From Acidobacteriota bacterium (GTDB lineage Bacteria > Acidobacteriota > Terriglobia > Terriglobales > Acidobacteriaceae), in NCBI GenBank assembly GCA_003225055.1, contig QIAU01000126.1:1-64000 (forward strand): 64,000 bases of DNA. Reading direction: 5' to 3'. Every line of letters starts with the position of its first letter. Position 1 is the stretch's first letter. Of the stretch, positions 1 to 64,000 are shown piece by piece. The position numbers were made by a program, and so were the translations under genes. Under the pieces are notes generated by a model that was not told where the DNA came from, searched no databases, and was given only the letters and a program-made list of their open reading frames with translations.

Positions 1-692
1 AACAAATCGAGATAGCGAGCCACGGTCTTGCCGTCGACACCGAGACCGCGCGCTAGCGTGGCCGCATTCAACAGCGTTGACTGATTGTGCGCAAGCATGG
101 TCCAAAATCGCCGCAGAGTTTCTGCCGGGACCCTGGGACCGAATTGCGGGATGTCGCGCTCCAGGTAGGTGCGGATGAAATCCAGCCGCCACTTGAAGCT
201 ACCGGTGTCGTTGTCGGCGAGAAAACTTGGAGGGAATCCGCCGCGCAGCCATAGGCGGTCGACCTGATCGTGTTTGACCTCGAGTGCATCAAACGGGGCC
301 AGTTCCAGAAAGGCAATCCGGCCAGCGAGGCTCTCTCCTGACTGTTTTATCAGATCGACCGAAGCCGATCCGAGGAGTAGGAAGCGGCCAACCTGCTTGC
401 CACGCCGCCGGCCTCTGTCAATCAGACCCCGGAGGCTCTGGAAAAGCTCGGGTGTCCGGTGTACCTCGTCGAGGATCACCAACGTGTCCTCATGGTCGGC
501 AAGGTAGCCCTCGGGGTCCGTGAGTTTCACGCGGTCAGAGGGACTCTCGAGGTCGAGATACAGCGAAGGGCGTGTGTGGGCAATCTCAAGAGCAAGGGTC
601 GTTTTTCCGGCCTGGCGTGGCCCCAGCAATGCGACGGCGGGATTGCTGTCAATCGAAGCAACAAGTTCTTTATGTATGCGGCGCTCAATCAT
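1..692 (-). CDS. DUF4143-type AAA ATPase, partial (C-terminus outside window)
   Basis: Read on the minus strand from an ATG at 692; the frame stays open to base 1, so about 230 N-terminal residues are visible. Residues 24-31 (GPRQAGKT) form a Walker A loop. Residues 74-79 (LDEVHR) are the Walker B / DEVH box, followed by a LLLGSAS sensor-like strand. The order and the later WLRGGFPPSFL and YLERDIPQFG segments match the AAA_14 / DUF4143 family of predicted ATPases, which usually carry a C-terminal nuclease-like domain; that part lies beyond the window. The physiological role of this family is not established. A second member lies at 1796-2935 on the same strand. The family assignment is firm; the function is unknown. 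Confidence 0.85.
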   Translation of the reverse strand, partial: MIERRIHKELVASIDSNPAVALLGPRQAGKTTLALEIAHTRPSLYLDLESPSDRVKLTDPEGYLADHEDTLVILDEVHRTPELFQSLRGLIDRGRRRGKQVGRFLLLGSASVDLIKQSGESLAGRIAFLELAPFDALEVKHDQVDRLWLRGGFPPSFLADNDTGSFKWRLDFIRTYLERDIPQFGPRVPAETLRRFWTMLAHNQSTLLNAATLARGLGVDGKTVARYLDL

Positions 693-762
693 CCTTGCAA
701 TTATGGAGCATTGCGCCATTTTTGCAAGGTATTTAAACCTGGTGAGCTTATACTGTCTCGGA

Positions 763-787
763 TACCGTACCGTACGTACCGTACGGC
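763..787. repeat. Short TACCG/TACG tandem repeat upstream of the ATPase
   Basis: Four closely spaced TACCG/TACGG units lie about 70-95 bases upstream of the ATPase start at 692, on the promoter side of that gene. A near-palindrome (GGTATTTAAACC, 729-740) sits between the repeat and the gene. An operator role is only a guess. Confidence 0.3.
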
Positions 788-823
788 CCTCTCCACGGAC
801 CATTTAAGCGGCCTCTTGGAACC

Positions 824-855
824 AAGTTCGAAAATCGTTCTGCTAGGGCCGACCA
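824..855. repeat. WSALADDF-type remnant, copy A
   Basis: One of three related 31-34 bp segments (also 1628-1658 and 3311-3343) sharing AAAATCG, then TGC(T/C)AG(G/A)GCCGACC. Read on the minus strand, this copy encodes WSALA and then DDFRT after a 1-nt slip. It looks like a decayed coding fragment rather than a regulatory site. Confidence 0.5.
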
Positions 856-1169
856 ATCAATTCGGTCCTGAATATCAGGCACTTGCGAACATAGCCATCC
901 AACACTTTTGAACTGCATTGCCTCCTATTGGCTGATCACACGAGTTCAGCTGTGGCAAGCGCCAATCAGGACTGCAAGCTGGCGCGGTTGCCGAGGCCTC
1001 CGTGGACGACTGCGGCCCAGTTAGGCCTTCGCCGTGATTGCGGAGATGTCCAGTTTTGATCCAGGAACTCCAGAACCGCTTGAATCCTAGCGACAATCGC
1101 AACCGCCATTCGTATGCCATGCAGGGCGCGTCGAATTCAACTGTCGGCTTCAGCAGAGACTTGCAGAGA

Positions 1170-1379
1170 CTTATGGTTGCCCCAGCAACCGAGCTTGGGT
1201 ACGCAATTGGCAATGCCGACCTTTCCGGGGATATGGCGTTACGCATCGAAAAGGCTTTTGGAGTCAAGATGGACACGCTCATGAGGATGCAGGCTTCCTA
1301 CGATATCGCCCAGACCCGCAAGCGGGAGGGACAAATTCATGTTCGGCGAATTCATCAGGCAGCCGATGCTCCTGCATAA
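1170..1379 (+). pseudogene. HigA-like antitoxin remnant (C-terminal half)
   Basis: The reading frame encodes VAPAT, then NADLSGDMALRIEKAFGV, MQASYDIAQTRKREG and a basic tail. This matches the C-terminal half of HigA/VapI-type addiction-module antitoxins: the recognition helix, the 'S..MALR(L/I)EKAFG' helix and the 'Q..YD.AQ.RKREG' segment. The N-terminal HTH helices are not recognisable upstream in this frame, no ribosome-binding site is evident, and no HigB/RelE toxin lies next to it. I therefore read it as a decayed antitoxin. An antitoxin remnant between two DUF4143 ATPases fits a region of accessory-gene turnover. Confidence 0.6.
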
Positions 1380-1795
1380 AGGGTTGTGGTTTACAGCAAT
1401 CCGCCTCTTTTGTTTTCGATCCGGGACCGGGCGCACGCTGCCGACCGGTTGCTTGCGAATGAGCTAGCTAAGTTTCCCATGATCCTGCTGGCTCACAAGG
1501 GATCATGAAAATGCGCTGACGCGCAATCAGTCACTTACGGCTATTTTCGAGGGAGCTAGAGTGTGAGCGTTCTAGGTGATTCACGCCTGCTGTGCTGAAA
1601 GCTTACTGCAAAATTCATACAGCCAAAAAGTTCGAAAATCGTCTGCCAGAGCCGACCATTCTAGCTCTAGCCGGTAGACACGGGCCATCAGTCGTCCTTT
1701 GCCCCCTGAAGCAATGACGGCCTGTGGAGCAGCCTGTCCGGGCTGAAAAAGGTTTGGCAGATGGAAGTCAGGAAAGCACTCGCGTTCCAGAGTTG
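1380..1795. other. Intergenic region with decayed coding remnant
   Basis: No intact gene is recognisable. The minus-strand frame ending at 1581 carries the peptide ELEWSALADDFRTF close to its end, the best preserved of three such remnants in this part of the window. The rest shows no structure I can assign. Confidence 0.4.
1628..1658. repeat. WSALADDF-type remnant, copy B
   Basis: Best preserved copy of the motif at 824-855 and 3311-3343. The minus-strand frame reads EWSALADDFRTFWLYE before a stop at 1581-1583. Shared bases with copies A and C include GTTCGAAAATCG and GCCGACCA. Confidence 0.5.
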
Positions 1796-2935
1796 CTATG
1801 AAGCAAGTAGCTCGGCGAAAGACCTGAGGCTTTGAAAGCGCACTTTCAATGCTCCATAGGTGCGGGAGAAAGCACGCTCCACATCGTGTGCGAGGACAAG
1901 GTTCTCGCCTTCGGGGTGTTGGCGTCGGAGCGCGATTAGATTGGCAGGATCGAAGTTGCTCGCGGACCATTTGCACTCGATGGCGAGGGGTTTCTTTCGG
2001 TTGGTCGCCACGACAAAGTCCACTTCATGCCCGCGCTTGTCTCGCCAATAGAAAACCTCGCGATTCTGTGAGCGAGCCATAATTTCATTGAGCACGAAAT
2101 GCTCCCATAATACGCCGAAGTCGTCGTTTCGCAAGTCCTGCCAGCCACGGTAGTAGCAGGTGAATCCTGTGTCGAAGCCATAGACTTTAGGTGCGGAGAC
2201 GATTTCGGTTGGCCGGCGACTGCTGAACGGACGAATCACATGTGCGACAAATGTTGCTTCAAGAACACGAAGGTAGTTTGAAATGGTGGGACGGCTCACT
2301 TCGCAAGGGCGGGCAAATCGAGTGGCATCAAAGATGCCGCCGCTTTGTGCCATGACTAGCTCGGTGAATCGCTGGAACGAATCTCGCCTCTCCAGGCGAA
2401 AGAGCTCCTGAATGTCCTTGGCCCAGTAAGCGTCCATCCATTCCTGAAAATCTCGTTCGGGGAGCTTGTCGGGCAAGAAGAACGGAGGCAACCCACCTCG
2501 CAGAAGACGGTTTTTGATGTCGGTCCGCTTGGCATCGTCCATGTCGGGAAGGCACATGGGAGTTAGCCAGAGGTCTCTTTTGCGTCCGGCTAGCGTGTCT
2601 CGGAATTTTGTCGACGCACCTAGAGTAGAAGAGCCAGTTGCCACTACATGCGTATACGGATAATGATCGGCTGCAATCTTGAGCAATTCCGATGGGTTCT
2701 GCAACCGGTGGATCTCATCCAAAACAATCCGCTTGCCCGGCAAACCGTCGAAAAAGCTTTGGGGGTCGAGCATCATCTGTCGGACGCGAGGCAGTTCGCA
2801 GTCGAAATACTCGATGTCAGGGAGGCTCTGGCACAGGCACGTCTTTCCGACTCGACGAACCCCAGCGACCCAGACTACAGAGCGGTCCTTCCACGCTTGT
2901 TCGAGCAGACCTAGCCAGAAGTGTCGTCGTACCAT
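1796..2935 (-). CDS. DUF4143-type AAA ATPase with PD-(D/E)XK-like C-terminal domain
   Basis: A complete protein of 379 residues. Residues 25-32 (GVRRVGKT) form the Walker A loop, followed by a Walker B / DEIHR box near residue 70 and an ATGSS sensor strand near 95. Residues 160-250 contain a winged-helix-like segment (ISNYLRVLEATFVAHVIRPF) typical of DUF4143 proteins. About residues 300-322 show EVDFVV and then IECKW, the E-x-D ... E-x-K spacing of a PD-(D/E)XK nuclease fold. ATPases of this class occur widely as scattered accessory genes, and their substrate is unknown. It stands alone: the nearest neighbours are remnants. It is related to the partial gene at 1-692 but clearly divergent, so the pair is not a recent duplication. 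Confidence 0.85.
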   Translation of the reverse strand: MVRRHFWLGLLEQAWKDRSVVWVAGVRRVGKTCLCQSLPDIEYFDCELPRVRQMMLDPQSFFDGLPGKRIVLDEIHRLQNPSELLKIAADHYPYTHVVATGSSTLGASTKFRDTLAGRKRDLWLTPMCLPDMDDAKRTDIKNRLLRGGLPPFFLPDKLPERDFQEWMDAYWAKDIQELFRLERRDSFQRFTELVMAQSGGIFDATRFARPCEVSRPTISNYLRVLEATFVAHVIRPFSSRRPTEIVSAPKVYGFDTGFTCYYRGWQDLRNDDFGVLWEHFVLNEIMARSQNREVFYWRDKRGHEVDFVVATNRKKPLAIECKWSASNFDPANLIALRRQHPEGENLVLAHDVERAFSRTYGALKVRFQSLRSFAELLAS

Positions 2936-3607
2936 ATGAAACCATGCTTACACATAGTAGCGCCAAACGCAAACGCATTTACGCTTGGCCAAGGAGCCCC
3001 TTAGCGGGTCACATGGTTCGACAGACTCGAATGTGATCGGGATCTCGGGTCAAGGAGGAGTAGTCCTACTCAAGAAACAGGTTCTGCGAATATTTTTGCG
3101 GTGGTCGGTAGGGCGGCCGCAGCGGTCCGTATGGAACGACCTGTCACAGACTATTTTGGACCCTCGCTTTTTGGGCACCGAAGCGCTGATTCGTCGGAAG
3201 CTTCCTCCGACAGAAGACGCAGGTTCGGCACGAAGACCTACCGCATAAAAGTGGACGAGGACTCTCCTTTGGCAATGGCCACCTCTGGCAGGCTGAGGGG
3301 TACACCCGAGAGTTCTCGCTAAAATCGTTTGCTAGGGCCGACCGACCTCAATTGGGTACCACGAGGCGAAAGACGTAGTCTCAATACGTAATCGTCGTTT
3401 CCGCCGCCGCTGTAATTAGGTGTAATTTTTCGGATTACTTGCCCCCGCCAAACACTCTCTCTTCTGATTTAGTCCTACCTGGAAGAGAACGATCGTGACA
3501 AGATGTCGGAGCCGAATGTGCAGGTCCAGTGGATCGCGCGGGATAAGTTCTTATCCCGGTGCAGTGCAGCTGATGTTTTTCGGATGTAGGATTTCTCTGG
3601 TTAGCAC
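2936..3607. other. Non-coding / decayed stretch
   Basis: No gene recognised in about 670 bases. It contains the third WSALADDF-type remnant (3311-3343). It also contains a perfect 9-bp inverted repeat (CGGGATAAG, 2-base loop, CTTATCCCG) at 3539-3558, inside a 28-codon open frame starting at 3503 that I cannot assign. Confidence 0.4.
3311..3343. repeat. WSALADDF-type remnant, copy C
   Basis: Third copy of the motif at 824-855 and 1628-1658. On the minus strand it reads SALANDFSEN. Confidence 0.45.
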
Positions 3608-3676
3608 CCGGAGGGCGGTGAAGCCCTCCGGCCTAAACCAATCACGGGAGTTAGCTCTCCCGGAGGGAGGTCCCTC
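3608..3676. repeat. Three consecutive hairpins
   Basis: Three perfect inverted repeats follow one another. They are CCGGAGGGC/GCCCTCCGG (3608-3631, 9-bp arms, 6-base loop), CGGGAG/CTCCCG (3645-3662) and GAGGGA/TCCCTC (3663-3676, 2-base loop). The first is followed by GCCTAAACCAAT, like the GGCTAACGAAT that trails other hairpins in this window. They end directly before the ATG of the transposase-like fragment at 3677. They look like a REP-type cluster. Confidence 0.6.
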
Positions 3677-3850
3677 ATGCAAATGCTACACCCCCACCGC
3701 GGCGCCATCCAACAGTATCTGCAACAACTTTCCGATCCCGATCCGTATCGTCCCGACAGCTGTCCGCAATGCCAAGCCGGTTGTGCTCTCCGTGCCCACA
3801 GTTTCATTCTCCCGCCCATGGATCGCGAGCCAAGCCTTTGGAATAAATAA
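3677..3850 (+). pseudogene. Zinc-ribbon transposase-like N-terminal fragment (DUF6431-like)
   Basis: A 57-codon frame begins MQMLHPHRGAIQQYLQQL and contains YRPDSCPQCQAGCALRAHSF. This is the beginning of a zinc-ribbon domain found at the N-terminus of transposase-associated DUF6431-type proteins, which normally continue for well over 100 residues. Here it ends at TAA 3848-3850 after LWNK, so only the N-terminal part survives. The link to a mobile element is by family resemblance. No transposase core or terminal inverted repeats were seen. Confidence 0.45.
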
Positions 3851-3947
3851 ATTCACCCGCCAGCCACTGCTCGAAAGGTGGCGAACTGGAGAAGGGAGCT
3901 CGAGCAAGCCGTTGCAGGATGCCCCTTTTGGCTGATACGTTTGCCAC

Positions 3948-6656
3948 ATGGATTCGGTTTCCCTTGCGCCGATCCTGACTCCGCACGGGCGTCTCGCGTT
4001 GGCGGAGGAAGATGGCGCGCCACTTCTTGATCCCGATCTTGCGCGACGCTTGCGCGACGCTTTCGCGCGTGGGCCGGGTCACGGTCTTCTGCAACTCGGT
4101 GCGGGTGAGGTGGGGACCGCGCTGCCTCCTGCTTTCTCGTTTTGGCGCGAATTCGGCGCGCGATACGTGACCGCCCTTTGCACGCAGCCAGAAGCGGAGG
4201 CGTCTCCACAGGACGCGTATGTGCCACCCCCGCCGGACCTAGAACTGGAGTGGTTAGCCCTGGGCGCGCCGACCATGATGGGGGCAGAATACCTGGCAGC
4301 CCGAGTGCTCCACGCTCTCTGGCAAGAAACGGACGCGGCCTTCCGGCTGGAGCTGTCCGAGTGGAGATGCGGCGTTCAGGAGTTTCTCAAGAACCGCAAC
4401 CCGGCGTGGAACCTGGTCGGGCGGGTGCACTTCAACCTCGCCGAAAATCGTAAGGATGAGGAGGCACCGTTCGCATTTCTCGCCACCTACACGACGCGTC
4501 TTTCCGCCCACGCCAAGGCGCAGCATCTTCCCCTGGGCCAGGCGATGCGCGAGTATGCGGGCGCGGCCAACAAGGGTCGTCTGTTGTCTCTGCTTCTGCC
4601 CGTGCAACGTGCGGCGGAGAGCTGTCCGTGGCTAAAAGCCATGGTTGACGCGGGTGAAATCTTCCATCCATTGCGCTGGCAGCCCAATAAAGCTTTACAG
4701 CTCCTGAGAGATGTCCCGCAATTGGAGAGCGCGGGCGTGGTCGTGCGGATGCCAGCGAACTGGCGGTCGAACCGACCTCCGCGTCCGCAGGTGACGGGCA
4801 GAGTGGGCGGCAGCACGCCGTCGGGCTTGGGCAAGGACGCGCTCCTCGATTTCCGCATGGAAGTCACACTCGACGGCGAAACCTTGACGGCGGAGGAAAT
4901 CAGGGAATTGCTGGCCAAGTCCGACGGCCTGGCGCTAGTGCGGGGACGCTGGGTCGAAGTTGACCATGAACGACTGGGTGGTATGATCGAGCACTTTGGC
5001 GCAGTTGAGCGCACGGCCGCCCAAAATGGCATCAGCTTTGGGGAGGCCATGCGCATGGTCGCCGGTGCCGCTGTTGGCGCCGATGGCGCGTCCGGCGGCA
5101 CCGATCCTGACTGGGCGCAAGTGGTCGCAGGTCCCTGGTTGGCAGAAACCTTGAACGGGCTGCGCAGTCCTGAAGGGCTGGCCCGCATTGACCCCGGCGC
5201 GGCACTGCATGGGAACCTGCGGCCCTACCAGCAAGTGGGCATGCGCTGGCTCTACCTCCTGGCGAAGCTCGGGCTGGGCGCATGCCTGGCTGACGACATG
5301 GGACTAGGCAAGACCGTTCAAGTGCTCTCGCTGCTGCTCGTGCTCAAGACGCAGGCGAATGGCCAGGGGCAACCAAACCTGCTGGTTGCTCCCGCCTCGC
5401 TGCTCGCCAACTGGGCGTCAGAACTGGAACGCTTTGCGCCGAGCTTGAGGGCCCTGATCGCCCATCCCTCGGCAATGAACGCGGCCGATCTGAAGACGCT
5501 TGCCCCCGAGCGTCTGCGGGAAATGGATCTGGTCATCACCAGCTATGGATCATTGCTCCGCATGCCGTGGATTGCCGAGGCCTCATGGCAACTGGTCGTG
5601 CTCGACGAAGCGCAGGCCATCAAGAATCCGGACGCGAAGCAGACTCACGCTGCCAAGAAGCTCAAGGCACAATCGAGATTCGCGCTTACCGGCACGCCTA
5701 TCGAAAACCGCCTGGGAGATTTGTGGTCCATTTTCGATTTCATCAACCCGGGTCTGCTCGGGTCGGCAAAGGAATTTACCCGTTTCACAAAACATCTGGC
5801 GGACCGGCCGCACAACCCCTACGGGCCTTTGCGCGAACTGGTACGACCGTACATACTGCGAAGGCTGAAGACCGACAAAACGGTGATTTCCGATCTGCCG
5901 GACAAGACCGAGGTCAAGGCGTTCTGCCAGCTTACCCGGAAACAAGTGGCGCTCTATCAGCAATCGGTCGAAGAACTGGCGGAGTTGCTCGATAACACTG
6001 AGGGTATCCAACGCAAGGGTCTGATCCTGTCGTTCCTGATGCGGTTCAAGCAGATTTGCAATCACCCGTCCCAGTGGCTGGTCGACGGGGCATGGAACGA
6101 GGCAGACAGCGGCAAGTGGACGCGCTTGCGGGAGATCGCCGAAGTGATTGCCGCCAAACAAGAGAAGGTGCTGGTATTCACTCAGTTTCGCCAGGTAACG
6201 GCTCCTCTGGCAGAGTTCCTCGGATCAGTTTTCGGTCGCCCGGGCCTGGTTCTCCACGGAGAAACCGAGGTCAAGAAGCGCAAGGATCTGGTGCGGCGCT
6301 TCCAGGAAGATGAATCCGTCGGATTCTTCGTGCTTTCACTCAAAGCCGGGGGTGTGGGCCTCAATCTTACCGCTGCCTCTCACGTTGTGCATTTCGATCG
6401 ATGGTGGAATCCGGCTGTGGAAAACCAGGCGACAGACCGGACTTTTCGTATTGGACAGAACAAGAACGTGCTGGTACACAAGTTCGTGTGTCGGGGAACG
6501 ATCGAGGAAAAGATCGACCAGATGATCGAGGGCAAGCAGCAGCTTTCCAGGGAATTGCTCGAAGGCGGCGCAGACCTGCTCTTGACCGAACTGAAAGACG
6601 AGGAGTTGCTCAGGCTGGTTGCGCTGGATCTCAACCGCGCTCTCAAGGAGAACTGA
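3948..6656 (+). CDS. SNF2-family DEAD/DEAH-box helicase (HepA/RapA-like)
   Basis: A 902-residue Swi2/Snf2-type ATPase that would move along double-stranded DNA or remodel protein-DNA complexes. An N-terminal accessory region (about 1-400) precedes the motor. Motif I is DDMGLGKT near residue 449, motif II is LDEAQAI near 552, LTGTPIENRLGDLWS follows, and the C-terminal RecA lobe ends with motif VI (TDRTFRIGQ) near 827. All ATPase motifs are intact. The start was chosen because the LTPHGRLAL opening matches the family beginning. The SWIM zinc-finger gene starts 3 bases after the stop, so the two are almost certainly one operon and probably one complex. The biological target of this bacterial pair is not known; a role in repair or transcription recycling is inference. 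Confidence 0.93.
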   Translation: MDSVSLAPILTPHGRLALAEEDGAPLLDPDLARRLRDAFARGPGHGLLQLGAGEVGTALPPAFSFWREFGARYVTALCTQPEAEASPQDAYVPPPPDLELEWLALGAPTMMGAEYLAARVLHALWQETDAAFRLELSEWRCGVQEFLKNRNPAWNLVGRVHFNLAENRKDEEAPFAFLATYTTRLSAHAKAQHLPLGQAMREYAGAANKGRLLSLLLPVQRAAESCPWLKAMVDAGEIFHPLRWQPNKALQLLRDVPQLESAGVVVRMPANWRSNRPPRPQVTGRVGGSTPSGLGKDALLDFRMEVTLDGETLTAEEIRELLAKSDGLALVRGRWVEVDHERLGGMIEHFGAVERTAAQNGISFGEAMRMVAGAAVGADGASGGTDPDWAQVVAGPWLAETLNGLRSPEGLARIDPGAALHGNLRPYQQVGMRWLYLLAKLGLGACLADDMGLGKTVQVLSLLLVLKTQANGQGQPNLLVAPASLLANWASELERFAPSLRALIAHPSAMNAADLKTLAPERLREMDLVITSYGSLLRMPWIAEASWQLVVLDEAQAIKNPDAKQTHAAKKLKAQSRFALTGTPIENRLGDLWSIFDFINPGLLGSAKEFTRFTKHLADRPHNPYGPLRELVRPYILRRLKTDKTVISDLPDKTEVKAFCQLTRKQVALYQQSVEELAELLDNTEGIQRKGLILSFLMRFKQICNHPSQWLVDGAWNEADSGKWTRLREIAEVIAAKQEKVLVFTQFRQVTAPLAEFLGSVFGRPGLVLHGETEVKKRKDLVRRFQEDESVGFFVLSLKAGGVGLNLTAASHVVHFDRWWNPAVENQATDRTFRIGQNKNVLVHKFVCRGTIEEKIDQMIEGKQQLSRELLEGGADLLLTELKDEELLRLVALDLNRALKEN

Positions 6657-6659
6657 CCC

Positions 6660-7529
6660 GTGTACTATGAATGGGGATGGAAACGGTATGTATCAGTGGT
6701 GGAGCGGCGGCGGCAAGCCGCCAACAAGATCGCGAAGCTCCGGAAGAAAGGGCAGACCGTTTCGCCGGTCCTCATCCAGGGGAGGGCCATCGCCAGGACG
6801 TTCTGGGGCAAGGCCTGGTGCGACAACCTGGAGCGCTATAGTGATTTTGCTAACCGCCTGCCGCGCGGGCGGACCTATGTGCGCAACGGTTCGGTTATCG
6901 ATCTGCAAATCTCGCCTGGCAAAATCGAAGCGCTGGTCAGCGGCTCGGACATTTATACCGTGGCTATAAGCGTCGCTTCGGTCACGAAAGCACGCTGGAA
7001 AGCTATCTGCAGGGACTGTGGCGGAGCGATTGATTCCCTCGTCGAACTTCTGCAGGGACGTCTCTCCAAGGGCGTCATGGAACGGATCTGCCGGCAAAGA
7101 ACTGGCCTGTTCCCGTCGCCTAACGAGATCAAGCTCTCGTGCAGTTGCCCGGACTGGGCTGAGATGTGCAAGCACGTCGCAGCGGTCCTCTATGGCATCG
7201 GCGCACGGCTCGACCAGCAACCGGAACTTCTCTTTAGACTCAATCAGGTGGACGAGAACGACCTCATTGCTAAAGCCGGCGACTCGCTTCCGCTGGCGAA
7301 CAAAGGACCTGCTGCGGCAAAGGTCCTCGGCAGCGGCGAAGACCTCGCCGAACTGTTTGGCTTGGATATACAACAGAGCACGGCGGGCAACAACAAGCTG
7401 TCCGATACCCCGACCGCAAGAAAATCGAAGGCTATCACGGCCAAGGCTGCAACCCCGCGCCCGCGGACAAGAGGAGGGCAGGCTGCAAAGAAGCGTCCGC
7501 TCGCGCACGGTGGAGAGTACCGGGCCTGA
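6660..7529 (+). CDS. SWIM zinc-finger protein, partner of SNF2 helicase
   Basis: 289 residues with a GTG start; AAGGAG lies 11 bases upstream inside the helicase 3' end. The N-terminus (YYEWGWKRYVSV) and FWGKAWCDNLERYSDF are conserved in SWIM proteins encoded beside SNF2 helicases. The SWIM finger CSCPDWAEMCKH (C-x-C-x6-C-x-H) lies at about residues 161-172 and should bind one zinc. The C-terminal 70 residues are lysine- and arginine-rich and look disordered, with a possible nucleic-acid-binding role. The 3-base gap to the helicase indicates translational coupling. SWIM domains bind DNA or protein; which applies here is unknown. Confidence 0.9.
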   Translation: MYYEWGWKRYVSVVERRRQAANKIAKLRKKGQTVSPVLIQGRAIARTFWGKAWCDNLERYSDFANRLPRGRTYVRNGSVIDLQISPGKIEALVSGSDIYTVAISVASVTKARWKAICRDCGGAIDSLVELLQGRLSKGVMERICRQRTGLFPSPNEIKLSCSCPDWAEMCKHVAAVLYGIGARLDQQPELLFRLNQVDENDLIAKAGDSLPLANKGPAAAKVLGSGEDLAELFGLDIQQSTAGNNKLSDTPTARKSKAITAKAATPRPRTRGGQAAKKRPLAHGGEYRA

Positions 7530-7836
7530 CGCCGCCAAAGGCGCTGCCCGGAACCATGCAGACAGAAGACCTGATCAGAAACTTAGAGGATGGGTAGGGC
7601 CCCGATCTAGCGTGAGTTTACCTGGGCATCGGCTCCGCCTGACAAATAAAAACTCAAGATCGCCGCGGATTTACTGGGTATTTCGGCTCTCGCTCGCATT
7701 CGCAATTGGTATACACAAACAATATCGGCCTATTGTGGGTGCGTTTGTCTCCTGTTAACTCGCTCTGCTCGGAATGACAAGAGGAAAAATGTAATGACAA
7801 GAAGGAAGGGGGCTGACAGGCGGCAAGAAGCGCGGA
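7530..7836. other. Intergenic region, no gene seen
   Basis: About 300 bases with no supported ORF. It contains CTCGGAATGACA (7769-7780), and GGAATGACAAC recurs at 7834-7844, resembling the short GTCATTCCGAG-type repeats common between genes in related genomes. Confidence 0.35.
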
Positions 7837-8111
7837 ATGACAACAGGTACTTCCGACGAGTTCATCGGCAGCAGCTTCAACAGCGGGGTGCTGAGCAAGG
7901 AGGACATCATCCCATAGGGCTCAGGGCCTGGCGGGTTTGCGAGCGCGACTCCGGTCGAAACGACTGCCCGAGTCTTTGGCGACACCGGCGTGCTGATGGG
8001 GTTATCAATACAGCCGGCGGGCCCCAAGCAAAGCCGATTCGCGTGACGCTGGTTTGTCAGAAGAGGCCGCCGGGATGGCCGATCATCGCGGCACAATTGG
8101 CACCTATGTAG
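7837..8111 (+). pseudogene. Decayed DUF4440 / SnoaL-like (NTF2 fold) gene
   Basis: From the ATG at 7837 the frame reads MTTGTSDEFIGSSFNSGVLS, then KEDIIP and a stop. The same frame continues with TPVETTARVFGDTGVLMGLS and IQPAGPK, and a different frame supplies IRVTLVCQKRPPGW and IIAAQLAPM up to TAG at 8109. The order 'EFIG...VL.K..ii', 'VRVFGDTGVL.G', 'RVT.V..KR..GW.iiAAQ' is that of DUF4440 / SnoaL-like small NTF2-fold proteins. At least one stop and one frameshift break it, so it should not make a functional protein. Confidence 0.7.
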
Positions 8112-8165
8112 AGACCGGTCCGGATGGGCGTGTAATAACACCGTCTTGGGCACGCAAGATCCTTC

Positions 8166-8183
8166 GGGGAGCGCGCGCTCCCC
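8166..8183. repeat. 18-bp perfect palindrome
   Basis: GGGGAGCGCGCGCTCCCC is its own reverse complement. It lies directly before the 113-bp dispersed repeat at 8184-8296. Confidence 0.6.
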
Positions 8184-8296
8184 GTCAGAGTCTGTGACTT
8201 TTTGGGATGAAGCGATTTTTCCGGTACGTAACTGCTTGTTTTCCGCATCGCTCCGTGCGAGAAAAACGAGAAAGTCACCAACCCTCAAGATGACAA
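8184..8296. repeat. Long dispersed intergenic repeat, copy 1
   Basis: About 113 bp, clearly homologous to 34683-34796. Shared blocks in order are CAGAGT(C/T)TGTGA, AGCGATTTTTCCGG, GCTG/CTTGTTTTC with CATC(G/A)CTCCG, GAAAACGA-like, AAGTC, CC(A)AACYCTCA and TTGACA/ATGACA. Both copies are intergenic and in the same orientation. No transposase is attached, so they resemble a non-autonomous element or a structured non-coding sequence. Confidence 0.7.
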
Positions 8297-8331
8297 CATC
8301 CAGCCGAAAGCCACTTACGACGCCATCGGCG

Positions 8332-9759
8332 TCATTCCTGGAAGTGCTCGCCCAGAATCTTCACCAGCGAATTGAAGCCGCCTGCCAGTTTCTTGCGCAA
8401 CTGATCAACCGAGTTTTGCGCCAGGTCCTCGAGGTTGTGCTCGAAGGAGCGCAGGGTCTTGGCGACCTGGGTCTGCAGCGACTCGGAAACCGAGGCTTCG
8501 ATTCCCTTTTGAATCACTTTCAGGTGTGCACAGGCGTCTTCCAATTGCTTTGCGAGTTCCTTCGCGCTGTGGGTCTCCATGTCCTTGAGACCGGACTCGA
8601 TTGCGGTCTCGAGTTCCTTGCGCGCATTGGAAACGATTTCGCCTGCCATCTGGCCCAAGCGCTTGTCGAGGCCCGACTCCAGCCGCTGTGCGGCTTCGTC
8701 CAGCTTGGCGATGCGGCCGCTGAGACCGGCGACTTGCTTCTCAACCCGTGTGGATTCTGCGGCGACGCCAGCTTGAATCTGTTGCATCTCCCAGCGGTGC
8801 GCATCGTGCTCTTCGTTCAAGCGCTGCTGCAGGCCTTGCAAGAGTTCTTCGCTGCGCTGGTCGAGCCGTTTGCCGGCCTCTGCCGCTTGCTGCTGGAACT
8901 CTCCTACGCCGGTGCGGATGTGCTGGCGGACGCGGTCCGCGATCTCCGCAGAAAGTCCTTGCGCTCGTTGCGTAATGCCCTGCAGCTCGTTAGCAACCCA
9001 CTGACGAAATTCGCCCTGGCCTGCAGTTATCTTCTGGTCGATGGTGGCTTTGGCCGCGCCAAGTACCTGCTCGGACTGCTGCCGGGTTTGCTCCAGGGCG
9101 CGGGTCCCTAAGTCTTGCCGAAGGCGCTTCCACAACTGCTCTTCGAGCTCCGGCGGAATCTGCGACAGGGACACGTCGAAACTGCTGCGCCTCTGTTCTC
9201 CTTTTGGCAACTTGGCTTTGAGCTCGGCTATCTCCGCCTGCAAGGGTTGTACGATTTCGGCAATGATGAGCTTCAAATGCTCGTTGGAAACCTGCTTCTG
9301 GACGCTGTCGAGCTGCATCTTCACCACAGGCGGAAGCTGATTGGGCTGCTCGCTCGCCTTGGAGTTTGCGGCTAACTGCTTTCGTCCGGATTTCGATTCA
9401 CTCGTCTCAGGTAGGCCTGGCACGCGTACCCAGTCCTCAGGACAAGACTTCAATCCCCAGAAATTTTCCGGCCGCTCCAAACGCGCGCCCAGCCGCCAAC
9501 CGGACTGGTTAGGCCCCATCGGCTGGCAAGAGACGACCTGAGCCTTGATTTGGCGGCCTTCCTCGCTGTGCAGGTGCACAGGAACGCCGGTCTCCAGTTT
9601 AATAGGCGAACGGATGGCGCAGCCATGCGCATTGACGACCAAGGTCTCGCAGATTTCGGAGAAGCGTGCGCCAGGAGCCAAGCTGGTAACAAGGACGGGG
9701 ATGTTGGCCGGCACTCTGGAACTGCGCCGCCGGGTTTCGAGAGCGTTTGGAGTCTGCAT
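8332..9759 (-). CDS. PilZ-domain protein with long coiled coil
   Basis: 475 residues. The first ~110 form a PilZ-like beta barrel: RRRSSR near residue 10 corresponds to the c-di-GMP-binding RxxxR loop, NAHGCAI near 45 to the (D/N)xSxxG motif, followed by GWRLGARLERPENFWG. The NAHG variant lacks the usual serine, so c-di-GMP binding is uncertain. From about residue 150 to the end the protein is almost entirely charged alpha-helix and coiled coil (QRLNEEHDAHRWEMQQIQ and similar), like an apolipoprotein or tropomyosin rod. There is no membrane segment and no enzymatic domain. It stands alone on the minus strand. It could be a c-di-GMP-responsive scaffold; that is inference. Confidence 0.8.
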   Translation of the reverse strand: MQTPNALETRRRSSRVPANIPVLVTSLAPGARFSEICETLVVNAHGCAIRSPIKLETGVPVHLHSEEGRQIKAQVVSCQPMGPNQSGWRLGARLERPENFWGLKSCPEDWVRVPGLPETSESKSGRKQLAANSKASEQPNQLPPVVKMQLDSVQKQVSNEHLKLIIAEIVQPLQAEIAELKAKLPKGEQRRSSFDVSLSQIPPELEEQLWKRLRQDLGTRALEQTRQQSEQVLGAAKATIDQKITAGQGEFRQWVANELQGITQRAQGLSAEIADRVRQHIRTGVGEFQQQAAEAGKRLDQRSEELLQGLQQRLNEEHDAHRWEMQQIQAGVAAESTRVEKQVAGLSGRIAKLDEAAQRLESGLDKRLGQMAGEIVSNARKELETAIESGLKDMETHSAKELAKQLEDACAHLKVIQKGIEASVSESLQTQVAKTLRSFEHNLEDLAQNSVDQLRKKLAGGFNSLVKILGEHFQE

Positions 9760-9982
9760 AGTGTGCGCCTCTTGTGAGGAGTAAACACGCCGCCGGCCCG
9801 GCGATCAGGCCGCGCTTTGTGCTCTGAGTAACTTAACGCTAAGTCGTCAGCAGTGGCGCACCCGGAGGTCTCGTATGTGCTTGTTCGACCGGCAAAGACG
9901 ACAGTGGACTTCAGTAATCGATCCAGGGAGCCCAAGTTGTGATCGCAATTGAGCGAGAGCCTGGCCTGCAGCAGCGGGTATT

Positions 9983-10222
9983 TCAGCGAAGGCGTGTCAG
10001 CCAGGTAAAAAACAGCAGACCGGAGAAACAAATTGCGCCGATGCTATGAATACGCAGTGCGCGATAGGTTGGGAACCAGGGGAACATCAGGAATTCGAAT
10101 ACCGGCTTTGCCTTCTCGGGCCACAACAGGCCCGCCATTCCGATTGCCAAACTGATTTGAACGAGCAAAGGAAGGCCCAGCGCCTGCATAAACGACTCCG
10201 CACGGAAAATAAGTACCGACAA
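9983..10222 (-). CDS. Small two-TM membrane protein
   Basis: 79 codons from a TTG at 10222, or 68 from the ATG at 10189 (MQALGLPLLVQISLAIGMAG). I cannot decide between them; a short AAAGG lies almost on top of the TTG. There are two hydrophobic segments, LPLLVQISLAIGMAGLLW and SIGAICFSGLLFFTWL, joined by a loop with PEKAKPVFEFLMFPWFPTYRA. No family recognised. Its hydrophobicity and the conserved-looking proline/tryptophan loop suggest a real small inner-membrane protein. Confidence 0.5.
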   Translation of the reverse strand: MSVLIFRAESFMQALGLPLLVQISLAIGMAGLLWPEKAKPVFEFLMFPWFPTYRALRIHSIGAICFSGLLFFTWLTRLR

Positions 10223-10305
10223 CCTTTCTGAAAGTGTGCCCTGGGCAGCTTAGCAACGTCAAGAGCGAACTCTAAGAGTGTGTCAACCGCAGCACAACCA
10301 AAACT

Positions 10306-10834
10306 CTATGTGACAAAAAATGTGACAAATCGACAGCCATACTTGCTAACCAGTAAGAGCGCCGATTCTCTGAAGTTCCGCAGGATCGACAGCTGCAGGG
10401 AGGATCGGGGGTTAAGCCAACTTCGCGCCGGTCCGCTACTTTCCCGGAGAAATTCTTCGAATCCCGCTGGCGAGTAGATGGTCAGATAACGTGCTGGTGC
10501 GGCCGACGTTACCATGAAACCACGGGGACTATTCCTGGGGGGCTAGCAAGGTGTGACCTGGGGAAGCTTCAAAGCGCGATGCACCAATCGGACACGAAAT
10601 TTTCCCTTCCAACACGTAGAACCGTTCCTCTTCGCGACTATGGACGTGGAGCGAAACTTCCAGGTTAGGCGGCCACAGAACCTCGAGGAGTGAAAATCGG
10701 CCCTCGGCCTGTTTGCCCGTAAGCTTAATCAACGCCAGATCGCCGAACCACCATCTTGCTTTTCCGGCTTGCCGCGGAAGGGATGCAATTCTTTCCGAGG
10801 AAACGCCTGACCTGCTCAGGTCTTGGGCGCTCAC
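10306..10834 (-). pseudogene. Cupin-domain protein with single-base frameshift
   Basis: The GTG at 10834 opens a cupin that reads RWWFGDLALIKLTGKQAEG, HVHSREEERFYVLEGKISC and ASPGHTLLAPQE, then stops near 10529. The missing C-terminal part (RGFMVTSAAPARYLTIYSP and AGFEEFLRE) is intact in the next frame and runs to 10306. Dropping one C from the run of six C near 10540 restores LLAPRNSPRGFMVTS, as expected for this cupin family. It is therefore a frameshift mutant, a sequencing error, or a slippage-controlled gene. The metal-binding HxH...E (HVHSREEE) is present. Confidence 0.75.
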
Positions 10835-11008
10835 GGGTCCAGGGCCACAACGGAGGGGATGTCACCAGATGTCACCTGACAGCTCAGCTTTTTCCACCGC
10901 GGAACCAGCAGAAGTACCAAGAACATCACTTACCGAAAACGGTGCGGCTGTACACAATGACTGTAAGGATTGCTTACGTGCCACGATTTTGAATCTAGGA
11001 GAAGTGAA

Positions 11009-11221
11009 ATGGCCGCTCGGAAGGTGATCCTCTACTTTGACGACCAGAAAGCTGCGCTACGTTTCGCCCTGGCGGCGGGGTCGGTCATGTCCGGGGAACA
11101 GCAGAAGCGCAGCGTCGAAGAACTCATCCAGGAGACGCAGCGGGCCAACCGCATCAAGTTAGGGGACTCGTTCAATCCGGCCAGCTCGCACCCTTCCCGC
11201 GAAACCAGCGCCACGTCGTGA
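11009..11221 (+). CDS. Small hypothetical protein
   Basis: 70 residues from the ATG at 11009, chosen over an upstream ATG because TAGGAGA lies 7 bases before it. The sequence MAARKVILYFDDQKAALRFA is followed by a charged helix and a serine-rich tail. No family recognised. It converges with the beta-propeller gene 6 bases downstream. Confidence 0.5.
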   Translation: MAARKVILYFDDQKAALRFALAAGSVMSGEQQKRSVEELIQETQRANRIKLGDSFNPASSHPSRETSATS

Positions 11222-11227
11222 ATTTAC

Positions 11228-12295
11228 TTACGAAATGAACATCGAAGTAGGAGCAGCACCGGTTCCCGCCGTACCCTGCGAAGTAGCTTTCAGAGCTCCC
11301 GTACTTGAATCGATCATGAAACCGGAAATATTGTTCGAAGACTGATTCCCCACGTAAAGAAAAGTTCCAGCAGGGTCCACCGCCAGAAATAGAGGAGCCG
11401 TGCCCGCAGCGAACGGGGAGCCCGAAATCTGTGTAGGCACCCCGGTAACTGCATCGAGGGTGAATGCGGAAATGTTGTTCGAGCCCAGGTTTGCGACGTA
11501 GAGAAACTTTCCCGAAGTGTCGAACGCCGCCGAAGACGGATTGGTGCCGGCCGGGAATGGAGAACCCGGCATCACGCTCAAGGCGCCGGATACCGAATCG
11601 ATGCTGAAACCGGTAAATGTGGTGGAAGTCTCGTTGGTCGCATAAAGGAAGTGGCCGCCGGGATCAACGGCAATCGACGAGGGATTCGGCCCGGCGGCGA
11701 ACGAGACGCCCCCGGTCAGGGCTCCCGTGCTTTGAATGCCGTAAGCGGAAACCATTCCTGAGGTTGCATTGGCAACGTAAAGAAACTTCCCCGAGGGAGA
11801 AAGAGCAAGGGCGAGCGGGCTAGTCGTCGGAAACGGAGAGCCCGATATCTCGCCGAGAGCGCCGGTGCCGCTATTAATCGAATACACCGAGATGCTATTC
11901 GATCCGGCATTGGCAACGAACAAAAAGCTGCCGGAAGGGTCAATTGTCAGCGCTAGAGGATTGGCCCTGGTTGCCATCCGGGGCGGCACCTCGGTCAATT
12001 CACTGGAAGTTCCAATCGTATACAGGGCGAGGGTCGCATCCCCCGCATTCGCGACGTATGCAAATTTCCTGGAGGGGTGGACGGTGACCGACGAAGGCGC
12101 GTTCCCCGTGACAAATGGCGACTTTGGCATGGCGCTCAAGGTGCCAGATTTGTTGTCAATGTTGAAACCCGCCACGTGATTGCTCACTGGAACCGTAACG
12201 TATGCGGGATGCGCGGCATGAGTACTGTGACCGCAACCGAGCCAACCGACAATTGCCAGCGACATGAAAACCACAACCGTCAATCTGGACAACAT
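11228..12295 (-). CDS. Lactonase-like beta-propeller lipoprotein
   Basis: 355 residues. It has a signal peptide with a lipobox-like WLGC near residues 18-21, so it is probably lipidated and exported. The rest is a repeated blade motif of about 45 residues: 'P.G.FLYVANAGSNSISVY.I...TGAL....GSPF..G..P.....DP'. About seven copies are visible, typical of 6-phosphogluconolactonase-like / YncE-like propellers that are abundant in acidobacteria. Enzymatic activity cannot be inferred, and a binding role is equally likely. It stands alone, head to head with nothing close, and converges on the small gene at 11009. Confidence 0.88.
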   Translation of the reverse strand: MLSRLTVVVFMSLAIVGWLGCGHSTHAAHPAYVTVPVSNHVAGFNIDNKSGTLSAMPKSPFVTGNAPSSVTVHPSRKFAYVANAGDATLALYTIGTSSELTEVPPRMATRANPLALTIDPSGSFLFVANAGSNSISVYSINSGTGALGEISGSPFPTTSPLALALSPSGKFLYVANATSGMVSAYGIQSTGALTGGVSFAAGPNPSSIAVDPGGHFLYATNETSTTFTGFSIDSVSGALSVMPGSPFPAGTNPSSAAFDTSGKFLYVANLGSNNISAFTLDAVTGVPTQISGSPFAAGTAPLFLAVDPAGTFLYVGNQSSNNISGFMIDSSTGALKATSQGTAGTGAAPTSMFIS

Positions 12296-12425
12296 TGCTG
12301 TCCCCTAGCCTCCATTCCGATTACGGAGTAAAGCGTTCCGCGGGGAGAACGCTCCAACCAATTCAACACTGGGAGTCACTATAAGTTACTATATCGGATG
12401 GAATAGGTTCGCCTAATGGCGCGGC

Positions 12426-13400
12426 TCAATGGGCGAGTCGAACCAGGCTGTGCCACATTTCGGAGTCGGTATCTGGAAGGAAGTAGCCCACGACGATTCC
12501 CATCGCCCCTTGCGGCAGCTCTTTGCCGCTCTGGTTGTCATACCTGGCAGTGACCTTCACCAGGTCGTCCTTGCTGAGATGATAGCCGCCTTGTTGAACG
12601 AAGAGGGTCAGCGGAATCGAGAGTAGGCGGCCTTTCTCGTCGAGGCTGGCGTCGAGCGTGGCAATGTTCTGTTTGCGGGTCAGATTCTCAAGCACGAGTT
12701 GGCGCCCGTAATCGTGCAGGTGCCCGCCAACACCAAGCAGGATCCCCGAATAGTCGAGCCTTAGCGTCCCGGAAGTGACATTGCGTCCCAGCTTCAAATC
12801 ATAGTCCGAATCGCCACACTGCTGGACATCGAACCAGGCGGGATAGACGCTCTTGAGCTGTTCTTTGCTCGCCAAACGATATTCGATTTTCACTTCCAGA
12901 TAGGCATTGGCATAGCTGGTCTCGGTGGGATTGTGAAACATGCTGCTCAGGCGAATGCGATCCTGGGGGTGAACGCGGTATCCAAAACCCGGCACCGCCT
13001 GCCAATCGTTCATCTCGCCGCCGGCTCCGAAAATATGCTCCTCATGCTGGGGACAGAGGAAGTCGGAGCGGTTCGTATTCCAGTACGCGACGTGGTGCAG
13101 CATGCGCCCGGGTAGCAGGTTGCCGCTTTCGTCGACCAGACGGGGATGGTAAGCGATTAACCAGCCGTCGAGCGTAATAGGGAAGAACTGGGTGGCAGGC
13201 TGTGCAACCTGCATGTGCGTCGAATGGGCCGGCAGATTCAGTGGGCCGAGGCGGACGGTTAAGACCTGTGCCGCTGAGTCATCTCTAAGATCCAGTTTAG
13301 GCGTCGACGCGGGGCGACGATGTTCGGCCATGCTGTGGTGCTGGGCAACCGCAAGCGGTGACACAAGCAAGACCAACAGAGGCACGCAAAGGCTTTTCAT
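12426..13400 (-). CDS. Secreted PHM/DBH-like copper protein
   Basis: 324 residues from the ATG at 13400, chosen because it opens a clean signal peptide (MKSLCVPLLVLLVSPLAVAQ); the longer upstream frame would bury it. The mature protein shows H102-H103 (MLHHVAYW), H156 (SSMFHNPT), H227/H229 (GHLHDYG) and M300 (QGAMGIVVGYF). In order and spacing these match the CuH (His, His, His) and CuM (His, His, Met) sites of peptidylglycine / dopamine monooxygenases. It is shorter than typical two-domain PHM enzymes and few cysteines remain, so it is a divergent bacterial relative. Substrate unknown. Downstream of the MerR gene, 43 bases away on the same strand. Confidence 0.65.
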   Translation of the reverse strand: MKSLCVPLLVLLVSPLAVAQHHSMAEHRRPASTPKLDLRDDSAAQVLTVRLGPLNLPAHSTHMQVAQPATQFFPITLDGWLIAYHPRLVDESGNLLPGRMLHHVAYWNTNRSDFLCPQHEEHIFGAGGEMNDWQAVPGFGYRVHPQDRIRLSSMFHNPTETSYANAYLEVKIEYRLASKEQLKSVYPAWFDVQQCGDSDYDLKLGRNVTSGTLRLDYSGILLGVGGHLHDYGRQLVLENLTRKQNIATLDASLDEKGRLLSIPLTLFVQQGGYHLSKDDLVKVTARYDNQSGKELPQGAMGIVVGYFLPDTDSEMWHSLVRLAH

Positions 13401-13443
13401 CAATGTCCCACAGAAATCGATGGCCGCACTGACAGCCAACAAA

Positions 13444-13851
13444 TCACGCCTTCGCATGGCGGCTGGAGAGGATGCCGAGAATCTCCTCCAGTCCGTGGCG
13501 GATGTGCGCCAGATTTGCGGGCGCATGAGTGGGAAAGGGAAGCGGAGCTTGCTGTCTCTTTTCGCCCTGAGCTTCGGACCGGAGGTACTGGCGCGCGCCC
13601 GCGATGGTAAATCCCTCTTCGTAGAGAAGCTGCTTAATCCTCAAAACACTCTCCACGTCGCGACGGCGATACATTCTTTGCCCCGTATTGCTCTTGGTCG
13701 GCCGCAGCGAGGGAAATTCGGTTTCCCAAAACCGCAGGACGTAAGCGGGTAACTGGCAGATGCGAGCAACTTCGCCGATGCGGAAATAGAGCTTCTCGGG
13801 AATAACGATTTCGCTGCTCTTCCTAATTTTCTTCCCAGATTTATTCGTCAT
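13444..13851 (-). CDS. MerR-family transcriptional regulator
   Basis: 135 residues from the ATG at 13851 (MTNKSGKKIRKSS); the longer upstream frame has no better start. A winged HTH follows: LYFRIGEVARICQLPAYVLR, FWETEFPSLRP, TGQRMYRRRDVESVLRIKQL and EEGFTIAGARQYL, the classic MerR order. The C-terminus has no metal-binding cysteines and is short, so the ligand is unknown. A 9-bp-arm palindrome at 14175-14196 could be its operator. The copper protein follows on the same strand. Confidence 0.9.
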   Translation of the reverse strand: MTNKSGKKIRKSSEIVIPEKLYFRIGEVARICQLPAYVLRFWETEFPSLRPTKSNTGQRMYRRRDVESVLRIKQLLYEEGFTIAGARQYLRSEAQGEKRQQAPLPFPTHAPANLAHIRHGLEEILGILSSRHAKA

Positions 13852-13964
13852 GGCTCGATCCGGCGGGCAGCTTGTGGGCCTGCCCCCTTCTGGGGTTAAT
13901 AGCACGATGCTAAGCCCGATACAACCGAGAAATTCAAGCTCTAAATCCTTGTGATTGCCGAGGC

Positions 13965-14007
13965 GTAAACAGAAAAGCCTCCACAGAGGTGCTTCTCCGA
14001 GGAGGCT
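13965..14007 (-). terminator. Rho-independent terminator, minus strand
   Basis: On the minus strand AGCCTCC (14007-14001) pairs with GGAGGCT (13982-13976) around an 18-base loop and is followed by TTTCTGTTT. It lies just after the tiny lysine-rich ORF, so it would end a very short transcript. Confidence 0.55.
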
Positions 14008-14045
14008 GAAATCAAACGGGCCGTGCGAGATCGTCTCGCAAGCGG

Positions 14046-14084
14046 TTAGTGTTTCTTTTTCTTCTTCGCCTTTTTCTTTGGCAT
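14046..14084 (-). CDS. Tiny lysine-rich ORF (12 residues)
   Basis: The minus-strand ORF reads MPKKKAKKKKKH then TAA. GGAGGA lies 3 bases (GGAG core 5 bases) before the ATG, the strongest Shine-Dalgarno sequence of any gene here, and a probable terminator follows about 40 bases after the stop. A leader, terminator and strong SD around such a short frame suggest real translation. The product would be a polycation that could bind RNA, ribosomes or DNA. No family recognised. Alternatively the poly-Lys codons could act as a translational pause element. Confidence 0.4.
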   Translation of the reverse strand: MPKKKAKKKKKH

Positions 14085-14174
14085 GTGTCCTCCGTGAACG
14101 TTGTCCCTTGCAAGGGGTTAATCTAGGGGTCCCTTGTTCTCAGTTTGTGCCCATATAGCGGATGAGCTTGCCGT

Positions 14175-14196
14175 CTACCCCAAGATATTGGGGTAG
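14175..14196. promoter_or_regulatory. Perfect inverted repeat, candidate operator
   Basis: CTACCCCAA, GATA, TTGGGGTAG: 9-bp arms, 4-base centre. TTGCCG (14168-14173) and TAGATT (14194-14199) flank it with a 20-base spacer, as at MerR-controlled promoters. It lies between the MerR side (minus) and hyuB (plus, start 14279), so it could serve either. Confidence 0.45.
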
Positions 14197-14278
14197 ATTA
14201 TCTGAATTGTCAATAACTTTCTGAGGTACCGGGCCGAGTGACGCATCGGGGGGCGGCGGGCGTAAACTTTCTTGCAAC

Positions 14279-15919
14279 GTGAGTGATCCGATCGAACTGG
14301 AAATTTTCAAGAACCTCTACCACTCCATTGCCGAGGAGATGGGAGCAGCCCTGCGGAGAACCGCCTTCTCTCCCAACATCAAAGAGCGACGCGACTATTC
14401 ATGCGCGGTGTTCGACCGCGCTGGCGAAGTGATTGCCATGGGTGATCACATGCCGGTGCATCTAGGGTCGATGCCGATGTCGGTGCGGGCGGCGATTGAC
14501 CGGCTGGAGCTGGGGCCGGGAGATGTGGCGATGCTGAACGACCCTTTCTTTGGAGGGACGCATCTGCCCGACATCACGCTGGTTGCGCCGGTCCACGTAC
14601 GGGAAAAGAAACCTGGGCGCGGACGCCCGCTCCGCACCGCTGAAGCAGATTTTTATGTGGCGTCGCGGGCCCACCATGCCGATGTTGGCGGAACCTATCC
14701 CGGGTCCATGGGGTTGTGCCGCGAAATCTACCAGGAAGGAATGCGCGTCCCTCCCGTTCTGCTGGTGCGCGCCGGCAAGACCGATCGTGATGTGTTGGCC
14801 CTGATCCTCAGTAATGTTCGAACTCCGGGCGAACGCGAGGGCGATCTGGGGGCTCAGATTGCCGCCTGTCATACGGGAGCCACGCGGCTGCGCGAAATCT
14901 GTTCGCGATACGGGGTTGAGCGCGTGCAGCGCGCCGCCAGCGATTTGCTCGAATATTCGGAAGAGATGACGCGGGCGTTCCTGCGGAAGGTCCCGCAAGG
15001 TACATTTCGAGCTGAGGACTTTCTGGATAACGATGGAATAAGCGATCGGCAGGTGCGGATTGTTGCGAGGGTGAGTATCGAAAGAAGTGCTGGGAGGCCG
15101 GGTCGGAGACCCGCCCCCACACAGCCGCTAGTGATTGTGGATTTCACTGGCACCGATCCTCAGGTGGAGGGCAGCCTGAACGCCGTCGAGGCCATTACTT
15201 ACTCGGCGTGCTTTTACGTGTTTCGCTGTCTGCTGGCCGAAGATGTCCCCGCAACGGCGGGGCTGATGCGTCCCATTCGTGTAATAACTCCGCCTGGGAC
15301 GGTGGTGAATGCGCGTCCTCCAGCAGCCGTGGCGGGTGGAAACGTGGAGACCTCGCAACGCATTGTCGACGTCCTGTTGCGGGCCTTGGCACAGGCCATT
15401 CCTGATCGCATCCCCGCGGCTGCCTCCGGAACCATGAACAATCTCACCATTGGAGGGATCGATCCCCGGACAGGAGAACCTTTTGCCTACTACGAGACGG
15501 TTGCCGGCGGAATGGGTGCACGGCCGACCAAGCCAGGAGTTTCCGGCGTGCATACCCATATGACCAATTCTCTCAACACTCCCGCCGAGGCTCTGGAATA
15601 TGCATATCCCCTGCGTGTCCGTCGCTACTCCTTGCGGCCGGGTAGTGGCGGAGAGGGAAAACATACCGGAGGAAATGGCATTGTGCGGGAGATTGAGGTG
15701 CTCGGGGATGCGGAAGTCACCTTGCTGGCAGATCGCCGTTCGCGCGGACCTTATGGCCTGCGCGGCGGCGCCGATGGGAAGCCGGGGCGTGCGCAGGTCG
15801 TGCGTCAGGACGGCGCAACTGAGGAACTGCCGGGGAAGTTTAATGTGCGGCTTCGTCCGGGAGAGCGGATTCGGATCGAAACACCGGGAGCGGGTGGTTT
15901 TGGGAGGGCGGACAAGTAA
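14279..15919 (+). CDS. hyuB: Hydantoinase B / oxoprolinase-family protein
   Basis: 546 residues with a GTG start. HyuB-type subunits work with an ATP-dependent HyuA to open hydantoin or 5-oxoproline rings. Family landmarks include MGAALRRTAFSPNIKERRDY, AMGDHMPVHLGSMP, DPFFGGTHLPDITLVAPV, ASRAHHADVGGTYPGSM, YPLRVRRYSLRPGSGGEGKH and GAGGFG at the end. No hyuA lies beside it, which is unusual. Two short arginine/proline-rich inserts look foreign: PGRGRPLRTAEAD (about 14608-14645) and GRPGRRPAPTQ (15090-15123). The second coincides with a palindromic repeat found elsewhere in the window, so the repeat has become coding sequence. Confidence 0.9.
   Translation: MSDPIELEIFKNLYHSIAEEMGAALRRTAFSPNIKERRDYSCAVFDRAGEVIAMGDHMPVHLGSMPMSVRAAIDRLELGPGDVAMLNDPFFGGTHLPDITLVAPVHVREKKPGRGRPLRTAEADFYVASRAHHADVGGTYPGSMGLCREIYQEGMRVPPVLLVRAGKTDRDVLALILSNVRTPGEREGDLGAQIAACHTGATRLREICSRYGVERVQRAASDLLEYSEEMTRAFLRKVPQGTFRAEDFLDNDGISDRQVRIVARVSIERSAGRPGRRPAPTQPLVIVDFTGTDPQVEGSLNAVEAITYSACFYVFRCLLAEDVPATAGLMRPIRVITPPGTVVNARPPAAVAGGNVETSQRIVDVLLRALAQAIPDRIPAAASGTMNNLTIGGIDPRTGEPFAYYETVAGGMGARPTKPGVSGVHTHMTNSLNTPAEALEYAYPLRVRRYSLRPGSGGEGKHTGGNGIVREIEVLGDAEVTLLADRRSRGPYGLRGGADGKPGRAQVVRQDGATEELPGKFNVRLRPGERIRIETPGAGGFGRADK
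15091..15122. repeat. GGGTC/GACCC palindromic repeat inside hyuB
   Basis: Reads as GGGTCGGAGACCCGCCCCCAC, an inverted copy of the element at 30018-30048; 49347-49377 is a third copy. All share GTGG-n-GG-GGTCTC-GACCCG-C-CCAC. Here it lies in frame inside a conserved gene. Confidence 0.6.
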
Positions 15920-15943
15920 ATGGGGAATCGGGGAGGATGCTAT

Positions 15944-16279
15944 ATGCATGTCATCAAATCGGTCGGAGTGCTGTCCTGCGCAAAAATCGCCGGCGCGATT
16001 CAAGCGGCAATGGGGATCATCTTTATGCCATTCTTTCTCCTGGCCGGGCTGGTGGGGGCGTTTGCAAATACGGAGACGGAACGAGTGTCATCGCTGGTTT
16101 TCGTTGTGTTCGCCATCTTTTTTCCCGTGTTCTATGGCGGGTTGGGCTTCTTGATGGGCGCACTGAGCGCCTGGGCGTACAACCTGGTTTCGAAGTGGAC
16201 CGGCGGCATTGAACTGGAATTGCAGGCACCCACTGCCGCCGTAATTTCCCCGGCAGCTGCCTGGACTAGGCCGCTATGA
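15944..16279 (+). CDS. DUF3566-like membrane protein
   Basis: 111 residues from the ATG at 15944 (GGGGAGG 7 bases upstream); an ATG at 15920 overlapping the hyuB stop is less likely. Two transmembrane segments, IQAAMGIIFMPFFLLAGLVG and SSLVFVVFAIFFPVFYGGLG, are followed by AWAYNLVSKWTGGIELEL, the tail typical of DUF3566-type proteins. Function unknown. Its stop overlaps the start of the DinB-like gene. Confidence 0.7.
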   Translation: MHVIKSVGVLSCAKIAGAIQAAMGIIFMPFFLLAGLVGAFANTETERVSSLVFVVFAIFFPVFYGGLGFLMGALSAWAYNLVSKWTGGIELELQAPTAAVISPAAAWTRPL

Positions 16280-16845
16280 CCGACTCCCTCGCTACTCGCT
16301 ATCTCGAAGAGGCTCGTCGCCAGTTCCGTGGACACAAGCGGCTAGGCGAAGGCGCCATCGCACAACTGAAAGACGAAGAGCTCTTTGTTATCCTCGATCC
16401 GGAGGCCAACTCAGTCGCCATCATTATCAAGCATCTTGCCGGCAACATGCGCTCGCGTTTTACGGACTTTCTGACCACCGACGGCGAGAAGCCGGACCGC
16501 CACCGCGACCAGGAGTTCGAGGCGAATGCCAACACCACGCGTGCCGAGGTCATGCGCTGGTGGGAGCAGGGCTGGGCGTGTGTTCTCTCGGCCATGGAAT
16601 CTCTCGAACCCGAGGATGTGACCCGTACGGTGACCATTCGAGGTGAGGCACACACCGTCTTGCAGGCGGTCAACCGGCAGATTGCGCACTACGCTTACCA
16701 CATCGGACAAATCGTGTTTCTCGCCAAGCACCTGCGCTCCCGCGAATGGAAGTCGCTGAGTATTCCGCGCGGGAGGTCAGAAGAATTCAACCGCCAGCCC
16801 GTGACGGAACGGAAGAGAGGTCCGTCGAGTCCGCGAGGGACCTAG
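16276..16845 (+). CDS. DinB-like DUF1572 protein
   Basis: 189 residues; the start overlaps the previous stop by 4 bases (ATGA), indicating coupled translation. The LEEARRQF...LKDEEL, SVAIIIKHLAGNMRSRFTDF and RQIAHYAYHIGQIVFLAKHL segments match the DUF1572 branch of the DinB/YfiT four-helix bundle. H49-like and the H-x3-H (HYAYH) histidines are the usual metal ligands. Members include thiol-dependent and unknown-function enzymes. The arginine-rich C-terminus after position 160 is probably disordered. Confidence 0.8.
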   Translation: MTDSLATRYLEEARRQFRGHKRLGEGAIAQLKDEELFVILDPEANSVAIIIKHLAGNMRSRFTDFLTTDGEKPDRHRDQEFEANANTTRAEVMRWWEQGWACVLSAMESLEPEDVTRTVTIRGEAHTVLQAVNRQIAHYAYHIGQIVFLAKHLRSREWKSLSIPRGRSEEFNRQPVTERKRGPSSPRGT

Positions 16846-16912
16846 CCGCCGAAATGGGTGTTAGACTTAATAGTTTTGATGGTTATTATTCCCCACTCCT
16901 AAGGTGGCGTTC

Positions 16913-17965
16913 ATGCCCGATACCATGCTGGCGGTGGTCAAACCGCAAGCGAAGCCGGGAATTGAAATCCGCGACGTTGCCCTTCCCAAAATTGGCCGAA
17001 CCGACGTACTGGTCAAGGTGAAAGTTGCCTCCATCTGCGGGACCGACCTCCACATTTATAACTGGGACCGCTGGGCGCAGGGACGGATTCATCCACCATT
17101 GATTCCAGGGCACGAGTTCTGCGGCGAGGTGGTGGCTTACGGTGAGGAGGTCACCAGCGTCAAGGAAGGCAATTTCGTTTCCGCTGAGATGCACGTCGCC
17201 TGCGGCAAGTGTCTGCAGTGCCGTACCGGCGAAGCGCACATCTGCCAGTTTGTGAAAATCATCGGGGTCGATGCGGACGGGGCGTTTGCTGAGTACGTTC
17301 GTATTCCTGAGTCGAATATCTGGAAGCTTGATCCAGCAATACCGCAGGAGTACGCATCGATTTTGGATCCATTGGGGAATGCGGTGCACACAGTGCTGGC
17401 CGGCGAGATCGCGGCGAAGAGCGTGGCCATCACCGGATGCGGGCCCATCGGGCTGTTCGCCATAGCTGTGGCTCGCGCGCTGGGGGCGGCCCAAGTGTTC
17501 GCCATCGAAGTTAATGATCACCGCCGCGGCATCGCGAAACAAATGAAAGCCGACCTGGCGCTGGATCCCTCCACCCAAGATGTGCGCTCGATTCTGATGG
17601 ATCGAACCGGCGGGCTCGGCGTCGATGTGGTGTTGGAGATGGCCGGCCATCCCAACGCGATTCGAACCGCTTTCGACATCGTGCGCCGCGGCGGACGAAT
17701 TTCCCTTCTGGGCCTGACCTCCAAACCCATCTCCCTGAATTTTTCCGAAGACATCATTTTCAAAGGCCTGACCATTCAGGGGATCAACGGCCGGCGCATG
17801 TACCAGACCTGGTACCAGATGACAGCGCTGCTCAAAAGCGGCAAGCTGGATTTGCATCCCGCGATCACCGATCGCATGTCCATGACGGATTTCAGTAAAG
17901 GGATGGAGCGGCTCACGACGGGCGAGGCCAGCAAGATCCTGTTGTATCCAAACGGGGCGAAGTGA
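16913..17965 (+). CDS. tdh: L-threonine 3-dehydrogenase
   Basis: 350 residues. Oxidises L-threonine to 2-amino-3-ketobutyrate with NAD, using zinc. The ATG at 16913 is supported by AAGGTGG five bases upstream. Catalytic zinc site: SICGTDLHIYNWD with GHEFCGEV. Structural zinc cluster: CGKCLQCRTGEAHIC. Rossmann motif: GCGPIGLFAI. The kbl gene follows on the same strand about 240 bases away, so the two carry out threonine breakdown to glycine and acetyl-CoA. A 72-bp palindromic repeat lies between them. Confidence 0.95.
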   Translation: MPDTMLAVVKPQAKPGIEIRDVALPKIGRTDVLVKVKVASICGTDLHIYNWDRWAQGRIHPPLIPGHEFCGEVVAYGEEVTSVKEGNFVSAEMHVACGKCLQCRTGEAHICQFVKIIGVDADGAFAEYVRIPESNIWKLDPAIPQEYASILDPLGNAVHTVLAGEIAAKSVAITGCGPIGLFAIAVARALGAAQVFAIEVNDHRRGIAKQMKADLALDPSTQDVRSILMDRTGGLGVDVVLEMAGHPNAIRTAFDIVRRGGRISLLGLTSKPISLNFSEDIIFKGLTIQGINGRRMYQTWYQMTALLKSGKLDLHPAITDRMSMTDFSKGMERLTTGEASKILLYPNGAK

Positions 17966-17986
17966 TCCATTTGCAATTCAGGCTGG

Positions 17987-18073
17987 TGGCGCCCCTCCGT
18001 GGCTCGCACGTCTTATGAACTGCTTCCCACCCACCGCTTACGCGGTGGGCTAACGAATCCCGCCGCTCCGCGG
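17987..18073. repeat. GGGCTAACGAAT palindromic repeat, copy 1
   Basis: Runs from GGCGCCCCTCCGTGGCTC through CCCACCGC/GCGGTGGG to GGGCTAACGAAT (end 18058), then a second small hairpin (CCGCCGCTCCGCGG). Homologous to 20814-20883 and 28875-28942. Lies in the tdh-kbl gap. Confidence 0.75.
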
Positions 18074-18202
18074 CTTGACGGCGCGAGCATCCACTCTTGT
18101 GCTCGATTCATGTTCAGCGCCGGGCTTGCCCTGCTAACCCCGCATAGGTCAGCGTGGCGGTCTCCCCGGAATCGGGAGGGGAGTATTAAACTATCTCCTG
18201 TT

Positions 18203-19426
18203 ATGCCGACTTCAACTCCTACCCGCACCAATCCTCTTTCCTTTCTCACTGACCAACTGAACCACCTCAAGGCCAAGGGCACCCATTTTCGTTTGCGCGT
18301 GCTAGAAGACGAGCAGGCCCCTGGGTGCACGTTTGATGGCAAGCAGGTCATTAATCTGGCATCGAATAATTACCTCGGCCTCACCACGCATCCCAAGTTG
18401 CGCGCGGCGGCGATGGAAGCCACGCGTCGCTATGGGGTGGGGTCGGGCGCCGTGCGCACCATTGCCGGGACCATGAAAATTCACATGCAACTGGAGGAGC
18501 AAATTGCGTGCTTCAAGAATGCTGAGGCGTGCGTCGTCTTTCAATCAGGCTTTGCCGCCAATGCGGGAACCGTTTCAGCGATCCTCGGCAAAGACGATTT
18601 CATTATCTCGGATGAGTTGAATCATGCCTCGATCATCGACGGAGCCCGCCTGTCGCGGGCCAGGATTCTGGTATTCCGACATAAGGATTTGGCCCACGCC
18701 GAAGAGCATCTCGCGAGCGTCAAATCTCAGCCCGGTCGAAAGCTGGTGATCACCGACGGCGTCTTCTCCATGGATGGCGATACTGGAGCGCTACCCGGTT
18801 TGTGCGATCTCGCCGAGAAATATGGCGCCATCATGATGGTGGACGACGCCCACGCCTCCGGAGTGCTGGGCCGGAATGGCCGCGGCTCCATCGATCATTT
18901 CAAAGTGCACGGTCGCGTGGACGTTCAGGTCGGGACGCTCTCGAAGGCTATCGGCGTCCTCGGAGGATATGTGTGCGGCTCCCGTGACCTGATCGACTTC
19001 CTCTATCACAGGGCGCGTCCCTTCTTGTTCTCGACCTCGCATCCGCCGTCGGTTGCCGCGGCCTGCATCGCTGCCTTCGACGTACTCGAAAAGGAACCGG
19101 AGCGCATCGAGAAGCTTTGGGAGAACACGCGCTTCTTCAAGAAGGAACTGGGCAACCTGGGATTCAACATCGGTGGCGTGAACACGCCAGCCAGCGAAAC
19201 TCCCATTACGCCCATCATCATCGGCGATGGCAAGCTCACCATGGAATTCTCTCGCGAACTGTTTAAGGAAGGCGTGCTCGGCACGGGCATCGCATTCCCC
19301 ACGGTTCCCGAGGGTAAGGCGCGGGTGCGGACCATCATGACCGCAACGCACACGCGGGAGCAGCTTGAACAGGCTCTCGATGTGCTGAAGAAAGTTGGGA
19401 AGAGAATGGGAATTTTGCAAAACTGA
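18203..19426 (+). CDS. kbl: Glycine C-acetyltransferase (2-amino-3-ketobutyrate CoA ligase)
   Basis: 407 residues from the ATG at 18203 (MPTSTPTRTNPL); the longer upstream frame runs back into the repeat at 17987-18073. PLP-dependent enzyme that splits 2-amino-3-ketobutyrate with CoA to glycine and acetyl-CoA. Landmarks: VINLASNNYLGL, GSGAVRTIAGT, FQSGFAANAG, DELNHASIIDG, DDAHASGVLG and GTLSKAIGVLGG, whose lysine carries PLP. Length is normal. It completes the Tdh pathway. A weak Shine-Dalgarno sequence suggests read-through coupling from tdh. Confidence 0.95.
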   Translation: MPTSTPTRTNPLSFLTDQLNHLKAKGTHFRLRVLEDEQAPGCTFDGKQVINLASNNYLGLTTHPKLRAAAMEATRRYGVGSGAVRTIAGTMKIHMQLEEQIACFKNAEACVVFQSGFAANAGTVSAILGKDDFIISDELNHASIIDGARLSRARILVFRHKDLAHAEEHLASVKSQPGRKLVITDGVFSMDGDTGALPGLCDLAEKYGAIMMVDDAHASGVLGRNGRGSIDHFKVHGRVDVQVGTLSKAIGVLGGYVCGSRDLIDFLYHRARPFLFSTSHPPSVAAACIAAFDVLEKEPERIEKLWENTRFFKKELGNLGFNIGGVNTPASETPITPIIIGDGKLTMEFSRELFKEGVLGTGIAFPTVPEGKARVRTIMTATHTREQLEQALDVLKKVGKRMGILQN

Positions 19427-19502
19427 CGGGTTGTCGATTTTTGAACTGACAAATGGATTTTCGAATTCCTCAATCCAAAAATCCGCAAAGTCGAAAACCC
19501 CT

Positions 19503-20804
19503 TCATCCTTCCCGATGCACAACCTTACCGGCCACGATTGTGGATATGACTCTCCCGGTCAGCGGCCAGCCATCGAAGGGCGTGTTGCGAGATTTCGAGC
19601 GCGACTTGGCCGCGTCAAAAATCCAGCGCTTCTTGGGATCGAAAATTGTGACATCGGCAAAACTGCCACGCGCCAGGGTGCCCCGGCCGCGCAGATCCAA
19701 GACTCTGGCGGGCCCGGCGGTGAATAGCTCAACAATTCGCGCCAGTGGCAGCTTGTGATCCCGGTGCAGCTGCGTTATCGCCAGCCCCAGCGCCGTCTCC
19801 AATCCAGTTACACCGAAGGGAGCGCGCTCGAACTCCACCTGCTTTTCGTGCAGCGCGTGTGGGGCGTGGTCGGTGGCGATGGCGTCCACGGTGCCATCCG
19901 CTAATGCAACCAAAATGGCTTCGCGGTCGAACGCCGAACGCAGGGGCGGGTTCATCTTGAAATCGGTGTTGTAGTCGCCCACGTTTTCGTCGATGAGCGT
20001 GAAATGATGAGGCGTGATTTCGCAGGTCACACGCACCTTGGCGCGCTTGCCACGACGGACAGGCTTCAAGGCCTCCGCGGTGGAGAGGTGCGCGACGTGA
20101 AAGCGGCCGCCTGTCATCTGCGCTAGTTGTACATCGCGGTCAACCACTTCCGCTTCTGCGGCTACTGTCATGCCGCGCAGCCCGAGGCGGAACGATGTAG
20201 GGCCTTCGTTCATGGAACAATGGGCGGTCAAGCGCGTATCTTCCGCATGCTGGATCACCGGAAGATTCAGCTGTGCGCCCGTGCGCAACGCTTCGCGCAT
20301 GACGGCTTCATCGAGGATAGGCTTGCCGTCGTCCGTGACAGCTACTGCGCCTGCTTCTTGCAAGCTGCGAAAATCGGTCAGCACGGCACCTTTGCTGTGG
20401 TGGGTGGCGGCTGCGATTGGGAAAACATTAACCAGGGCGCCGCGCTCGGGCTGGCGGATCCAGTGTACCCATTCCGGGGAGTCAACCACGGGAGAGGTAT
20501 TCGGCATGCAGCATACCGACGTGAACCCGCCAGCAGCGGCGGCGGCGGTGCCGGTCGCGATCGTTTCCTTGTGACTCTGGCCGGGCTCGCGCAGGTGAAC
20601 ATGCAAGTCAATGAAGCCGGGAGCGACGATCAGACCGCGCGCGTCGAATTTTCCTTCGGCGTTACCCCGGATTTTGTTCGGCGGTGCAATCTCGGCCACC
20701 TGGCCATCGCGCAGCAGGAGGTCCATGGGGCCATCGATCCTGGAGGCCGGATCAATGATGTGACCGCCTCTGATCAGGAGGGAAGGTGTTTTGTTTTGCG
20801 CCAT
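19503..20804 (-). CDS. pyrC: Dihydroorotase
   Basis: 433 residues from the ATG at 20804; the longer frame to 20840 would include repeat sequence. Class I dihydroorotase of the pyrimidine pathway, closing carbamoyl-aspartate to dihydroorotate. DLHVHLREPG carries the metal-binding HxH; TGTAAAAAGGFTSVCCMPNT and ATDHAPH with the catalytic Asp are also seen. Downstream of pyrB on the same strand, with a ~70-bp palindromic repeat between them that ends 10 bases before this start. Third gene of the pyrR-pyrB-pyrC operon. Confidence 0.95.
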   Translation of the reverse strand: MAQNKTPSLLIRGGHIIDPASRIDGPMDLLLRDGQVAEIAPPNKIRGNAEGKFDARGLIVAPGFIDLHVHLREPGQSHKETIATGTAAAAAGGFTSVCCMPNTSPVVDSPEWVHWIRQPERGALVNVFPIAAATHHSKGAVLTDFRSLQEAGAVAVTDDGKPILDEAVMREALRTGAQLNLPVIQHAEDTRLTAHCSMNEGPTSFRLGLRGMTVAAEAEVVDRDVQLAQMTGGRFHVAHLSTAEALKPVRRGKRAKVRVTCEITPHHFTLIDENVGDYNTDFKMNPPLRSAFDREAILVALADGTVDAIATDHAPHALHEKQVEFERAPFGVTGLETALGLAITQLHRDHKLPLARIVELFTAGPARVLDLRGRGTLARGSFADVTIFDPKKRWIFDAAKSRSKSRNTPFDGWPLTGRVISTIVAGKVVHREG

Positions 20805-20813
20805 GATCGTCTG

Positions 20814-20883
20814 TTGCCGCCCTCTACGGAGCTGGCACATTTTTTCATACGAGACCCCGCGCCTGGGCGCGGGGCTAACGAAT
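20814..20883. repeat. GGGCTAACGAAT palindromic repeat, copy 2
   Basis: Opens with GCCGCCCTCTACGGAGCT, contains CCCCGCGC/GCGCGGGG and ends GGGCTAACGAAT. Lies in the pyrB-pyrC gap, 10 bases from the pyrC start, so it will be in the mRNA leader of pyrC. Confidence 0.8.
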
Positions 20884-20940
20884 TAGGCCCACCGAGATTG
20901 CGGTCTATCGGGGCTGGGCTGATCCGTTGAAATCCCTGGC

Positions 20941-21855
20941 CTATCTTGCCTTTCCCATTGCTCTTGCCAGGATCGCCATGCGAACCGGGACACCGTTGGC
21001 GACTTCCTGTACGATTACTGACTGCGGACAATCCGCCACGTCGCCCGTCAACTCCAGACCGCGGATGATCGGCCCCGGGTGCATAACGATGGCATCGCGC
21101 TTGGCCAGCTTGAGGCGTGCCGCAGTCATTTGATAGCGGGCGATATAGTCCTCCAGCTTTATCTTGCGGCCAGCCAGTCTTTCCTTCTGTACGCGCAACA
21201 GCATGATGACATCGGCTCCCCGAACCGCTTCTTCGAGGTGCCGAGTGAGGCGAATGCCAGGTACCAAAGTTGCCGCAACTTCCGGGACGAACTCGGGCGG
21301 GCCGCACAGCGTAACTCGTGCTCCGAACTTGCTCAGCAAGTGACAGGCGGAGCGTGCGACCCGGCTGTGATAAATATCGCCCACAATTGCTACCTGCAAA
21401 CCTTTGAAGCTCCGCTTATGTCGCAGGACGGTGTAGGCATCGAGCAGCGCCTGCGAAGGATGCTCATGCATGCCATCGCCAGCGTTGATCACCGCAATAT
21501 CGATGTTAGCCGCCATCAGATGGGGCGCGCCGGCACTCGGATGGCGGAGCACGATCGCATCGGCGCCGACCGCACGCAGGGTGTAACCCGTGTCCAGCAG
21601 CGACTCGCCCTTTTCGATGGACGAGCCGCTGGATTGAATCAACACGGTCATCGCACCCATGGACTTCGCGGCAACCTCAAAGGAGCTGCGGGTCCGAGTG
21701 GAAGGCTCGTAAAAGAGCAGTACCACGCGCTTGCCCTTGAGCAAGGCTCGCGGCTTGGCGGGATTCATGCGGCGGGCCAGCTTCAGCAGCCCGAGGATTT
21801 CAGCCGCTTCGAGATGTTCGATACCCAGTAACGAACCACGTGCAGCTTTCGTCAT
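20941..21855 (-). CDS. pyrB: Aspartate carbamoyltransferase catalytic chain
   Basis: 304 residues, normal length. Catalyses the committed step, carbamoyl phosphate plus aspartate. YEPSTRTRSSFEVA holds the carbamoyl-phosphate STRT loop; DAIVLRHPSAGAPH, GDGMHEHPSQALLDAYT and VMHPGPIIRGLEL follow. No pyrI regulatory chain is present, as in PyrR-controlled operons. pyrR precedes it by 54 bases; pyrC follows. Confidence 0.96.
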   Translation of the reverse strand: MTKAARGSLLGIEHLEAAEILGLLKLARRMNPAKPRALLKGKRVVLLFYEPSTRTRSSFEVAAKSMGAMTVLIQSSGSSIEKGESLLDTGYTLRAVGADAIVLRHPSAGAPHLMAANIDIAVINAGDGMHEHPSQALLDAYTVLRHKRSFKGLQVAIVGDIYHSRVARSACHLLSKFGARVTLCGPPEFVPEVAATLVPGIRLTRHLEEAVRGADVIMLLRVQKERLAGRKIKLEDYIARYQMTAARLKLAKRDAIVMHPGPIIRGLELTGDVADCPQSVIVQEVANGVPVRMAILARAMGKAR

Positions 21856-21909
21856 CGGTAGTCATTGGTCGTTTGGCTTTGGCTTCACGCCAACGATCCA
21901 CATCACTCT

Positions 21910-22485
21910 TCAGCTTTCGCGTTCCATGAGCATGACTTTCTCTACGTTGTCCACTTCACGGAGTCTGACCTCAATGATCTCCTTGCTGGTGGTCTGCACT
22001 GTGCGGCCGATGTAGGTTGCTTCGATGGGTAATTCGCGGTGCCCGCGATCGATCAGCACGCAGAGTTGCACTCGGCGTGGGCGTCCGTACTGAAACAGGG
22101 CATCCAGGGCTGCGCGCGCCGTGCGGCCGGTGTATAGAACATCGTCCACCAGGATGATGTTCTTGCCCACGATCGGGAAGCCCATCTCCGTCTTCTGCAC
22201 GACCGGTTTGGGACCGAGGGTGGAAAGATCGTCCCGGTACAGGGTGATGTCGAGCGTGCCGACCGGTACCGGGCCTTTCTCAATGCGCTGGACAATACCG
22301 GCTAGGCGCTGCGCGAGCGGCACCCCTCGCCGGCGCACGCCGACCAGCCCTAAGTCGCTGATTCCATTGTTCTTCTCGATAATTTCATGAGCCAGGCGGA
22401 CGAGCGTGCGCTCGATCTCCGAGGCGGACATCAACTGCCCTTTTTCGCGGACACTGGATTGGCGGCCGATGGACTTGGAAGCCAT
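21910..22485 (-). CDS. pyrR: Pyrimidine operon regulator / uracil phosphoribosyltransferase
   Basis: 191 residues from the ATG at 22485 (MASKSIGRQSS). PyrR binds UMP-loaded mRNA leaders to attenuate pyr genes and has weak UPRTase activity. IGRTVQTTSK and IILVDDVLYTGRTARAALDA (the PRPP-binding loop) identify it; VGVRRRGVPLAQRL is the N-terminal signature. The leader upstream (22486-22721) shows no clear PyrR-type anti-antiterminator (no AGAGAGGCU-like loop seen), so control may differ from the Bacillus model. A 12-bp triplicated repeat lies in that leader. Confidence 0.95.
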   Translation of the reverse strand: MASKSIGRQSSVREKGQLMSASEIERTLVRLAHEIIEKNNGISDLGLVGVRRRGVPLAQRLAGIVQRIEKGPVPVGTLDITLYRDDLSTLGPKPVVQKTEMGFPIVGKNIILVDDVLYTGRTARAALDALFQYGRPRRVQLCVLIDRGHRELPIEATYIGRTVQTTSKEIIEVRLREVDNVEKVMLMERES

Positions 22486-22524
22486 GAACGCTGCATCATA
22501 CGCGGGCTCAACCATAACTGGCAA

Positions 22525-22560
22525 GACAAGGCAGCAGACAAGGCAGCAGACAAGGCAGCA
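22525..22560. repeat. 12-bp tandem repeat x3 in the pyrR leader
   Basis: GACAAGGCAGCA occurs three times without a mismatch, 40-75 bases upstream of the pyrR start. A minus-strand frame across it (to 22431) reads LLTLLGLLLASAASAALSAA and so resembles a signal peptide, but no family was recognised. Confidence 0.75.
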
Positions 22561-22721
22561 GAAGCAGCCGAAGCCAACAGAAGCCCAAGAAGAGTCAGCA
22601 GTGCGAAATTCACAGATACGGGTGCTTCGACTCGTTTTGCGTCCTTCGTTCCGAAGCACACAATCCTGACTTGGCATGACATGTCAGCCGGACAGGACCT
22701 CGATTACTCTGCTTGGAGCAC

Positions 22722-23381
22722 TCAGCGACTCTTCCTGCCCAGCGTCACTCCTCCCAAGAGGCCACCCAGAGTGGAGAATAGGAGGAAAGAGATGAACGTC
22801 GCCACCAGGGCCAGGGCGATTACCAGCGGCAACCCTTCGGAGGACTTGAAGTACTGCAACATGGCCTGGGCCTGCGGGTCGGGATTGCGAGCTGCCGCTT
22901 GATCCAGAGCTTGAAGCATTTCCGCGTGCAAACGGGTGCCGGTGTGAAAGATGAGAATTCCGGCGCCCCGAATAACACAGAAGATGGCAAAACCGAGGCC
23001 GCCACTCACAAGTCCGAGGCGCGCTCCCATACCGGCGGTGATTGTGCTGAGTCGGCGCCGCCGATAGAGCGCCACGGACAGAAAGCCGCCAACCAGCATG
23101 CCTACACCGAACAGAGACAGAGAGAAGAGCGCCTCCAGCAAACCGGCGAACACCGCCAACGGGAACGCCTGAGACCAACTGATCCTGCCCCGCGCGCCCG
23201 GAGCGGGAAGAGCAATTTCCGAAGACCATCCGGGCGCGGCATTGATCTGTGAGTCCGGTTGCGGCAGAGAAGCAGCATCGGGAACTGCTCCGGGGACCCG
23301 AATCTGCGGCGCACCGCATTTCTTGCAGAAGGCGACACCATCCTCGACAGGCTCGCCACAACGATGGCAGGGATGTTCCAC
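22722..23381 (-). CDS. Zinc-ribbon membrane protein
   Basis: 219 residues. The N-terminal zinc ribbon CHRCGEPVEDGVAFCKKCGAP (two CxxC knuckles) is followed by a proline/alanine linker and about four transmembrane segments: FPLAVFAGLLEALFSLSLFG, VGMLVGGFLSVAL, LGLVSGGLGFAIFCVI and LVIALALVATFISFLLF. Pattern and size match acidobacterial 'zinc-ribbon domain-containing' membrane proteins of unknown function. It stands just upstream of the pyr operon, same strand, but the ~240-base gap makes co-transcription uncertain. Confidence 0.8.
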   Translation of the reverse strand: MEHPCHRCGEPVEDGVAFCKKCGAPQIRVPGAVPDAASLPQPDSQINAAPGWSSEIALPAPGARGRISWSQAFPLAVFAGLLEALFSLSLFGVGMLVGGFLSVALYRRRRLSTITAGMGARLGLVSGGLGFAIFCVIRGAGILIFHTGTRLHAEMLQALDQAAARNPDPQAQAMLQYFKSSEGLPLVIALALVATFISFLLFSTLGGLLGGVTLGRKSR

Positions 23382-23470
23382 TAACAGTTCAAATTAACGC
23401 ACCGCTTCGGGCATGCGCAAGGTCGACCAGATCGACGAGGATCGGGAGCGGCTGGCACCGGCGCTTTGGC

Positions 23471-24073
23471 TTAGATCATGTTGTCCTTGCTACGAAGCTG
23501 CACGCGTACCAAGGCAAACTTGGTTTTCTTGCCCTCAGGTTTAATGGCGACGATGCGCTGATTCTCCTTCAGGCCGACCTTCAGTTCGGTAGTCCTGCCG
23601 TCGCTCTCGTTGTCGCATGTCAGTTCATGCGATTCCTTCGCGGGATTATCGTGATGAACCGAGACATGTCCACCGGCCTGCCAGGAGCTTTTGCAGTCCA
23701 GCACCTTGCCATATTTCTTGAGCTCGGTGGTGTAGAAGCCAATGAGTTTTTCCGGCGGGTCGTCGGAATCGAACTCCTGGGCCACGACTCTGAGGCCAAA
23801 TACTGAACTGGAGATGTTTACGTTGGCGCTCTTGTCCTCGCCTTTCGATTCCTCCTGGGCGGGCCGTGCACCCGGGTAGACCGGCAAGCCGATGTCCTTG
23901 ACATCCGCTTCCTTGCTGACGTGAATGCCGCCGAAGGGCGTCTCGATGTCCACCTTCTTGTCGCTTTCGTCAGCGTTTTTCTTAACATTCACGCTGCACG
24001 CCGCCAGCAAGACGAGGCTGAAGCAAGCTGCAGCCAGCAGTGAACTAGTGCACAGAGCTTTGGAGCTGGACAT
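23471..24073 (-). CDS. Putative lipoprotein
   Basis: 200 residues. Signal peptide ending in LLAAC (lipobox, Cys near residue 26), then charged sequence with GLPVYPGARP and FDSDDPPEKLIGFYTTELKK, a pattern seen in secreted acidobacterial proteins. Function unknown. Its start overlaps the 3' end of the glycosidase gene by 29 bases on the same strand, so the two are likely co-transcribed. Confidence 0.75.
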   Translation of the reverse strand: MSSSKALCTSSLLAAACFSLVLLAACSVNVKKNADESDKKVDIETPFGGIHVSKEADVKDIGLPVYPGARPAQEESKGEDKSANVNISSSVFGLRVVAQEFDSDDPPEKLIGFYTTELKKYGKVLDCKSSWQAGGHVSVHHDNPAKESHELTCDNESDGRTTELKVGLKENQRIVAIKPEGKKTKFALVRVQLRSKDNMI

Positions 24074-25955
24074 GATTGGGACCTCCGCGAGCTGTCAACG
24101 GCTGCCGCTCGATGCCGGCGCCGCGCTGCGCGATGTTGGGGATCGTGACTGGAAGATGGCCGCGCAGCGGAATCTCCGCGAAGAGAGATTTCACAGCGCT
24201 TATTTCAGAAACAGTGGCATTGGAAAAAGTGCAAATGTAATTCTGGATCGCGGGAAAATCTGAGGCGAGATACGGATTGCCCATAGCAATCACGGCAGTC
24301 TTCTCGGCAGCATGCTCCAAAACTTTTTGGAGCAGACTACCGCTGGCATCGGCCATGGCGACCGAGTTCTGTAAGGCTCCGTTTGCGGCCTGAGCCACCT
24401 TACCGGCTGTGGGTATGACGTACACAGCGGCAATCACCTGGTGTGCCTGGTCCACAGCCTGCAGAACCTCGTCGGACATTGCGCCCGCCGAGCGCGGGTC
24501 CACATAAATGATATTGGCGTCCGGCACTCGGGCTCGAAGCTGTCGCTCGAACACGCGACCGGATTCCAGGCGCATGTCATCGGAAAAAATAACCGCGACT
24601 AGGCGGTTGTGGACCTCCTCCATTCTCTGATACGGAAGCCCGGACGCAACAGTTCCCTGCTGTTTCAGCGGGAGGAGCTTGCCATTGTCACGAACCAAGG
24701 TAACGGCATCGTCCGCCACCTGCTGACCGGTCGCCAGGTTCTCCGGTTTGTCCACTAGCTTGGAAACAGCGTTGACGTCTACACACCGAGCCTTTTGCAG
24801 TCCCAAAGAAGCTTTTGCTTTCAAGATTTTAAGAACTGTGACGTCGAGCCGATCCGAGGGAATCTCACCGTCTTTGACTGCCTGCAGCACGGCATCGTAG
24901 GAAGCCTCGAGGTCAGCCGGAATCAGGAGCATATCATTGCCCGCTTTGAACGCATCCACCGCCGCCCGGCCAAGGTTGCTCGCATACAGACGGGTCAAGG
25001 CCCCCATATCCAGGGCATCGGTGACCACAATCCCTTTGAAGCCTAACTGCTGCTTCAGCAAATCCCTAACGACTGATGGTGACACAGTGGCTACCCGGTT
25101 GGGATCAGGCTCAAGCGCAGGAATGGAAACGTGCGCCACCATGACTGCGTCCACTCCAGCCTCAATCGCTTTGCGAAATGGCGGCAGCTCGACCGATTGC
25201 AACCGTGGCAGGTCACCACTCACGCGCGCAACCCCGAGATGGGAGTCGGTGGCGGTATCGCCGTGCCCGGGAAAATGTTTGGCGGTGGTCAGCATACCCG
25301 CCGCATGAGCGCCGCGGATGTAGGCTGCTACCATGTCGCCCACCTGCTGCGGATCTTCGCCGAAAGAACGCGTATTGATGATGGGATTGGCGGGATTCGA
25401 GTTCACGTCCGCGATGGGAAAGAAATTCCAGTGCACCCCGATGGCGCGCGCCTCCTCGGCCGTGATCCGGCCCAAAGCCTCGGTGTAGTCCAGCTTGCCC
25501 GCCGCGCCAAACGCCATGGCATGGGGAAAAACAGTCGTGCCGTAAAGGCGCATAGAGACGCCCCGCTCAAAGTCGGCGGCAATCAACAAAGGCAACTTGG
25601 AATCGCGCTGCAACTGGTTGAGCAGCATCGCCGCTTCGTAGGGTTCGCTCTTAATGAGGAATGGACCGTCGAGTGGGACCGTCATGGCAAGCGAACCAAT
25701 GTGGTCACGACGGATGGTGTCGCGGAGTTGAGCGTAATCCGGGCTGTCCAGGTTCAGAAAGCGGGCGCGCACCCAGATCATGAATAACTGCCCGACTTTC
25801 TCCTCAGACGACATTTTGCGCAGTGTCTTCTCTGCCCATTTCTCGCCATCGCGGTCGAGGCGAATGGGGCCCGGGTGCTGGTATTTCTCCTTGGCCAGCG
25901 CGAGAGGTGGGACAAGCCAGATTAGTAGAAGAAAAAAGCCGAGTTTTCGAAACAT
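24045..25955 (-). CDS. Glycoside hydrolase family 3, NagZ-like beta-N-acetylhexosaminidase
   Basis: 636 residues from the ATG at 25955 (MFRKLGFFLLLIWLVPPLALA), a signal peptide, so an exported enzyme rather than the cytoplasmic NagZ. KHFPGHGDTATDSHLG is the KH(F/I)PGHG-x4-DSH catalytic-histidine loop diagnostic of NagZ-type enzymes, and FKGIVVTDALDMGAL carries the nucleophile Asp. A C-terminal GH3 domain (about 400-636) follows, longer than the single-domain NagZ. Probably trims N-acetylglucosamine from peptidoglycan or chitin fragments. Confidence 0.9.
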   Translation of the reverse strand: MFRKLGFFLLLIWLVPPLALAKEKYQHPGPIRLDRDGEKWAEKTLRKMSSEEKVGQLFMIWVRARFLNLDSPDYAQLRDTIRRDHIGSLAMTVPLDGPFLIKSEPYEAAMLLNQLQRDSKLPLLIAADFERGVSMRLYGTTVFPHAMAFGAAGKLDYTEALGRITAEEARAIGVHWNFFPIADVNSNPANPIINTRSFGEDPQQVGDMVAAYIRGAHAAGMLTTAKHFPGHGDTATDSHLGVARVSGDLPRLQSVELPPFRKAIEAGVDAVMVAHVSIPALEPDPNRVATVSPSVVRDLLKQQLGFKGIVVTDALDMGALTRLYASNLGRAAVDAFKAGNDMLLIPADLEASYDAVLQAVKDGEIPSDRLDVTVLKILKAKASLGLQKARCVDVNAVSKLVDKPENLATGQQVADDAVTLVRDNGKLLPLKQQGTVASGLPYQRMEEVHNRLVAVIFSDDMRLESGRVFERQLRARVPDANIIYVDPRSAGAMSDEVLQAVDQAHQVIAAVYVIPTAGKVAQAANGALQNSVAMADASGSLLQKVLEHAAEKTAVIAMGNPYLASDFPAIQNYICTFSNATVSEISAVKSLFAEIPLRGHLPVTIPNIAQRGAGIERQPLTARGGPNHVQLQSSVH

Positions 25956-26204
25956 ACCCAGACGATAGCAGAAGCGCTGGCCCCGTGTCAGGGAAGTCTG
26001 GCTTCCAGACGCTTCCAGAAGGGACTCGCGCACCAGCCACAGCTCTGTTTGTCCGGCTCACCTCAACCGTCCTGTTTACCTCAACCGCTATTCCGTTTAT
26101 TTCTACGAGCTTGCCGGTTGAGAAATCTTTGTTGGCCGCTTTAGCTGCCGTGCATTGTCCGGGTTCCGCCTGCGGGCGACAGTGGCTGGTGAAAGGAGGC
26201 TGTT

Positions 26205-26942
26205 ATGGCGAGCTACTTGATCGATTATTGCAAGCAGGTTGATCCCGTTCTGCTGAAGGTAGGCAAGGACGGAAAGCAGTCGTTCTCGGGGGCGATGCGC
26301 CGACAAGAAAGCTTCACGGCAATCGTGGAAAAGCGGGCCTTGCTCTGGCTGGCGGAGCGGACTCCGGCATGGCTCAGCTCAGATCACCTGACATTACTGG
26401 GCTTCGGGGCGCAGTTGCTGGCCGGCGCAGGGTACGCTCTGGCTCGCTGGAACCGCTATGCGCTCTTCGTTGTCATTGCTGCGCTGGTGTTGAACTGGCT
26501 GGGCGACAGCCTGGATGGCACGCTGGCGCGTTATCGGCAGCAGCAACGTCCGCAGTACGGCTTCTATGTCGACCATATGGTGGACAGCATTGGTGCCCTG
26601 ACCTTAATGGGGGGCTTGGCCGTCTCAGGATTTATGCATCCGGTGATTGCCATCGCCTTATTGATCGGTTTTCTGCTGCTTTCTATTCAGTCCTATCTCG
26701 CCACCTACACGCTGAGAGAGTTCCGGCTTTCCTTCTGGCGCTTCGGGCCAACGGAACTGCGTATTCTGCTGGCGATCGGGAGCATCGCGTTGTTCTTCCG
26801 GCCAGTTGTTCAAATCTTCGGAAAGCGCCATCGGCTGTTCGATGTCGGTGGAGTGATCGGTGTGATCGGCATGGGTGTGATGCTGGTCGTGTGGACCGCT
26901 CAGAACATACACAAGCTCTATACCCAGGAGAGAATTCGATGA
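26205..26942 (+). CDS. CDP-alcohol phosphatidyltransferase family protein
   Basis: 245 residues, about five transmembrane segments. The catalytic motif D-x2-D-G-x2-A-R-x8-G-x3-D-x3-D is complete (DSLDGTLARYRQQQ...GFYVDHMVD), so the enzyme can transfer a phospho-alcohol between a CDP-linked donor and an acceptor. Identity of the alcohol is unknown. GAAAGGAGGC precedes the ATG. The next gene (GtrA) overlaps by 4 bases, so they are one operon. Confidence 0.88.
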   Translation: MASYLIDYCKQVDPVLLKVGKDGKQSFSGAMRRQESFTAIVEKRALLWLAERTPAWLSSDHLTLLGFGAQLLAGAGYALARWNRYALFVVIAALVLNWLGDSLDGTLARYRQQQRPQYGFYVDHMVDSIGALTLMGGLAVSGFMHPVIAIALLIGFLLLSIQSYLATYTLREFRLSFWRFGPTELRILLAIGSIALFFRPVVQIFGKRHRLFDVGGVIGVIGMGVMLVVWTAQNIHKLYTQERIR

Positions 26943-27385
26943 GCGGGCGAACAACGGCAGCACGATGGTTAAAGTTCAACGCGGTGGGTGGGATCGGAAT
27001 GCTTGTGCAACTGGGCACGCTCGCGGCGCTGACGAACGGGTTGCGTGTGAATTACCTCCTTGCCACGGCCCTGGCTGTGGAAGCCGCTGTGATCCATAAC
27101 TTCTTGTGGCACGAGCGCTTTACCTGGGCAGACCGAGTGCACATTTCAGCCCACGAAAGCGTAATCCGGTTTTTGAAATTTACTCTGACCACCGGCTTGT
27201 TTTCGATTCTAGGAAACGTTGCGTTGATGTGGTTGTTCGCAGGCATGATTGGCTTGCCATACGTTGCAGCGAACCTCATCACGATGGTTATCTGTTCGAC
27301 AGCCAATTTTCTGGTGAGTGATTGGTTCGTTTTTCGCAGGCTGGAGACCAGGGTCTATTATGGAGTGTTGGGACGGCTGTTGTGA
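26939..27385 (+). CDS. GtrA-family membrane protein
   Basis: 148 residues, four hydrophobic segments. GtrA hallmarks: RWLKFNAVGGIGMLVQLGTL, HNFLWHERFTW, RFLKF and NFLVSDWFVFR. GtrA-like proteins flip or anchor lipid-linked sugars or related lipids; the exact substrate here is unknown. The ATGA overlap with the phosphatidyltransferase suggests the two handle the same lipid or glycan intermediate. Confidence 0.88.
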   Translation: MSGRTTAARWLKFNAVGGIGMLVQLGTLAALTNGLRVNYLLATALAVEAAVIHNFLWHERFTWADRVHISAHESVIRFLKFTLTTGLFSILGNVALMWLFAGMIGLPYVAANLITMVICSTANFLVSDWFVFRRLETRVYYGVLGRLL

Positions 27386-27411
27386 CGCCAACGGAAATTG
27401 GTTACCGAACG

Positions 27412-28863
27412 TTACGCGGGTAATTGCGAAACGGACGGCGCGAGCGCCGCCACCGGCTGCGGTTTGGCCAGTCCGAGAGAAACCAACGCGTTTGTCGCAG
27501 CGTCTGTGCCCGAGCGGACACAATCAGGAACACCAATGCCGCGATAGGCGTTGCCAGCAAGAAAGAGACCGGGAAGCTGGGCCAGCAGACGTTCGATGCG
27601 ATTGAGGCGTTCCAGGTGTCCGACCCCATATTGGGCCATGGCGCTTTGCCATCGGTGCACCCGATAGAAGAGAGGTTCAGCCTGCAGGCCGAGGATCTCG
27701 CCAAGTTCCTTTCGAACGGCGGCTATGATTTCCGCATCGGGCCATGCGAGCGCTGCCTCGTTGCGTCTCCCCCCGACGAAGCATCGCAGCAGCGCACGAT
27801 CTTCGGAAGTGCGATGCGGAAATTTATTGTGGACGAAGGTGCAGGCCAACATGCGCTTGCCTTCGCTCCTTGGGACAAGGAACCCGAAGCCGGGCGGAAG
27901 AGCAGCGCGCACTTTCTGATCGTAAGCGAGATTTACGGTAATCGAAGAAGTGTAGGCGATGCCCTTGAGTTCGGCGGCCAGTTCGCGGCTGGCGATTTCC
28001 AAAAGGGCTGCGGTTGTGTGCGCCGGGATGGCGAGAATGACGGCATCGAAATGATCTGACTGATACCCAGCCGAGAGGGTCCAACCATTGTCTTGCGCTT
28101 GCACCGAGCTCACCGGTGAGCTGGTGATGAGCGCCGATGAATTCAGCCGGCTGACGATGGCATCAACTATCTGCTGCATGCCGTTCTTTAAGGAAGTAAA
28201 GAGCGGACGAACGGGCCCCTTCGCCTCAGTCATCTTCTTTCGGGAAGTCAGCATCGCTCGGCCAAGACTCCCGTGCTTCGCCTCCATATCGGCAAACTTT
28301 GGGAGCACCGCGCGCACGCTGAGATATGCCGCTTCACCACCGTACACGCCAGAGAGAAGGGGATCGGCAAGGCGGTCCACCACTTCGGCTCCGTAGTGGC
28401 GCTCGACGAGTGCGGCAACACTTTCATCGCCATTAGCTTTGTGCGGCGGATGAAACCACTCGCGCGCCATGCGCAGCTTCGTGCTCACGGAAAAAAGCGG
28501 AGAAAAAAGCGTGGGCAGGATCTTGGTGGGAACCATGAACATCAGACCGTCTGGCATCTCCACCAGCCTGCCATTCACCATGATGTAAGTTTTGCGGTCT
28601 GCATCATTGGAACCGATGAGTTGTTCGGCGAGGCCGAGTTGCCGGCAGAGATCAATTGCCCAAGGCTTTTCCGTTAGGAAAGAATCCGGGCCGGCCTCGA
28701 TGAGACAGCCCCCCATGTGCTCTGTGGCGAGCACACCCCCCAGTCGTGGGGAGCCTTCGAAAAGAACGTACTCCAACGGGATACCCGAGCACCGGTTCCG
28801 TTCGAGCGCGAAGGCTGCGCTCAGGCCGGAGATTCCGCCGCCGATGATGGCGATGCGTTTCAT
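27412..28863 (-). CDS. hemG: Protoporphyrinogen / coproporphyrinogen III oxidase
   Basis: 483 residues. FAD enzyme of the HemY type: IAIIGGGISGLSAAFALER is the FAD-binding Rossmann loop, then EGSPRLGGVLATEH, GPDSFLTEKPW and a C-terminal GNAYRGIGVPDCVRSG. Last gene of the hemE-hemH-hemG series on this strand. Whether it makes coproporphyrin or protoporphyrin (CPD or PPD branch) is not visible in sequence; no hemQ/chdC is in the window. A palindromic repeat lies 12 bases upstream of its start. The symbol hemY/cgoX would be equally valid. Confidence 0.93.
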   Translation of the reverse strand: MKRIAIIGGGISGLSAAFALERNRCSGIPLEYVLFEGSPRLGGVLATEHMGGCLIEAGPDSFLTEKPWAIDLCRQLGLAEQLIGSNDADRKTYIMVNGRLVEMPDGLMFMVPTKILPTLFSPLFSVSTKLRMAREWFHPPHKANGDESVAALVERHYGAEVVDRLADPLLSGVYGGEAAYLSVRAVLPKFADMEAKHGSLGRAMLTSRKKMTEAKGPVRPLFTSLKNGMQQIVDAIVSRLNSSALITSSPVSSVQAQDNGWTLSAGYQSDHFDAVILAIPAHTTAALLEIASRELAAELKGIAYTSSITVNLAYDQKVRAALPPGFGFLVPRSEGKRMLACTFVHNKFPHRTSEDRALLRCFVGGRRNEAALAWPDAEIIAAVRKELGEILGLQAEPLFYRVHRWQSAMAQYGVGHLERLNRIERLLAQLPGLFLAGNAYRGIGVPDCVRSGTDAATNALVSLGLAKPQPVAALAPSVSQLPA

Positions 28864-28874
28864 GGATCTGGGGG

Positions 28875-28942
28875 GTGCCGCCTCTACGGAGCTTGTTCCA
28901 TCTCCCCGGTTTACCCAGCGCTCACGCGCGGGGCTAAGGAAT
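28875..28942. repeat. GGGCTAACGAAT palindromic repeat, copy 3
   Basis: Opens with GCCGCCTCTACGGAGCTTG and ends CGCGGGGCTAAGGAAT; homologous to 17987-18058 and 20814-20883. Another palindrome (GCCCTGCCGGGCTGC) follows. Lies in the hemH-hemG gap, 12 bases from the hemG start. Confidence 0.75.
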
Positions 28943-29067
28943 GTCGCCCTGCCGGGCTGCGCTCAGCCCGCTCTGCAGAATGTCCCTCCACGGCTGCAGG
29001 TTTTGCAATTGCTGTCTAAACTGACTTCTCCCCGGCTACTCGTCCCCGCGAAACGGATGTCGTCTGC

Positions 29068-30045
29068 TCACGAGCGCATTGCACGCAGTTGCCCCGTTCG
29101 TGACTGTGCTACGTCGGCAAGGGCGGCGATCAGAGTCGGAGAATCGTTCAGCGATTCGGCGCGCCAGAGGCGCATACCTTGTTTCTCCGCAAACTGCTTA
29201 AAGGCAATGTCGATGTCATAAAGAATCTCAACGTGATCGCAGAGAAAGCCAACCGGTTGAATGAAGACCCCGCGATGTCCGTGCTGCTTCAGGGACAGGA
29301 TTGTGTTTTCTACCGTGGGGCCGATCCAGGTGCCACCGGACATCCCCTGGCTCTGGAAGGCAAAAGTCCAGTCACGGGTGGGAACTGCCGCCTTGTTCGC
29401 TACCAGGTTCGCAGTTTCGTGAGCCTGCTCCCGGTAGGGATCGCCGTCCGTGATGGTGCGTTCTGGGACGCTGTGGGCAGTGAAGATGATGGGAACCTTC
29501 ATGCCCGCTTCCGCACACACGCGAGTCCAGCCGGCGGTGAGCTTCTCGGCAAAAGCTTGGATCAGCAACGGGTGGTCGTGCCAGGATTCCACAAAATCCA
29601 GCGAGAACGGCGCGCCCTTTTCGCCTATGGCGGCACGGCGGTAGAGTCCCACGCTGGTACGAGAATTTTGCGGTGCCATGCAAATAGCCACCGCGCGTTG
29701 CACGCCGTCTTTGGCCATGGTGCGGACCACGTCGGGAATATAAGGATTCCAGTTACGCATGCCGACATAGACCGGCAATCCGAGGTTTTCAGCCAACAGT
29801 GCTCCCTGGCGGAAGGTGATTTCCTGAAGCGGGGAGCGGCCAATGAGACCATAACGGTGTTTGACCTCATCGATCACTTGATCCGGGACAGGGCGGCCGC
29901 CCGTCACGCCGCGCAGAAATTCCGCAATGCCGTCCACGGATTCGGGGCTGCCGTGGGCAAGCAGGAGGATGGCGGCTTTGTCAGCGTCAGCCAGATTCAA
30001 CTCCCGTTTTAGATCCGTGTGCGTGGGTCTCCGACCCGCCTCCAC
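29068..30045 (-). CDS. hemH: Ferrochelatase
   Basis: 325 residues from the GTG at 30045. Inserts iron into the porphyrin. AILLLAHGSPESVDGIAEFL begins the domain; FTAHSVPERTI contains the metal-binding His, and QPVGFLCDHVEILYDID the acidic helix with the catalytic Glu. The first 12 residues (MEAGRRPTHTDL) are encoded by a palindromic repeat (30018-30048), so the true start may be a TTG further in (LNLADADK). hemE lies upstream with 26 bases between. Confidence 0.93.
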   Translation of the reverse strand: MEAGRRPTHTDLKRELNLADADKAAILLLAHGSPESVDGIAEFLRGVTGGRPVPDQVIDEVKHRYGLIGRSPLQEITFRQGALLAENLGLPVYVGMRNWNPYIPDVVRTMAKDGVQRAVAICMAPQNSRTSVGLYRRAAIGEKGAPFSLDFVESWHDHPLLIQAFAEKLTAGWTRVCAEAGMKVPIIFTAHSVPERTITDGDPYREQAHETANLVANKAAVPTRDWTFAFQSQGMSGGTWIGPTVENTILSLKQHGHRGVFIQPVGFLCDHVEILYDIDIAFKQFAEKQGMRLWRAESLNDSPTLIAALADVAQSRTGQLRAMRS

Positions 30046-30048
30046 CCG
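30018..30048. repeat. GGGTC/GACCC palindromic repeat at the hemH start
   Basis: GTGGGTCTCCGACCCGCC, related to 15091-15122 (inverted) and 49347-49377. It covers the annotated GTG start of hemH, so it may supply or hide the start region. Confidence 0.6.
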
Positions 30049-30071
30049 TTCTCAACTCTCACACATCTTAA

Positions 30072-31124
30072 CTAACGGGACGCGGCAGACGTCCTCGTCG
30101 AGTACTCGTGCACGAAGGCTGCCAGCGCCTTCACGTTTTCTACCGGCGTCTCTGGCAGAATCCCGTGGCCCAGATTAAAGATATGCCCTGCCCGGCCGTT
30201 GGCCCGCCGCAAGACGTCTTCCGCACGCACCCGAATTTCTTTCCAGTCGGCGAACAAAACAACCGGATCAAGGTTTCCCTGCACAGCTCCTTTAAATCCC
30301 ATGCTGCGCCACGCATCGTCGAGCGAGATCCGCCAGTCAACCCCAATGACCTCGGCCCCCGTTTCTTTCATCGCGGGCAGCAGCGCCGCCATGTCTGTGC
30401 CAAAGTAAATGATGGGGGCACCGGTTTGCTGAAGTTTTTTGACCAGCTCGGCGGTGCGCGGCAAGACGTAACGACGATAGTCCTCCGGATTGAGGCAGCC
30501 GACCCAGCTATCGAATACTTGAACGGCATCAGCGCCGGCGCGCACCTGTTCGCTCGCATATTCGGAAGTCACCGCAACCAGCTTGCGCATTAGCTCGTCC
30601 CATGCGGCCGGCGAGTTGTACATCATTTTCTTGGTCTGGATGTAGTTGCGCGATGCCCCGCCCTCAACCATGTAGCTGGCGAGTGTAAAAGGAGCGCCGC
30701 AAAAACCAATTACCGGCAGGCGCGATCCAAAATGCCGGCTTACCAGCCGGACAGCCTGAGCTACGTAGCCCAGATCGCCTGCACGATCGATGCGCAGCTT
30801 GTCGACGTCTGCGGAGGTGCTCACCGTCTTATCGATCTTGGGGCCCTCCCCGGCAGCAAAGTGAAATGGAATGCCCATGACCTCGAGGGGCAGCAGGAGG
30901 TCTGCGAAAATAATCGCGGCATCGACGCCTAAGGCCTCCACCGCCGTAACGGTGACCTCAGCCGCCAGCTCCGGTTTCTTGCAGATCTCGATTAATGAGT
31001 GCTTCTTGCGGACTGTACGGTACTCGGCCATGTAGCGTCCGGCCTGGCGCATGAACCACACAGGCGTGACCTCGACCGGCAGGGCCTTGCAGGCCCGCAC
31101 GAAGCTCGATTGGGAGGCAGACAT
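30072..31124 (-). CDS. hemE: Uroporphyrinogen decarboxylase
   Basis: 350 residues, normal length. Converts uroporphyrinogen III to coproporphyrinogen III. PVWFMRQAGRYMAEYR is the N-terminal signature; FCGAPFTLASYMVEGG and NLGHGILPETPVENVKALAAFVHEY are the usual C-terminal landmarks. First gene of the hemE-hemH-hemG unit. Confidence 0.96.
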   Translation of the reverse strand: MSASQSSFVRACKALPVEVTPVWFMRQAGRYMAEYRTVRKKHSLIEICKKPELAAEVTVTAVEALGVDAAIIFADLLLPLEVMGIPFHFAAGEGPKIDKTVSTSADVDKLRIDRAGDLGYVAQAVRLVSRHFGSRLPVIGFCGAPFTLASYMVEGGASRNYIQTKKMMYNSPAAWDELMRKLVAVTSEYASEQVRAGADAVQVFDSWVGCLNPEDYRRYVLPRTAELVKKLQQTGAPIIYFGTDMAALLPAMKETGAEVIGVDWRISLDDAWRSMGFKGAVQGNLDPVVLFADWKEIRVRAEDVLRRANGRAGHIFNLGHGILPETPVENVKALAAFVHEYSTRTSAASR

Positions 31125-31176
31125 GAATCTTTCAATTTAGCATTTTTGAGGGCGAGCGTGCCCGATCCGGCCTGCT

Positions 31177-32196
31177 TTAACGGGCGTAATAGCCGGAACG
31201 GTGGAAAAGATGGAACTTCTTGGGACCAAGCACGCTCAGGCGATGAAATAGCCCGTCCGGTCCTTGGTTGGCAGGTTTGTACCCGATGGCGTACTGGCTG
31301 CGTAGCTCTTTGGCGATTTTGGAAAAGGCGCTGGCCACATCGCTTTGGCTGTCAGCCCGCAGCAGGCGTCCGCCGGTGGCTTCAGCAAGGTGCCTCATAG
31401 AGCGGTCGCCCTCTTCCGCCAGGCTGATGGTGTACTCGGGATTCGTACTCAGGACGTAGACCACCGCCTCGACGCGCAGCGCACGTTCCACAGCTTGCTG
31501 CAAACCTATGCGGCTGTGATTATCTTCTCCGTCGGTGATCAGGATGATGGCCCGGCGGGAGGGTTGATTGTCCTTGACGTGCATCAGCTCTTGGCAGGCC
31601 ACGGAGACGCCGTCATAAACGGCAGTTTCGCCTTCAGGTTTAAGCTTTTTGAGGCCTGCCGACAGCAGATTCATATCCTCGGTGGCCGGTTGAGCAACGG
31701 TAACCTGCTGATTAAAACCAATCACGAGCGCGAGGTCGGAATCATGCCGCAGGACACGATGCAGGAATGCTGTAGCGGCTTTCTGCTCGAAACCGAAGCG
31801 GTGGATGATAGAACTGCTGGTATCAACGACCAGGGCTACCCGCAGAGGCAAGTCGGTTTGTGGCTGGAAATACGTGATCTTTTCGACCGGCCGATCGTTG
31901 TCGAGAATAGAAAGATCGCTTTCCGTCAAATTGTGGACGAAGTGTCCCCAGCGGTTGGTAACCGTGAGTACCAGATTCACCTCCTGTACTTCCTTGCTGA
32001 CTGTGAACACCGGAGAACCGAGTGGTCCAGAGTTGCCGGCCAGCTGCGCGGGACAGGTAACAACCGAGAAACCGAGGACAAATAACAAAATCAATAGAGC
32101 AAGAGTCGTACGGTTGACCGCATCTGGGGAGAATCGCTCGGGTTGGCCGCTCCGGCACAATTCGCGGAATCCACAACGAGAGGCCTGATCTTGCAT
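31177..32196 (-). CDS. Acidobacterial VWFA-related secreted protein
   Basis: 339 residues. Signal/anchor segment TTLALLILLFVLGFSVV near residue 30, then an immunoglobulin-like region (VQEVNLVLTVTNRWGHFVHN and LTESDLSILDNDRPV) and a von Willebrand A domain. The MIDAS motif DTSSS is intact, and ILITDGEDNHS carries the third metal-site Asp. The architecture matches the VWFA-related domain family largely confined to acidobacteria (TIGR03436-type). Its ligand is unknown; a secreted adhesion or protease-regulator role is inferred. Confidence 0.88.
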   Translation of the reverse strand: MQDQASRCGFRELCRSGQPERFSPDAVNRTTLALLILLFVLGFSVVTCPAQLAGNSGPLGSPVFTVSKEVQEVNLVLTVTNRWGHFVHNLTESDLSILDNDRPVEKITYFQPQTDLPLRVALVVDTSSSIIHRFGFEQKAATAFLHRVLRHDSDLALVIGFNQQVTVAQPATEDMNLLSAGLKKLKPEGETAVYDGVSVACQELMHVKDNQPSRRAIILITDGEDNHSRIGLQQAVERALRVEAVVYVLSTNPEYTISLAEEGDRSMRHLAEATGGRLLRADSQSDVASAFSKIAKELRSQYAIGYKPANQGPDGLFHRLSVLGPKKFHLFHRSGYYAR

Positions 32197-32994
32197 GGGC
32201 CGTCCTTTCCATCGGCTTTGGATGCCGCGCTTGCAAAGTTGTTTGCTTACACCATGAAGAGTCTTTGATCAGGAATTTACAATAGAAGCGAATGCCGCCG
32301 CGGCGCGTTTGGAGGCAAGCTTCATCCTGACGGGGCTGGTCGGAAGGCCCTACTCCCAGTGGTGCGGCGATTTGCCGAGGCTCGCCAACTCGCGGAGCGT
32401 CACCTTTTCGATGTTGAACTGGCCGTCCCCGTGATCTGGCGAAAGATTTGGCCTCGCCGGCTCTTACGCTTCGGCCCTGTCGGGAACCGGTCGCACGACC
32501 GCGAGACGAGCGTTGCGGCCTCCAGCTTCCCTCGATCGTGTCGCGACGACCAGCTTGTTGACTTACTCCCTTGACCGCCGACAGTCTCATCTTGTACCAG
32601 TTAAGGAGGGGTTTCCATCCTCGAACTTCCGGCACCGCTCGTCCCAGGTAATGGATTTCAGCGATTGTTCGCGGCTATACCCAGGAAAATCGATGCGAAT
32701 GATGCCTAGTCCTCAGCCCCGCCGATTCCGCGCACGCGGGCGGGACGGGGCCGTCGTTTTTGGCCCATTCCCGGATTTCGTCGAGTTCGGTGAGGGCCGT
32801 GCTGTGGGTGAGCTGGTGGCCATTGTGTCTTCTCCATGAGCGGGTTTGCAGTTTACGATGCCGCGCGCACGACGTGTGAGGTTTCATTCAAGTGCGGGAA
32901 ACAGAGCGCATCTCCTCGTTGCTCTGCTCATGCACAGGCGGGGGTGCCGTTGAGCAACTCGGAATCCGGCAAACGGAAAACCTGGTTTGGGTGG
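32197..32994. other. Intergenic region with pseudogene
   Basis: Nearly 800 bases without an intact gene. It contains the decayed gene at 32530-32823; the rest, 32197-32529 and 32824-32994, shows no recognisable coding or structural element. Confidence 0.5.
32530..32823 (-). pseudogene. Decayed conserved small protein (RIDFPGY family)
   Basis: On the minus strand three frames in turn give ALTELDEIREWAKNDGPVPP, then GIIRIDFPGYSREQSLKSIT with WDERCRKFEDGNPSL, and finally VNKLVVATRSRE. A common bacterial small protein of about 90 residues reads 'DEIREWAE..GG.PACV.GTGG..D.GIIRIDFPGYSG..SLE.ISW.EFF.KFDE..LALLYQE....SNFNKLVSR'. The order and identity fit, but frameshifts and stops break it. Confidence 0.7.
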
Positions 32995-34278
32995 CTAGTT
33001 TGCGGCGGCAGAACGCGCCTGCTCGGAAGTGTCCATTACCACGCGATTTCTGCCGCGTTCTTTGGCGCGGTAGAGCGCCTGGTCGGCCGCTTTGATTACC
33101 TGGTCTACCAGGTGGTTCTTAGTACTCGGTTCCGCTACTCCGATGCTGACCGTAACGGAAACATTGCCACCGGGTCTCTGGAACGCTCTGCGGGTAGCCG
33201 CCCGGGAGCGCCTTTTGATGGCAATGCGGCGGCGATCGGAACCGCGCGGCGTCTTCCTGCGATCCCGGCCGCGCACCCGGAACCTGGACGCTGCAATGGT
33301 CTGGCGCAGGAATTCCAGGTGTTCCATGGCATCTCTGGCCGACTTACCCGGAAAGATGACAGAAAACTCCTCTCCTCCGCAACGATAGGCTTTTCCTCCG
33401 CCGGTCACCTTGGCCAGGCGGGAGGCCACCATGCGCAGCACCTCGTCGCCGATGTCGTGGCCAAAAGTGTCATTGAATCGCTTGAAATGGTCCACATCCA
33501 CAACCGCAATCGCATAGTGTTCCCCTAGTTCCAGGACCGCCTGATTGAAAGCGCGGCGCGCCGGCAAGCCGGTGAGTTCATCGTGGTAGGCCATCAGGTA
33601 CGAGGTCTCTACCACCGAGGCCACCAGCACCAGTGCGGCGGTTGCGAAATAAGCAGTTGCGGGTTTGCCGGTCCCGCCCAGTTGTAACGCCCTGGAGGTC
33701 AGCAGCAGAGCCCAGAAAAAACCGCTCTCGACCGGTTTCCGATAAAGCACAAACCGCAGAAGCAATACGCCCAAACACAACAGGAATGCCAGTACCCCCA
33801 GTTGTGGGATTTTGATCCACGCGGGCCAATGGCGATTGAGAAGAGTGCACTGAAGAAGGCGGGCCGCGGCAGCATGCTCGGGGCGGCAGACCAGCCCTAG
33901 GAAAACCGATTGCAGGAAAATCAACACAGAGCGCGATGCGACAGCGGGAGTCGTAAATCCCTTCTCGCGTATAAAGGCTAAAACTACGAAATTCAAGGGC
34001 AACAGAATGGAGATAGGCGCAAACCCCTTGTCCGCAACCCGAGGGGACAGGGCAATCGTCCGCTCACATAGCGCCAGTATCGTTAGAAGAAACAAAATCC
34101 GCGTGGAATGGAATCGCCACGCGAGAATCAGCCCGGCGGCGAAGCTAGCTAGGTAGTAAAAGATCACCACCGAGGCAGCAATCGAAGCGAGTTTGTAATC
34201 CAGCAGCACCAGTGTAAGCAGAAGAATGCTGCCCGGCACCAGGAATACCTTGATCGTTGTCTGATTCCAAAGATCCAA
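32995..34278 (-). CDS. Diguanylate cyclase with membrane-spanning N-terminal domain
   Basis: 427 residues. Start TTG at 34278, supported by AAGGAG nine bases upstream. The first ~240 residues have about six to eight hydrophobic segments and form a membrane sensor; the GGDEF domain follows: YAIAVVDVDHFKRFNDTFGH and YRCGGEEFSVIFPG (GGEEF active site). It should make c-di-GMP from GTP. The basic insert (about 350-380, RRKTPRGSDRRRIAIKRRSR) between GGEEF and VTVSIGVAE is unusual. Signal sensed is unknown. It could supply the ligand for the PilZ protein at 8332. Confidence 0.92.
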   Translation of the reverse strand: MDLWNQTTIKVFLVPGSILLLTLVLLDYKLASIAASVVIFYYLASFAAGLILAWRFHSTRILFLLTILALCERTIALSPRVADKGFAPISILLPLNFVVLAFIREKGFTTPAVASRSVLIFLQSVFLGLVCRPEHAAAARLLQCTLLNRHWPAWIKIPQLGVLAFLLCLGVLLLRFVLYRKPVESGFFWALLLTSRALQLGGTGKPATAYFATAALVLVASVVETSYLMAYHDELTGLPARRAFNQAVLELGEHYAIAVVDVDHFKRFNDTFGHDIGDEVLRMVASRLAKVTGGGKAYRCGGEEFSVIFPGKSARDAMEHLEFLRQTIAASRFRVRGRDRRKTPRGSDRRRIAIKRRSRAATRRAFQRPGGNVSVTVSIGVAEPSTKNHLVDQVIKAADQALYRAKERGRNRVVMDTSEQARSAAAN

Positions 34279-34891
34279 TGAGAACTGATCTCCTTGTGGC
34301 CTAGTAATTTTCCTTAAGAATTGTCGCTGCGCTCACGAAGGCATTCAGAAGCCGGCCAGATGTGAGACTGGGCAAGCTACTGCCCTGAGCACGCCAACTG
34401 CCAGTCGACCGCCAAACCGTATCTTAGGGGCACCGCCTGTACCTCGGGTATGTACCAAAGGACATGACCCAAGCATCTCTCGGCAAGGACAACGCTCAAG
34501 CACGTTGGTTCCGATTCCCGCCGATGAGGAATTGAGATTCCGGCCCCCTTCTCGTTCAGTTCCAACCTGAGCCGATGTCGTCTGCCACGCTTCTCACCAA
34601 AGGACGTGGCCGGTCTCGTTTTTCCTTAGGGTACGGATCTCCAAGTTCGCTCAACTCCCGGCGCGACCCCAACCAAGCTCCGCGCAGAGTTTGTGATTTT
34701 TCTGATTTAAGCGATTTTTCCGGCAGGGAAGCTGCTGGTTTTCAGCATCACTCCGCGGCAGAAAACGAAAAAGTCCCAAACTCTCAGGTTGACAGAATTT
34801 GCAGAGAGGGTCCCAAGTCTGGCGGGGAGTTGCAAGGGTTGTCCATTCCAGTCGCGCTGGTTGTTTCATCTGCCAGAGTGAGACTTGCCAC
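34279..34891. other. Intergenic region with dispersed repeat
   Basis: About 600 bases with no gene seen except copy 2 of the long repeat (34683-34796). Confidence 0.5.
34683..34796. repeat. Long dispersed intergenic repeat, copy 2
   Basis: About 114 bp homologous to 8184-8296; see that entry. Divergence is high (roughly a quarter of bases differ), so the copies are old. Confidence 0.7.
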
Positions 34892-37471
34892 TCAGCGGGA
34901 ACTGGTCAGGATTGTCTGTTCGGGGTCAACGAGAAGGCGCTTTAACCCTGGCAGCGCGTTCAACCGAAATGAGGTTTCGGGCCCGTCAGCAAAAATCCGC
35001 CCTAGAAAAACCCGCCGCTCGCCTGGCATTGCGGCATAGATAGGCACGGAGGTGATGAGTTCCTTCGGCGCATCCTTCTGCAGAATTGTGCCGGTGACGG
35101 CCATGGAGTTTCCCCTGGGAATCATTTTGACACCCTGCAATTCGAAACGAGGCAACGCTGTGCCGTTCACCCAGCCCTCATAAAACCAATCCAGCGACTT
35201 CCGGCCTTCGTATCTGTCTGACGGCGGCAAGTCCTCCGCAAGAACCTGCAGAAGCTGCCACGTGGTGATTGGTTTTCCCGCGTAGCGTTCCCGAACTTTG
35301 CGCACGGCGTGCACGAACGGTTCTAGGTCTTGATTGGGGGCCTGCCTCTTTTGCTTATCCGCAGCCCAGGAATCATTCAGGATGTGCCGCAGCATATGAA
35401 AGAGCCACGTTCCCCGTCCGTAGCTGATGGCTTCATATCCGTCGGGGAACTCCGACGAAGATAATCTCACGCCCAGTGTAACCGGGCCAGCATCCTTCAA
35501 CACGGCGCCGGCTTTATTCTTGCGCCGCAAATCCTCACGGTATTTGTCCATGGCGAGCCGAAAATCGGCAGGATTTTCCGATTCCAGTAGCATCAGTGAA
35601 CAGTAATTCGCCAAGCCTTCAAACAGCCACTGGTCACGGTAGCCCCTCCAGAAAACCAGATCCCCCCACCACTGGTGGGCCGTCTCATGCGCCGTGATCT
35701 GCCGGTTGAGAATTTCATGGGCGGTGCTGAGATGAAGATGGGATCTCTCCTCTGGGGTCAGGAAGGCGAAGCTGGAGAGGAAGACCAGGCCGGGCCAGCC
35801 TTGACTGATCGGGCCGGGCATTTGGGTCAACTGAAGAGAGCTGTAGGGAAAGGGTCCGAAGCGCTGGGAGAAAAACTCAGCAGCCCGCGCCGCGCTGTTG
35901 GCCACCGCTTGTGCGTTGCGGGCAGGCGAGGGTGGTGGCTGCGTCAAAACGACAGTCTGCGGAGGTCGCGGACGCACCGAGGGCAGCGTGGGGACTACGA
36001 CAGCCTGGTTCTCGACCGTGGGAAAGGAGCGTTCGACACCCGCGGCGGCGTAGGTTTCAATTGTGGTATTTCCGGCTTGCGCGACCGCTTTCGTGTATCT
36101 GCCCAGGTTAAAACCGGCAAGCGGGATCGGACGTTCTGTAACCCACCGGCTTGCCTGGTCTTGTTCCCTTGTGGATCCGAAAACTTCTGCAGGCCGCTCT
36201 TCGCGAACACGTTTGCCGGTAGCGAGCAGCGTCCAGCCCGCTGGGTATTGGAACTGCAGGTCGAAATCAGCGGCCGCTAAACCACGGTTGGGGTACCAGA
36301 TTCCGCGTGCGCCGACATAGAGCAAGCCACCGCCTGCTTCGGAAAGCACGTCGCCGGCATAGGAGAACGTCAGCTCCATCTTCTGTCCGGCTCTTACCGG
36401 CCGGGGAAACACCACGGCTAGGATGTCGTTGCCTCGGCGTGCCAGTTGCGAGCCCTCCAGCGCCTGGTTCTGAATAAGCTCAACCGGTTGTCCATTGACT
36501 TTCACCTCGCTGACCTTGAGGAACCGCGACAACTCGAACAGCAGCGACCGGGCGCCTCCCCGAAACACCTCTACTTGCAAGGAAGCGTCGGCATGAAGAG
36601 TGGTGGGAGGGTTTACCTGCGCGCGAATTCGATAGCTCCGGATCGCAATCTCATCCGGTTGCTCCTCTTCGGCTAGCCTGCGGATTTCTGCCCTTGGCGG
36701 GGAGAAGGACGCCCAAACGTTGTAGTAATTGATTGCCTGGGCCCGCTTCTGCTGAGCGATCGCAATCTGCTCGTTGGCGGTCGAGTCGTAGTAGGCGTCA
36801 AAGGCGCCGAGCGTTATGCCTTGTACTCTGGCATGTAGAAAGTCGTCGGTGACATTCAGGGAACTTGCCCCAGGACTGGGAGTTTCCGCGAGTGCAGAAG
36901 GCAAGAACCTGCTAAAGGTCACAAATAGACGCAACGCGTCCCACTCCGCCAAGTTGTGGGCGGTTTCGTTCCATTTCGAGGCGAAGTCCTTGCCCTCTGG
37001 TAAAGGACGCAGAGCGGGCTGGAGGGCGCCAAAGGTGTCGTCATTAAAACGAAGGTAGGCGGTTTCAAACCGCTCTTCGAGGATGGGGGCTCCCGTGAAC
37101 AGCATCATGGAGGCGCGTTCCGCCTGATTGGGCGGAACCACCAGGATTTCGCCCTCTCCTTCGAAAAAGGCTCCCGTAACCCGGCCGTCTGCGTCTTGGG
37201 TGAAAGCGATAGTTCCGTCATCCAGGCTGATATGCAGTTGATTACGATCGAGCGAGGCTTGACGGAGCTGGTACACTCTGCCGGCGTCCAGTCCCACGCT
37301 GCGCAGCCGCAAATACAGTTGTTCGGCCGCTTTCTGGTTGCTTTGCGTCTGAATTCTAACGTTGGTGGAAGCCGGAAGCTGTTCCTGCTGACCAACGGTG
37401 GTGCCAGTCAGGACGACGCAAATAAACACCAGCAAGGACTTTTGGGCAATTCCCCTCGGTACTTCAGTCAC
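34892..37471 (-). CDS. M1-like secreted metallopeptidase
   Basis: 859 residues, GTG start. Signal peptide (KSLLVFICVVLTGTTVGQ), a long N-terminal region of unknown fold, then an M1-type catalytic domain: HETAHQWWGDLVFWRGYRDQ holds HExxH, with the third ligand Glu in WLFEGLANYCS, 18 residues on. The GAMEN exopeptidase loop is not seen in its usual place (MPGPISQGWPGLVFLS), so aminopeptidase specificity is uncertain. Divergent from the peptidase gene at 37510 (38-base gap), sharing a promoter region. Confidence 0.88.
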   Translation of the reverse strand: MTEVPRGIAQKSLLVFICVVLTGTTVGQQEQLPASTNVRIQTQSNQKAAEQLYLRLRSVGLDAGRVYQLRQASLDRNQLHISLDDGTIAFTQDADGRVTGAFFEGEGEILVVPPNQAERASMMLFTGAPILEERFETAYLRFNDDTFGALQPALRPLPEGKDFASKWNETAHNLAEWDALRLFVTFSRFLPSALAETPSPGASSLNVTDDFLHARVQGITLGAFDAYYDSTANEQIAIAQQKRAQAINYYNVWASFSPPRAEIRRLAEEEQPDEIAIRSYRIRAQVNPPTTLHADASLQVEVFRGGARSLLFELSRFLKVSEVKVNGQPVELIQNQALEGSQLARRGNDILAVVFPRPVRAGQKMELTFSYAGDVLSEAGGGLLYVGARGIWYPNRGLAAADFDLQFQYPAGWTLLATGKRVREERPAEVFGSTREQDQASRWVTERPIPLAGFNLGRYTKAVAQAGNTTIETYAAAGVERSFPTVENQAVVVPTLPSVRPRPPQTVVLTQPPPSPARNAQAVANSAARAAEFFSQRFGPFPYSSLQLTQMPGPISQGWPGLVFLSSFAFLTPEERSHLHLSTAHEILNRQITAHETAHQWWGDLVFWRGYRDQWLFEGLANYCSLMLLESENPADFRLAMDKYREDLRRKNKAGAVLKDAGPVTLGVRLSSSEFPDGYEAISYGRGTWLFHMLRHILNDSWAADKQKRQAPNQDLEPFVHAVRKVRERYAGKPITTWQLLQVLAEDLPPSDRYEGRKSLDWFYEGWVNGTALPRFELQGVKMIPRGNSMAVTGTILQKDAPKELITSVPIYAAMPGERRVFLGRIFADGPETSFRLNALPGLKRLLVDPEQTILTSSR

Positions 37472-37509
37472 TACGGCTGCTCCTCCGCCGGTTGCTAGAA
37501 TGCGCTCTT

Positions 37510-38922
37510 GTGAAGCTTCGTGTCATCTTATTCTTCCTCGCAGCCGCGTGCGGGGCCAGTTCGGCAGACGTGATCCACCTCAAAAATGGCCGCAAGATCT
37601 GGGCCGACCGGGTGCACGAAAGCGGGCCACATCTGGAATACGACGTAGGCGACAACTCCTACGCCATTCCCGCCACGCTGGTTGACCGGGTGGAAGCAGG
37701 CGGTGTTGCTCCCGGAATTACATCGCCGCAAAATCCTAACCACGACCTTCCGACCTTTGTTCCCAACACCGAGATTGACGTTGATGGAGACCTGCCGTCG
37801 AAAATTATTCACGACGGACACGTCGACACCGACGAGCTTACTTCTCTGGAAAAAGCAGGCAAGCCCCCTCTCGCCGGGGCGGGTTATTTCATCGCCGGCA
37901 AACACGAGTTCGATCGAGGGAATTTCTCGCAAGCCCGGAGCTACTTCGATACTGCATTGCATTTTCAGCCGGACAGCCCCACCATCTTGAGTTATTACGC
38001 TGCGGCGCTGGTCCGCATGGGCATGGCCAAGCAGGCGCTTTCTTACGCGGAGCGTTCCACCCGGCTGGCTCCAAATTCGGCCGACAGTTTTGCCGTCCTG
38101 GGTTTCGTTCAGTTTTCTCTGGATCGAAGCCGGGACGCAATTCGTTCCTGGAAGCGTTCCCTGGAGTTGCGGCCGGATCCGGCCGTCGAGGAGTACATTG
38201 CCAAGGCCGAGCGGGAGACCAAGGCCGAGGCCGAATTCTCCGAGCGTGCCAGCAGTCACTTCACCTTGCGCTACGAGGGTAAGCAGACCTTGGAGAGATT
38301 GCGCCACGGGATCTTGAACACCCTGGAGACGGAATACGATGAACTGGTTCGCCAGCTAGGTGTGGCGCCGCGGGAAAACATCCCGGTCATCCTTTACACC
38401 AACGAAACTTTCTTCGACGTGACTCACGCGCCCTCCTGGAGTGGCGCGGTGAACGACGGCAAGTTGCGCATTCCCGTAAATGGGGTTGAGTCGGTAAATT
38501 CCGAGATGGCGCGCGTGCTGAAGCACGAATTGGCTCACTCGTTTATCAATCAAATTTCCCACGGACGCTGCCCGCAATGGTTACACGAAGGGATTGCACA
38601 GGCCGTCGAACCGAAAACCGTAAGTAGCGGCGGCCACCGTCTCGCCCAGCTTTTTGCGGCGGAGCGCGAGATTCCCTTCAATGCTCTCGAGGGCAGCTTT
38701 ATGCGCTTCTCGACGATAGAAGCGACCCTCGCCTACGATGAATCGCTGGCGGCGGTGGAATACATCGATGACACATACGGCATGAGCGAGTTGCGGCGAA
38801 TCCTGGAAAGGATTGGGGAGGGGACCCCAGCCGAAGTGGCCCTACGCAATACGATTCACTCCGATTACGGGCAATTGCAGAGAGAAATAGGCAAGTTCCT
38901 CGTCAGCAAGTACGGTTCCTAG
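37510..38922 (+). CDS. TPR protein with MA-like metallopeptidase domain
   Basis: 470 residues from the GTG at 37510, which opens the signal peptide VKLRVILFFLAAACGASSAD; the frame extends to 37492. Residues 120-230 form tetratricopeptide repeats (AGAGYFIAGKHEFDRGNFSQ, LSYYAAALVRMGMAKQALSY). The C-terminal half carries HELAHSF and then WLHEGIAQ, the zinc-binding pattern of gluzincin 'peptidase MA-like' domains. Probably exported to the envelope. Substrate unknown. Divergent from the M1-like gene next door. Confidence 0.85.
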   Translation: MKLRVILFFLAAACGASSADVIHLKNGRKIWADRVHESGPHLEYDVGDNSYAIPATLVDRVEAGGVAPGITSPQNPNHDLPTFVPNTEIDVDGDLPSKIIHDGHVDTDELTSLEKAGKPPLAGAGYFIAGKHEFDRGNFSQARSYFDTALHFQPDSPTILSYYAAALVRMGMAKQALSYAERSTRLAPNSADSFAVLGFVQFSLDRSRDAIRSWKRSLELRPDPAVEEYIAKAERETKAEAEFSERASSHFTLRYEGKQTLERLRHGILNTLETEYDELVRQLGVAPRENIPVILYTNETFFDVTHAPSWSGAVNDGKLRIPVNGVESVNSEMARVLKHELAHSFINQISHGRCPQWLHEGIAQAVEPKTVSSGGHRLAQLFAAEREIPFNALEGSFMRFSTIEATLAYDESLAAVEYIDDTYGMSELRRILERIGEGTPAEVALRNTIHSDYGQLQREIGKFLVSKYGS

Positions 38923-39014
38923 CTTAGCATCCCGGCCGCAGTCCCCAACAAATTCTGGACACAGCCGCTTCAAAGTAATGTATTGTTTCTACCTCAAGCG
39001 CTTCGCGGGTTGCT

Positions 39015-39791
39015 ATGCAGCTGCCTTTTCCAAGAAAGAAAAAAAGCCTGGCGCCAGCCGCGCCACAGCCGGCGCCAATCGCCGTTCCTCGGATGAATGA
39101 AGCTGAGATGGCGGCTGTCTACCATGGGAAGCGCATCGGCGGAGATTTTTACGACTTCTTGCGGGTTAGCCCTCACGTAGTGCTGTTTGGATTGCTGGAC
39201 GTTGCGGGACGTCATCAGGAAAACCAGACTATCGTTTCGGCCGCACAAAAGACCTTCCGAACCATGGGCACAGAGTTATTTTCCGGCGATGACATTAACG
39301 AGTCCAACGCCATGCTCGAGCTGTCCCTTCAGCTCAATCGGACGATCATGCAGACTGCCGGTGGCGTGCGCTCCTGCCCGGCGTTCGTGGGGGCTTACAA
39401 CGACCTGCTAGGGACCGTCTGCTACAGCAACGCTGGTCACACTCCCGCCTTGCTGCGCGATCACACCGGCATTACGCAACTGCCGGCTACCGGCCTCCCG
39501 TTTGGCCTTTTTTCGCACGTGACTCACGATGCGCCAACCGCTGCTCTGGAAGCCGGAGCGGCGCTATTGTTGGTCTCCCGTGGAGTCACGGAAGGGAAAT
39601 GTCGCGGAGAGGAATTCGGCCTGGAACGCGTCGAGAAGGCTCTTGAGAAAGCCACGCTCTCCAATGCGGAACAGCTCTGCGGCAAAATACTGGACAGCGT
39701 GGAACAATTCATGTGCGCGCCTCCGACCCACAATGATGTCACGGCGCTTGCCCTGGTGCGTCTGTCTGCGGCCAAAGCTGCCAGCGCCTAA
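39015..39791 (+). CDS. SpoIIE-type PP2C serine phosphatase
   Basis: 258 residues. The catalytic PP2C core of the SpoIIE/RsbU branch: RIGGDFYDFL with two metal-binding Asp, GLLDVAGRHQENQ, CYSNAGHTPALL and HNDVTALALVR. The N-terminal basic stretch (PFPRKKKS) contains no sensor domain. Such phosphatases usually act on anti-sigma-factor antagonists; no partner is in the window, so its regulon is unknown. Confidence 0.88.
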   Translation: MQLPFPRKKKSLAPAAPQPAPIAVPRMNEAEMAAVYHGKRIGGDFYDFLRVSPHVVLFGLLDVAGRHQENQTIVSAAQKTFRTMGTELFSGDDINESNAMLELSLQLNRTIMQTAGGVRSCPAFVGAYNDLLGTVCYSNAGHTPALLRDHTGITQLPATGLPFGLFSHVTHDAPTAALEAGAALLLVSRGVTEGKCRGEEFGLERVEKALEKATLSNAEQLCGKILDSVEQFMCAPPTHNDVTALALVRLSAAKAASA

Positions 39792-39804
39792 CTGGCCCCG
39801 CTGA

Positions 39805-41610
39805 TCACGGATGCCTCGATCTTCTCCTGCGAACGACTTTTCGGTCCTTGGGCGGCGGGGGCGGAGGGGACGTGGGCGACAGTTCCTCTGCAGTGACGAA
39901 AATCGGTTCAATGTCAGTAGGAACCGCCGTCAAGCGGTCTAGGGCGTGCTTCACAACCGGGCGGATCACACCCCAGTCGTCCAGCATCTTTTTCGCTCCA
40001 TTGTAGTTCCCTTCGGCTTCGATGGTGAGCAGGTCGTGATCCAGGTCGCGCACGGCATCCTTTACTTTTGCCATATCCACGCTAAAGGTCCCATCGCCGT
40101 GGGACACGAACGCGCCCTTGTCCAGTAGGTAATTAAGCTGCACGGCCATGCCCTTGCCGTGAGCGTCATTCAACCCGAAGCGGAGACTGCGAAAGGCCGA
40201 CGCCAGAAAAGTCACATATAGCTGGCGCTGCGCGGCTTCGTCGGACGCCAGCACGTTGCCCAAGCCCATTTCCTGGTTGTGATCCATCATGTATTGCAGG
40301 GCAAAAAGCCCCGTGACGTCGGCTTTGGCTTCTTCGATCGCGCCAAAGAGTTCCTTCAGTTCCTGTCGCGGGCTCGTATCGCGGCCATCCACCTTAATTT
40401 GGTGGGGACCCAAGCCGTGCATCAACTCGTGGGCCACGATATGGGTGAAGAACGAATCAAAACTCACGTCCAGCATGGCGGTTCGGGAGAGGGTCTTCAT
40501 GGCGACCGGCACCAGAACGGTATGGAACTTGGCCTCCTGCACGTTCTTCAGCATCACACGCTTGCTGCCCTTCTGCTGGACGACCCGCTCGTCGTTCGGC
40601 AGGTTGTAGGCTGCAGTCTGCACGCCGTGCGCGCCGTCTCCCGCACTGAGAATTTCGTTGACCACTCGAATTGGGGCGGCCGAACCCAATTTGGGATTGC
40701 GGTACGGCGGGTCAAGGGGAAGGTTGTCCTCGATTTCCTGCAAATGTTTGCTGAAAGCGGAGAGCTTGGTGCTTTGCTTGTCGTCCCGCAGGTTGATGTA
40801 CGCTTCGAACGCTGCCTTGTAGCCGAACAACTCATCGTTATAGGTCTCGTAGGGGCCGATTGTGATATCCAGCGGAGCGTCCAGATCCATCCAGGCCACG
40901 TCACTCTCGTAGTAGTCGTTGGAGAGAAAGGCATCGGCGCGCGTGGTTAGAAACGTCTTCAATGAGACATTGTCGGTGAGAGCGGCAGCCTCGCGTAGTA
41001 AACGCGCTGCGCGCGTCAGGTCGTCCTTGTATTCCTCGTTGTAAGGCGCGATTACCATCGAATCGCGCAGCGTCTCGCGCGGCCCGAGAAATCCCTTAGG
41101 CTTGGGCGCCTGGGTCTGGTAGCGGATCACGGTGAAGAAGCCTTTAGCCTGTTCCTGCTTCTCGGGCGTCAACGAAGAAAGCCAGCGCTCAAAGTCCTGC
41201 TTGGTCATGTTTTCCGGATAGAAGTTCGCGCCCAGCGGTTTGCGCCGCGGTACTCCCGGAACAAAGGCCCTGTAATCGTCAAGGTCCGACCAGGGTCCCT
41301 TGTTGATCCAGAAATAATGCAAGCGGGCGCGGCCAGCGGGAGTCTTGTCCTTTTCCAGCCGCTGGTAAAGAGCCAAATTGCCGCTCCACAATTGCTTCAG
41401 GAAGATGTCATCGAGGACACGCGCCGACTCAATCAACTTCACCAGCGCCTGACGATCTCCAGAAGAAAGGCCCGAGATATCGAGGTGCATGGGAGCGGGC
41501 GCGAAGCGGCTGGCCATCTTAGCCAGCTGCCCCGGGTTAGGGATCGTCGTCTGTCCTACGGCAAACCCGGCCGTGGCCTCAAGGATCAGCAGACAAAAGA
41601 TGAGCTTCAT
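39805..41610 (-). CDS. M49-like (dipeptidyl-peptidase III family) zinc peptidase
   Basis: 601 residues from the ATG at 41610 (MKLIFCLLILEATAGFAVGQ, a signal peptide). HIVAHELMHGLGPHQIKVDG holds the zinc-binding histidines and Glu, and ELFGAIEEAKADVTGLFALQ is the third-ligand segment, as in bacterial M49-family proteins. Classical DPP III is cytoplasmic, so an exported form is notable. Convergent with the SpoIIE gene (13-base gap). Confidence 0.82.
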   Translation of the reverse strand: MKLIFCLLILEATAGFAVGQTTIPNPGQLAKMASRFAPAPMHLDISGLSSGDRQALVKLIESARVLDDIFLKQLWSGNLALYQRLEKDKTPAGRARLHYFWINKGPWSDLDDYRAFVPGVPRRKPLGANFYPENMTKQDFERWLSSLTPEKQEQAKGFFTVIRYQTQAPKPKGFLGPRETLRDSMVIAPYNEEYKDDLTRAARLLREAAALTDNVSLKTFLTTRADAFLSNDYYESDVAWMDLDAPLDITIGPYETYNDELFGYKAAFEAYINLRDDKQSTKLSAFSKHLQEIEDNLPLDPPYRNPKLGSAAPIRVVNEILSAGDGAHGVQTAAYNLPNDERVVQQKGSKRVMLKNVQEAKFHTVLVPVAMKTLSRTAMLDVSFDSFFTHIVAHELMHGLGPHQIKVDGRDTSPRQELKELFGAIEEAKADVTGLFALQYMMDHNQEMGLGNVLASDEAAQRQLYVTFLASAFRSLRFGLNDAHGKGMAVQLNYLLDKGAFVSHGDGTFSVDMAKVKDAVRDLDHDLLTIEAEGNYNGAKKMLDDWGVIRPVVKHALDRLTAVPTDIEPIFVTAEELSPTSPPPPPPKDRKVVRRRRSRHP

Positions 41611-41783
41611 AGGAAAACGGATACCGATGTGCCTCTGGCATGGCCAGAAAACTGACAATGATAACAGGTGATAACCGGGATAACCGGAGAAGCCGTGGCC
41701 GCAGAGACGCTCCCCGATGTACAATTTCGGAGACAATTCCAGGAGCTGTCGAATTCTGAGTAGCCATTGACCGCTGAATTCCC

Positions 41784-42890
41784 ATGAAAAAGCGTTTTCC
41801 CCTATTTCTAATTGCCTGCCTCGCGGCCGTGCCCGCCGTCTTGAGCGCGGATTCGGTGGTGGTGGAGGAGATCATTGCCCGGGTCAACACCCAGATCATT
41901 ACCCGCTCCGAGTATCTCCGCGAAAAAGAACAGCTCAAGCAGGAGGTGCAGCAGCAGGAGCCAGGCAACGCCGACAAGGCCTATGCCGAGCGGGAAAAGG
42001 ACGTGCTGCGCGGGCTGATTGACCAAGATTTGTTGCTGGACAAAGGCAAGGACCTGGGAATCACGGCGGATACCGACCTGATTAAGAGGCTGGACGAGAT
42101 TCGCAAGCAGATGAACCTGGAGTCCATGGAAGATCTGGAAAAGGCAGCGCAGGTGCAGGGCGTTTCCTTTGAAGACTTCAAGCAGAACCTGCGCAACAGC
42201 ATCATCACCCAGAAGGTGATTGGGCAGGAAGTCGGGTCCCACATCCAGGTTACTAAGGAAGAAGAACAGAAATTTTATGATCAGCACAAAGACGAGTTGC
42301 AGCAGCCTGAAACAGTTCGCCTAAGCGAAATTCTGATATCGACGCAGAAGGCAGTGCCGGGCGACAAGGCTGCCCCGGCTGATCCCGACGCCCAGCAACT
42401 CGCCGCCGCCGAGGCAAAAGCGAAAGATCTCCTCGATCAGATTCAGAAGGGCGCAAGTTTTGAGGATGTCGCGAAGAAGAATTCGGATGGTCCTACGGCG
42501 GCGCAAGGCGGGGACCTGGGCGAATTCAAGCGCGGCGTGCTATCCAAGGAACTGGAAGACAAAACCTTTGCCATGAAGCCGGGCGAGGTGTCCGAGGTGA
42601 TTCGCACCAAGCAGGGGTTTGTAATTCTGAAGGTTACTGAGCACGCGCAGGCAGGCGTGCCACCACTAAAAGACGTCGCGCCCAAGGTTCAAGAAGCTCT
42701 TTACATGCAGAAGCTCCAGCCGGCCTTGCGCGAGTACCTGAGCAAGCTTCGCGAGGACGCATTCATCGACGTCAAGGGGGGCTACGTTGACACCGGCGCC
42801 AGCGCCAAGCAAACCAAGCCGGTCGAAACCACCGTCAAGGAAGCATCTGCTAAGAAACTCAAAAAGAAGAAGAAGTTCGGCCTGTTTTAG
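41784..42890 (+). CDS. SurA/PpiC-type periplasmic peptidylprolyl isomerase
   Basis: 368 residues. Signal peptide (MKKRFPLFLIACLAAVPAVL), a SurA N-domain (VVVEEIIARVNTQIITRSEY), then a parvulin domain: ETVRLSEILISTQKAVPGDK, KKNSDGPTAAQGGDLGEFKR and VIRTKQGFVILKV. Lysine-rich C-terminus. It folds outer-membrane or secreted proteins. Single parvulin domain, unlike the two of E. coli SurA. Confidence 0.9.
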   Translation: MKKRFPLFLIACLAAVPAVLSADSVVVEEIIARVNTQIITRSEYLREKEQLKQEVQQQEPGNADKAYAEREKDVLRGLIDQDLLLDKGKDLGITADTDLIKRLDEIRKQMNLESMEDLEKAAQVQGVSFEDFKQNLRNSIITQKVIGQEVGSHIQVTKEEEQKFYDQHKDELQQPETVRLSEILISTQKAVPGDKAAPADPDAQQLAAAEAKAKDLLDQIQKGASFEDVAKKNSDGPTAAQGGDLGEFKRGVLSKELEDKTFAMKPGEVSEVIRTKQGFVILKVTEHAQAGVPPLKDVAPKVQEALYMQKLQPALREYLSKLREDAFIDVKGGYVDTGASAKQTKPVETTVKEASAKKLKKKKKFGLF

Positions 42891-42967
42891 TTTAAGCTGA
42901 GCACAAATGGGGAACCTGCCAGGGGATTCAGTCCTGCGCCCGCATTCCCCGCCCGACGTGAACAGGC

Positions 42968-44080
42968 ATGAAGGACTTCTACATCTCCGACGCCCCCCAG
43001 AACGAAAACAAGGTCATTACCTCCAGTTTCGTGGTTGCCGTCAAGCAGGTGAAGCCGCGGAAGACGGGTGAACCTTACTTGGCGCTAACGCTTGCCGATC
43101 GCAGCGGTCAAATTGAAGCCAAGATGTGGGACAACGTGGAATCCTGCATCGACGCTTTCGAGCAGGATGAGTTCATCAAAGTCAAAGGCCTGATCAACAA
43201 GTACAACCATCGCTTTCAGCTCACCATTCACAAGCTGCGCCGGCTGCAGGAATCGGAAATCGATTATTCCGATTACCTGCCCAAGACCACCAAAGACATT
43301 GATGAGTTGTGGAAGAAATTAGGCGAATTCGTGGCCAGCTTCCGGGACCCATACCTCAAGGCGCTTATTCAGGCCTTCATGGCCGACCCGGAAATTGCCG
43401 ACGCGTATCGCTCGGCCCCAGCAGCCAAGGCGCTGCACCATGCCTACATCGGCGGACTGCTGGATCACGTGGTCTCGCTGCTTCAATCCTGCGATCTGGT
43501 TTGCCGCAATTACCGGCACATCAACCGCGATCTGCTGCTGGCGGGGGCTTTCTTGCACGATATTGGAAAAATCCACGAGCTGACCTATAACCGCACCTTC
43601 TCTTACACCACGCGTGGGCAGTTGCTCGGGCATATGATCATCGAGTTAGAGATGCTGCAATCTAAGGTGCAACTGGTGCCGAATTTTCCACCGCAGCTGA
43701 AAACCCTGCTCGAGCACCTGATCATCAGTCATCACGGACAGTATGAGTTTGGCTCGCCGAAGTTGCCCATGTTTCCCGAAGCGCTCATGCTGCACTATCT
43801 CGACGATCTCGATTCCAAAATGGAAAGCATGCGGGCACACTTCGACCGTGAGGCGGGGCAGGAAAATCCCTGGACCAGCTACAACGGGTCACTGGGTCGC
43901 CCGTTGTTGAACTCGAGCAAATTCCTGCTTCAGGCCGGCACGCGAGTAGGTCCGGTCGGCGAGAAGCACGCTGCTGCAACGCCGGCAGAGACACCGACTG
44001 TGTCTGGCTTGGAGCCGAGCAACGGCAATCAAGGTGTTGCCGCGGCGGCTGCATCGCCTGCACCCGCCGAAAAGAAGTAG
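42968..44080 (+). CDS. YhaM-like 3'-5' exoribonuclease (OB + HD domain)
   Basis: 370 residues. N-terminal OB fold (GQIEAKMWDNVESCIDAFEQ) and HD metal site: ALHHAYIGGLLDHVVSLLQS and LAGAFLHDIGKIHELTYNRT, with HH and HD pairs in the order of YhaM/CBF1-type nucleases. Proline/alanine-rich C-terminus. Acts on RNA or DNA ends; substrate in this organism unknown. Confidence 0.88.
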   Translation: MKDFYISDAPQNENKVITSSFVVAVKQVKPRKTGEPYLALTLADRSGQIEAKMWDNVESCIDAFEQDEFIKVKGLINKYNHRFQLTIHKLRRLQESEIDYSDYLPKTTKDIDELWKKLGEFVASFRDPYLKALIQAFMADPEIADAYRSAPAAKALHHAYIGGLLDHVVSLLQSCDLVCRNYRHINRDLLLAGAFLHDIGKIHELTYNRTFSYTTRGQLLGHMIIELEMLQSKVQLVPNFPPQLKTLLEHLIISHHGQYEFGSPKLPMFPEALMLHYLDDLDSKMESMRAHFDREAGQENPWTSYNGSLGRPLLNSSKFLLQAGTRVGPVGEKHAAATPAETPTVSGLEPSNGNQGVAAAAASPAPAEKK

Positions 44081-44151
44081 TTCATTGGTTAACCCTTAGC
44101 CACTTGTTTGCCTGTAGATTAGGGTCTGAAAATCATATAGAGGAGGTCTGT

Positions 44152-44811
44152 GTGCACTCGCGTTGGATTGCAATCGCAATTGTTCTTTATCTGTCGTTGG
44201 CTCTGATTGCTTGCAGTAATAAACCATCGGAGACACCCGGCAATACGGAAAACCCTCCTGCCGGCGCAAACAAAGCCGAGAAGGAAAAGAAAGAAGCGGC
44301 CAAGCCTCTGGTTGTGCCGGCCGGCGCGATGATCACGGTTCGCCTCAGACAGGCAGTCGGTTCGAAGATCAGTCAGCCGGGACAATCGTTTTCTGCAACC
44401 GTAGCCGCTCCGGTTGAAGTCGACGGTAAGGTGGTGATTCCGTCCGGCGCTAGTGCGACGGGCACGGTTGTAGATGCCAAACCTCTCGGCCGGTTCAAAG
44501 GTGGCGCCGTTCTTCGGCTCAAGCTGGATTCCGTTGAGGTGAAGGGGAAAGAGCACCAAGTCGAGACTTCTGCGTTGGTTCGTTCGGCGAAAGGCAAGGG
44601 TAAACGTACGGCCGTAATGGCCGGGGGCGGAGCCGGACTCGGCGCCCTGATCGGCGGCCTGGCAGGTGGCGGTAAGGGAGCCGCTATCGGAGCCCTGGCG
44701 GGAGGTGGTGCGGGCACCGCGGGCGCTGCTTTCACCGGGAGCAAAGACATTGTCCTGCCCGCCGAGTCCGCTCTGAGCTTCAAGTTGGAGCAGCCGCTGG
44801 AAATCAGGTAG
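44152..44811 (+). CDS. Glycine-zipper outer-membrane lipoprotein
   Basis: 219 residues from the GTG at 44152, chosen because AGGAGG lies 5 bases upstream. Lipobox (LALIAC). A beta-rich middle part (MITVRLRQAVGSKISQPGQS, KVVIPSGASATGTVVDAKPL) is followed by a glycine zipper: GGAGLGALIGGLAGGGKGAA. The type fits lipoproteins that insert into or anchor the outer membrane. Function unknown. Confidence 0.8.
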   Translation: MHSRWIAIAIVLYLSLALIACSNKPSETPGNTENPPAGANKAEKEKKEAAKPLVVPAGAMITVRLRQAVGSKISQPGQSFSATVAAPVEVDGKVVIPSGASATGTVVDAKPLGRFKGGAVLRLKLDSVEVKGKEHQVETSALVRSAKGKGKRTAVMAGGGAGLGALIGGLAGGGKGAAIGALAGGGAGTAGAAFTGSKDIVLPAESALSFKLEQPLEIR

Positions 44812-44978
44812 CAGTTTCCGGTCTCAGTGCTTGGTTCGCGGTTCCCCGGTTCGCAGTGCTGAGACTGAACCTTTAAACGAATCGACCGGCCCCCGCAAGG
44901 TAGAATAGGTTCATTTCGGGCGGTCTGGCTTGCTTGAAGGTGCTGAGAACTGACCACCGAGGACGGAGCACTGATCCG

Positions 44979-45704
44979 ATGCTGGATTTCTCTCGCTTTA
45001 GCTTCCTGACCTTCGACTGTTACGGCACTCTCATTGACTGGGAGAGCGGCATCTTCTCCGCCCTGCGGCCGATCTTGTCGGCTCATCGAAAGTCTCTCGA
45101 CGATGCTCGCCTTCTGGAAGTGTACGGTGAACTGGAGGCGCAGGCGGAAAAGGGATCTTTTCGCAGCTATCGCGAAGTTTTGCAGTGCGTCGTGCGCGGG
45201 TTTGGCCAGAAGCTGGGGTTCACGCCCACCCGTGCCGAGGAACGCTCCTTGCCAGGGTCATTGCAACATTGGAAACCGTGGCCCGATACAGTCGCGGCCC
45301 TGCAACAGCTCAAGGCGAGGTATCGGCTGGCCATCGTCTCGAATGTGGACGACGACCTGTTCACCCCGACCGCAAGGCAGTTGCAGGTTCAATTTGATCA
45401 GGTCATCACCGCTCAACAGGCGCAATGCTACAAACCTTCTCTCGGTGTTTTCCAGCTGGCATTAAAGCGAATTGGCGCCTCGCCTGAGCAATTGCTCCAT
45501 GTCGGGCAAAGCATCTATCACGATGTGCTCCCGGCGCAGTCGATGGGCATGAGCACGGTGTGGGTGAATCGACCGTCGCCGCGGGTAGGAATAGGAGCGG
45601 TTAAGCGTGCGTCGGGGCTGCCTGACTTGGAGGTTCCCAATCTGGCTGCCCTCGCTACCGCCGTAGGGGCAGGCCCGCGAGGGCGGGCGCCCTCGCGGTC
45701 ATAA
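44979..45704 (+). CDS. HAD-superfamily hydrolase (haloacid-dehalogenase type II)
   Basis: 241 residues from the ATG at 44979. FLTFDCYGTLIDWESG is motif I with the nucleophile Asp (DCYGT), IVSNVDDDL motif II, CYKPSLGVFQLAL motif III and HVGQSIYHDVLPAQSMGMST motif IV. Dehalogenase or phosphatase; substrate unknown. The last ~11 residues (GPRGRAPSRS) are encoded by a 10-bp-stem palindrome, so the C-terminus has absorbed a repeat. Confidence 0.87.
   Translation: MLDFSRFSFLTFDCYGTLIDWESGIFSALRPILSAHRKSLDDARLLEVYGELEAQAEKGSFRSYREVLQCVVRGFGQKLGFTPTRAEERSLPGSLQHWKPWPDTVAALQQLKARYRLAIVSNVDDDLFTPTARQLQVQFDQVITAQQAQCYKPSLGVFQLALKRIGASPEQLLHVGQSIYHDVLPAQSMGMSTVWVNRPSPRVGIGAVKRASGLPDLEVPNLAALATAVGAGPRGRAPSRS
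45675..45698. repeat. 10-bp-stem palindrome at the HAD 3' end
   Basis: CCGCGAGGGC / GCCCTCGCGG with a 4-base loop, inside the last codons of the HAD gene, just before TAA. Could also act as a terminator-like hairpin, but no T-run follows. Confidence 0.6.
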
Positions 45705-45715
45705 AGGGTTCTCCC

Positions 45716-46378
45716 TTACGCGCTGGCGGGAAGGCTCACGATTTTCTTCCGGATCGCGTAAGTTACGAGCTGGGCCTTGTTGTGGATGTCGAGCTTCCTC
45801 ATGAGGTTGAACTTGTGCGCCTCCACGGTCTTGGCGCTCAAGCCGAGGATGTCGGCAATCTTCTTTACAGAATTCCCTTCTGCCAGCAGCTTGATAACCT
45901 CACGCTCACGAGGTGTAAGGACGGAATCGGATTTTGTCCGTCCCTCGCGCCCGTTGAGGCGGAGCTCTTCCACCACTTTCCCCAGCACACGCGCGCTGAA
46001 GTAGTTTCCGCCGTGATAGACCTCGCGCACCGCGCCGAACAGTTCCGGCACGGGGGTATCTTTCAGGACATATCCCGAGGCGCCTGCCCGGAAGCACTCC
46101 ATCATGTAATCTTCGTCTTCGTACATGGTCAGGAAGACGATCTTGGTTGCCGGAGCTTCCTTCTTCATCATCCGGACAGCATCGAAGGAGGACAGCCCGG
46201 ACATGCCAATGTCCATGAGAACGATGTCGGGGCGGAGCTCACGAACCTTGGCTAGGGCCTCGGAAGCATCTCCCGCTTCCGCAACCACCTCAAAATCCTG
46301 CTCTCCCTGGAGCAGCCGGCTCACCCCCTGCCGGAGCAGAACGTGGTCGTCCACGACTAGGCATCTGATTTTGTTCAT
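45716..46378 (-). CDS. NarL/FixJ-type response regulator
   Basis: 220 residues from the ATG at 46378. REC domain: RCLVVDDHVLLRQGVSRLL with DD pair, PDIVLMDIGMSGLSSF holding the phosphorylated Asp, FLTMYEDEDYMMECFRAGA and GYVLKD with the conserved Lys. LuxR-type HTH: LTPREREVIKLLAEGNSVKK and AKTVEAHKFNLMRKL. No histidine kinase gene is adjacent, so it is an orphan regulator. Confidence 0.92.
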   Translation of the reverse strand: MNKIRCLVVDDHVLLRQGVSRLLQGEQDFEVVAEAGDASEALAKVRELRPDIVLMDIGMSGLSSFDAVRMMKKEAPATKIVFLTMYEDEDYMMECFRAGASGYVLKDTPVPELFGAVREVYHGGNYFSARVLGKVVEELRLNGREGRTKSDSVLTPREREVIKLLAEGNSVKKIADILGLSAKTVEAHKFNLMRKLDIHNKAQLVTYAIRKKIVSLPASA

Positions 46379-46627
46379 ACCTGCACACCTTAAGTAAAAA
46401 AGTATTAAACCGCGCGCGAGCAAATTAGACAGGCCAGAGGGACTTTAGAAGTGGCAGCCTAGCGAGCAGAACGGCTGGGAACGACAAGTTAATTCACTCT
46501 ACTCTTGTCTTTTATTTTACCCATTTTGCCTCGCAGGTGCTACTGCCAAGTGTTCGATGTGTTCGATGAGGGGGATGGGGCGCCCCTGCAGTTTTTTCAG
46601 TCCTATCAGATACAATCCAAGATTTAC

Positions 46628-47803
46628 ATGCTGCGCTACTTCACGACTGGGGAGTCCCACGGCGAGGCGCTGGTGGCCGTGTTGTCCGGGTTGCCAGCCG
46701 GCCTCAAAGTCGACCAGGGGTTTTTGGATCGTGAACTCTGGAGACGCCAGCAGGGTTATGGCCGCGGCGGACGCATGAAGATCGAGCGCGATACCGCCCA
46801 CATTCTGTCCGGCGTACGACAGGGAATGACGATCGGATCGCCCATCTCTATCTTGCTGGAAAACAAGGACTGGAAGAATTGGCAGGAATCGCTTCCGGTC
46901 GGCAAAGGGGATCTAACAAAGCATAAGCGGGTAGCATCGCCGCGACCCGGACACGCTGATCTGGCAGGGGCCCTCAAGTACAACTTTCCTGAGGCTCGCT
47001 ATGTATTGGAACGTGCCTCAGCCCGTGAGTCGGCGGCACGGGTTGCCATTGGTGCTGTGGCGAAATTGTTCCTGCACGAGCTCGGCATTGAGGTGCTGAG
47101 TCACGTGATTGCGGTCGGGGCGGCAACGATTGGTGATAAAGAAATTCCCTGGGAGCAGATCGGGCCGCTCGCCGTCCGGGAAGAGATCTTGCTCAGTTGC
47201 GCCGATCCGCAAGCCGAGCAGCGGATGAAAGAGGAAGTCGACAAGGTTCTGAAAACCGGGGATTCGGTGGGTGGGGTTTTCGAAGTCGTGGCTCACGGTG
47301 TTCCGCCGGGACTCGGCACGTACGCGCAATGGGACGAGCGGTTGGATGCGCTGCTGGCCGGAGCCGTCATGTCGCTGCAGGCAGTTAAAGCCGTGGAGAT
47401 CGGAGTGGGAGTAGCGGCGGCGAGTTCCCCGGGCTCGGCGGTGCATGATGAAATAGGTTACGAGAAGGCGTCTGGGTTTTCGGGATTCACGCGCTCGCGG
47501 AATCATGCTGGCGGAATTGAAGGTGGCGTTTCCAACGGCGAGGAAATCCGGCTGCGCGGCTACCTGAAACCGATTTCAACCTTGCGCCGTCCGCTTCAGT
47601 CGGTTGAATTCGCCACCCGCGAGCCGGTGAAAGCTGCCTATGAACGATCCGATGTTTGCGTGGTGCCGGCAGCCGGAGTCGCGGCCGAAGCTATGGTCGC
47701 GTTGACCCTGGCCCGCTGCGCGCTGGAGAAATTCGGCGGCGATTCTATGGGAGAGACTCGGCGCAACTTTCAAGGTTACTGCCAGCAGATAAAGAACTAC
47801 TAG
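46628..47803 (+). CDS. aroC: Chorismate synthase
   Basis: 391 residues from the ATG at 46628 (MLRYFTTGESHGEALVAVLS). Last step of the shikimate pathway, flavin-dependent. GYGRGGRMKIERDT, SPRPGHADLAGALKY, RASARESAARVAIGAVAK and RNHAGGIEGGVSNGEEI are the family signatures. The def gene starts right after its stop. Confidence 0.96.
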   Translation: MLRYFTTGESHGEALVAVLSGLPAGLKVDQGFLDRELWRRQQGYGRGGRMKIERDTAHILSGVRQGMTIGSPISILLENKDWKNWQESLPVGKGDLTKHKRVASPRPGHADLAGALKYNFPEARYVLERASARESAARVAIGAVAKLFLHELGIEVLSHVIAVGAATIGDKEIPWEQIGPLAVREEILLSCADPQAEQRMKEEVDKVLKTGDSVGGVFEVVAHGVPPGLGTYAQWDERLDALLAGAVMSLQAVKAVEIGVGVAAASSPGSAVHDEIGYEKASGFSGFTRSRNHAGGIEGGVSNGEEIRLRGYLKPISTLRRPLQSVEFATREPVKAAYERSDVCVVPAAGVAAEAMVALTLARCALEKFGGDSMGETRRNFQGYCQQIKNY

Positions 47804-48313
47804 ATGATCTATCCCATCGTTAAGTTTGGCGATCCTGTTTTGGAGAGACCGGCTGCGGCTGTCAAGGTCTTCGACGACGAGTTGGAGAAACTGGTCGAGG
47901 ACATGTTCGAATCTATGTATGCAGCTCATGGAGTAGGATTAGCCGCGCCGCAGATCGGTATCTCCAAACGGCTGGCTGTCGTGGATGTCACGTTTAAGGA
48001 AGACCCAAACGCCAAGCTGGTGCTGGTAAATCCGGAAATCATTCACAGCGAAGGACGGCAAAGCCAGAATGAAGGCTGCTTGAGCATCCCGGAGTTCCGC
48101 GAACCGGTAGCTCGCCCTCGTCGGGTCACAGTCCGGGCTCAGGATGTGCACGGCAATCTTTTCGAAAAAACTGGCGAGGACCTATTGGCCCGCGCCTTGC
48201 TGCACGAGACCGATCATCTCAATGGCAAGCTCTACATCAGCCACCTGAGCGCCCTGAAACGCGATCTGATGAAGCGCAAGATCCGCAAGCTAATGAAGGC
48301 CGGACAATGGTGA
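47804..48313 (+). CDS. def: Peptide deformylase
   Basis: 169 residues. Removes the formyl group from nascent N-termini. The three metal motifs are complete: GVGLAAPQIG, EGCLSIPEF and LLHETDHLNG (HExxH, as HETDH). The ATG follows the aroC stop with no gap. The formyltransferase gene follows, the normal def-fmt pairing. Confidence 0.97.
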   Translation: MIYPIVKFGDPVLERPAAAVKVFDDELEKLVEDMFESMYAAHGVGLAAPQIGISKRLAVVDVTFKEDPNAKLVLVNPEIIHSEGRQSQNEGCLSIPEFREPVARPRRVTVRAQDVHGNLFEKTGEDLLARALLHETDHLNGKLYISHLSALKRDLMKRKIRKLMKAGQW

Positions 48314-48402
48314 TGAGTGGCCATCCTTATCTTGAGCTGTTATCTTGAGCGCAGCGCAGGCCGCCTGCATTTCTCCAGCGCCGGTCTGAAACCCACCGAG
48401 CC

Positions 48403-49329
48403 ATGAACCTCGTTTTCTGCGGCACACCGCGCTTCGCTGTCCCCACGCTGAAAAAGCTGGTGGAAGCCGGATTCACGGTCCACCTCGTCGTCACGCAGCC
48501 GGACAGGCCGCGCGGGCGCGGGCTTGAGCTGGCTCCTTCCGCGGTCAAGGAATGTGCGCTGGATTTGGCCCTGCCAATCCTTCAACCCGACAAAATCAGG
48601 AACAATGAACAGTTCCGAAATCAGCTCGCTGAGTTGAAGCCGGACGCTGTCATCGTCGTGGGCTATGGGCGCATCATTCCGCAGTGGATGATTGACCTGC
48701 CGCCGCTGGGCAACATCAACCTGCACGCGTCGCTTCTGCCGAAGTACCGTGGTGCGGCGCCCCTCCAGTGGGCGATTGCATCGGGCGAGACGGTCACCGG
48801 CGTGACCAGCATGCGCATCGATGCCGGCCTCGACACCGGCGAAATCTTGCTGCAGAAGGAAATTCCAATCGCTGCGAACGACACGACAGAAACACTGGCT
48901 CCTCATCTGGCGACGGTCGGAGCCGACCTGATGGTCGAGACGCTGAGGGGGCTAGACGCGGGAACAATTGAGCCAAGGCCGCAGGATCAGTCGAAAGCCA
49001 CCCTCGCGCCGATTCTCAAGAAGGAAGATGGCTTGATCGATTTCCAACGCTCGGCCATCGAGACTGTCAACCGCTTGCGTGGGTTCCAGCCATGGCCGGG
49101 GGCTTACACGAAATTCCGTGGCAAGAGCCTGGCAGTGGTTGCGGCAAAATCGTCGGCTGTGTCTGCTCCCCTCGGCGAAATCAGGTTACAAGGAGAGCGA
49201 GTGTTCGTCGGCTGCGGCGCCAATACTTCGCTGGAGCTGCTGGAAGTCCAGCTGGCGGGCAAGAAGCGAATGTCGGCGCGCGATTTTCTGCACGGTTATC
49301 ATCTAACCTCCGGTGAACGGCTGGGATAG
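48403..49329 (+). CDS. fmt: Methionyl-tRNA formyltransferase
   Basis: 308 residues. Adds a formyl group to initiator Met-tRNA. FCGTPRFAVPTLKKLVEAGF, VTQPDRPRGRG, INLHASLLPKYRGAAPLQWA and ITVTGVTSM...DAGLDTGEIL-type segments are present (TVTGVTSMRIDAGLDTGEIL). Part of aroC-def-fmt-rsmB. Confidence 0.97.
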   Translation: MNLVFCGTPRFAVPTLKKLVEAGFTVHLVVTQPDRPRGRGLELAPSAVKECALDLALPILQPDKIRNNEQFRNQLAELKPDAVIVVGYGRIIPQWMIDLPPLGNINLHASLLPKYRGAAPLQWAIASGETVTGVTSMRIDAGLDTGEILLQKEIPIAANDTTETLAPHLATVGADLMVETLRGLDAGTIEPRPQDQSKATLAPILKKEDGLIDFQRSAIETVNRLRGFQPWPGAYTKFRGKSLAVVAAKSSAVSAPLGEIRLQGERVFVGCGANTSLELLEVQLAGKKRMSARDFLHGYHLTSGERLG

Positions 49330-49346
49330 ACTCACGACGACAATTT

Positions 49347-49377
49347 TGTGGGGACGGATCTCTGACCCGCTTCCACA
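49347..49377. repeat. GGGTC/GACCC-type palindromic repeat between fmt and rsmB
   Basis: GTGGGGACGGATCTCTGACC with GCTTCCACA; related to 15091-15122 and 30018-30048. Ends 10 bases before the rsmB start. Confidence 0.55.
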
Positions 49378-49386
49378 GGCATAACT

Positions 49387-50727
49387 ATGATTTCTGTTTC
49401 CCCGGCTCGCGCTGCCGCTTTCGACATCCTTCTCCGAATCGAAGAGCAAGACGCCTACGCTTCCGAACTACTGCACGCGGCGCACTATAAGAAGCTGTCG
49501 TCAGCCGACCGTGGATTAATGACCGAACTCGTGATGGGAGTTCTACGCTGGCGGTCGGTTCTAGATGGCACGATCTCCCAGGCGTCGTCCCAGAAAATCC
49601 AGAGACTCGATCGCGAAGTGCTCACCGCGCTGCGCATGGCCGTGTATCAAATGCGCTGGCTGGAGCGGATACCCGCGCGGGCGGCGATCCACGAAAGCGT
49701 GGAACTCGTGAAGCGAGCCCACAAGCGATCAGCGGCACCTTTTGTCAACGCGGTGCTGCGCAAGTCGGACGTCAAGCCACGGCCACCGTCCACTTCGGAA
49801 GCCGGTTCGCCGAAAGAACTTGCTTCGCAGTATGCTCATCCCGAATGGCTTGTCGAGCGATGGATCAAGGAGTTCGGCATCGAGAGCACTCGCCTAATTT
49901 GTCAGCACGATCAGGAGATTCCACCAACGACCATTCGCCTGCGTGTTCAAGATGCAGAAAGGCAACTGCAAGAAAAAGGGATTCGATTATCGCCGGGTTT
50001 GCTGCTGCGGTCGGCGCGCCGCATGGAATCGGGAGATGTCATCCAGACGCAGATTCGCGGCGAGGGCCCGATCAGGATTCAGGACGAAGCCTCGCAATTA
50101 GTTGCAACCCTCGTGGGAACCGGCTCGAGGATTCTCGACTGCTGCGCTGCTCCTGGAGGCAAGACCTCGATATTGGCTGACCGCAATCCAAACGGCAGGC
50201 TCATCGCAGCTGAACTGCATCTGCACCGCGCTCGCTTGCTGCGCACGCTAGTTCGTGCAGCCAATGTGACCGTCGTGGCTGCGGATGCGCGCCAGCTCCC
50301 TTTACGCACCGAGTTTGATCGCGTGCTCGCCGACGTGCCGTGTTCCGGGACTGGAACCCTGGCGCGGAATCCGGAAATCAAGTGGCGCCTGAAACCCGAA
50401 GACCTGCAAGATCTGCAAGCAAGGCAGAGGGCCATTCTCACGTCGGCGTTGTCGCGAGTCGCTTCTGGTGGCAGGCTGGTTTATTCCACCTGTTCCCTCG
50501 AGCAAGAGGAAAATGAGAGCGTGGTCGAGCAAGCTCTAGCGCAAGACAAGTCATTTCGTCTGCTCGGCTGTCGCCAGGAACTAGAAAGACTCGAGGAGCA
50601 AGGCGAACTGGTTTGGAAGGACCTCGGTTCACTTATCAGGGGGCGGTATCTCCGCACGATTCCTGGCAGGCATCCCTGCGATGGATTTTTTACTGCAATC
50701 CTCGAAAGAAAGGCGCCCAGCGATTGA
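49387..50727 (+). CDS. rsmB: 16S rRNA (cytosine-967-C5) methyltransferase
   Basis: 446 residues. NusB-like N-terminal domain (AFDILLRIEEQDAYASELLH, DRGLMTELVMGVLRWRSVLD), then the Rossmann SAM domain: DCCAAPGGKTSIL, DVPCSGTGTLARNPEIKWRL (first catalytic Cys) and VYSTCSLEQEENE (second Cys). Completes the aroC-def-fmt-rsmB cluster. Confidence 0.95.
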   Translation: MISVSPARAAAFDILLRIEEQDAYASELLHAAHYKKLSSADRGLMTELVMGVLRWRSVLDGTISQASSQKIQRLDREVLTALRMAVYQMRWLERIPARAAIHESVELVKRAHKRSAAPFVNAVLRKSDVKPRPPSTSEAGSPKELASQYAHPEWLVERWIKEFGIESTRLICQHDQEIPPTTIRLRVQDAERQLQEKGIRLSPGLLLRSARRMESGDVIQTQIRGEGPIRIQDEASQLVATLVGTGSRILDCCAAPGGKTSILADRNPNGRLIAAELHLHRARLLRTLVRAANVTVVAADARQLPLRTEFDRVLADVPCSGTGTLARNPEIKWRLKPEDLQDLQARQRAILTSALSRVASGGRLVYSTCSLEQEENESVVEQALAQDKSFRLLGCRQELERLEEQGELVWKDLGSLIRGRYLRTIPGRHPCDGFFTAILERKAPSD

Positions 50728-50743
50728 CGCAGGTGCGCACGGA

Positions 50744-51496
50744 TCAGCGGCTTACTTCAAAATTCACCGCCGAACCAGCCGTGATCTTCTGCCCGGCAGT
50801 GGGACTCTGCGACACGATCAAACTCGCCGGCGAAGGCGTCGGTGCGAGGGTTGGCGAAGGCTGATCAGCCGGAGTCTGGCCGGCGGCGGTTAGGGTGACG
50901 GTTCCTACCTGCATCCCCGCGCTCTGCAAGATGTTGGTTACAGATCCCAGCGGCTGGCCGACAAAATTCGGCATCACGTATGCCGGTTGTTCGGGTACGG
51001 CCGTTATCAGCAGGCTGATGCGGGGTGCGGAAACCCCGCTGGAATTTGGCGGCGGGGTTTGGGACAAAACCTGGTCAGCGGGTGAATTGGGTAGGCGAAT
51101 TAGTGCGGTTGCTCCGATGTCTAGGCCGCGGCGCTGGATGTTGATCTCGGCGGCGCGCGGGGTTTGGCCGGTGACATCGGGAATCGCGATTCGCTGCGGT
51201 CCCAAGCTTTGCGCGACGCGCACCTGCCAACCCCGGCGCACCTTGGTTCCGGGGGCGGGGGCCTGGGAGACGATCCGTCCTTCCGGGATGTTGGGACTGT
51301 AGTACTGGCGTTCGACGTCCACGCGTAGACCGTTGGCTGTCGCGGCTTTTTCCGCTTCCACGGGCATCATTCCCACCAGCTTCGGAACTAAGACTTCATG
51401 CCCGTGAATCGCGAGGCGCATGGCCGTCAAGGCCGAAACCAGCGCTACCATCAGGAGTACCAGCGCCAGCATCGCCAGCTTGAAGAACGATTTCAC
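50744..51496 (-). CDS. PASTA-domain membrane protein
   Basis: 250 residues. One N-terminal transmembrane segment (LAMLALVLLMVALVSALTA) followed by three PASTA units: VPKLVGMMPVEAEKAATANG, IPDVTGQTPRAAEINIQRRG and MPNFVGQPLGSVTNILQSAG, each ending in a VSQ(A/S)P or LSQTPP-like strand. PASTA units bind muropeptides and usually sit on serine/threonine kinases or PBPs; here they stand alone. A decayed kinase N-lobe lies about 280 bases upstream on the same strand, so the protein may once have belonged with it. It converges with rsmB. Confidence 0.88.
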   Translation of the reverse strand: MKSFFKLAMLALVLLMVALVSALTAMRLAIHGHEVLVPKLVGMMPVEAEKAATANGLRVDVERQYYSPNIPEGRIVSQAPAPGTKVRRGWQVRVAQSLGPQRIAIPDVTGQTPRAAEINIQRRGLDIGATALIRLPNSPADQVLSQTPPPNSSGVSAPRISLLITAVPEQPAYVMPNFVGQPLGSVTNILQSAGMQVGTVTLTAAGQTPADQPSPTLAPTPSPASLIVSQSPTAGQKITAGSAVNFEVSR

Positions 51497-51778
51497 GGCT
51501 CGATTATAGCTATGGAATGTCAGGTCCGGGTTTCACGACTCAGTCCTCGATGTTTAGGCCCGGCAGGGCTGGGGTGTGCGATTGTCCGTTGGCGTCACGC
51601 AAATCGCTTCATTCAGCGGCCTTCCTGGGCAGGGTCGTCATGAGCACTACCACTCTTTCACTCTTCCTACGGAAAAGGACTCATCTCACGCGGCAGGAGA
51701 TCGATCGCAGGCACAAAGAGTTCATCTTCTCGAGGTGACCAACTACTACGCCGATCCGGTGCCGACGGATCGCGCGGG
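51497..51778. other. Intergenic region, no gene seen
   Basis: Between the PASTA gene and the kinase remnant; no recognisable coding or structural feature. Confidence 0.4.
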
Positions 51779-52080
51779 TTAAGCATGTCCGGGATCACTC
51801 CCGGCACGCTGATCCATCATCGGGAAGTCAATGCCGTCCTGCGAGCCGACATCGAAGAGGGAGCAGATGTTGGGGTGGTCCAGCGCGGAACCGTCTTGGC
51901 TTCGCGTTCGAAACGTAGCTTGCGGGCAGGATCAGGGGAGAAATGCGCGGGGAGGATCTTAACGGCAACGGTGCGATCAAGACAGGTGTCGCGGGCGCGG
52001 TACACCCCGCCCATACCGCCCGCGCCGAGCGGCGAGTGAATCCCATAAAGTCCGAGCTTTGTGCTGGTCGCCACAGTCAT
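51779..52080 (-). pseudogene. Serine/threonine protein kinase N-lobe remnant
   Basis: From the ATG at 52080: [40 protein letters not shown] and [13 protein letters not shown] are the glycine-rich loop and VAVK lysine of a PknB-type kinase. In a second frame [20 protein letters not shown] continues the domain, after which the sequence stops at 51779. The rest of the kinase (catalytic HRD and DFG loops) is missing. At least one frameshift is seen. Confidence 0.85.
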
Positions 52081-52161
52081 AGGGGGGCATGATGATAGCC
52101 CGGCAGTGAATGCGCCCGGATTGTGTCCAACCCGGTGTCTTGAGTAGTAAGGAGCCAGCAG

Positions 52162-53628
52162 TTAGCGAACAGGCATGCCCGGTTGACTACTGACTTCGAC
52201 TTGCTGGCGGGCGGACCGAGACTCGCTCCCCGCCGGGGCATTGTTCTCCGCCTCCTCACGAATGTGTTTCAGAACGCGCAGGTGAATGCGGTGGATGATA
52301 GCGTCTGACCACCAGCGCCAGTAGGCAGACGGCCAGAGTCCGTGGCGGTACCAGGTGGTGCCTTCGAGCCGAGTCCATCCATTGGGCAGCGGCGTTAACA
52401 GGAATTGTCCGCCGTTGGAGACCAGGAATCCATGCAGGTGCGGCGGCGCGATGTGTGAATACGGAGTCCATTCCTGCATCGGCGCCGGATTGGAGGTTAC
52501 GGAAAACCTCAGCCGGTGTGGCGCGTCCCAGACGTCGATAGGCTCGACAAAGGCGCCCGTAGAGAACACGCAATCGCGTTCTGCGCCAGGACCGCGGCCG
52601 AGCATCTCGGCGCGGATGGGATAGGCGATGCCCACGCGAAACAGCCATTCCGTCGGGGGCGGGATCTCGGAGAAAGCGATCACATGCTGCCAGACTCTTT
52701 CCGGCGGTGCGTGGACGTCGATGGCCGAACGGACAACGAAATTGGACGGCAGCGGGGCGACTACGTGTTCTGTCCACTGCACGCCGGGAACAAAGATGAG
52801 CAGGACGGAAAGGAACGCCGGGCCACCCTCATGAAACCAGCGGCGCCGCTGCACCAGATAGCCGCAAGCGGCTCCGAACACGGCGAGCGGCAGCGCGATG
52901 GGCATGGCCATGATGAGACAGGCGATGCCCTCGAAAGCGAGTGCCAGCAGGCCCAGGCCCAGCAGCGCGGTGGCCAGGCACGCAACGCCGACACAGCCGC
53001 CGAGGCTGCGTGGCTGGCGCATCCCGTAAATCAGCGCCGCGGCGAATCCTATTGTGAACGGCAGCGCCACAAATAGGCCCCAGCCGTAGTTCATTAGCAT
53101 TCGTACCCCGAGCAGCACCATGCCGAGTCCGACCGGAACCGTAATCAGCAACGCGACCGCAGCACTTCCCAGGGCGCCTTCGGGAAGTATCTGCGTGAGG
53201 TACGGGCGCTGCGGCCATTTCGCCTTCTGCTCGGTAAGCGGAAGCTCTCTTTCCGGCAACAGGCAAAGTACAAGGAAAAACAACAGGTTGAGAAATGGGA
53301 CAAAAAACAGCGCAACCAGCTGCGGCGGGAGCCTAGCACTGCGCAGACGTTTCATCGTCAATACCACGCCCACCCAGATGAAAGGAAGCGCGAGCGTCAC
53401 CATGGTTTCAAGGAACCCAGCCTCTTTGCTGCGCAGGTCAGTAATGCGGGCAACGTCGCGCACCGGCACCCAATAATTGAAAAGCTCCCAGCGTCGATGA
53501 AAACCGTAAAAGGAAAGCAGGCGATCCAGGTTGTGCTTGAGGGCAAAGCCCACCAACCCGACCAGAGCATAGGTCGCGCGGTCAATCGTTCCACTTGGGC
53601 GCCATAGGTCGGCGAATGTGATCTTCAT
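52162..53628 (-). CDS. Membrane protein with DUF805-like N-terminus and SRPBCC C-terminus
   Basis: 488 residues. The first ~300 residues hold about eight hydrophobic segments (ATYALVGLVGFALKHNLDRL, FLVLCLLPERE and others) with a DUF805-like beginning. From about residue 300 a helix-grip SRPBCC / polyketide-cyclase-like domain follows: VVRSAIDVHAPPERVWQHVI, RFSVTSNPAPMQEW and WTRLEGTTWYRHGLWPSAYW. The two parts in one polypeptide are unusual. It is the last gene of the GbsR-DCC operon (22-base gap) and presumably binds a small hydrophobic ligand at the membrane. Confidence 0.75.
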   Translation of the reverse strand: MKITFADLWRPSGTIDRATYALVGLVGFALKHNLDRLLSFYGFHRRWELFNYWVPVRDVARITDLRSKEAGFLETMVTLALPFIWVGVVLTMKRLRSARLPPQLVALFFVPFLNLLFFLVLCLLPERELPLTEQKAKWPQRPYLTQILPEGALGSAAVALLITVPVGLGMVLLGVRMLMNYGWGLFVALPFTIGFAAALIYGMRQPRSLGGCVGVACLATALLGLGLLALAFEGIACLIMAMPIALPLAVFGAACGYLVQRRRWFHEGGPAFLSVLLIFVPGVQWTEHVVAPLPSNFVVRSAIDVHAPPERVWQHVIAFSEIPPPTEWLFRVGIAYPIRAEMLGRGPGAERDCVFSTGAFVEPIDVWDAPHRLRFSVTSNPAPMQEWTPYSHIAPPHLHGFLVSNGGQFLLTPLPNGWTRLEGTTWYRHGLWPSAYWRWWSDAIIHRIHLRVLKHIREEAENNAPAGSESRSARQQVEVSSQPGMPVR

Positions 53629-53650
53629 AAAGAATCCTCCCCGAAGTTGC

Positions 53651-54070
53651 TCAACCGCCCAAGCGGGCCTGGTTCATTGGGCAATGCGGCGCCGGACACC
53701 TCCAGCGCCGCGCTCCCCACTGGTATCCGGCTCGCAGGACGAACATCATTCCGGGAATTCCCGACACCCAGACCAGTGGGCGCGCCCACCACAATTCGTG
53801 AGCCACGGCGAGCAGGGCGTCGGCGCCGGAGTATTGACTGCCGTCCTCGCCCACAAAGCGGATGGCGCGCAGCAATTCATCGGGCGAGAGTCCGAGCAGG
53901 GCTGCGACTCGCGGGTCTTGCAGCGGAGCCACAGCCAGGCGGCAACGTTTCATGGGCCGTGCTAACCACCGCGCAATCCGAGTACAGAACTCGCAGTCGG
54001 CGTCGAAGAAAAGCCATCCGCGGGCGTGGCGTCCTTTGCTGTCCGTCAGTTCTGATGCGAGCGAGATCAT
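53651..54070 (-). CDS. DCC-family thiol-disulfide oxidoreductase
   Basis: 139 residues. [20 protein letters not shown] carries the DxxCxxC motif of DUF393/DCC proteins, short thioredoxin-like redox proteins. [16 protein letters not shown] and [20 protein letters not shown] are family features. Start overlaps the GbsR stop by 4 bases, so they are translationally coupled. Confidence 0.88.
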
Positions 54071-54612
54071 GGCTCCCTCTGCTTGTTTCCTGTGCTGAAG
54101 AACGACTTCAATCTTCCGCGCAACCGGGCTATCCCCTTGAGTGTGTCGCTCGGCAGGTTTACGAGTTCTTCGAACAGGCCGGATGTGGTCGTGAGGAATC
54201 CCAGCATCTCTTGCAGTCGTTCACGGGTGTAGGCGCTGCCCGCTCCGGCTTTTTTCAGCTGGTTGACACACTCCTGTACGACGCGCAGGGTTGGATCAAT
54301 CTCACGGCGCTTCCGCTCTTCGGCAACGATCCGGAAAATCTCCCAGACATTTTTAACGGATTCGAAATGGTCTCTGCGGTCACCCAGCACGTGCACCAGG
54401 CGGACGATTCCCCAGCCTTGCAACTCGCGCAGACTGGTACTTACGTTCGACCGCGCCACGGCTAAGGTGCTGGCAATTTCCTCCGCATGGAGAGCCCGGG
54501 GTGAGATGTACAGCAGCGCATGCACCTGGGCCACAGTGCGGTTGATGCCCCAGCGGGTTCCCATTTCGCCCCAGTGGAGGATGAATCTTTGTTCAATCGA
54601 CGAAAGCGACAT
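54067..54612 (-). CDS. GbsR/MarR-family transcriptional regulator
   Basis: 181 residues. Winged [23 protein letters not shown]-like opening ([20 protein letters not shown]), [20 protein letters not shown] and [20 protein letters not shown], the GbsR subgroup pattern; members respond to choline or osmotic signals. Directly upstream lies a 20-bp inverted repeat on the promoter side, a likely autoregulatory operator. The ribosome-binding AAAGGA is about 11 bases before the ATG. Confidence 0.92.
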
Positions 54613-54628
54613 GGGGGTTCATTCCTTT

Positions 54629-54648
54629 ATTTCTGTATTAACAGAAAT
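54629..54648. promoter_or_regulatory. GbsR operator, perfect inverted repeat
   Basis: ATTTCTGTATTAACAGAAAT: 8-bp arms around ATTA, 17 bases upstream of the GbsR start. The spacing and symmetry fit a dimeric MarR-type repressor site; autoregulation is inferred. Confidence 0.7.
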
Positions 54649-54771
54649 TACAGCATAGAAGTAAGAGACGGTCAAATGCCCTCGTATGCCCTCGTATGTA
54701 GGAGATGGCCCGGACTTTCACGATCGGTGAATGCAATTCTAAAGTCGTCGTCCTGACAAGAGCGTCAGCTC

Positions 54772-54804
54772 TCCTTCACGGGGTAACGGCCGTTCAGGAT
54801 GACG
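54772..54804. repeat. GGCCGTTCAGGATGA repeat, copy 1
   Basis: TCCTTCACGGGGTAACGGCC followed by GTTCAGGATGAC; homologous to 56173-56205. Both flank the amidohydrolase gene. Confidence 0.65.
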
Positions 54805-54908
54805 ACATGAAATCAGGGCGAGTTGAAGAGCCGCCTGCACACGAACTTTCACAATGTCCATAGCTATCCTTACAATGCTCGAAATAGCTTCGGGCTTTAT
54901 GTCATCCG

Positions 54909-56099
54909 ATGCTGGATGAATCTCCCAAATCGGCGACCGGGTATTTAGCTCTGGTGGATGGGACCATTTATGCGAGTCCGACGGAAGCACCCATCGCCGG
55001 AGGGGTGGTTCTCATCCAGGACGAAAAGATCGCCGCCGTGGCACGCCGGACCCAGGTGCAGGTTCCTTCAACCGCGCAAGTACTAGATTGTTCGGGGGGC
55101 ACGATTACGGCGGGGTTTTGGAACAATCATGTTCACTTCTTTGAAAGAAAGTGGGCAAATGCGGCGGAGATCCCGGCCGCCGAACTCAGTCGCCAGATTC
55201 AGGACATGGTCACACGGTACGGGTTTACCAGCGTGTTTGACCTGTCGTCCATGTGGGAGAACACGCGGCGGTTGCGGGAGCGTATCGAGTTGGGGGAACT
55301 GCCGGGGCCGACAATTCGCACGACCGGCGAAGGCCTGATTCCCCCGGGCGCGGTTCCCTCCGAGGCAGTTCTCGGCGTTCTGGGGGTTATGAACTTTCCC
55401 GCTCCAGAGATCGCGGACGCTTCGCAAGCGACGGCGGCAGCCAGGAAGCTCCTGGAGAAAGGCGTGGACGGGATCAAGCTATTCGCATCCTCGCCGCGCA
55501 GCACGCCCCTCCCGGAGAGCGCGATTCGAGCCGCGGTGTATGAGGCGCATAAGGCGGGCAAGCCTGTCTTTGTTCATCCCAATAGCGGCGCGGATGTGCT
55601 GACGGCGGTTCGAGCTGGCGTCGACATTGTCGCTCACACCACTCCGTACTCGGGCGACTGGGACCGATCAATTCTCACCACCATGCAAGAGCGAAAAGTG
55701 GCGCTCATACCGACACTGAAGATCTGGCTGGAATTCATGCGCCACGACCGCATGTCGGCGCAGGAGAAGGCGGCCAAGGCTGAAACCGGGCAATTGCGCG
55801 CCTGGGTTGACGCGGGTGGGACGGTTCTGTTCGGAACCGATGTGAGCTATATCAACTACGATCCCAGCGACGAGTACGCCTTGATGGCGGAAGCGGGAAT
55901 GAGCTTTCGCCAGATTCTCGCTTCCCTGACTACCGCGCCCGCCGAGCGGTTTGGTGATTCGAAACGGGGACGAATTGCGCCAGGTTTGCAAGCTGATCTT
56001 GTCGTCTTGAAGGGCGACCCTGCCAGAAACATCCGAGCCCTGGCTAGTGTGCAGCAGACGGTGCGGGCTGGAAGAATTATCTATCGAGCGAGCGACTGA
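54909..56099 (+). CDS. Amidohydrolase-family protein
   Basis: 396 residues. Metal-site motifs in order: NNHVHF (HxH), VDGIKLFA (possible carboxylated Lys), KPVFVHPNS, DIVAHTTPY and LFGTDVSYI (Asp). C-terminal GRIAPGLQADLVVLKGDP closes the composite domain. Substrate unknown (imidazolonepropionase-like branch). Flanked by two copies of the GGCCGTTCAGGATGA repeat. Confidence 0.9.
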   Translation: MLDESPKSATGYLALVDGTIYASPTEAPIAGGVVLIQDEKIAAVARRTQVQVPSTAQVLDCSGGTITAGFWNNHVHFFERKWANAAEIPAAELSRQIQDMVTRYGFTSVFDLSSMWENTRRLRERIELGELPGPTIRTTGEGLIPPGAVPSEAVLGVLGVMNFPAPEIADASQATAAARKLLEKGVDGIKLFASSPRSTPLPESAIRAAVYEAHKAGKPVFVHPNSGADVLTAVRAGVDIVAHTTPYSGDWDRSILTTMQERKVALIPTLKIWLEFMRHDRMSAQEKAAKAETGQLRAWVDAGGTVLFGTDVSYINYDPSDEYALMAEAGMSFRQILASLTTAPAERFGDSKRGRIAPGLQADLVVLKGDPARNIRALASVQQTVRAGRIIYRASD

Positions 56100-56172
56100 C
56101 AGGCGGCAACCTTCATCTACGTCGTCTCCGCAGGATCAGGCGGGCGCGACCGCGCTGGTTGTGCGCTCGAGA

Positions 56173-56205
56173 TCCTTTCACGGCCTGGCGGCCGTTCAGG
56201 ATGAG
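56173..56205. repeat. GGCCGTTCAGGATGA repeat, copy 2
   Basis: TCCTTTCACGGCCTGGCGGC followed by CGTTCAGGATGAG. Lies between the amidohydrolase and PBP1A genes. Confidence 0.65.
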
Positions 56206-56218
56206 GGCAGGGTAAAGG

Positions 56219-58447
56219 CTAGTGCGATTCGTCGGTGACGGATGCCGTGTCGGGCGTATCTATTTTCTGAGCGACGGCACTCGCTGGGGTGATGGGCGGA
56301 GGCTGGAAGTCGCCCGGGTCGTGGCCGGCGAGGGCTGCTTTCATGAAATCCATCCAGATCGGCAGAGCAGCTCGGGCTCCGGTTTCTTTCGCACCCAGAG
56401 GCCTTTTTTCGTCGTAACCAATCCAGACGCCGCAGGTGGTTGACGGCGAGAAGCCGATAAACCAGGCGTCGGTGAAATCGTTGGTGGTCCCGGTCTTGCC
56501 GGCCAGCGGATATTTCATGCCGGCTGCAGCGACTGCCGTGCCGTGCAGCACGACGTCCCGCAGCATGGAAGTCAGGATGCGCGCCGTGCGGGCGTTGAGG
56601 ACGTCGCGCACGTCGGGAAAGTCTTCTTCCAGCACGCGGCCTTCGTAGTCGGTCACCTTGGTGATGTAGCGCGGCGTGATGCGCACGCCATCGTTTGGGA
56701 AAACGCTGAAGGCCGAGGTCTGCTCGAACAACGTGATTTCCGCCGAGCCTAGCGCGACTGGTAAGTACGGCGGCATATTTGAGGTGACCCCGAAGCGGCG
56801 GGCATAGTCGATGACGGTTTTGATACCGATACGATCCGCCAGTTTCAGTGCAGGAATATTGCGCGACATCATCAGGGCGCGGCGCAAGGTGATGTTGCCT
56901 TCGAACTTCTCATCGTAGTTATGCGGCGTGTAGAGGCCAGAGGGAGTTGCGAAGCTCACCGACTCGTCCAGGATGGTATCGTCGGGCGAGGCGCCCTGGT
57001 CGATCGCAGCGGTGTAGACGTAGGGCTTGAAGGAGGAGCCGACCTGGCGCATAGCCTGAGTCGCTCGATTGAACTTGGAGTCTTCGAAATCGCGGCCGCC
57101 GACCATGGCTTTGATCTCGCCGCTGGCATTGTCGATGGCTATGAGCGCGCCTTGGGCTCCTGAATCCTGCTCGAAACTTACTTTTGCCTTTCCCGGGTCC
57201 GAGAGTGAGAGAACCTTCACGTAAACAATGTCTCCGAGAGCGAGAATGTCGCCGATTTTGCGCTTCGTCCATGCGGCTTGGCTGGCCGTCAGCGTTGCCA
57301 TGTAAGGGCCGAATTTCAGCGTCGCCGAATTGGCGGACACGGCAGTGACCAGCGCGTGAGTGTAGCCGTTGGGTTCGGGATCATTGTCCCAGTCGGGATG
57401 TTGATAGTTCTCAACCGGGACGCCCATTGCAATGGCATTCGGCAGGTGGCTTTTCCAGCCGTGACGGCGTTCGTAAGCAGCGAGACCGTCCAGGACGGCC
57501 TGGTTCGCCGCCTTCTGCAAATCCATGTCGAGCGAGGTGTAGACGCGCAGGCCGCCCTCATGGACCTGGTCGGCGCCGTACTTGTTCTCGAGATAGCGGC
57601 GGATTTCTTCAACGAAATACGGGGCCAGCGAGTTGGGATCCTTTTGCACATTGAGTTGAACCGGCTTGCTCTTGGCCGAAGTCGCCTGCTCGGCCGTGAT
57701 CTTGCCGTCTTCGAGCATGGAGTTGAGCACGAGATTGCGGCGCCGGAGTGCGCGCTCGGGGTGAGTGATAGGCGAGTAGTAGCCGGGGGCCTTGGGAAGA
57801 CCGGCTAAGAGCGCGGCTTCGTCGAGCGTGAGCTGCTTGGCTGGCTTGCTGAAGTAGTACTCGGAGGCGGCTTCGAAACCATAGGCGCCATGCCCGAGGA
57901 AAATCTGATTGGCGTAGAGCGCGAAGATCTGCTGCTTGGTAAAACGGCGCTCGATTTGAATAGCCAGCAGGGTTTCCTGAACCTTGCGATGGAAAGAACG
58001 GTCGGGCGACAAGAATAGATTGCGGGCCAGCTGCATGGTCAGCGTGGAGGCGCCTTGCACGCGGCCTCCGGACATGATGTCGCGGTACGCAGCTCCGGCA
58101 ATGCGCCACACGTTGATACCCCAGTGGCGGTAAAAATCCTTGTCTTCGATCGAGATCAGCGCGTCACGCAGGACTTGCGGGTAGTCATCATAAGTAGCGA
58201 CGACCCGGCGCTGCAGGGCGAACGAGCCTATTACGCGCCCCTGGTCGTCGTAGAGGTCGGTGGTGGAACTGGGGCGATAGTGCTCGAGTTCCTCAACTTG
58301 AGGGAGGTCGGTGGAGTAGACGAGAAGAAGGCCGATCGAGGTGCCAATCAGCGCGGAGACGAGAATCAGCAAGACAAAGACAATGGGGCCGACGTACTTC
58401 CTTCCGGCGGTCTGTACCGGAGAAAGCTCTTCGTAGATGGACTTCAT
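56219..58447 (-). CDS. Penicillin-binding protein 1A (bifunctional)
   Basis: 742 residues. One N-terminal transmembrane segment, a glycosyltransferase-51 domain (SIEDKDFYRHWGI with the catalytic Glu, GASTLTMQLARNLF and RKVQETLLAIQIERRFTKQQ) and a transpeptidase domain: RQVGSSFKPYVY (SxxK), MSRNIPALKLADRIG (SxN) and GKTGTTNDFTD (KTG). It builds and cross-links peptidoglycan. Length is normal for class A PBPs. Stands alone. Confidence 0.95.
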   Translation of the reverse strand: MKSIYEELSPVQTAGRKYVGPIVFVLLILVSALIGTSIGLLLVYSTDLPQVEELEHYRPSSTTDLYDDQGRVIGSFALQRRVVATYDDYPQVLRDALISIEDKDFYRHWGINVWRIAGAAYRDIMSGGRVQGASTLTMQLARNLFLSPDRSFHRKVQETLLAIQIERRFTKQQIFALYANQIFLGHGAYGFEAASEYYFSKPAKQLTLDEAALLAGLPKAPGYYSPITHPERALRRRNLVLNSMLEDGKITAEQATSAKSKPVQLNVQKDPNSLAPYFVEEIRRYLENKYGADQVHEGGLRVYTSLDMDLQKAANQAVLDGLAAYERRHGWKSHLPNAIAMGVPVENYQHPDWDNDPEPNGYTHALVTAVSANSATLKFGPYMATLTASQAAWTKRKIGDILALGDIVYVKVLSLSDPGKAKVSFEQDSGAQGALIAIDNASGEIKAMVGGRDFEDSKFNRATQAMRQVGSSFKPYVYTAAIDQGASPDDTILDESVSFATPSGLYTPHNYDEKFEGNITLRRALMMSRNIPALKLADRIGIKTVIDYARRFGVTSNMPPYLPVALGSAEITLFEQTSAFSVFPNDGVRITPRYITKVTDYEGRVLEEDFPDVRDVLNARTARILTSMLRDVVLHGTAVAAAGMKYPLAGKTGTTNDFTDAWFIGFSPSTTCGVWIGYDEKRPLGAKETGARAALPIWMDFMKAALAGHDPGDFQPPPITPASAVAQKIDTPDTASVTDESH

Positions 58448-58667
58448 GGCGGTGGTTTTAGCATAGCAGCGTAAACGGACAGTTAGTAGTTGGGAGTTAG
58501 GGGCGCGCGGGAGTCGGTGGTTGCGGCACTAATGCGCTGTCCTTGACGGGACGCGGAACATTTAATTTTTCGTTCTCCCGGCGCTTCTGTGCCGAGCTCT
58601 CTCCTCCACCGATCCGCCTAAAAATGAGTCAAGAGCCCAGCTCCCATACAACGAAGAACAACACCTG

Positions 58668-59366
58668 TCACGCCAGGTCAAACAACAGGACCTCGGAGTT
58701 TGCGCCTCCTTTGAGGTCCACTGTCTTCTCGTCGCCGATAGCGGCACCGTCGCCCTGATTCAGTTTCGATCCGTTCAATTCCACCGCGCCTTTAGCGACC
58801 TGCAACCATCCATAACGGTTTGGGCCGAAGTGATGTGAGACTTGTTGTCCCGGCGAAAGCAGCGAAACATATAACTGGGCATCTTGATTGATCGTTACCG
58901 AGCCCTGCGCACCGTCGTGCGACGCAATCAGCCGCAGTTTCCCGCGCTTTTCGCTCTCCGGAAAACGCTTCTGCTCATAGGACGGTTCCAGGCCCTTTTC
59001 TGCCGGCAGAATCCAGATTTGCAGCAGGTGTACCGAATCAGACCTCGATGGATTGAACTCGCTGTGCCGGATCCCATAACCGGCCGTCATGCGCTGCCCA
59101 TCACCGGGCAGAATGATCGACCCTGTTCCCAGGCTATCTTTGTGTTCCAGCTTGCCTTCCAGGATGTAGGTGATGATTTCCATGTCGCGATGAGGATGCG
59201 TGGGGAAGCCGCTCGCAGGGGCAACCACATCCTCATTGATCACGCGCAGGGAACGAAACCCCATAAAGCGGGGATCGTAGTAGCTGTCAAAGGAAAACGT
59301 GTGGCGAGTGTTCAGCCAGCCGAAGTTGCCACCGCCTCGTTCTTCGTTGCGCCGGATGGTAATCAC
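58668..59366 (-). CDS. Pirin-family protein (YhhW-like bicupin)
   Basis: 232 residues. HTFSFDSYYDPRFMGFRSLR, GFPTHPHRDMEIITYILEGK with the HPHRD metal site, and RMTAGYGIRHSEFNPS with QIWILP. Iron-binding bicupin; YhhW has quercetinase activity in E. coli, activity here unknown. Confidence 0.92.
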   Translation of the reverse strand: MITIRRNEERGGGNFGWLNTRHTFSFDSYYDPRFMGFRSLRVINEDVVAPASGFPTHPHRDMEIITYILEGKLEHKDSLGTGSIILPGDGQRMTAGYGIRHSEFNPSRSDSVHLLQIWILPAEKGLEPSYEQKRFPESEKRGKLRLIASHDGAQGSVTINQDAQLYVSLLSPGQQVSHHFGPNRYGWLQVAKGAVELNGSKLNQGDGAAIGDEKTVDLKGGANSEVLLFDLA

Positions 59367-59439
59367 GGGATTCCTCGTTATAACGACTATTTGCAGTCGG
59401 TTAGATGCTGCTCTGCGGAGAAGGATTCATGCGCTTGGG

Positions 59440-59940
59440 CTAAGGATTCCGCCTTGCCAGGCGGCGCACCGCGGGCCCAGGCGGCAGGGCATCGCGCAGC
59501 TCGCGGATGGTGCGCTTGAAGATGGGATGGCGATGCTCGGGAGCGATCTCGGCCAGCGGTTCCAGTACAAAGCGGCGCCGGTGCATAGCAGGATGTGGAA
59601 CGGTTAGGGTTTGCGTATCCACTACGGAAGTGCCGAACAGCAAGACGTCGATATCGATAGAGCGCGGCCCTTTCAGCCTGTTCGCCTGCCGCTTGCGTCC
59701 CATCTCCTGTTCAATGCTCAGAATTGCCGACAAGAACTGCTTGGGCATCTTCTCGGTCTCCAGCGCCACCGCACAGTTCAAGAACCAGGGCTGTTGCGCG
59801 AATTCGACCGGCTCGGTCTCGTAGAAGGAAGAAATCGCCACTACCTTCCCTAATGCGCCCAGGCGGAGAATGGCGTCCTTAAGGTTGGCCTCGCGATCGC
59901 CGAGGTTCGATCCCAGCGAGAGATAAACCAGTTTGCGCAC
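59440..59940 (-). CDS. folK: 6-hydroxymethyl-7,8-dihydropterin pyrophosphokinase
   Basis: 166 residues. VYLSLGSNLGDREANLKDAI, TEPVEFAQQPWFLNCAVAL, GPRSIDIDVLLFG and VPHPAMHRRRFVLEPLAEIA are the family signatures. Folate pathway. No other fol gene lies close. Confidence 0.95.
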   Translation of the reverse strand: MRKLVYLSLGSNLGDREANLKDAILRLGALGKVVAISSFYETEPVEFAQQPWFLNCAVALETEKMPKQFLSAILSIEQEMGRKRQANRLKGPRSIDIDVLLFGTSVVDTQTLTVPHPAMHRRRFVLEPLAEIAPEHRHPIFKRTIRELRDALPPGPAVRRLARRNP

Positions 59941-60034
59941 GCTGTTCTAGTTCCAGTTTCTGGTTCCCAGGAAAGATTGTCCCGGTTGCTTTTCGGTAGA
60001 GGCGTGGCAAGTCCCGTCTCTACCATGGCGCATG

Positions 60035-60421
60035 TCACTTTCTGCCGCGTTCGACCGCCGTGGGATGCATGGGCTGGTAAAGGCCGACCTCGCCTCCGCT
60101 GGGCAGGCGGATTGTGGTTTTTATTCCCCAAGGTTCCTCCTCCACTGCTGAGCACGCAACCTTCCGGGACTGCGACGACTTCATCGTGGCGGCCAGGTCA
60201 TCGCACATCAAGTACAGCACAGCGCCGAGAAGATCACGTCCACCATGCTGTTGCAGCTTGTGCCCGTCAGCAGGATGAAACGCTGCTTCGGCCGGGGGGA
60301 GCGCAAAGATCAGCCAACCCTCTCCCGCATCCACACTAGGCAAGCCCAGAACGTCGCGAAAAAACGTCCGATCTGCTTCCGGCTTTTCGCTGTAGAAAAG
60401 GACGTGAGCGCCAATAATCAT
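60035..60421 (-). CDS. VOC / glyoxalase-family protein
   Basis: 128 residues. Two beta-alpha-beta-beta units: HVLFYSEKPEADRTFFRDVL with GWLIFALPPAEAAFHPADG, and AVLYLMCDDLAATMKSSQSR with SGGEVGLYQPMHP. Likely a dimeric metal-binding or resistance-type VOC protein; substrate unknown. Confidence 0.85.
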   Translation of the reverse strand: MIIGAHVLFYSEKPEADRTFFRDVLGLPSVDAGEGWLIFALPPAEAAFHPADGHKLQQHGGRDLLGAVLYLMCDDLAATMKSSQSRKVACSAVEEEPWGIKTTIRLPSGGEVGLYQPMHPTAVERGRK

Positions 60422-60434
60422 AGTTTCAGCCTCC

Positions 60435-61481
60435 CTATCTTGCCCGGCGGACGATTTGGCGACGCATGCCGAAGAATGCTTCCTTCACCTGCAAATTCTG
60501 ATCCAGCACCACCCCCGCACTGAGAGGACGCGGGCGGCTTCGTCCGGGATAGTCGTACCGCAGATCATAAAAGCGCACCACATAGCCTTGGCGCGGTGGT
60601 GAGAGCTCTTCGGTCTCGGTAATTGGCTGCTTGGCCCAATCCAGGTACACGCGCCCGAGATCGGAGTTCTTAGCCGCCAGTGTGACGGGCGTTTCCTCCG
60701 GCTTGTAATGGAACTCCATGCGGCCAGCGGGATCAACATCAGGAGCCAGTGAATCAACCAGCATCACGGCAAAGAAATTGTCTGTTTCCACTACGCCATT
60801 CCAGCGAAACAGGTTCAGCCAATACGGGTAGGCCGACACGCGAATGGGATCGGCTCCGCGATAGATTTGCGCTTCCAACGCAGCCACTGCCCGGCGATGC
60901 TCGAAATCGCGAAGGGCCCACACGAGCACGACTCCAATCAACGCCAGGCTCGCCGCCAGTCGCCCCTTGGGTCCGTGAGCACGTGCACCGATTTCCTCGT
61001 TAATCAGGGAAAACAGCGAGGGCAAAATCAGTCCTCCCAACAGGAGGACCAGCAGCACGGGTTCCACGATGAAGACGATGTCCCAGGAATACCACCTCTC
61101 AGAAAACGGCCAGAAGGGACGCACGCCGTAGTTGTTGGTGAAGTCCAACAGGATGTGGCTGAACCCCGCCAGGCAGGCGTAAAGGTAGAGCAGTCCCCAG
61201 CGAACGGGGAGTCTGGGATCGTTGGTTCGCCTGCCTCGCAATCGCCAGATGAGACACATGATCGCGATCACCAGGGCTGCGACCAGGGGCACGCCGAGAA
61301 AGGAATGCGTGAATCCCCGGTGATGAGCGAAACCGAAGACTGGGCCGCGGAGTTGCCCTACGACGTCAAGATCGGGAGCTTCGGCCGCAAGCGTCAGGGT
61401 GGCGGTCGCCAGCGGTGTCTTGCGATTCAGCCCCGCGCGCCCGATGCAGGCGCCGGTCAGAAGGTGAGTGATGGGTTCCAA
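60435..61481 (-). CDS. YdjM/DUF457-like membrane-bound metal-dependent hydrolase
   Basis: 348 residues from a TTG at 61481 (LEPITHLLTGACIGRAGLN), the usual MDP(L/I)TH-like beginning of the family; a GTG at 61505 would add eight residues. DLDVVGQLRG and FAHHRGFTHSFLG carry the D-x-D and HHRGxTHS metal motifs, and SHILLDFTNNYGVRPFWPFS is the second His-Asp site. About four transmembrane segments are visible. The distal half (from about 190) is not recognised. Confidence 0.85.
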   Translation of the reverse strand: MEPITHLLTGACIGRAGLNRKTPLATATLTLAAEAPDLDVVGQLRGPVFGFAHHRGFTHSFLGVPLVAALVIAIMCLIWRLRGRRTNDPRLPVRWGLLYLYACLAGFSHILLDFTNNYGVRPFWPFSERWYSWDIVFIVEPVLLVLLLGGLILPSLFSLINEEIGARAHGPKGRLAASLALIGVVLVWALRDFEHRRAVAALEAQIYRGADPIRVSAYPYWLNLFRWNGVVETDNFFAVMLVDSLAPDVDPAGRMEFHYKPEETPVTLAAKNSDLGRVYLDWAKQPITETEELSPPRQGYVVRFYDLRYDYPGRSRPRPLSAGVVLDQNLQVKEAFFGMRRQIVRRAR

Positions 61482-62224
61482 TGGGTGATGGACATTGTAA
61501 TTCACACGCAGGGACAGCCGGCCTCGTCTGTGGTCGAGCGCAGCTCGGTTGTCAATAATTGATGAAGCCGCTGGCCTGGTCCAAAACCCTTGCTGTAAAC
61601 TGCAAATTCCGATATGTCGCTGATCGGGATATATAGGGGCTGCAAGGCACTGAGAAAAATATCTATGTCCATGGTTTCTGCCCAGGCTTCGGAGGCCACT
61701 CGGTCTTGCTGAGAGTTCGCTTTCCCACTCGTCGAGATGTGGCGCCACGATTGAATAGTTAACCCGCCATTTCCTATGGTGCTGAGGAAATCTCATACGA
61801 CGTCTCATTTGACCGTGGTGCTAGGAATAGGTGCATAGGCATAAGTCGTTATTTTCTTATCGAGAGTCCGAACGCTGTTTTATCGTCCCAAGCGAGCTTA
61901 CAGGCCGACCGCAATTGACCTCTCTCCTTTTTTCCTGCGTGAATGATCTCTTGTGAACAATGATCTCTTGTGAACCAGGAGCGAGTCGGCACCTGGTCCT
62001 CACCCAGACACTCGAGTTTCTAGCGCGGTCGGCTCGGCGAGCAAGGTCAGGACCTTGGGTGACCGATGAGGGCGGGGCCCATCTCTGCGTTTTCTGCAAA
62101 GGTGGGAGGGAAGATGGTGCTGTCCCTCGCGACTCGGCACATGTTGGAGTCTTTCGAGTGGGGACCCCTCGACTTCGCCGGTCAACGCTGGCGCGTTGTC
62201 CCTTCCGCTCGGGATGACAGGTGA
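61482..62224. other. Intergenic region, no intact gene
   Basis: About 740 bases. A minus-strand frame continues to 61808 ahead of the membrane hydrolase but shows no family. The tandem 17-bp repeat at 61942-61975 lies here, and GCTCGGGATGACAGG (62208-62222) resembles short intergenic repeats. Confidence 0.5.
61942..61975. repeat. 17-bp perfect tandem duplication
   Basis: AATGATCTCTTGTGAAC occurs twice with no gap and no mismatch. Probably a recent slippage event. Confidence 0.8.
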
Positions 62225-63151
62225 TCAGGGCACCAATAACGTTATTGCGTCAGGCACCATTGAAATCTCCGCCGGAAGCGTTCCTACCAACTCGCCGTCG
62301 GCCTCCACGAAGACGCGGGTCGCGCACTTTCGGCAAGTCACGTGTGTGCCGTCCCGCAACTCAATACCGGGCACCTGCCATCTCCTCCGTAAGAGCCCGC
62401 GAAGAATGTACTGGAGATAACGGAAGCGATTGCCAGTCTTGAACAGAACCAAGCGTATGTGGTTGTTGGCCAGCGCCGCCCCGGGAGCCAATTCCCGTAA
62501 CATGCCGCCGAATTGGCCAATGCGCACTGCCAGGAGCTCCGAGATGCTGGCCTGCTGTCGCTCTCCGGTGCGGCCTTCCACAAATTCGATATCGAAGAAT
62601 TCCATCTCGTGTGTGAACCACAGGTGAGTGGCTTTGGCATAGTAAGCCGTCATGCCCAGACGGTCCTTCATCGCGACATTCAGCTTGTAGAACAGATGTG
62701 CGTCGATGCCAATGCCGACCGCGACGGTGAAATAACGGCTACTGCATCTACCCGCGAAATCCTGATACTCCACGCGACCTACGGCAAACCGGTGTGGCGC
62801 GCCGACAAGCGCACTGTGCGCCGCTCTCACCGGGTTCCTGGGGATTCCAAGATCGTGCGCCAGTGCGTTCGCCGTACCCAGCGGAATGATCCCCAAAGCC
62901 GCCTGACTTCCCGCCACGCCCTGCAGGATGTCATGGACGGTTCCATCGCCGCCGCAAGCCAGCACTGTGTCGCAGCCGTTCAACACGGCCTGCCGAGCCT
63001 GCTCCCCTGAGACGGCCGCGCCCCTGGTGGGTTCGGCCGTAACCTCGACTCCTGCGGCGCGTAAAACCCCGAGCACCGCTTCGATGGCCGTCGCCCGGCG
63101 CTGCCGTTGGCGACCAGAGAGCGGGTTGTAGAGCAGGGCGGCTTTGCGCAT
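62225..63151 (-). CDS. Diacylglycerol/lipid kinase family protein (YegS/DgkB-like)
   Basis: 308 residues. ALLYNPLSGRQRQRRA, VLACGGDGTVHDILQGVAG (the GGDGT nucleotide site), GIIPLGTANALAHDLGIP and the C-terminal VEADGELVGTLPAEI motif place it with soluble lipid kinases. Substrate (diacylglycerol, sphingosine-like or other) cannot be told. Confidence 0.93.
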   Translation of the reverse strand: MRKAALLYNPLSGRQRQRRATAIEAVLGVLRAAGVEVTAEPTRGAAVSGEQARQAVLNGCDTVLACGGDGTVHDILQGVAGSQAALGIIPLGTANALAHDLGIPRNPVRAAHSALVGAPHRFAVGRVEYQDFAGRCSSRYFTVAVGIGIDAHLFYKLNVAMKDRLGMTAYYAKATHLWFTHEMEFFDIEFVEGRTGERQQASISELLAVRIGQFGGMLRELAPGAALANNHIRLVLFKTGNRFRYLQYILRGLLRRRWQVPGIELRDGTHVTCRKCATRVFVEADGELVGTLPAEISMVPDAITLLVP

Positions 63152-63260
63152 AGAGCGAGGGACGAAACAGATTAACAGGTACTACCATCTGGGTTGCTCA
63201 TCAGCCAATTTCACGACCTACGGCATCGTGAACCTTTCCTGCCGCACCGGGCCAACAACT

Positions 63261-63266
63261 TATAAT
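63261..63266 (+). promoter_or_regulatory. -10 element of ligA, implying a leaderless mRNA
   Basis: TATAAT lies 7 bases before the ligA ATG. With the usual 6-base spacing, transcription would start at about 63273, one base before the start codon. No Shine-Dalgarno sequence is seen. A good -35 is lacking. Confidence 0.5.
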
Positions 63267-63273
63267 CTTTTCG

Positions 63274-64000
63274 ATGGCTACGGCGACCAAAGACGTCGAG
63301 AAGCAACTAGAAACCTTGCGCGACGAGATCCGCTATCACGAGCACCGGTACTACGTCCTGGACCAGCCCGAACTCAGCGACGCCGAGTTCGACAGGCTGA
63401 TGGACAAGCTCAAGAAGCTGGAAGCCGAACATCCTGAGCTGGTGACACCTGATTCCCCGACCCAGCGTGTCGGTGGCAAGCCTCGTGAGGGTTTCGTCAA
63501 AGTTCGGCACAGCTCGCCCATGCTCTCGCTGGACAACACTTACAGCGAAGACGAACTGCGGGCGTGGGAGCGCCGCGTGCACGAACTCAGCGGCCGTAAG
63601 GATGTGGAGTACGTTTGCGAACTCAAGCTGGATGGCATGTCACTGGCGCTCCACTATGAGGACGGCCGCCTGGTCCGCGGCCTGACTCGCGGCGACGGCA
63701 CCACAGGCGAGGATGTCACGGCTAATGTACGAACCGTCCGCTCGGTCCCCTTGTCGATTTCTAAAGAGACGCTCAAAAAGGCAGGCATGCCGTTGGATTT
63801 CGAAGTTCGCGGCGAACTTCTCATGCCGATCGGCGCCTTCAAGAAGCTGAATGCGGAACGCGAGAAGCAGGGGCTTGCTGCGTTTGCGAATCCCCGGAAC
63901 TTTGCCGCCGGTACGGTTCGCCAGCTGGAACCGAGTGTCACGGCGAGCCGTCCGCTCGACTATTTTGGCTACATGCTGCTGCAGAAAGGCCGTACCTATT
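63274..64000 (+). CDS. ligA: NAD-dependent DNA ligase, 5' part (runs off window)
   Basis: 242 residues visible. N-terminal Ia domain (LRDEIRYHEHRYYVLDQPEL, SDAEFDRLMDKLKKLEAEHP) binds NAD; SPTQRVGG and SLDNTYSEDEL are conserved; CELKLDGMS contains the AMP-accepting Lys of KxDG; RGDGTTGEDVTANVRT and NPRNFAAGTVRQLEP follow. Chromosome replication and repair. Frame open to the window end. Confidence 0.97.
   Translation, partial: MATATKDVEKQLETLRDEIRYHEHRYYVLDQPELSDAEFDRLMDKLKKLEAEHPELVTPDSPTQRVGGKPREGFVKVRHSSPMLSLDNTYSEDELRAWERRVHELSGRKDVEYVCELKLDGMSLALHYEDGRLVRGLTRGDGTTGEDVTANVRTVRSVPLSISKETLKKAGMPLDFEVRGELLMPIGAFKKLNAEREKQGLAAFANPRNFAAGTVRQLEPSVTASRPLDYFGYMLLQKGRTY

Follow-up and report, generated by a model that had tools for sequence, protein, structure and literature searches.

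GbsR-type proteins are regulators of the MarR family, and the described members closest to the one presented here repress cytochrome bd genes. CydE of Alishewanella sp. WH16-1 represses a cytochrome bd operon and has two footprinted sites, the first of which reads TATTTCAGAAATTTCTGAAAGTTCA (PMC6096048). CioR of Chromobacterium violaceum, a second such repressor, acts on its own operon (PMC11837568). In the available text of these two papers, both genes adjoin the quinol oxidase genes that they repress. The choline/betaine repressors GbsR, OpcR and OpuAR of Bacillus belong to the same subfamily, and the gbsAB operator is described as an inverted repeat with a 4-bp spacer (PMC7396694). A survey published in 2018 distinguished four classes of GbsR-type neighbourhood, namely osmoprotectant uptake, glycine betaine synthesis, cytochrome bd and other transporters, and left 73 of 179 genes unassigned; the words Acidobacteria, Verrucomicrobia and epimerase are absent from its main text (PMC6207618).

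Here we describe an operon from an acidobacterial genome in which a GbsR-type regulator heads cargo of another kind. It lies in the window, by which we mean the whole stretch of 64,000 nucleotides that was analysed, and comprises three genes preceded by a palindrome (Table 1). An earlier note on this DNA had read the locus as a small regulated membrane system for a hydrophobic or redox-active ligand and knew of no described system of such make-up. Our search of open-licence papers likewise returned no description of an operon that combines the regulator with a DCC and a membrane/SRPBCC protein.

The operon and its regulator

Downstream of the palindrome the genes follow in the order regulator, DCC, membrane/SRPBCC, all on the minus strand. 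In the reading frames of the window the first two overlap by 4 bases and a gap of 22 bases separates the second from the third, just as the earlier note had it; these three coupled genes and their palindrome are a real feature of the locus, confirmed here.

Table 1. Features of the operon, in positions of the window
Feature	Position	Strand	Description
GbsR-type MarR-family regulator gene	54612..54067	minus	181 aa; first gene of the operon; proposed autorepressor
DCC1-like thiol-disulfide protein gene	54070..53651	minus	139 aa; CxxC motif DADCEFC
Membrane/SRPBCC protein gene	53628..52162	minus	488 aa; homologues across many phyla
Membrane part	52744..53628	minus	residues 1-295; about eight long helices, first ~125 residues DUF805-like
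SRPBCC domain	52234..52749	minus	residues about 294-465
Core operator	54629-54648		ATTTCTGT-ATTA-ACAGAAAT; 8-nt inverted repeat with 4-nt centre (8+4+8)
Extended dyad	54624..54653		family consensus CTGTAATTTCTGT-N4-ACAGAAATTACAG, from 50 distinct upstream regions
Possible promoter	54647..54675	minus	TTGACC 54670-54675, 17 nt, TGTAAT 54647-54652

The regulator scored 31.9 bits against the Pfam model MarR_2 (PF12802, cut-off 27). Its nearest solved relative by sequence is MJ223 (1ku9; E 5.9e-12, and 5.3e-15 in a profile search), which has served in the literature as template for proteins of the GbsR type (PMC6207618), and we assign it, as a MarR-type winged helix with MJ223 as best solved relative, to the GbsR-type subfamily. 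No paralogue was found in the window's genome at E ≤ 0.001. His74, His82 and Cys115, conserved in 54, 50 and 49 of 55 sequences, respectively, are candidate sensing residues. The aromatic positions W90, F93, F139 and F/Y83 are conserved as well.

The operator and its conservation

The 20-bp palindrome had been called a perfect inverted repeat. Its 8-nt arms do match perfectly, whereas the central 4 bases do not, so the word applies to the arms; the extended dyad is, in the window, imperfect on its regulator-proximal side. The set of 50 upstream regions behind the dyad consensus leaves out L010 and L153 (duplicates) and L158, whose twin is absent from the set and whose site matches at 14/14.

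Of 37 regulator genes, 36 are preceded, within 150 nt, by a site that matches at least 12 of the 14 consensus positions; the figure is 35 of 36 if L010 and L046, which are the same contig, are counted once. At the sole gene without such a site (L103), the end of the contig cuts the sequence off. When each region was shuffled, the mean was about 8/14 and the maxima were 10-12, so a single 12/14 site is possible by chance and the whole series is not. Across all loci examined, 46 sites of at least 12/14 occur in 919 kb, against 2 in one mononucleotide shuffle. With family regulator relatives added, 50 of 55 loci carry a site of at least 11/14, the five below this mark being L161, L166, L168, L171 and the cut L103. 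Among 58 loci lacking the regulator, four have a site upstream of the membrane gene at a distance of 69 to 257 nt, three of them independent (L009 = L045). Judged by sequence, the inverted-repeat operator at the promoter that is expected of a GbsR-type gene is therefore a regular companion of these regulators, and the earlier note's own ground for abandoning its reading, a palindrome missing in relatives, was not encountered.

The window's genome (7.41 Mb) contains a single copy of TTTCTGT-N4-ACAGAAA with zero mismatches. At up to 2 mismatches it has 7 sites, that of the window included, against 22 for a reversed-pattern control; no wider regulon is thus visible, and these counts give no support to a large regulon in this genome. 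We also searched 15 genomes with the membrane protein, 7 of which carry the regulator, for exact copies of TTCTGT-N4-ACAGAA. These occur in 5 of the 7 regulator-bearing genomes and in 1 of the 8 others. Counts per genome were 0-2, and 0-2 for the reversed control as well, so that only the places of the sites are informative. In G082, where regulator and membrane gene lie on different contigs, one of the two exact sites precedes the membrane gene and the other adjoins the regulator. G023 and G144 have no exact copy, yet the sites at their regulators match at 13 and 12 of 14.

The palindrome might instead belong to another transcription factor, the neighbouring regulator acting elsewhere. The four loci, out of 55 with a regulator, that lack a site of at least 11/14 (plus the cut L103) could be read in this sense, as could the two of seven regulator-bearing genomes without an exact copy. 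However, the palindrome accompanies the regulator gene in different phyla and ahead of differing cargo, and 7 of the 8 tested genomes with the membrane protein and no regulator lack the exact site. We consider a foreign site extremely unlikely.

The TGTAAT hexamer of the possible promoter overlaps the operator edge. In 43 of the 50 upstream regions, TTGA or TTGC begins 24-28 nt upstream of the operator, a spacing at which the second hexamer of the promoter would fall on the dyad's edge. The window's promoter is weaker and was not among the predictions of a generic promoter scan; its assignment there thus comes from conservation.

In architecture, the operator resembles the first footprinted site of CydE. 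The core of that site, TTTCAG-N6-CTGAAA, agrees with TTTCTG-N6-CAGAAA at 10 of 12 positions; when the footprint was shuffled 200,000 times, 170 of the shuffled sequences reached this score. The two share the form TTTCWG-N6-CWGAAA, and the A/T variant TTTCAG-N6-CTGAAA itself precedes the regulator at L020. No likeness was found between the window operator and the second CydE site. The isoprenoid-responsive MarR regulator CrtR was considered as an analogy and set aside, as its TTAA motif, in the available description, differs from the window operator.

These results bear on a suggestion that the operon answers to osmotic or choline stress, which had been made in the earlier note. In that case osmoprotection would be the role of the operon, and its regulator would sense choline or glycine betaine as GbsR/CudC of Bacillus do. 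Its similarity to MJ223 does put the regulator near the GbsR-type branch, the gbsAB operator is likewise an inverted repeat with a 4-bp spacer (PMC7396694), and the conserved aromatics might form a pocket. Against this, the regulator scored 43.9 bits with the NCBIfam model of the choline regulator CudC, where the cut-off is 218, no osmolyte gene stands among the annotated neighbours, and the operator resembles that of CydE. The 2018 survey reports, in its available text, that the aromatic cage for choline is absent from other GbsR groups and from CydE (PMC6207618). We find the osmotic reading very unlikely, and the CudC score and the CydE-like operator rule it out as the leading one.

Cargo proteins and their distribution

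The product of the third gene joins a membrane part to an SRPBCC domain. The window protein scores below the Pfam cut-offs for both Polyketide_cyc2 (19.7 bits against 27.4) and DUF805 (17.5 against 25.7), and both profiles match all 14 aligned family members, the window protein among them, at E ≤ 0.1 (best 3.9e-11 for DUF805). The whole protein was modelled with a mean pLDDT of 77.5. The model of the SRPBCC domain gave a VIA-align Z of 15.1 with 7tmu_A (rmsd 2.4, 135 aligned), Z of 15.1 with BexL (4xrw) and 14.7 with TTHA0849 (2d4r_A); the values for YPO0625, BexL, TTHA0849 and PYL receptors all lie at about 15. With Z of about 15 to several SRPBCC members over about 135-140 residues, the model has the helix-grip fold and supports an SRPBCC fold for residues 294-465. 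The fusion of a membrane part with an SRPBCC domain, as first recognised from the letters of the window, is real. Folded alone with AlphaFold2, the membrane part reached a mean pLDDT of 83.2; its best structural match had a Z of 6.1 (8fed_I, rmsd 4.4, 131 aligned), and Foldseek gave no match at E ≤ 0.001. A PDB sequence search with the membrane/SRPBCC profile returned nothing at E ≤ 1. Mean loop charges place loops 56 and 78 inside and loop 23 inside too, a conflict of parity.

The DCC protein belongs to the DCC1-like family, with 53.1 bits against PF04134 (cut-off 27.8) and a CxxC motif kept in all 27 sequences that cover the position, the window's included. Links of DCC proteins to heliorhodopsin and to plastoglobules are single mentions in the available literature and were not used, and among the matches listed no paper explains how TIGR01777 or DCC proteins work in bacteria.

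To follow the operon through the family, 150 genomes were evenly sampled from a larger group. The membrane/SRPBCC protein was matched in 30 of them, in 17 at E ≤ 1e-30 (G091 among these, as fragments), the regulator at E ≤ 1e-30 in 24, and both at this level in 9. Their co-occurrence has a Fisher p of 1.7e-4 over the 150 genomes, with kinship ignored and with an E ≤ 1e-30 threshold for the membrane protein that was set after the list was seen; taking all 30 matching genomes, 12 also carry the regulator. The other genome of the same genus, G059, has neither protein.

Relatives of the membrane protein are encoded on 244 stretches of a named genome collection; we examined the best 80. The titles of these 80 name Acidobacteria, Verrucomicrobia, Planctomycetes, Cyanobacteria-like lineages, Rhodothermia, Bacteroidetes groups and others. 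Phylum groups were assigned from these titles, some of which look mislabelled (Akkermansia and Klebsiella names), and four contigs were found twice (L010 = L046, L009 = L045, L015 = L094, L016 = L101). The regulator stands just upstream of the membrane gene in 32 of the 80 loci. At loci with at least 3.5 kb upstream, it is present in 12 of 19 from Acidobacteria, 13 of 20 from Verrucomicrobia, 1 of 6 from Planctomycetes, the one mislabelled record (1/1) and none of 13 others. The membrane protein has a much wider distribution than the regulator. In a tree of 91 membrane/SRPBCC proteins, made without those of about 330 or fewer matched residues (L013 among them), 34 of 35 regulator-linked proteins fall in one branch of 54 rows, which is not strongly supported (SH-aLRT 85). 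Regulator linkage changes 12 times on this tree against a mean of 28.1 under shuffling, a value as low in 0 of 500 shuffles, with near-copies helping the figure. This clustering and the phylum counts make regulator linkage a lineage trait over a wider family. L099 sits among Verrucomicrobia in the tree.

Genes not conserved together would have spoken against the earlier note; the context survey it had proposed finds the opposite, with DCC present in 20 of the 32 regulator-linked loci among the best 80 of 244. None is shown in the other 12, and G022, G023, G054 and G144 have no DCC between regulator and membrane gene; DCC is optional in the operon, not obligatory. These absences would also suit a core of regulator and membrane/SRPBCC protein, with DCC as a passenger of independent role, a reading that we hold possible though doubtful: DCC recurs in its 20 loci across both Acidobacteria and Verrucomicrobia, and it adjoins regulator relatives with no membrane gene in their available flanks. 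Among the DCC genes, one near L057, a locus without regulator, starts at a contig end, and one is fused to an MBOAT-like part (L073).

Other cargo follows the same signal at family regulator relatives that do not adjoin a membrane gene and whose sites match at 11 to 14 of 14. The site is followed by DCC at L151, L154, L157 and L158, and DCC also adjoins the regulator relative at L159. An SDR follows it at L160, L162, L163 and L170, a small unassigned protein at L156, L159, L165 and L170, a SAM methyltransferase at L167 and L169 (the latter with the A/T variant), and YndJ at L155. No cargo of the DCC, SDR, methyltransferase or YndJ kind was recognised at L152, L161, L164, L166, L168 and L171. 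The occurrence of the site before such varied cargo suggests that the signal may be general. Ten neighbours taken from 7 regulator-less membrane-gene loci had no common theme (HSP70-like, TPR, histidine kinase, D-serine dehydratase-like, SIR2-like, VanY, DnaB and three without match).

In some verrucomicrobial operons (L073, L083, L084, L096, L107) an extended SDR and a TIGR01777 oxidoreductase are found around the membrane gene; that of L084 scored 231 against a cut-off of 207. Neighbours were counted as TIGR01777 at more than 30% similarity to this one query within 2.5 kb, a rule that misses distant ones (L107 was recognised by place). Among loci with at least 1.2 kb downstream, 10 of 23 verrucomicrobial ones have such a neighbour, as does the one mislabelled record; there was none at the 28 acidobacterial, 7 planctomycete and 11 other loci. 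For an SDR upstream of the membrane gene, the counts are 4 of 27 loci in Verrucomicrobia and 1 of 29 in Acidobacteria. On these counts, TIGR01777 and SDR are a verrucomicrobial feature outside the window's type of operon; the window's genome encodes one TIGR01777 protein over the cut-off, on another contig.

Proposed function and comparison with known systems

We propose, at about even chances, that the operon is autorepressed and serves redox or transfer chemistry whose substrate is a membrane-soluble compound, namely a lipid, an isoprenoid or a quinone-like molecule. The GbsR-type protein would most likely bind the 20-30-bp dyad, presumably as a dimer, and so cover the second promoter hexamer and the start region, keeping its own operon off until an inducer, or a signal of the redox or respiratory kind, lifts the repression. 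The operon encodes a CxxC thiol-redox protein and a membrane protein with an SRPBCC domain for a hydrophobic ligand; these would then most likely reduce, transfer or repair the compound, alone or with oxidoreductases. Candidate partners are the SDR and TIGR01777 proteins that share the operon in some other phyla and, in the window's genome, the TIGR01777 protein encoded elsewhere.

Several lines of evidence speak for this autorepressed operon: the operator and its excess over shuffled sequence, the match to the CydE core, the placing of TTGA/TTGC, the recurrence of regulator and DCC, the co-occurrence across genomes, the sites in G082, the invariant CxxC, the modelled SRPBCC fold and the verrucomicrobial partners. 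Others weigh against it. The membrane protein reaches well beyond the regulator, which is missing at all 13 loci with sufficient flank outside Acidobacteria, Verrucomicrobia, Planctomycetes and the one mislabelled record; TIGR01777 adjoins none of the 28 acidobacterial membrane genes with at least 1.2 kb downstream; DCC is missing from 12 of 32 loci and other cargo lies behind the same site; the membrane fold has no convincing match; the scan passed over the window promoter; and exact sites are no more numerous per genome than in the reversed control. On the whole, a regulated membrane system for a hydrophobic or redox-active ligand was a fair first reading; genes and palindrome are conserved together and the fused architecture is real.

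Given the CydE-like operator and the redox-type cargo, choline is a less likely signal than a redox or respiratory one. In a narrower form, the proposal would make the operon a respiratory or oxidative-stress module, whose CydE/CioR-like regulator controls cargo that guards membrane lipids or the pool of quinones when redox or metal stress sets in. The likeness to the CydE footprint, the encoding of CydE and CioR with the quinol oxidase genes that they repress, with CioR repressing its own operon (PMC6096048, PMC11837568), the DCC, SDR and TIGR01777 cargo and the conserved His74, His82 and Cys115 are consistent with such a module. No cyd genes adjoin the window operon, however, and signals differ even between the two models, sulfate for CydE and metals and cyanide exposure for CioR in the available text of these papers, so the signal is not transferable by homology. 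We think this narrower form rather unlikely.

More tentatively, there might be a widespread and so far undescribed membrane pathway in which DCC, and certain lineages' SDR/TIGR01777 proteins, act on a lipid, isoprenoid or quinone that the SRPBCC membrane protein presents to them; in Acidobacteria and Verrucomicrobia this pathway would be controlled by a CydE-like GbsR repressor. If true, this would add a further physiological class of GbsR-type regulators beside osmoprotection and cytochrome bd. A light-induced LitR/CarH cluster with a short-chain dehydrogenase and a furan fatty acid synthase, known to us from part of its description, was kept as a weak analogy only. For a GbsR-type branch outside the four classes set out in the available text of the 2018 survey, the locus provides an operator that can be tested and a cargo that recurs. 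It also ties DCC, the DUF805-like membrane SRPBCC proteins and, in Verrucomicrobia, TIGR01777, all poorly understood families, into one genetic module, and identification of the ligand would give a functional handle on them.

Compared with known systems, the cargo families are partly familiar. Residues 294-465 share, in the model, the fold of the SRPBCC superfamily (TTHA0849, the aromatase/cyclase BexL, PYL receptors, Bet v 1), but the domain is fused to an eight-helix membrane part, falls below the Pfam cut-off by sequence and has many conserved residues of its own. The DCC protein has the CxxC and the profile score of its family and differs by its placement in an operon with an SRPBCC membrane protein. 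TIGR01777 (YfcH/SDR39U1) and extended SDR proteins, which adjoin the membrane gene in part of the verrucomicrobial loci, are absent from the window operon. Like the Bacillus repressors GbsR, OpcR and OpuAR, the regulator belongs to the GbsR-type subfamily, and its operator, like that of gbsAB, is an inverted repeat with a 4-bp spacer; unlike them, it is not of the CudC type by model score and has no osmolyte genes among its annotated neighbours. With CydE and CioR it shares the encoding of a GbsR-type MarR regulator together with the genes that it represses, repression being proposed for the window. Its cargo is DCC and membrane/SRPBCC proteins, not cydAB or cioAB; no cytochrome bd genes were found among the window neighbours examined, and such cargo is not included in the four neighbourhood classes as the survey's available text gives them (PMC6207618). 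Regulator and operator are thus of a known kind, and the cargo is new for that family.

Genes flanking the operon

The amidohydrolase gene that diverges from the operon encodes a protein close to a Xaa-Pro dipeptidase model, but its score falls far under the cut-off of that model. At L152, a locus in another genome, the regulator is adjoined by a gene 25% similar to this amidohydrolase. Downstream of the operon and on its strand lies a gene for a PASTA-domain protein, within which a domain-profile search matched no kinase domain. Between this gene and the operon sits an 87-aa kinase N-lobe fragment, which matches the PknB-type model at E 6.4e-16, yet far under the model's cut-off. DNA resembling the fragment occurs at three further sites in the genome, with 68-70% identity across 187-253 bases. 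The fragment looks like a remnant.

Features beside the operon (window) and at loci in other genomes with relatives of the membrane/SRPBCC protein or of the regulator (L numbers)
Feature	Location	Strand	Remark
Amidohydrolase	window 54909-56099	+	divergent from operon
Ser/Thr kinase N-lobe fragment	window 51817-52080	-	PknB-type
PASTA-domain protein	window 50744-51496	-	three PASTA stretches matched
DCC1-like domain fused to MBOAT_2 acyltransferase-like part	L073:3169-4428	+	verrucomicrobial operon copy
HSP70-like gene	L080:3284-5959	+	directly upstream of membrane gene; acidobacterial MAG
Small-family member	L142:6883-7269		family of proteins of about 125 aa
YndJ-like protein	L155:3-1004	-	PF14158, 165 bits
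SAM methyltransferase	L167:578-1489	-	directly behind regulator relative
SAM methyltransferase	L169:569-1528	-	directly behind regulator relative

Relatives and neighbours of the membrane gene

Within the Acidobacteriaceae, loci L024-L036 code for relatives that are shorter than the operon's membrane/SRPBCC protein: their open frames run to 222-346 aa, with 25-35% identity. No regulator was found in the examined flanks of these loci. L074 and L078 carry open frames about as large as the HSP70-like gene of L080.

Other neighbours of regulator relatives

A family of small proteins of about 125 aa repeatedly adjoins these regulators or the membrane gene (L142, L156, L159, L165, L049, L055 and L082). 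Pfam gave nothing at E<=0.01 for its L142 and L165 members, and NCBIfam gave no match for the L142 member. At L155, the YndJ-like gene lies behind a regulator whose operator matches the consensus at 14/14 positions.
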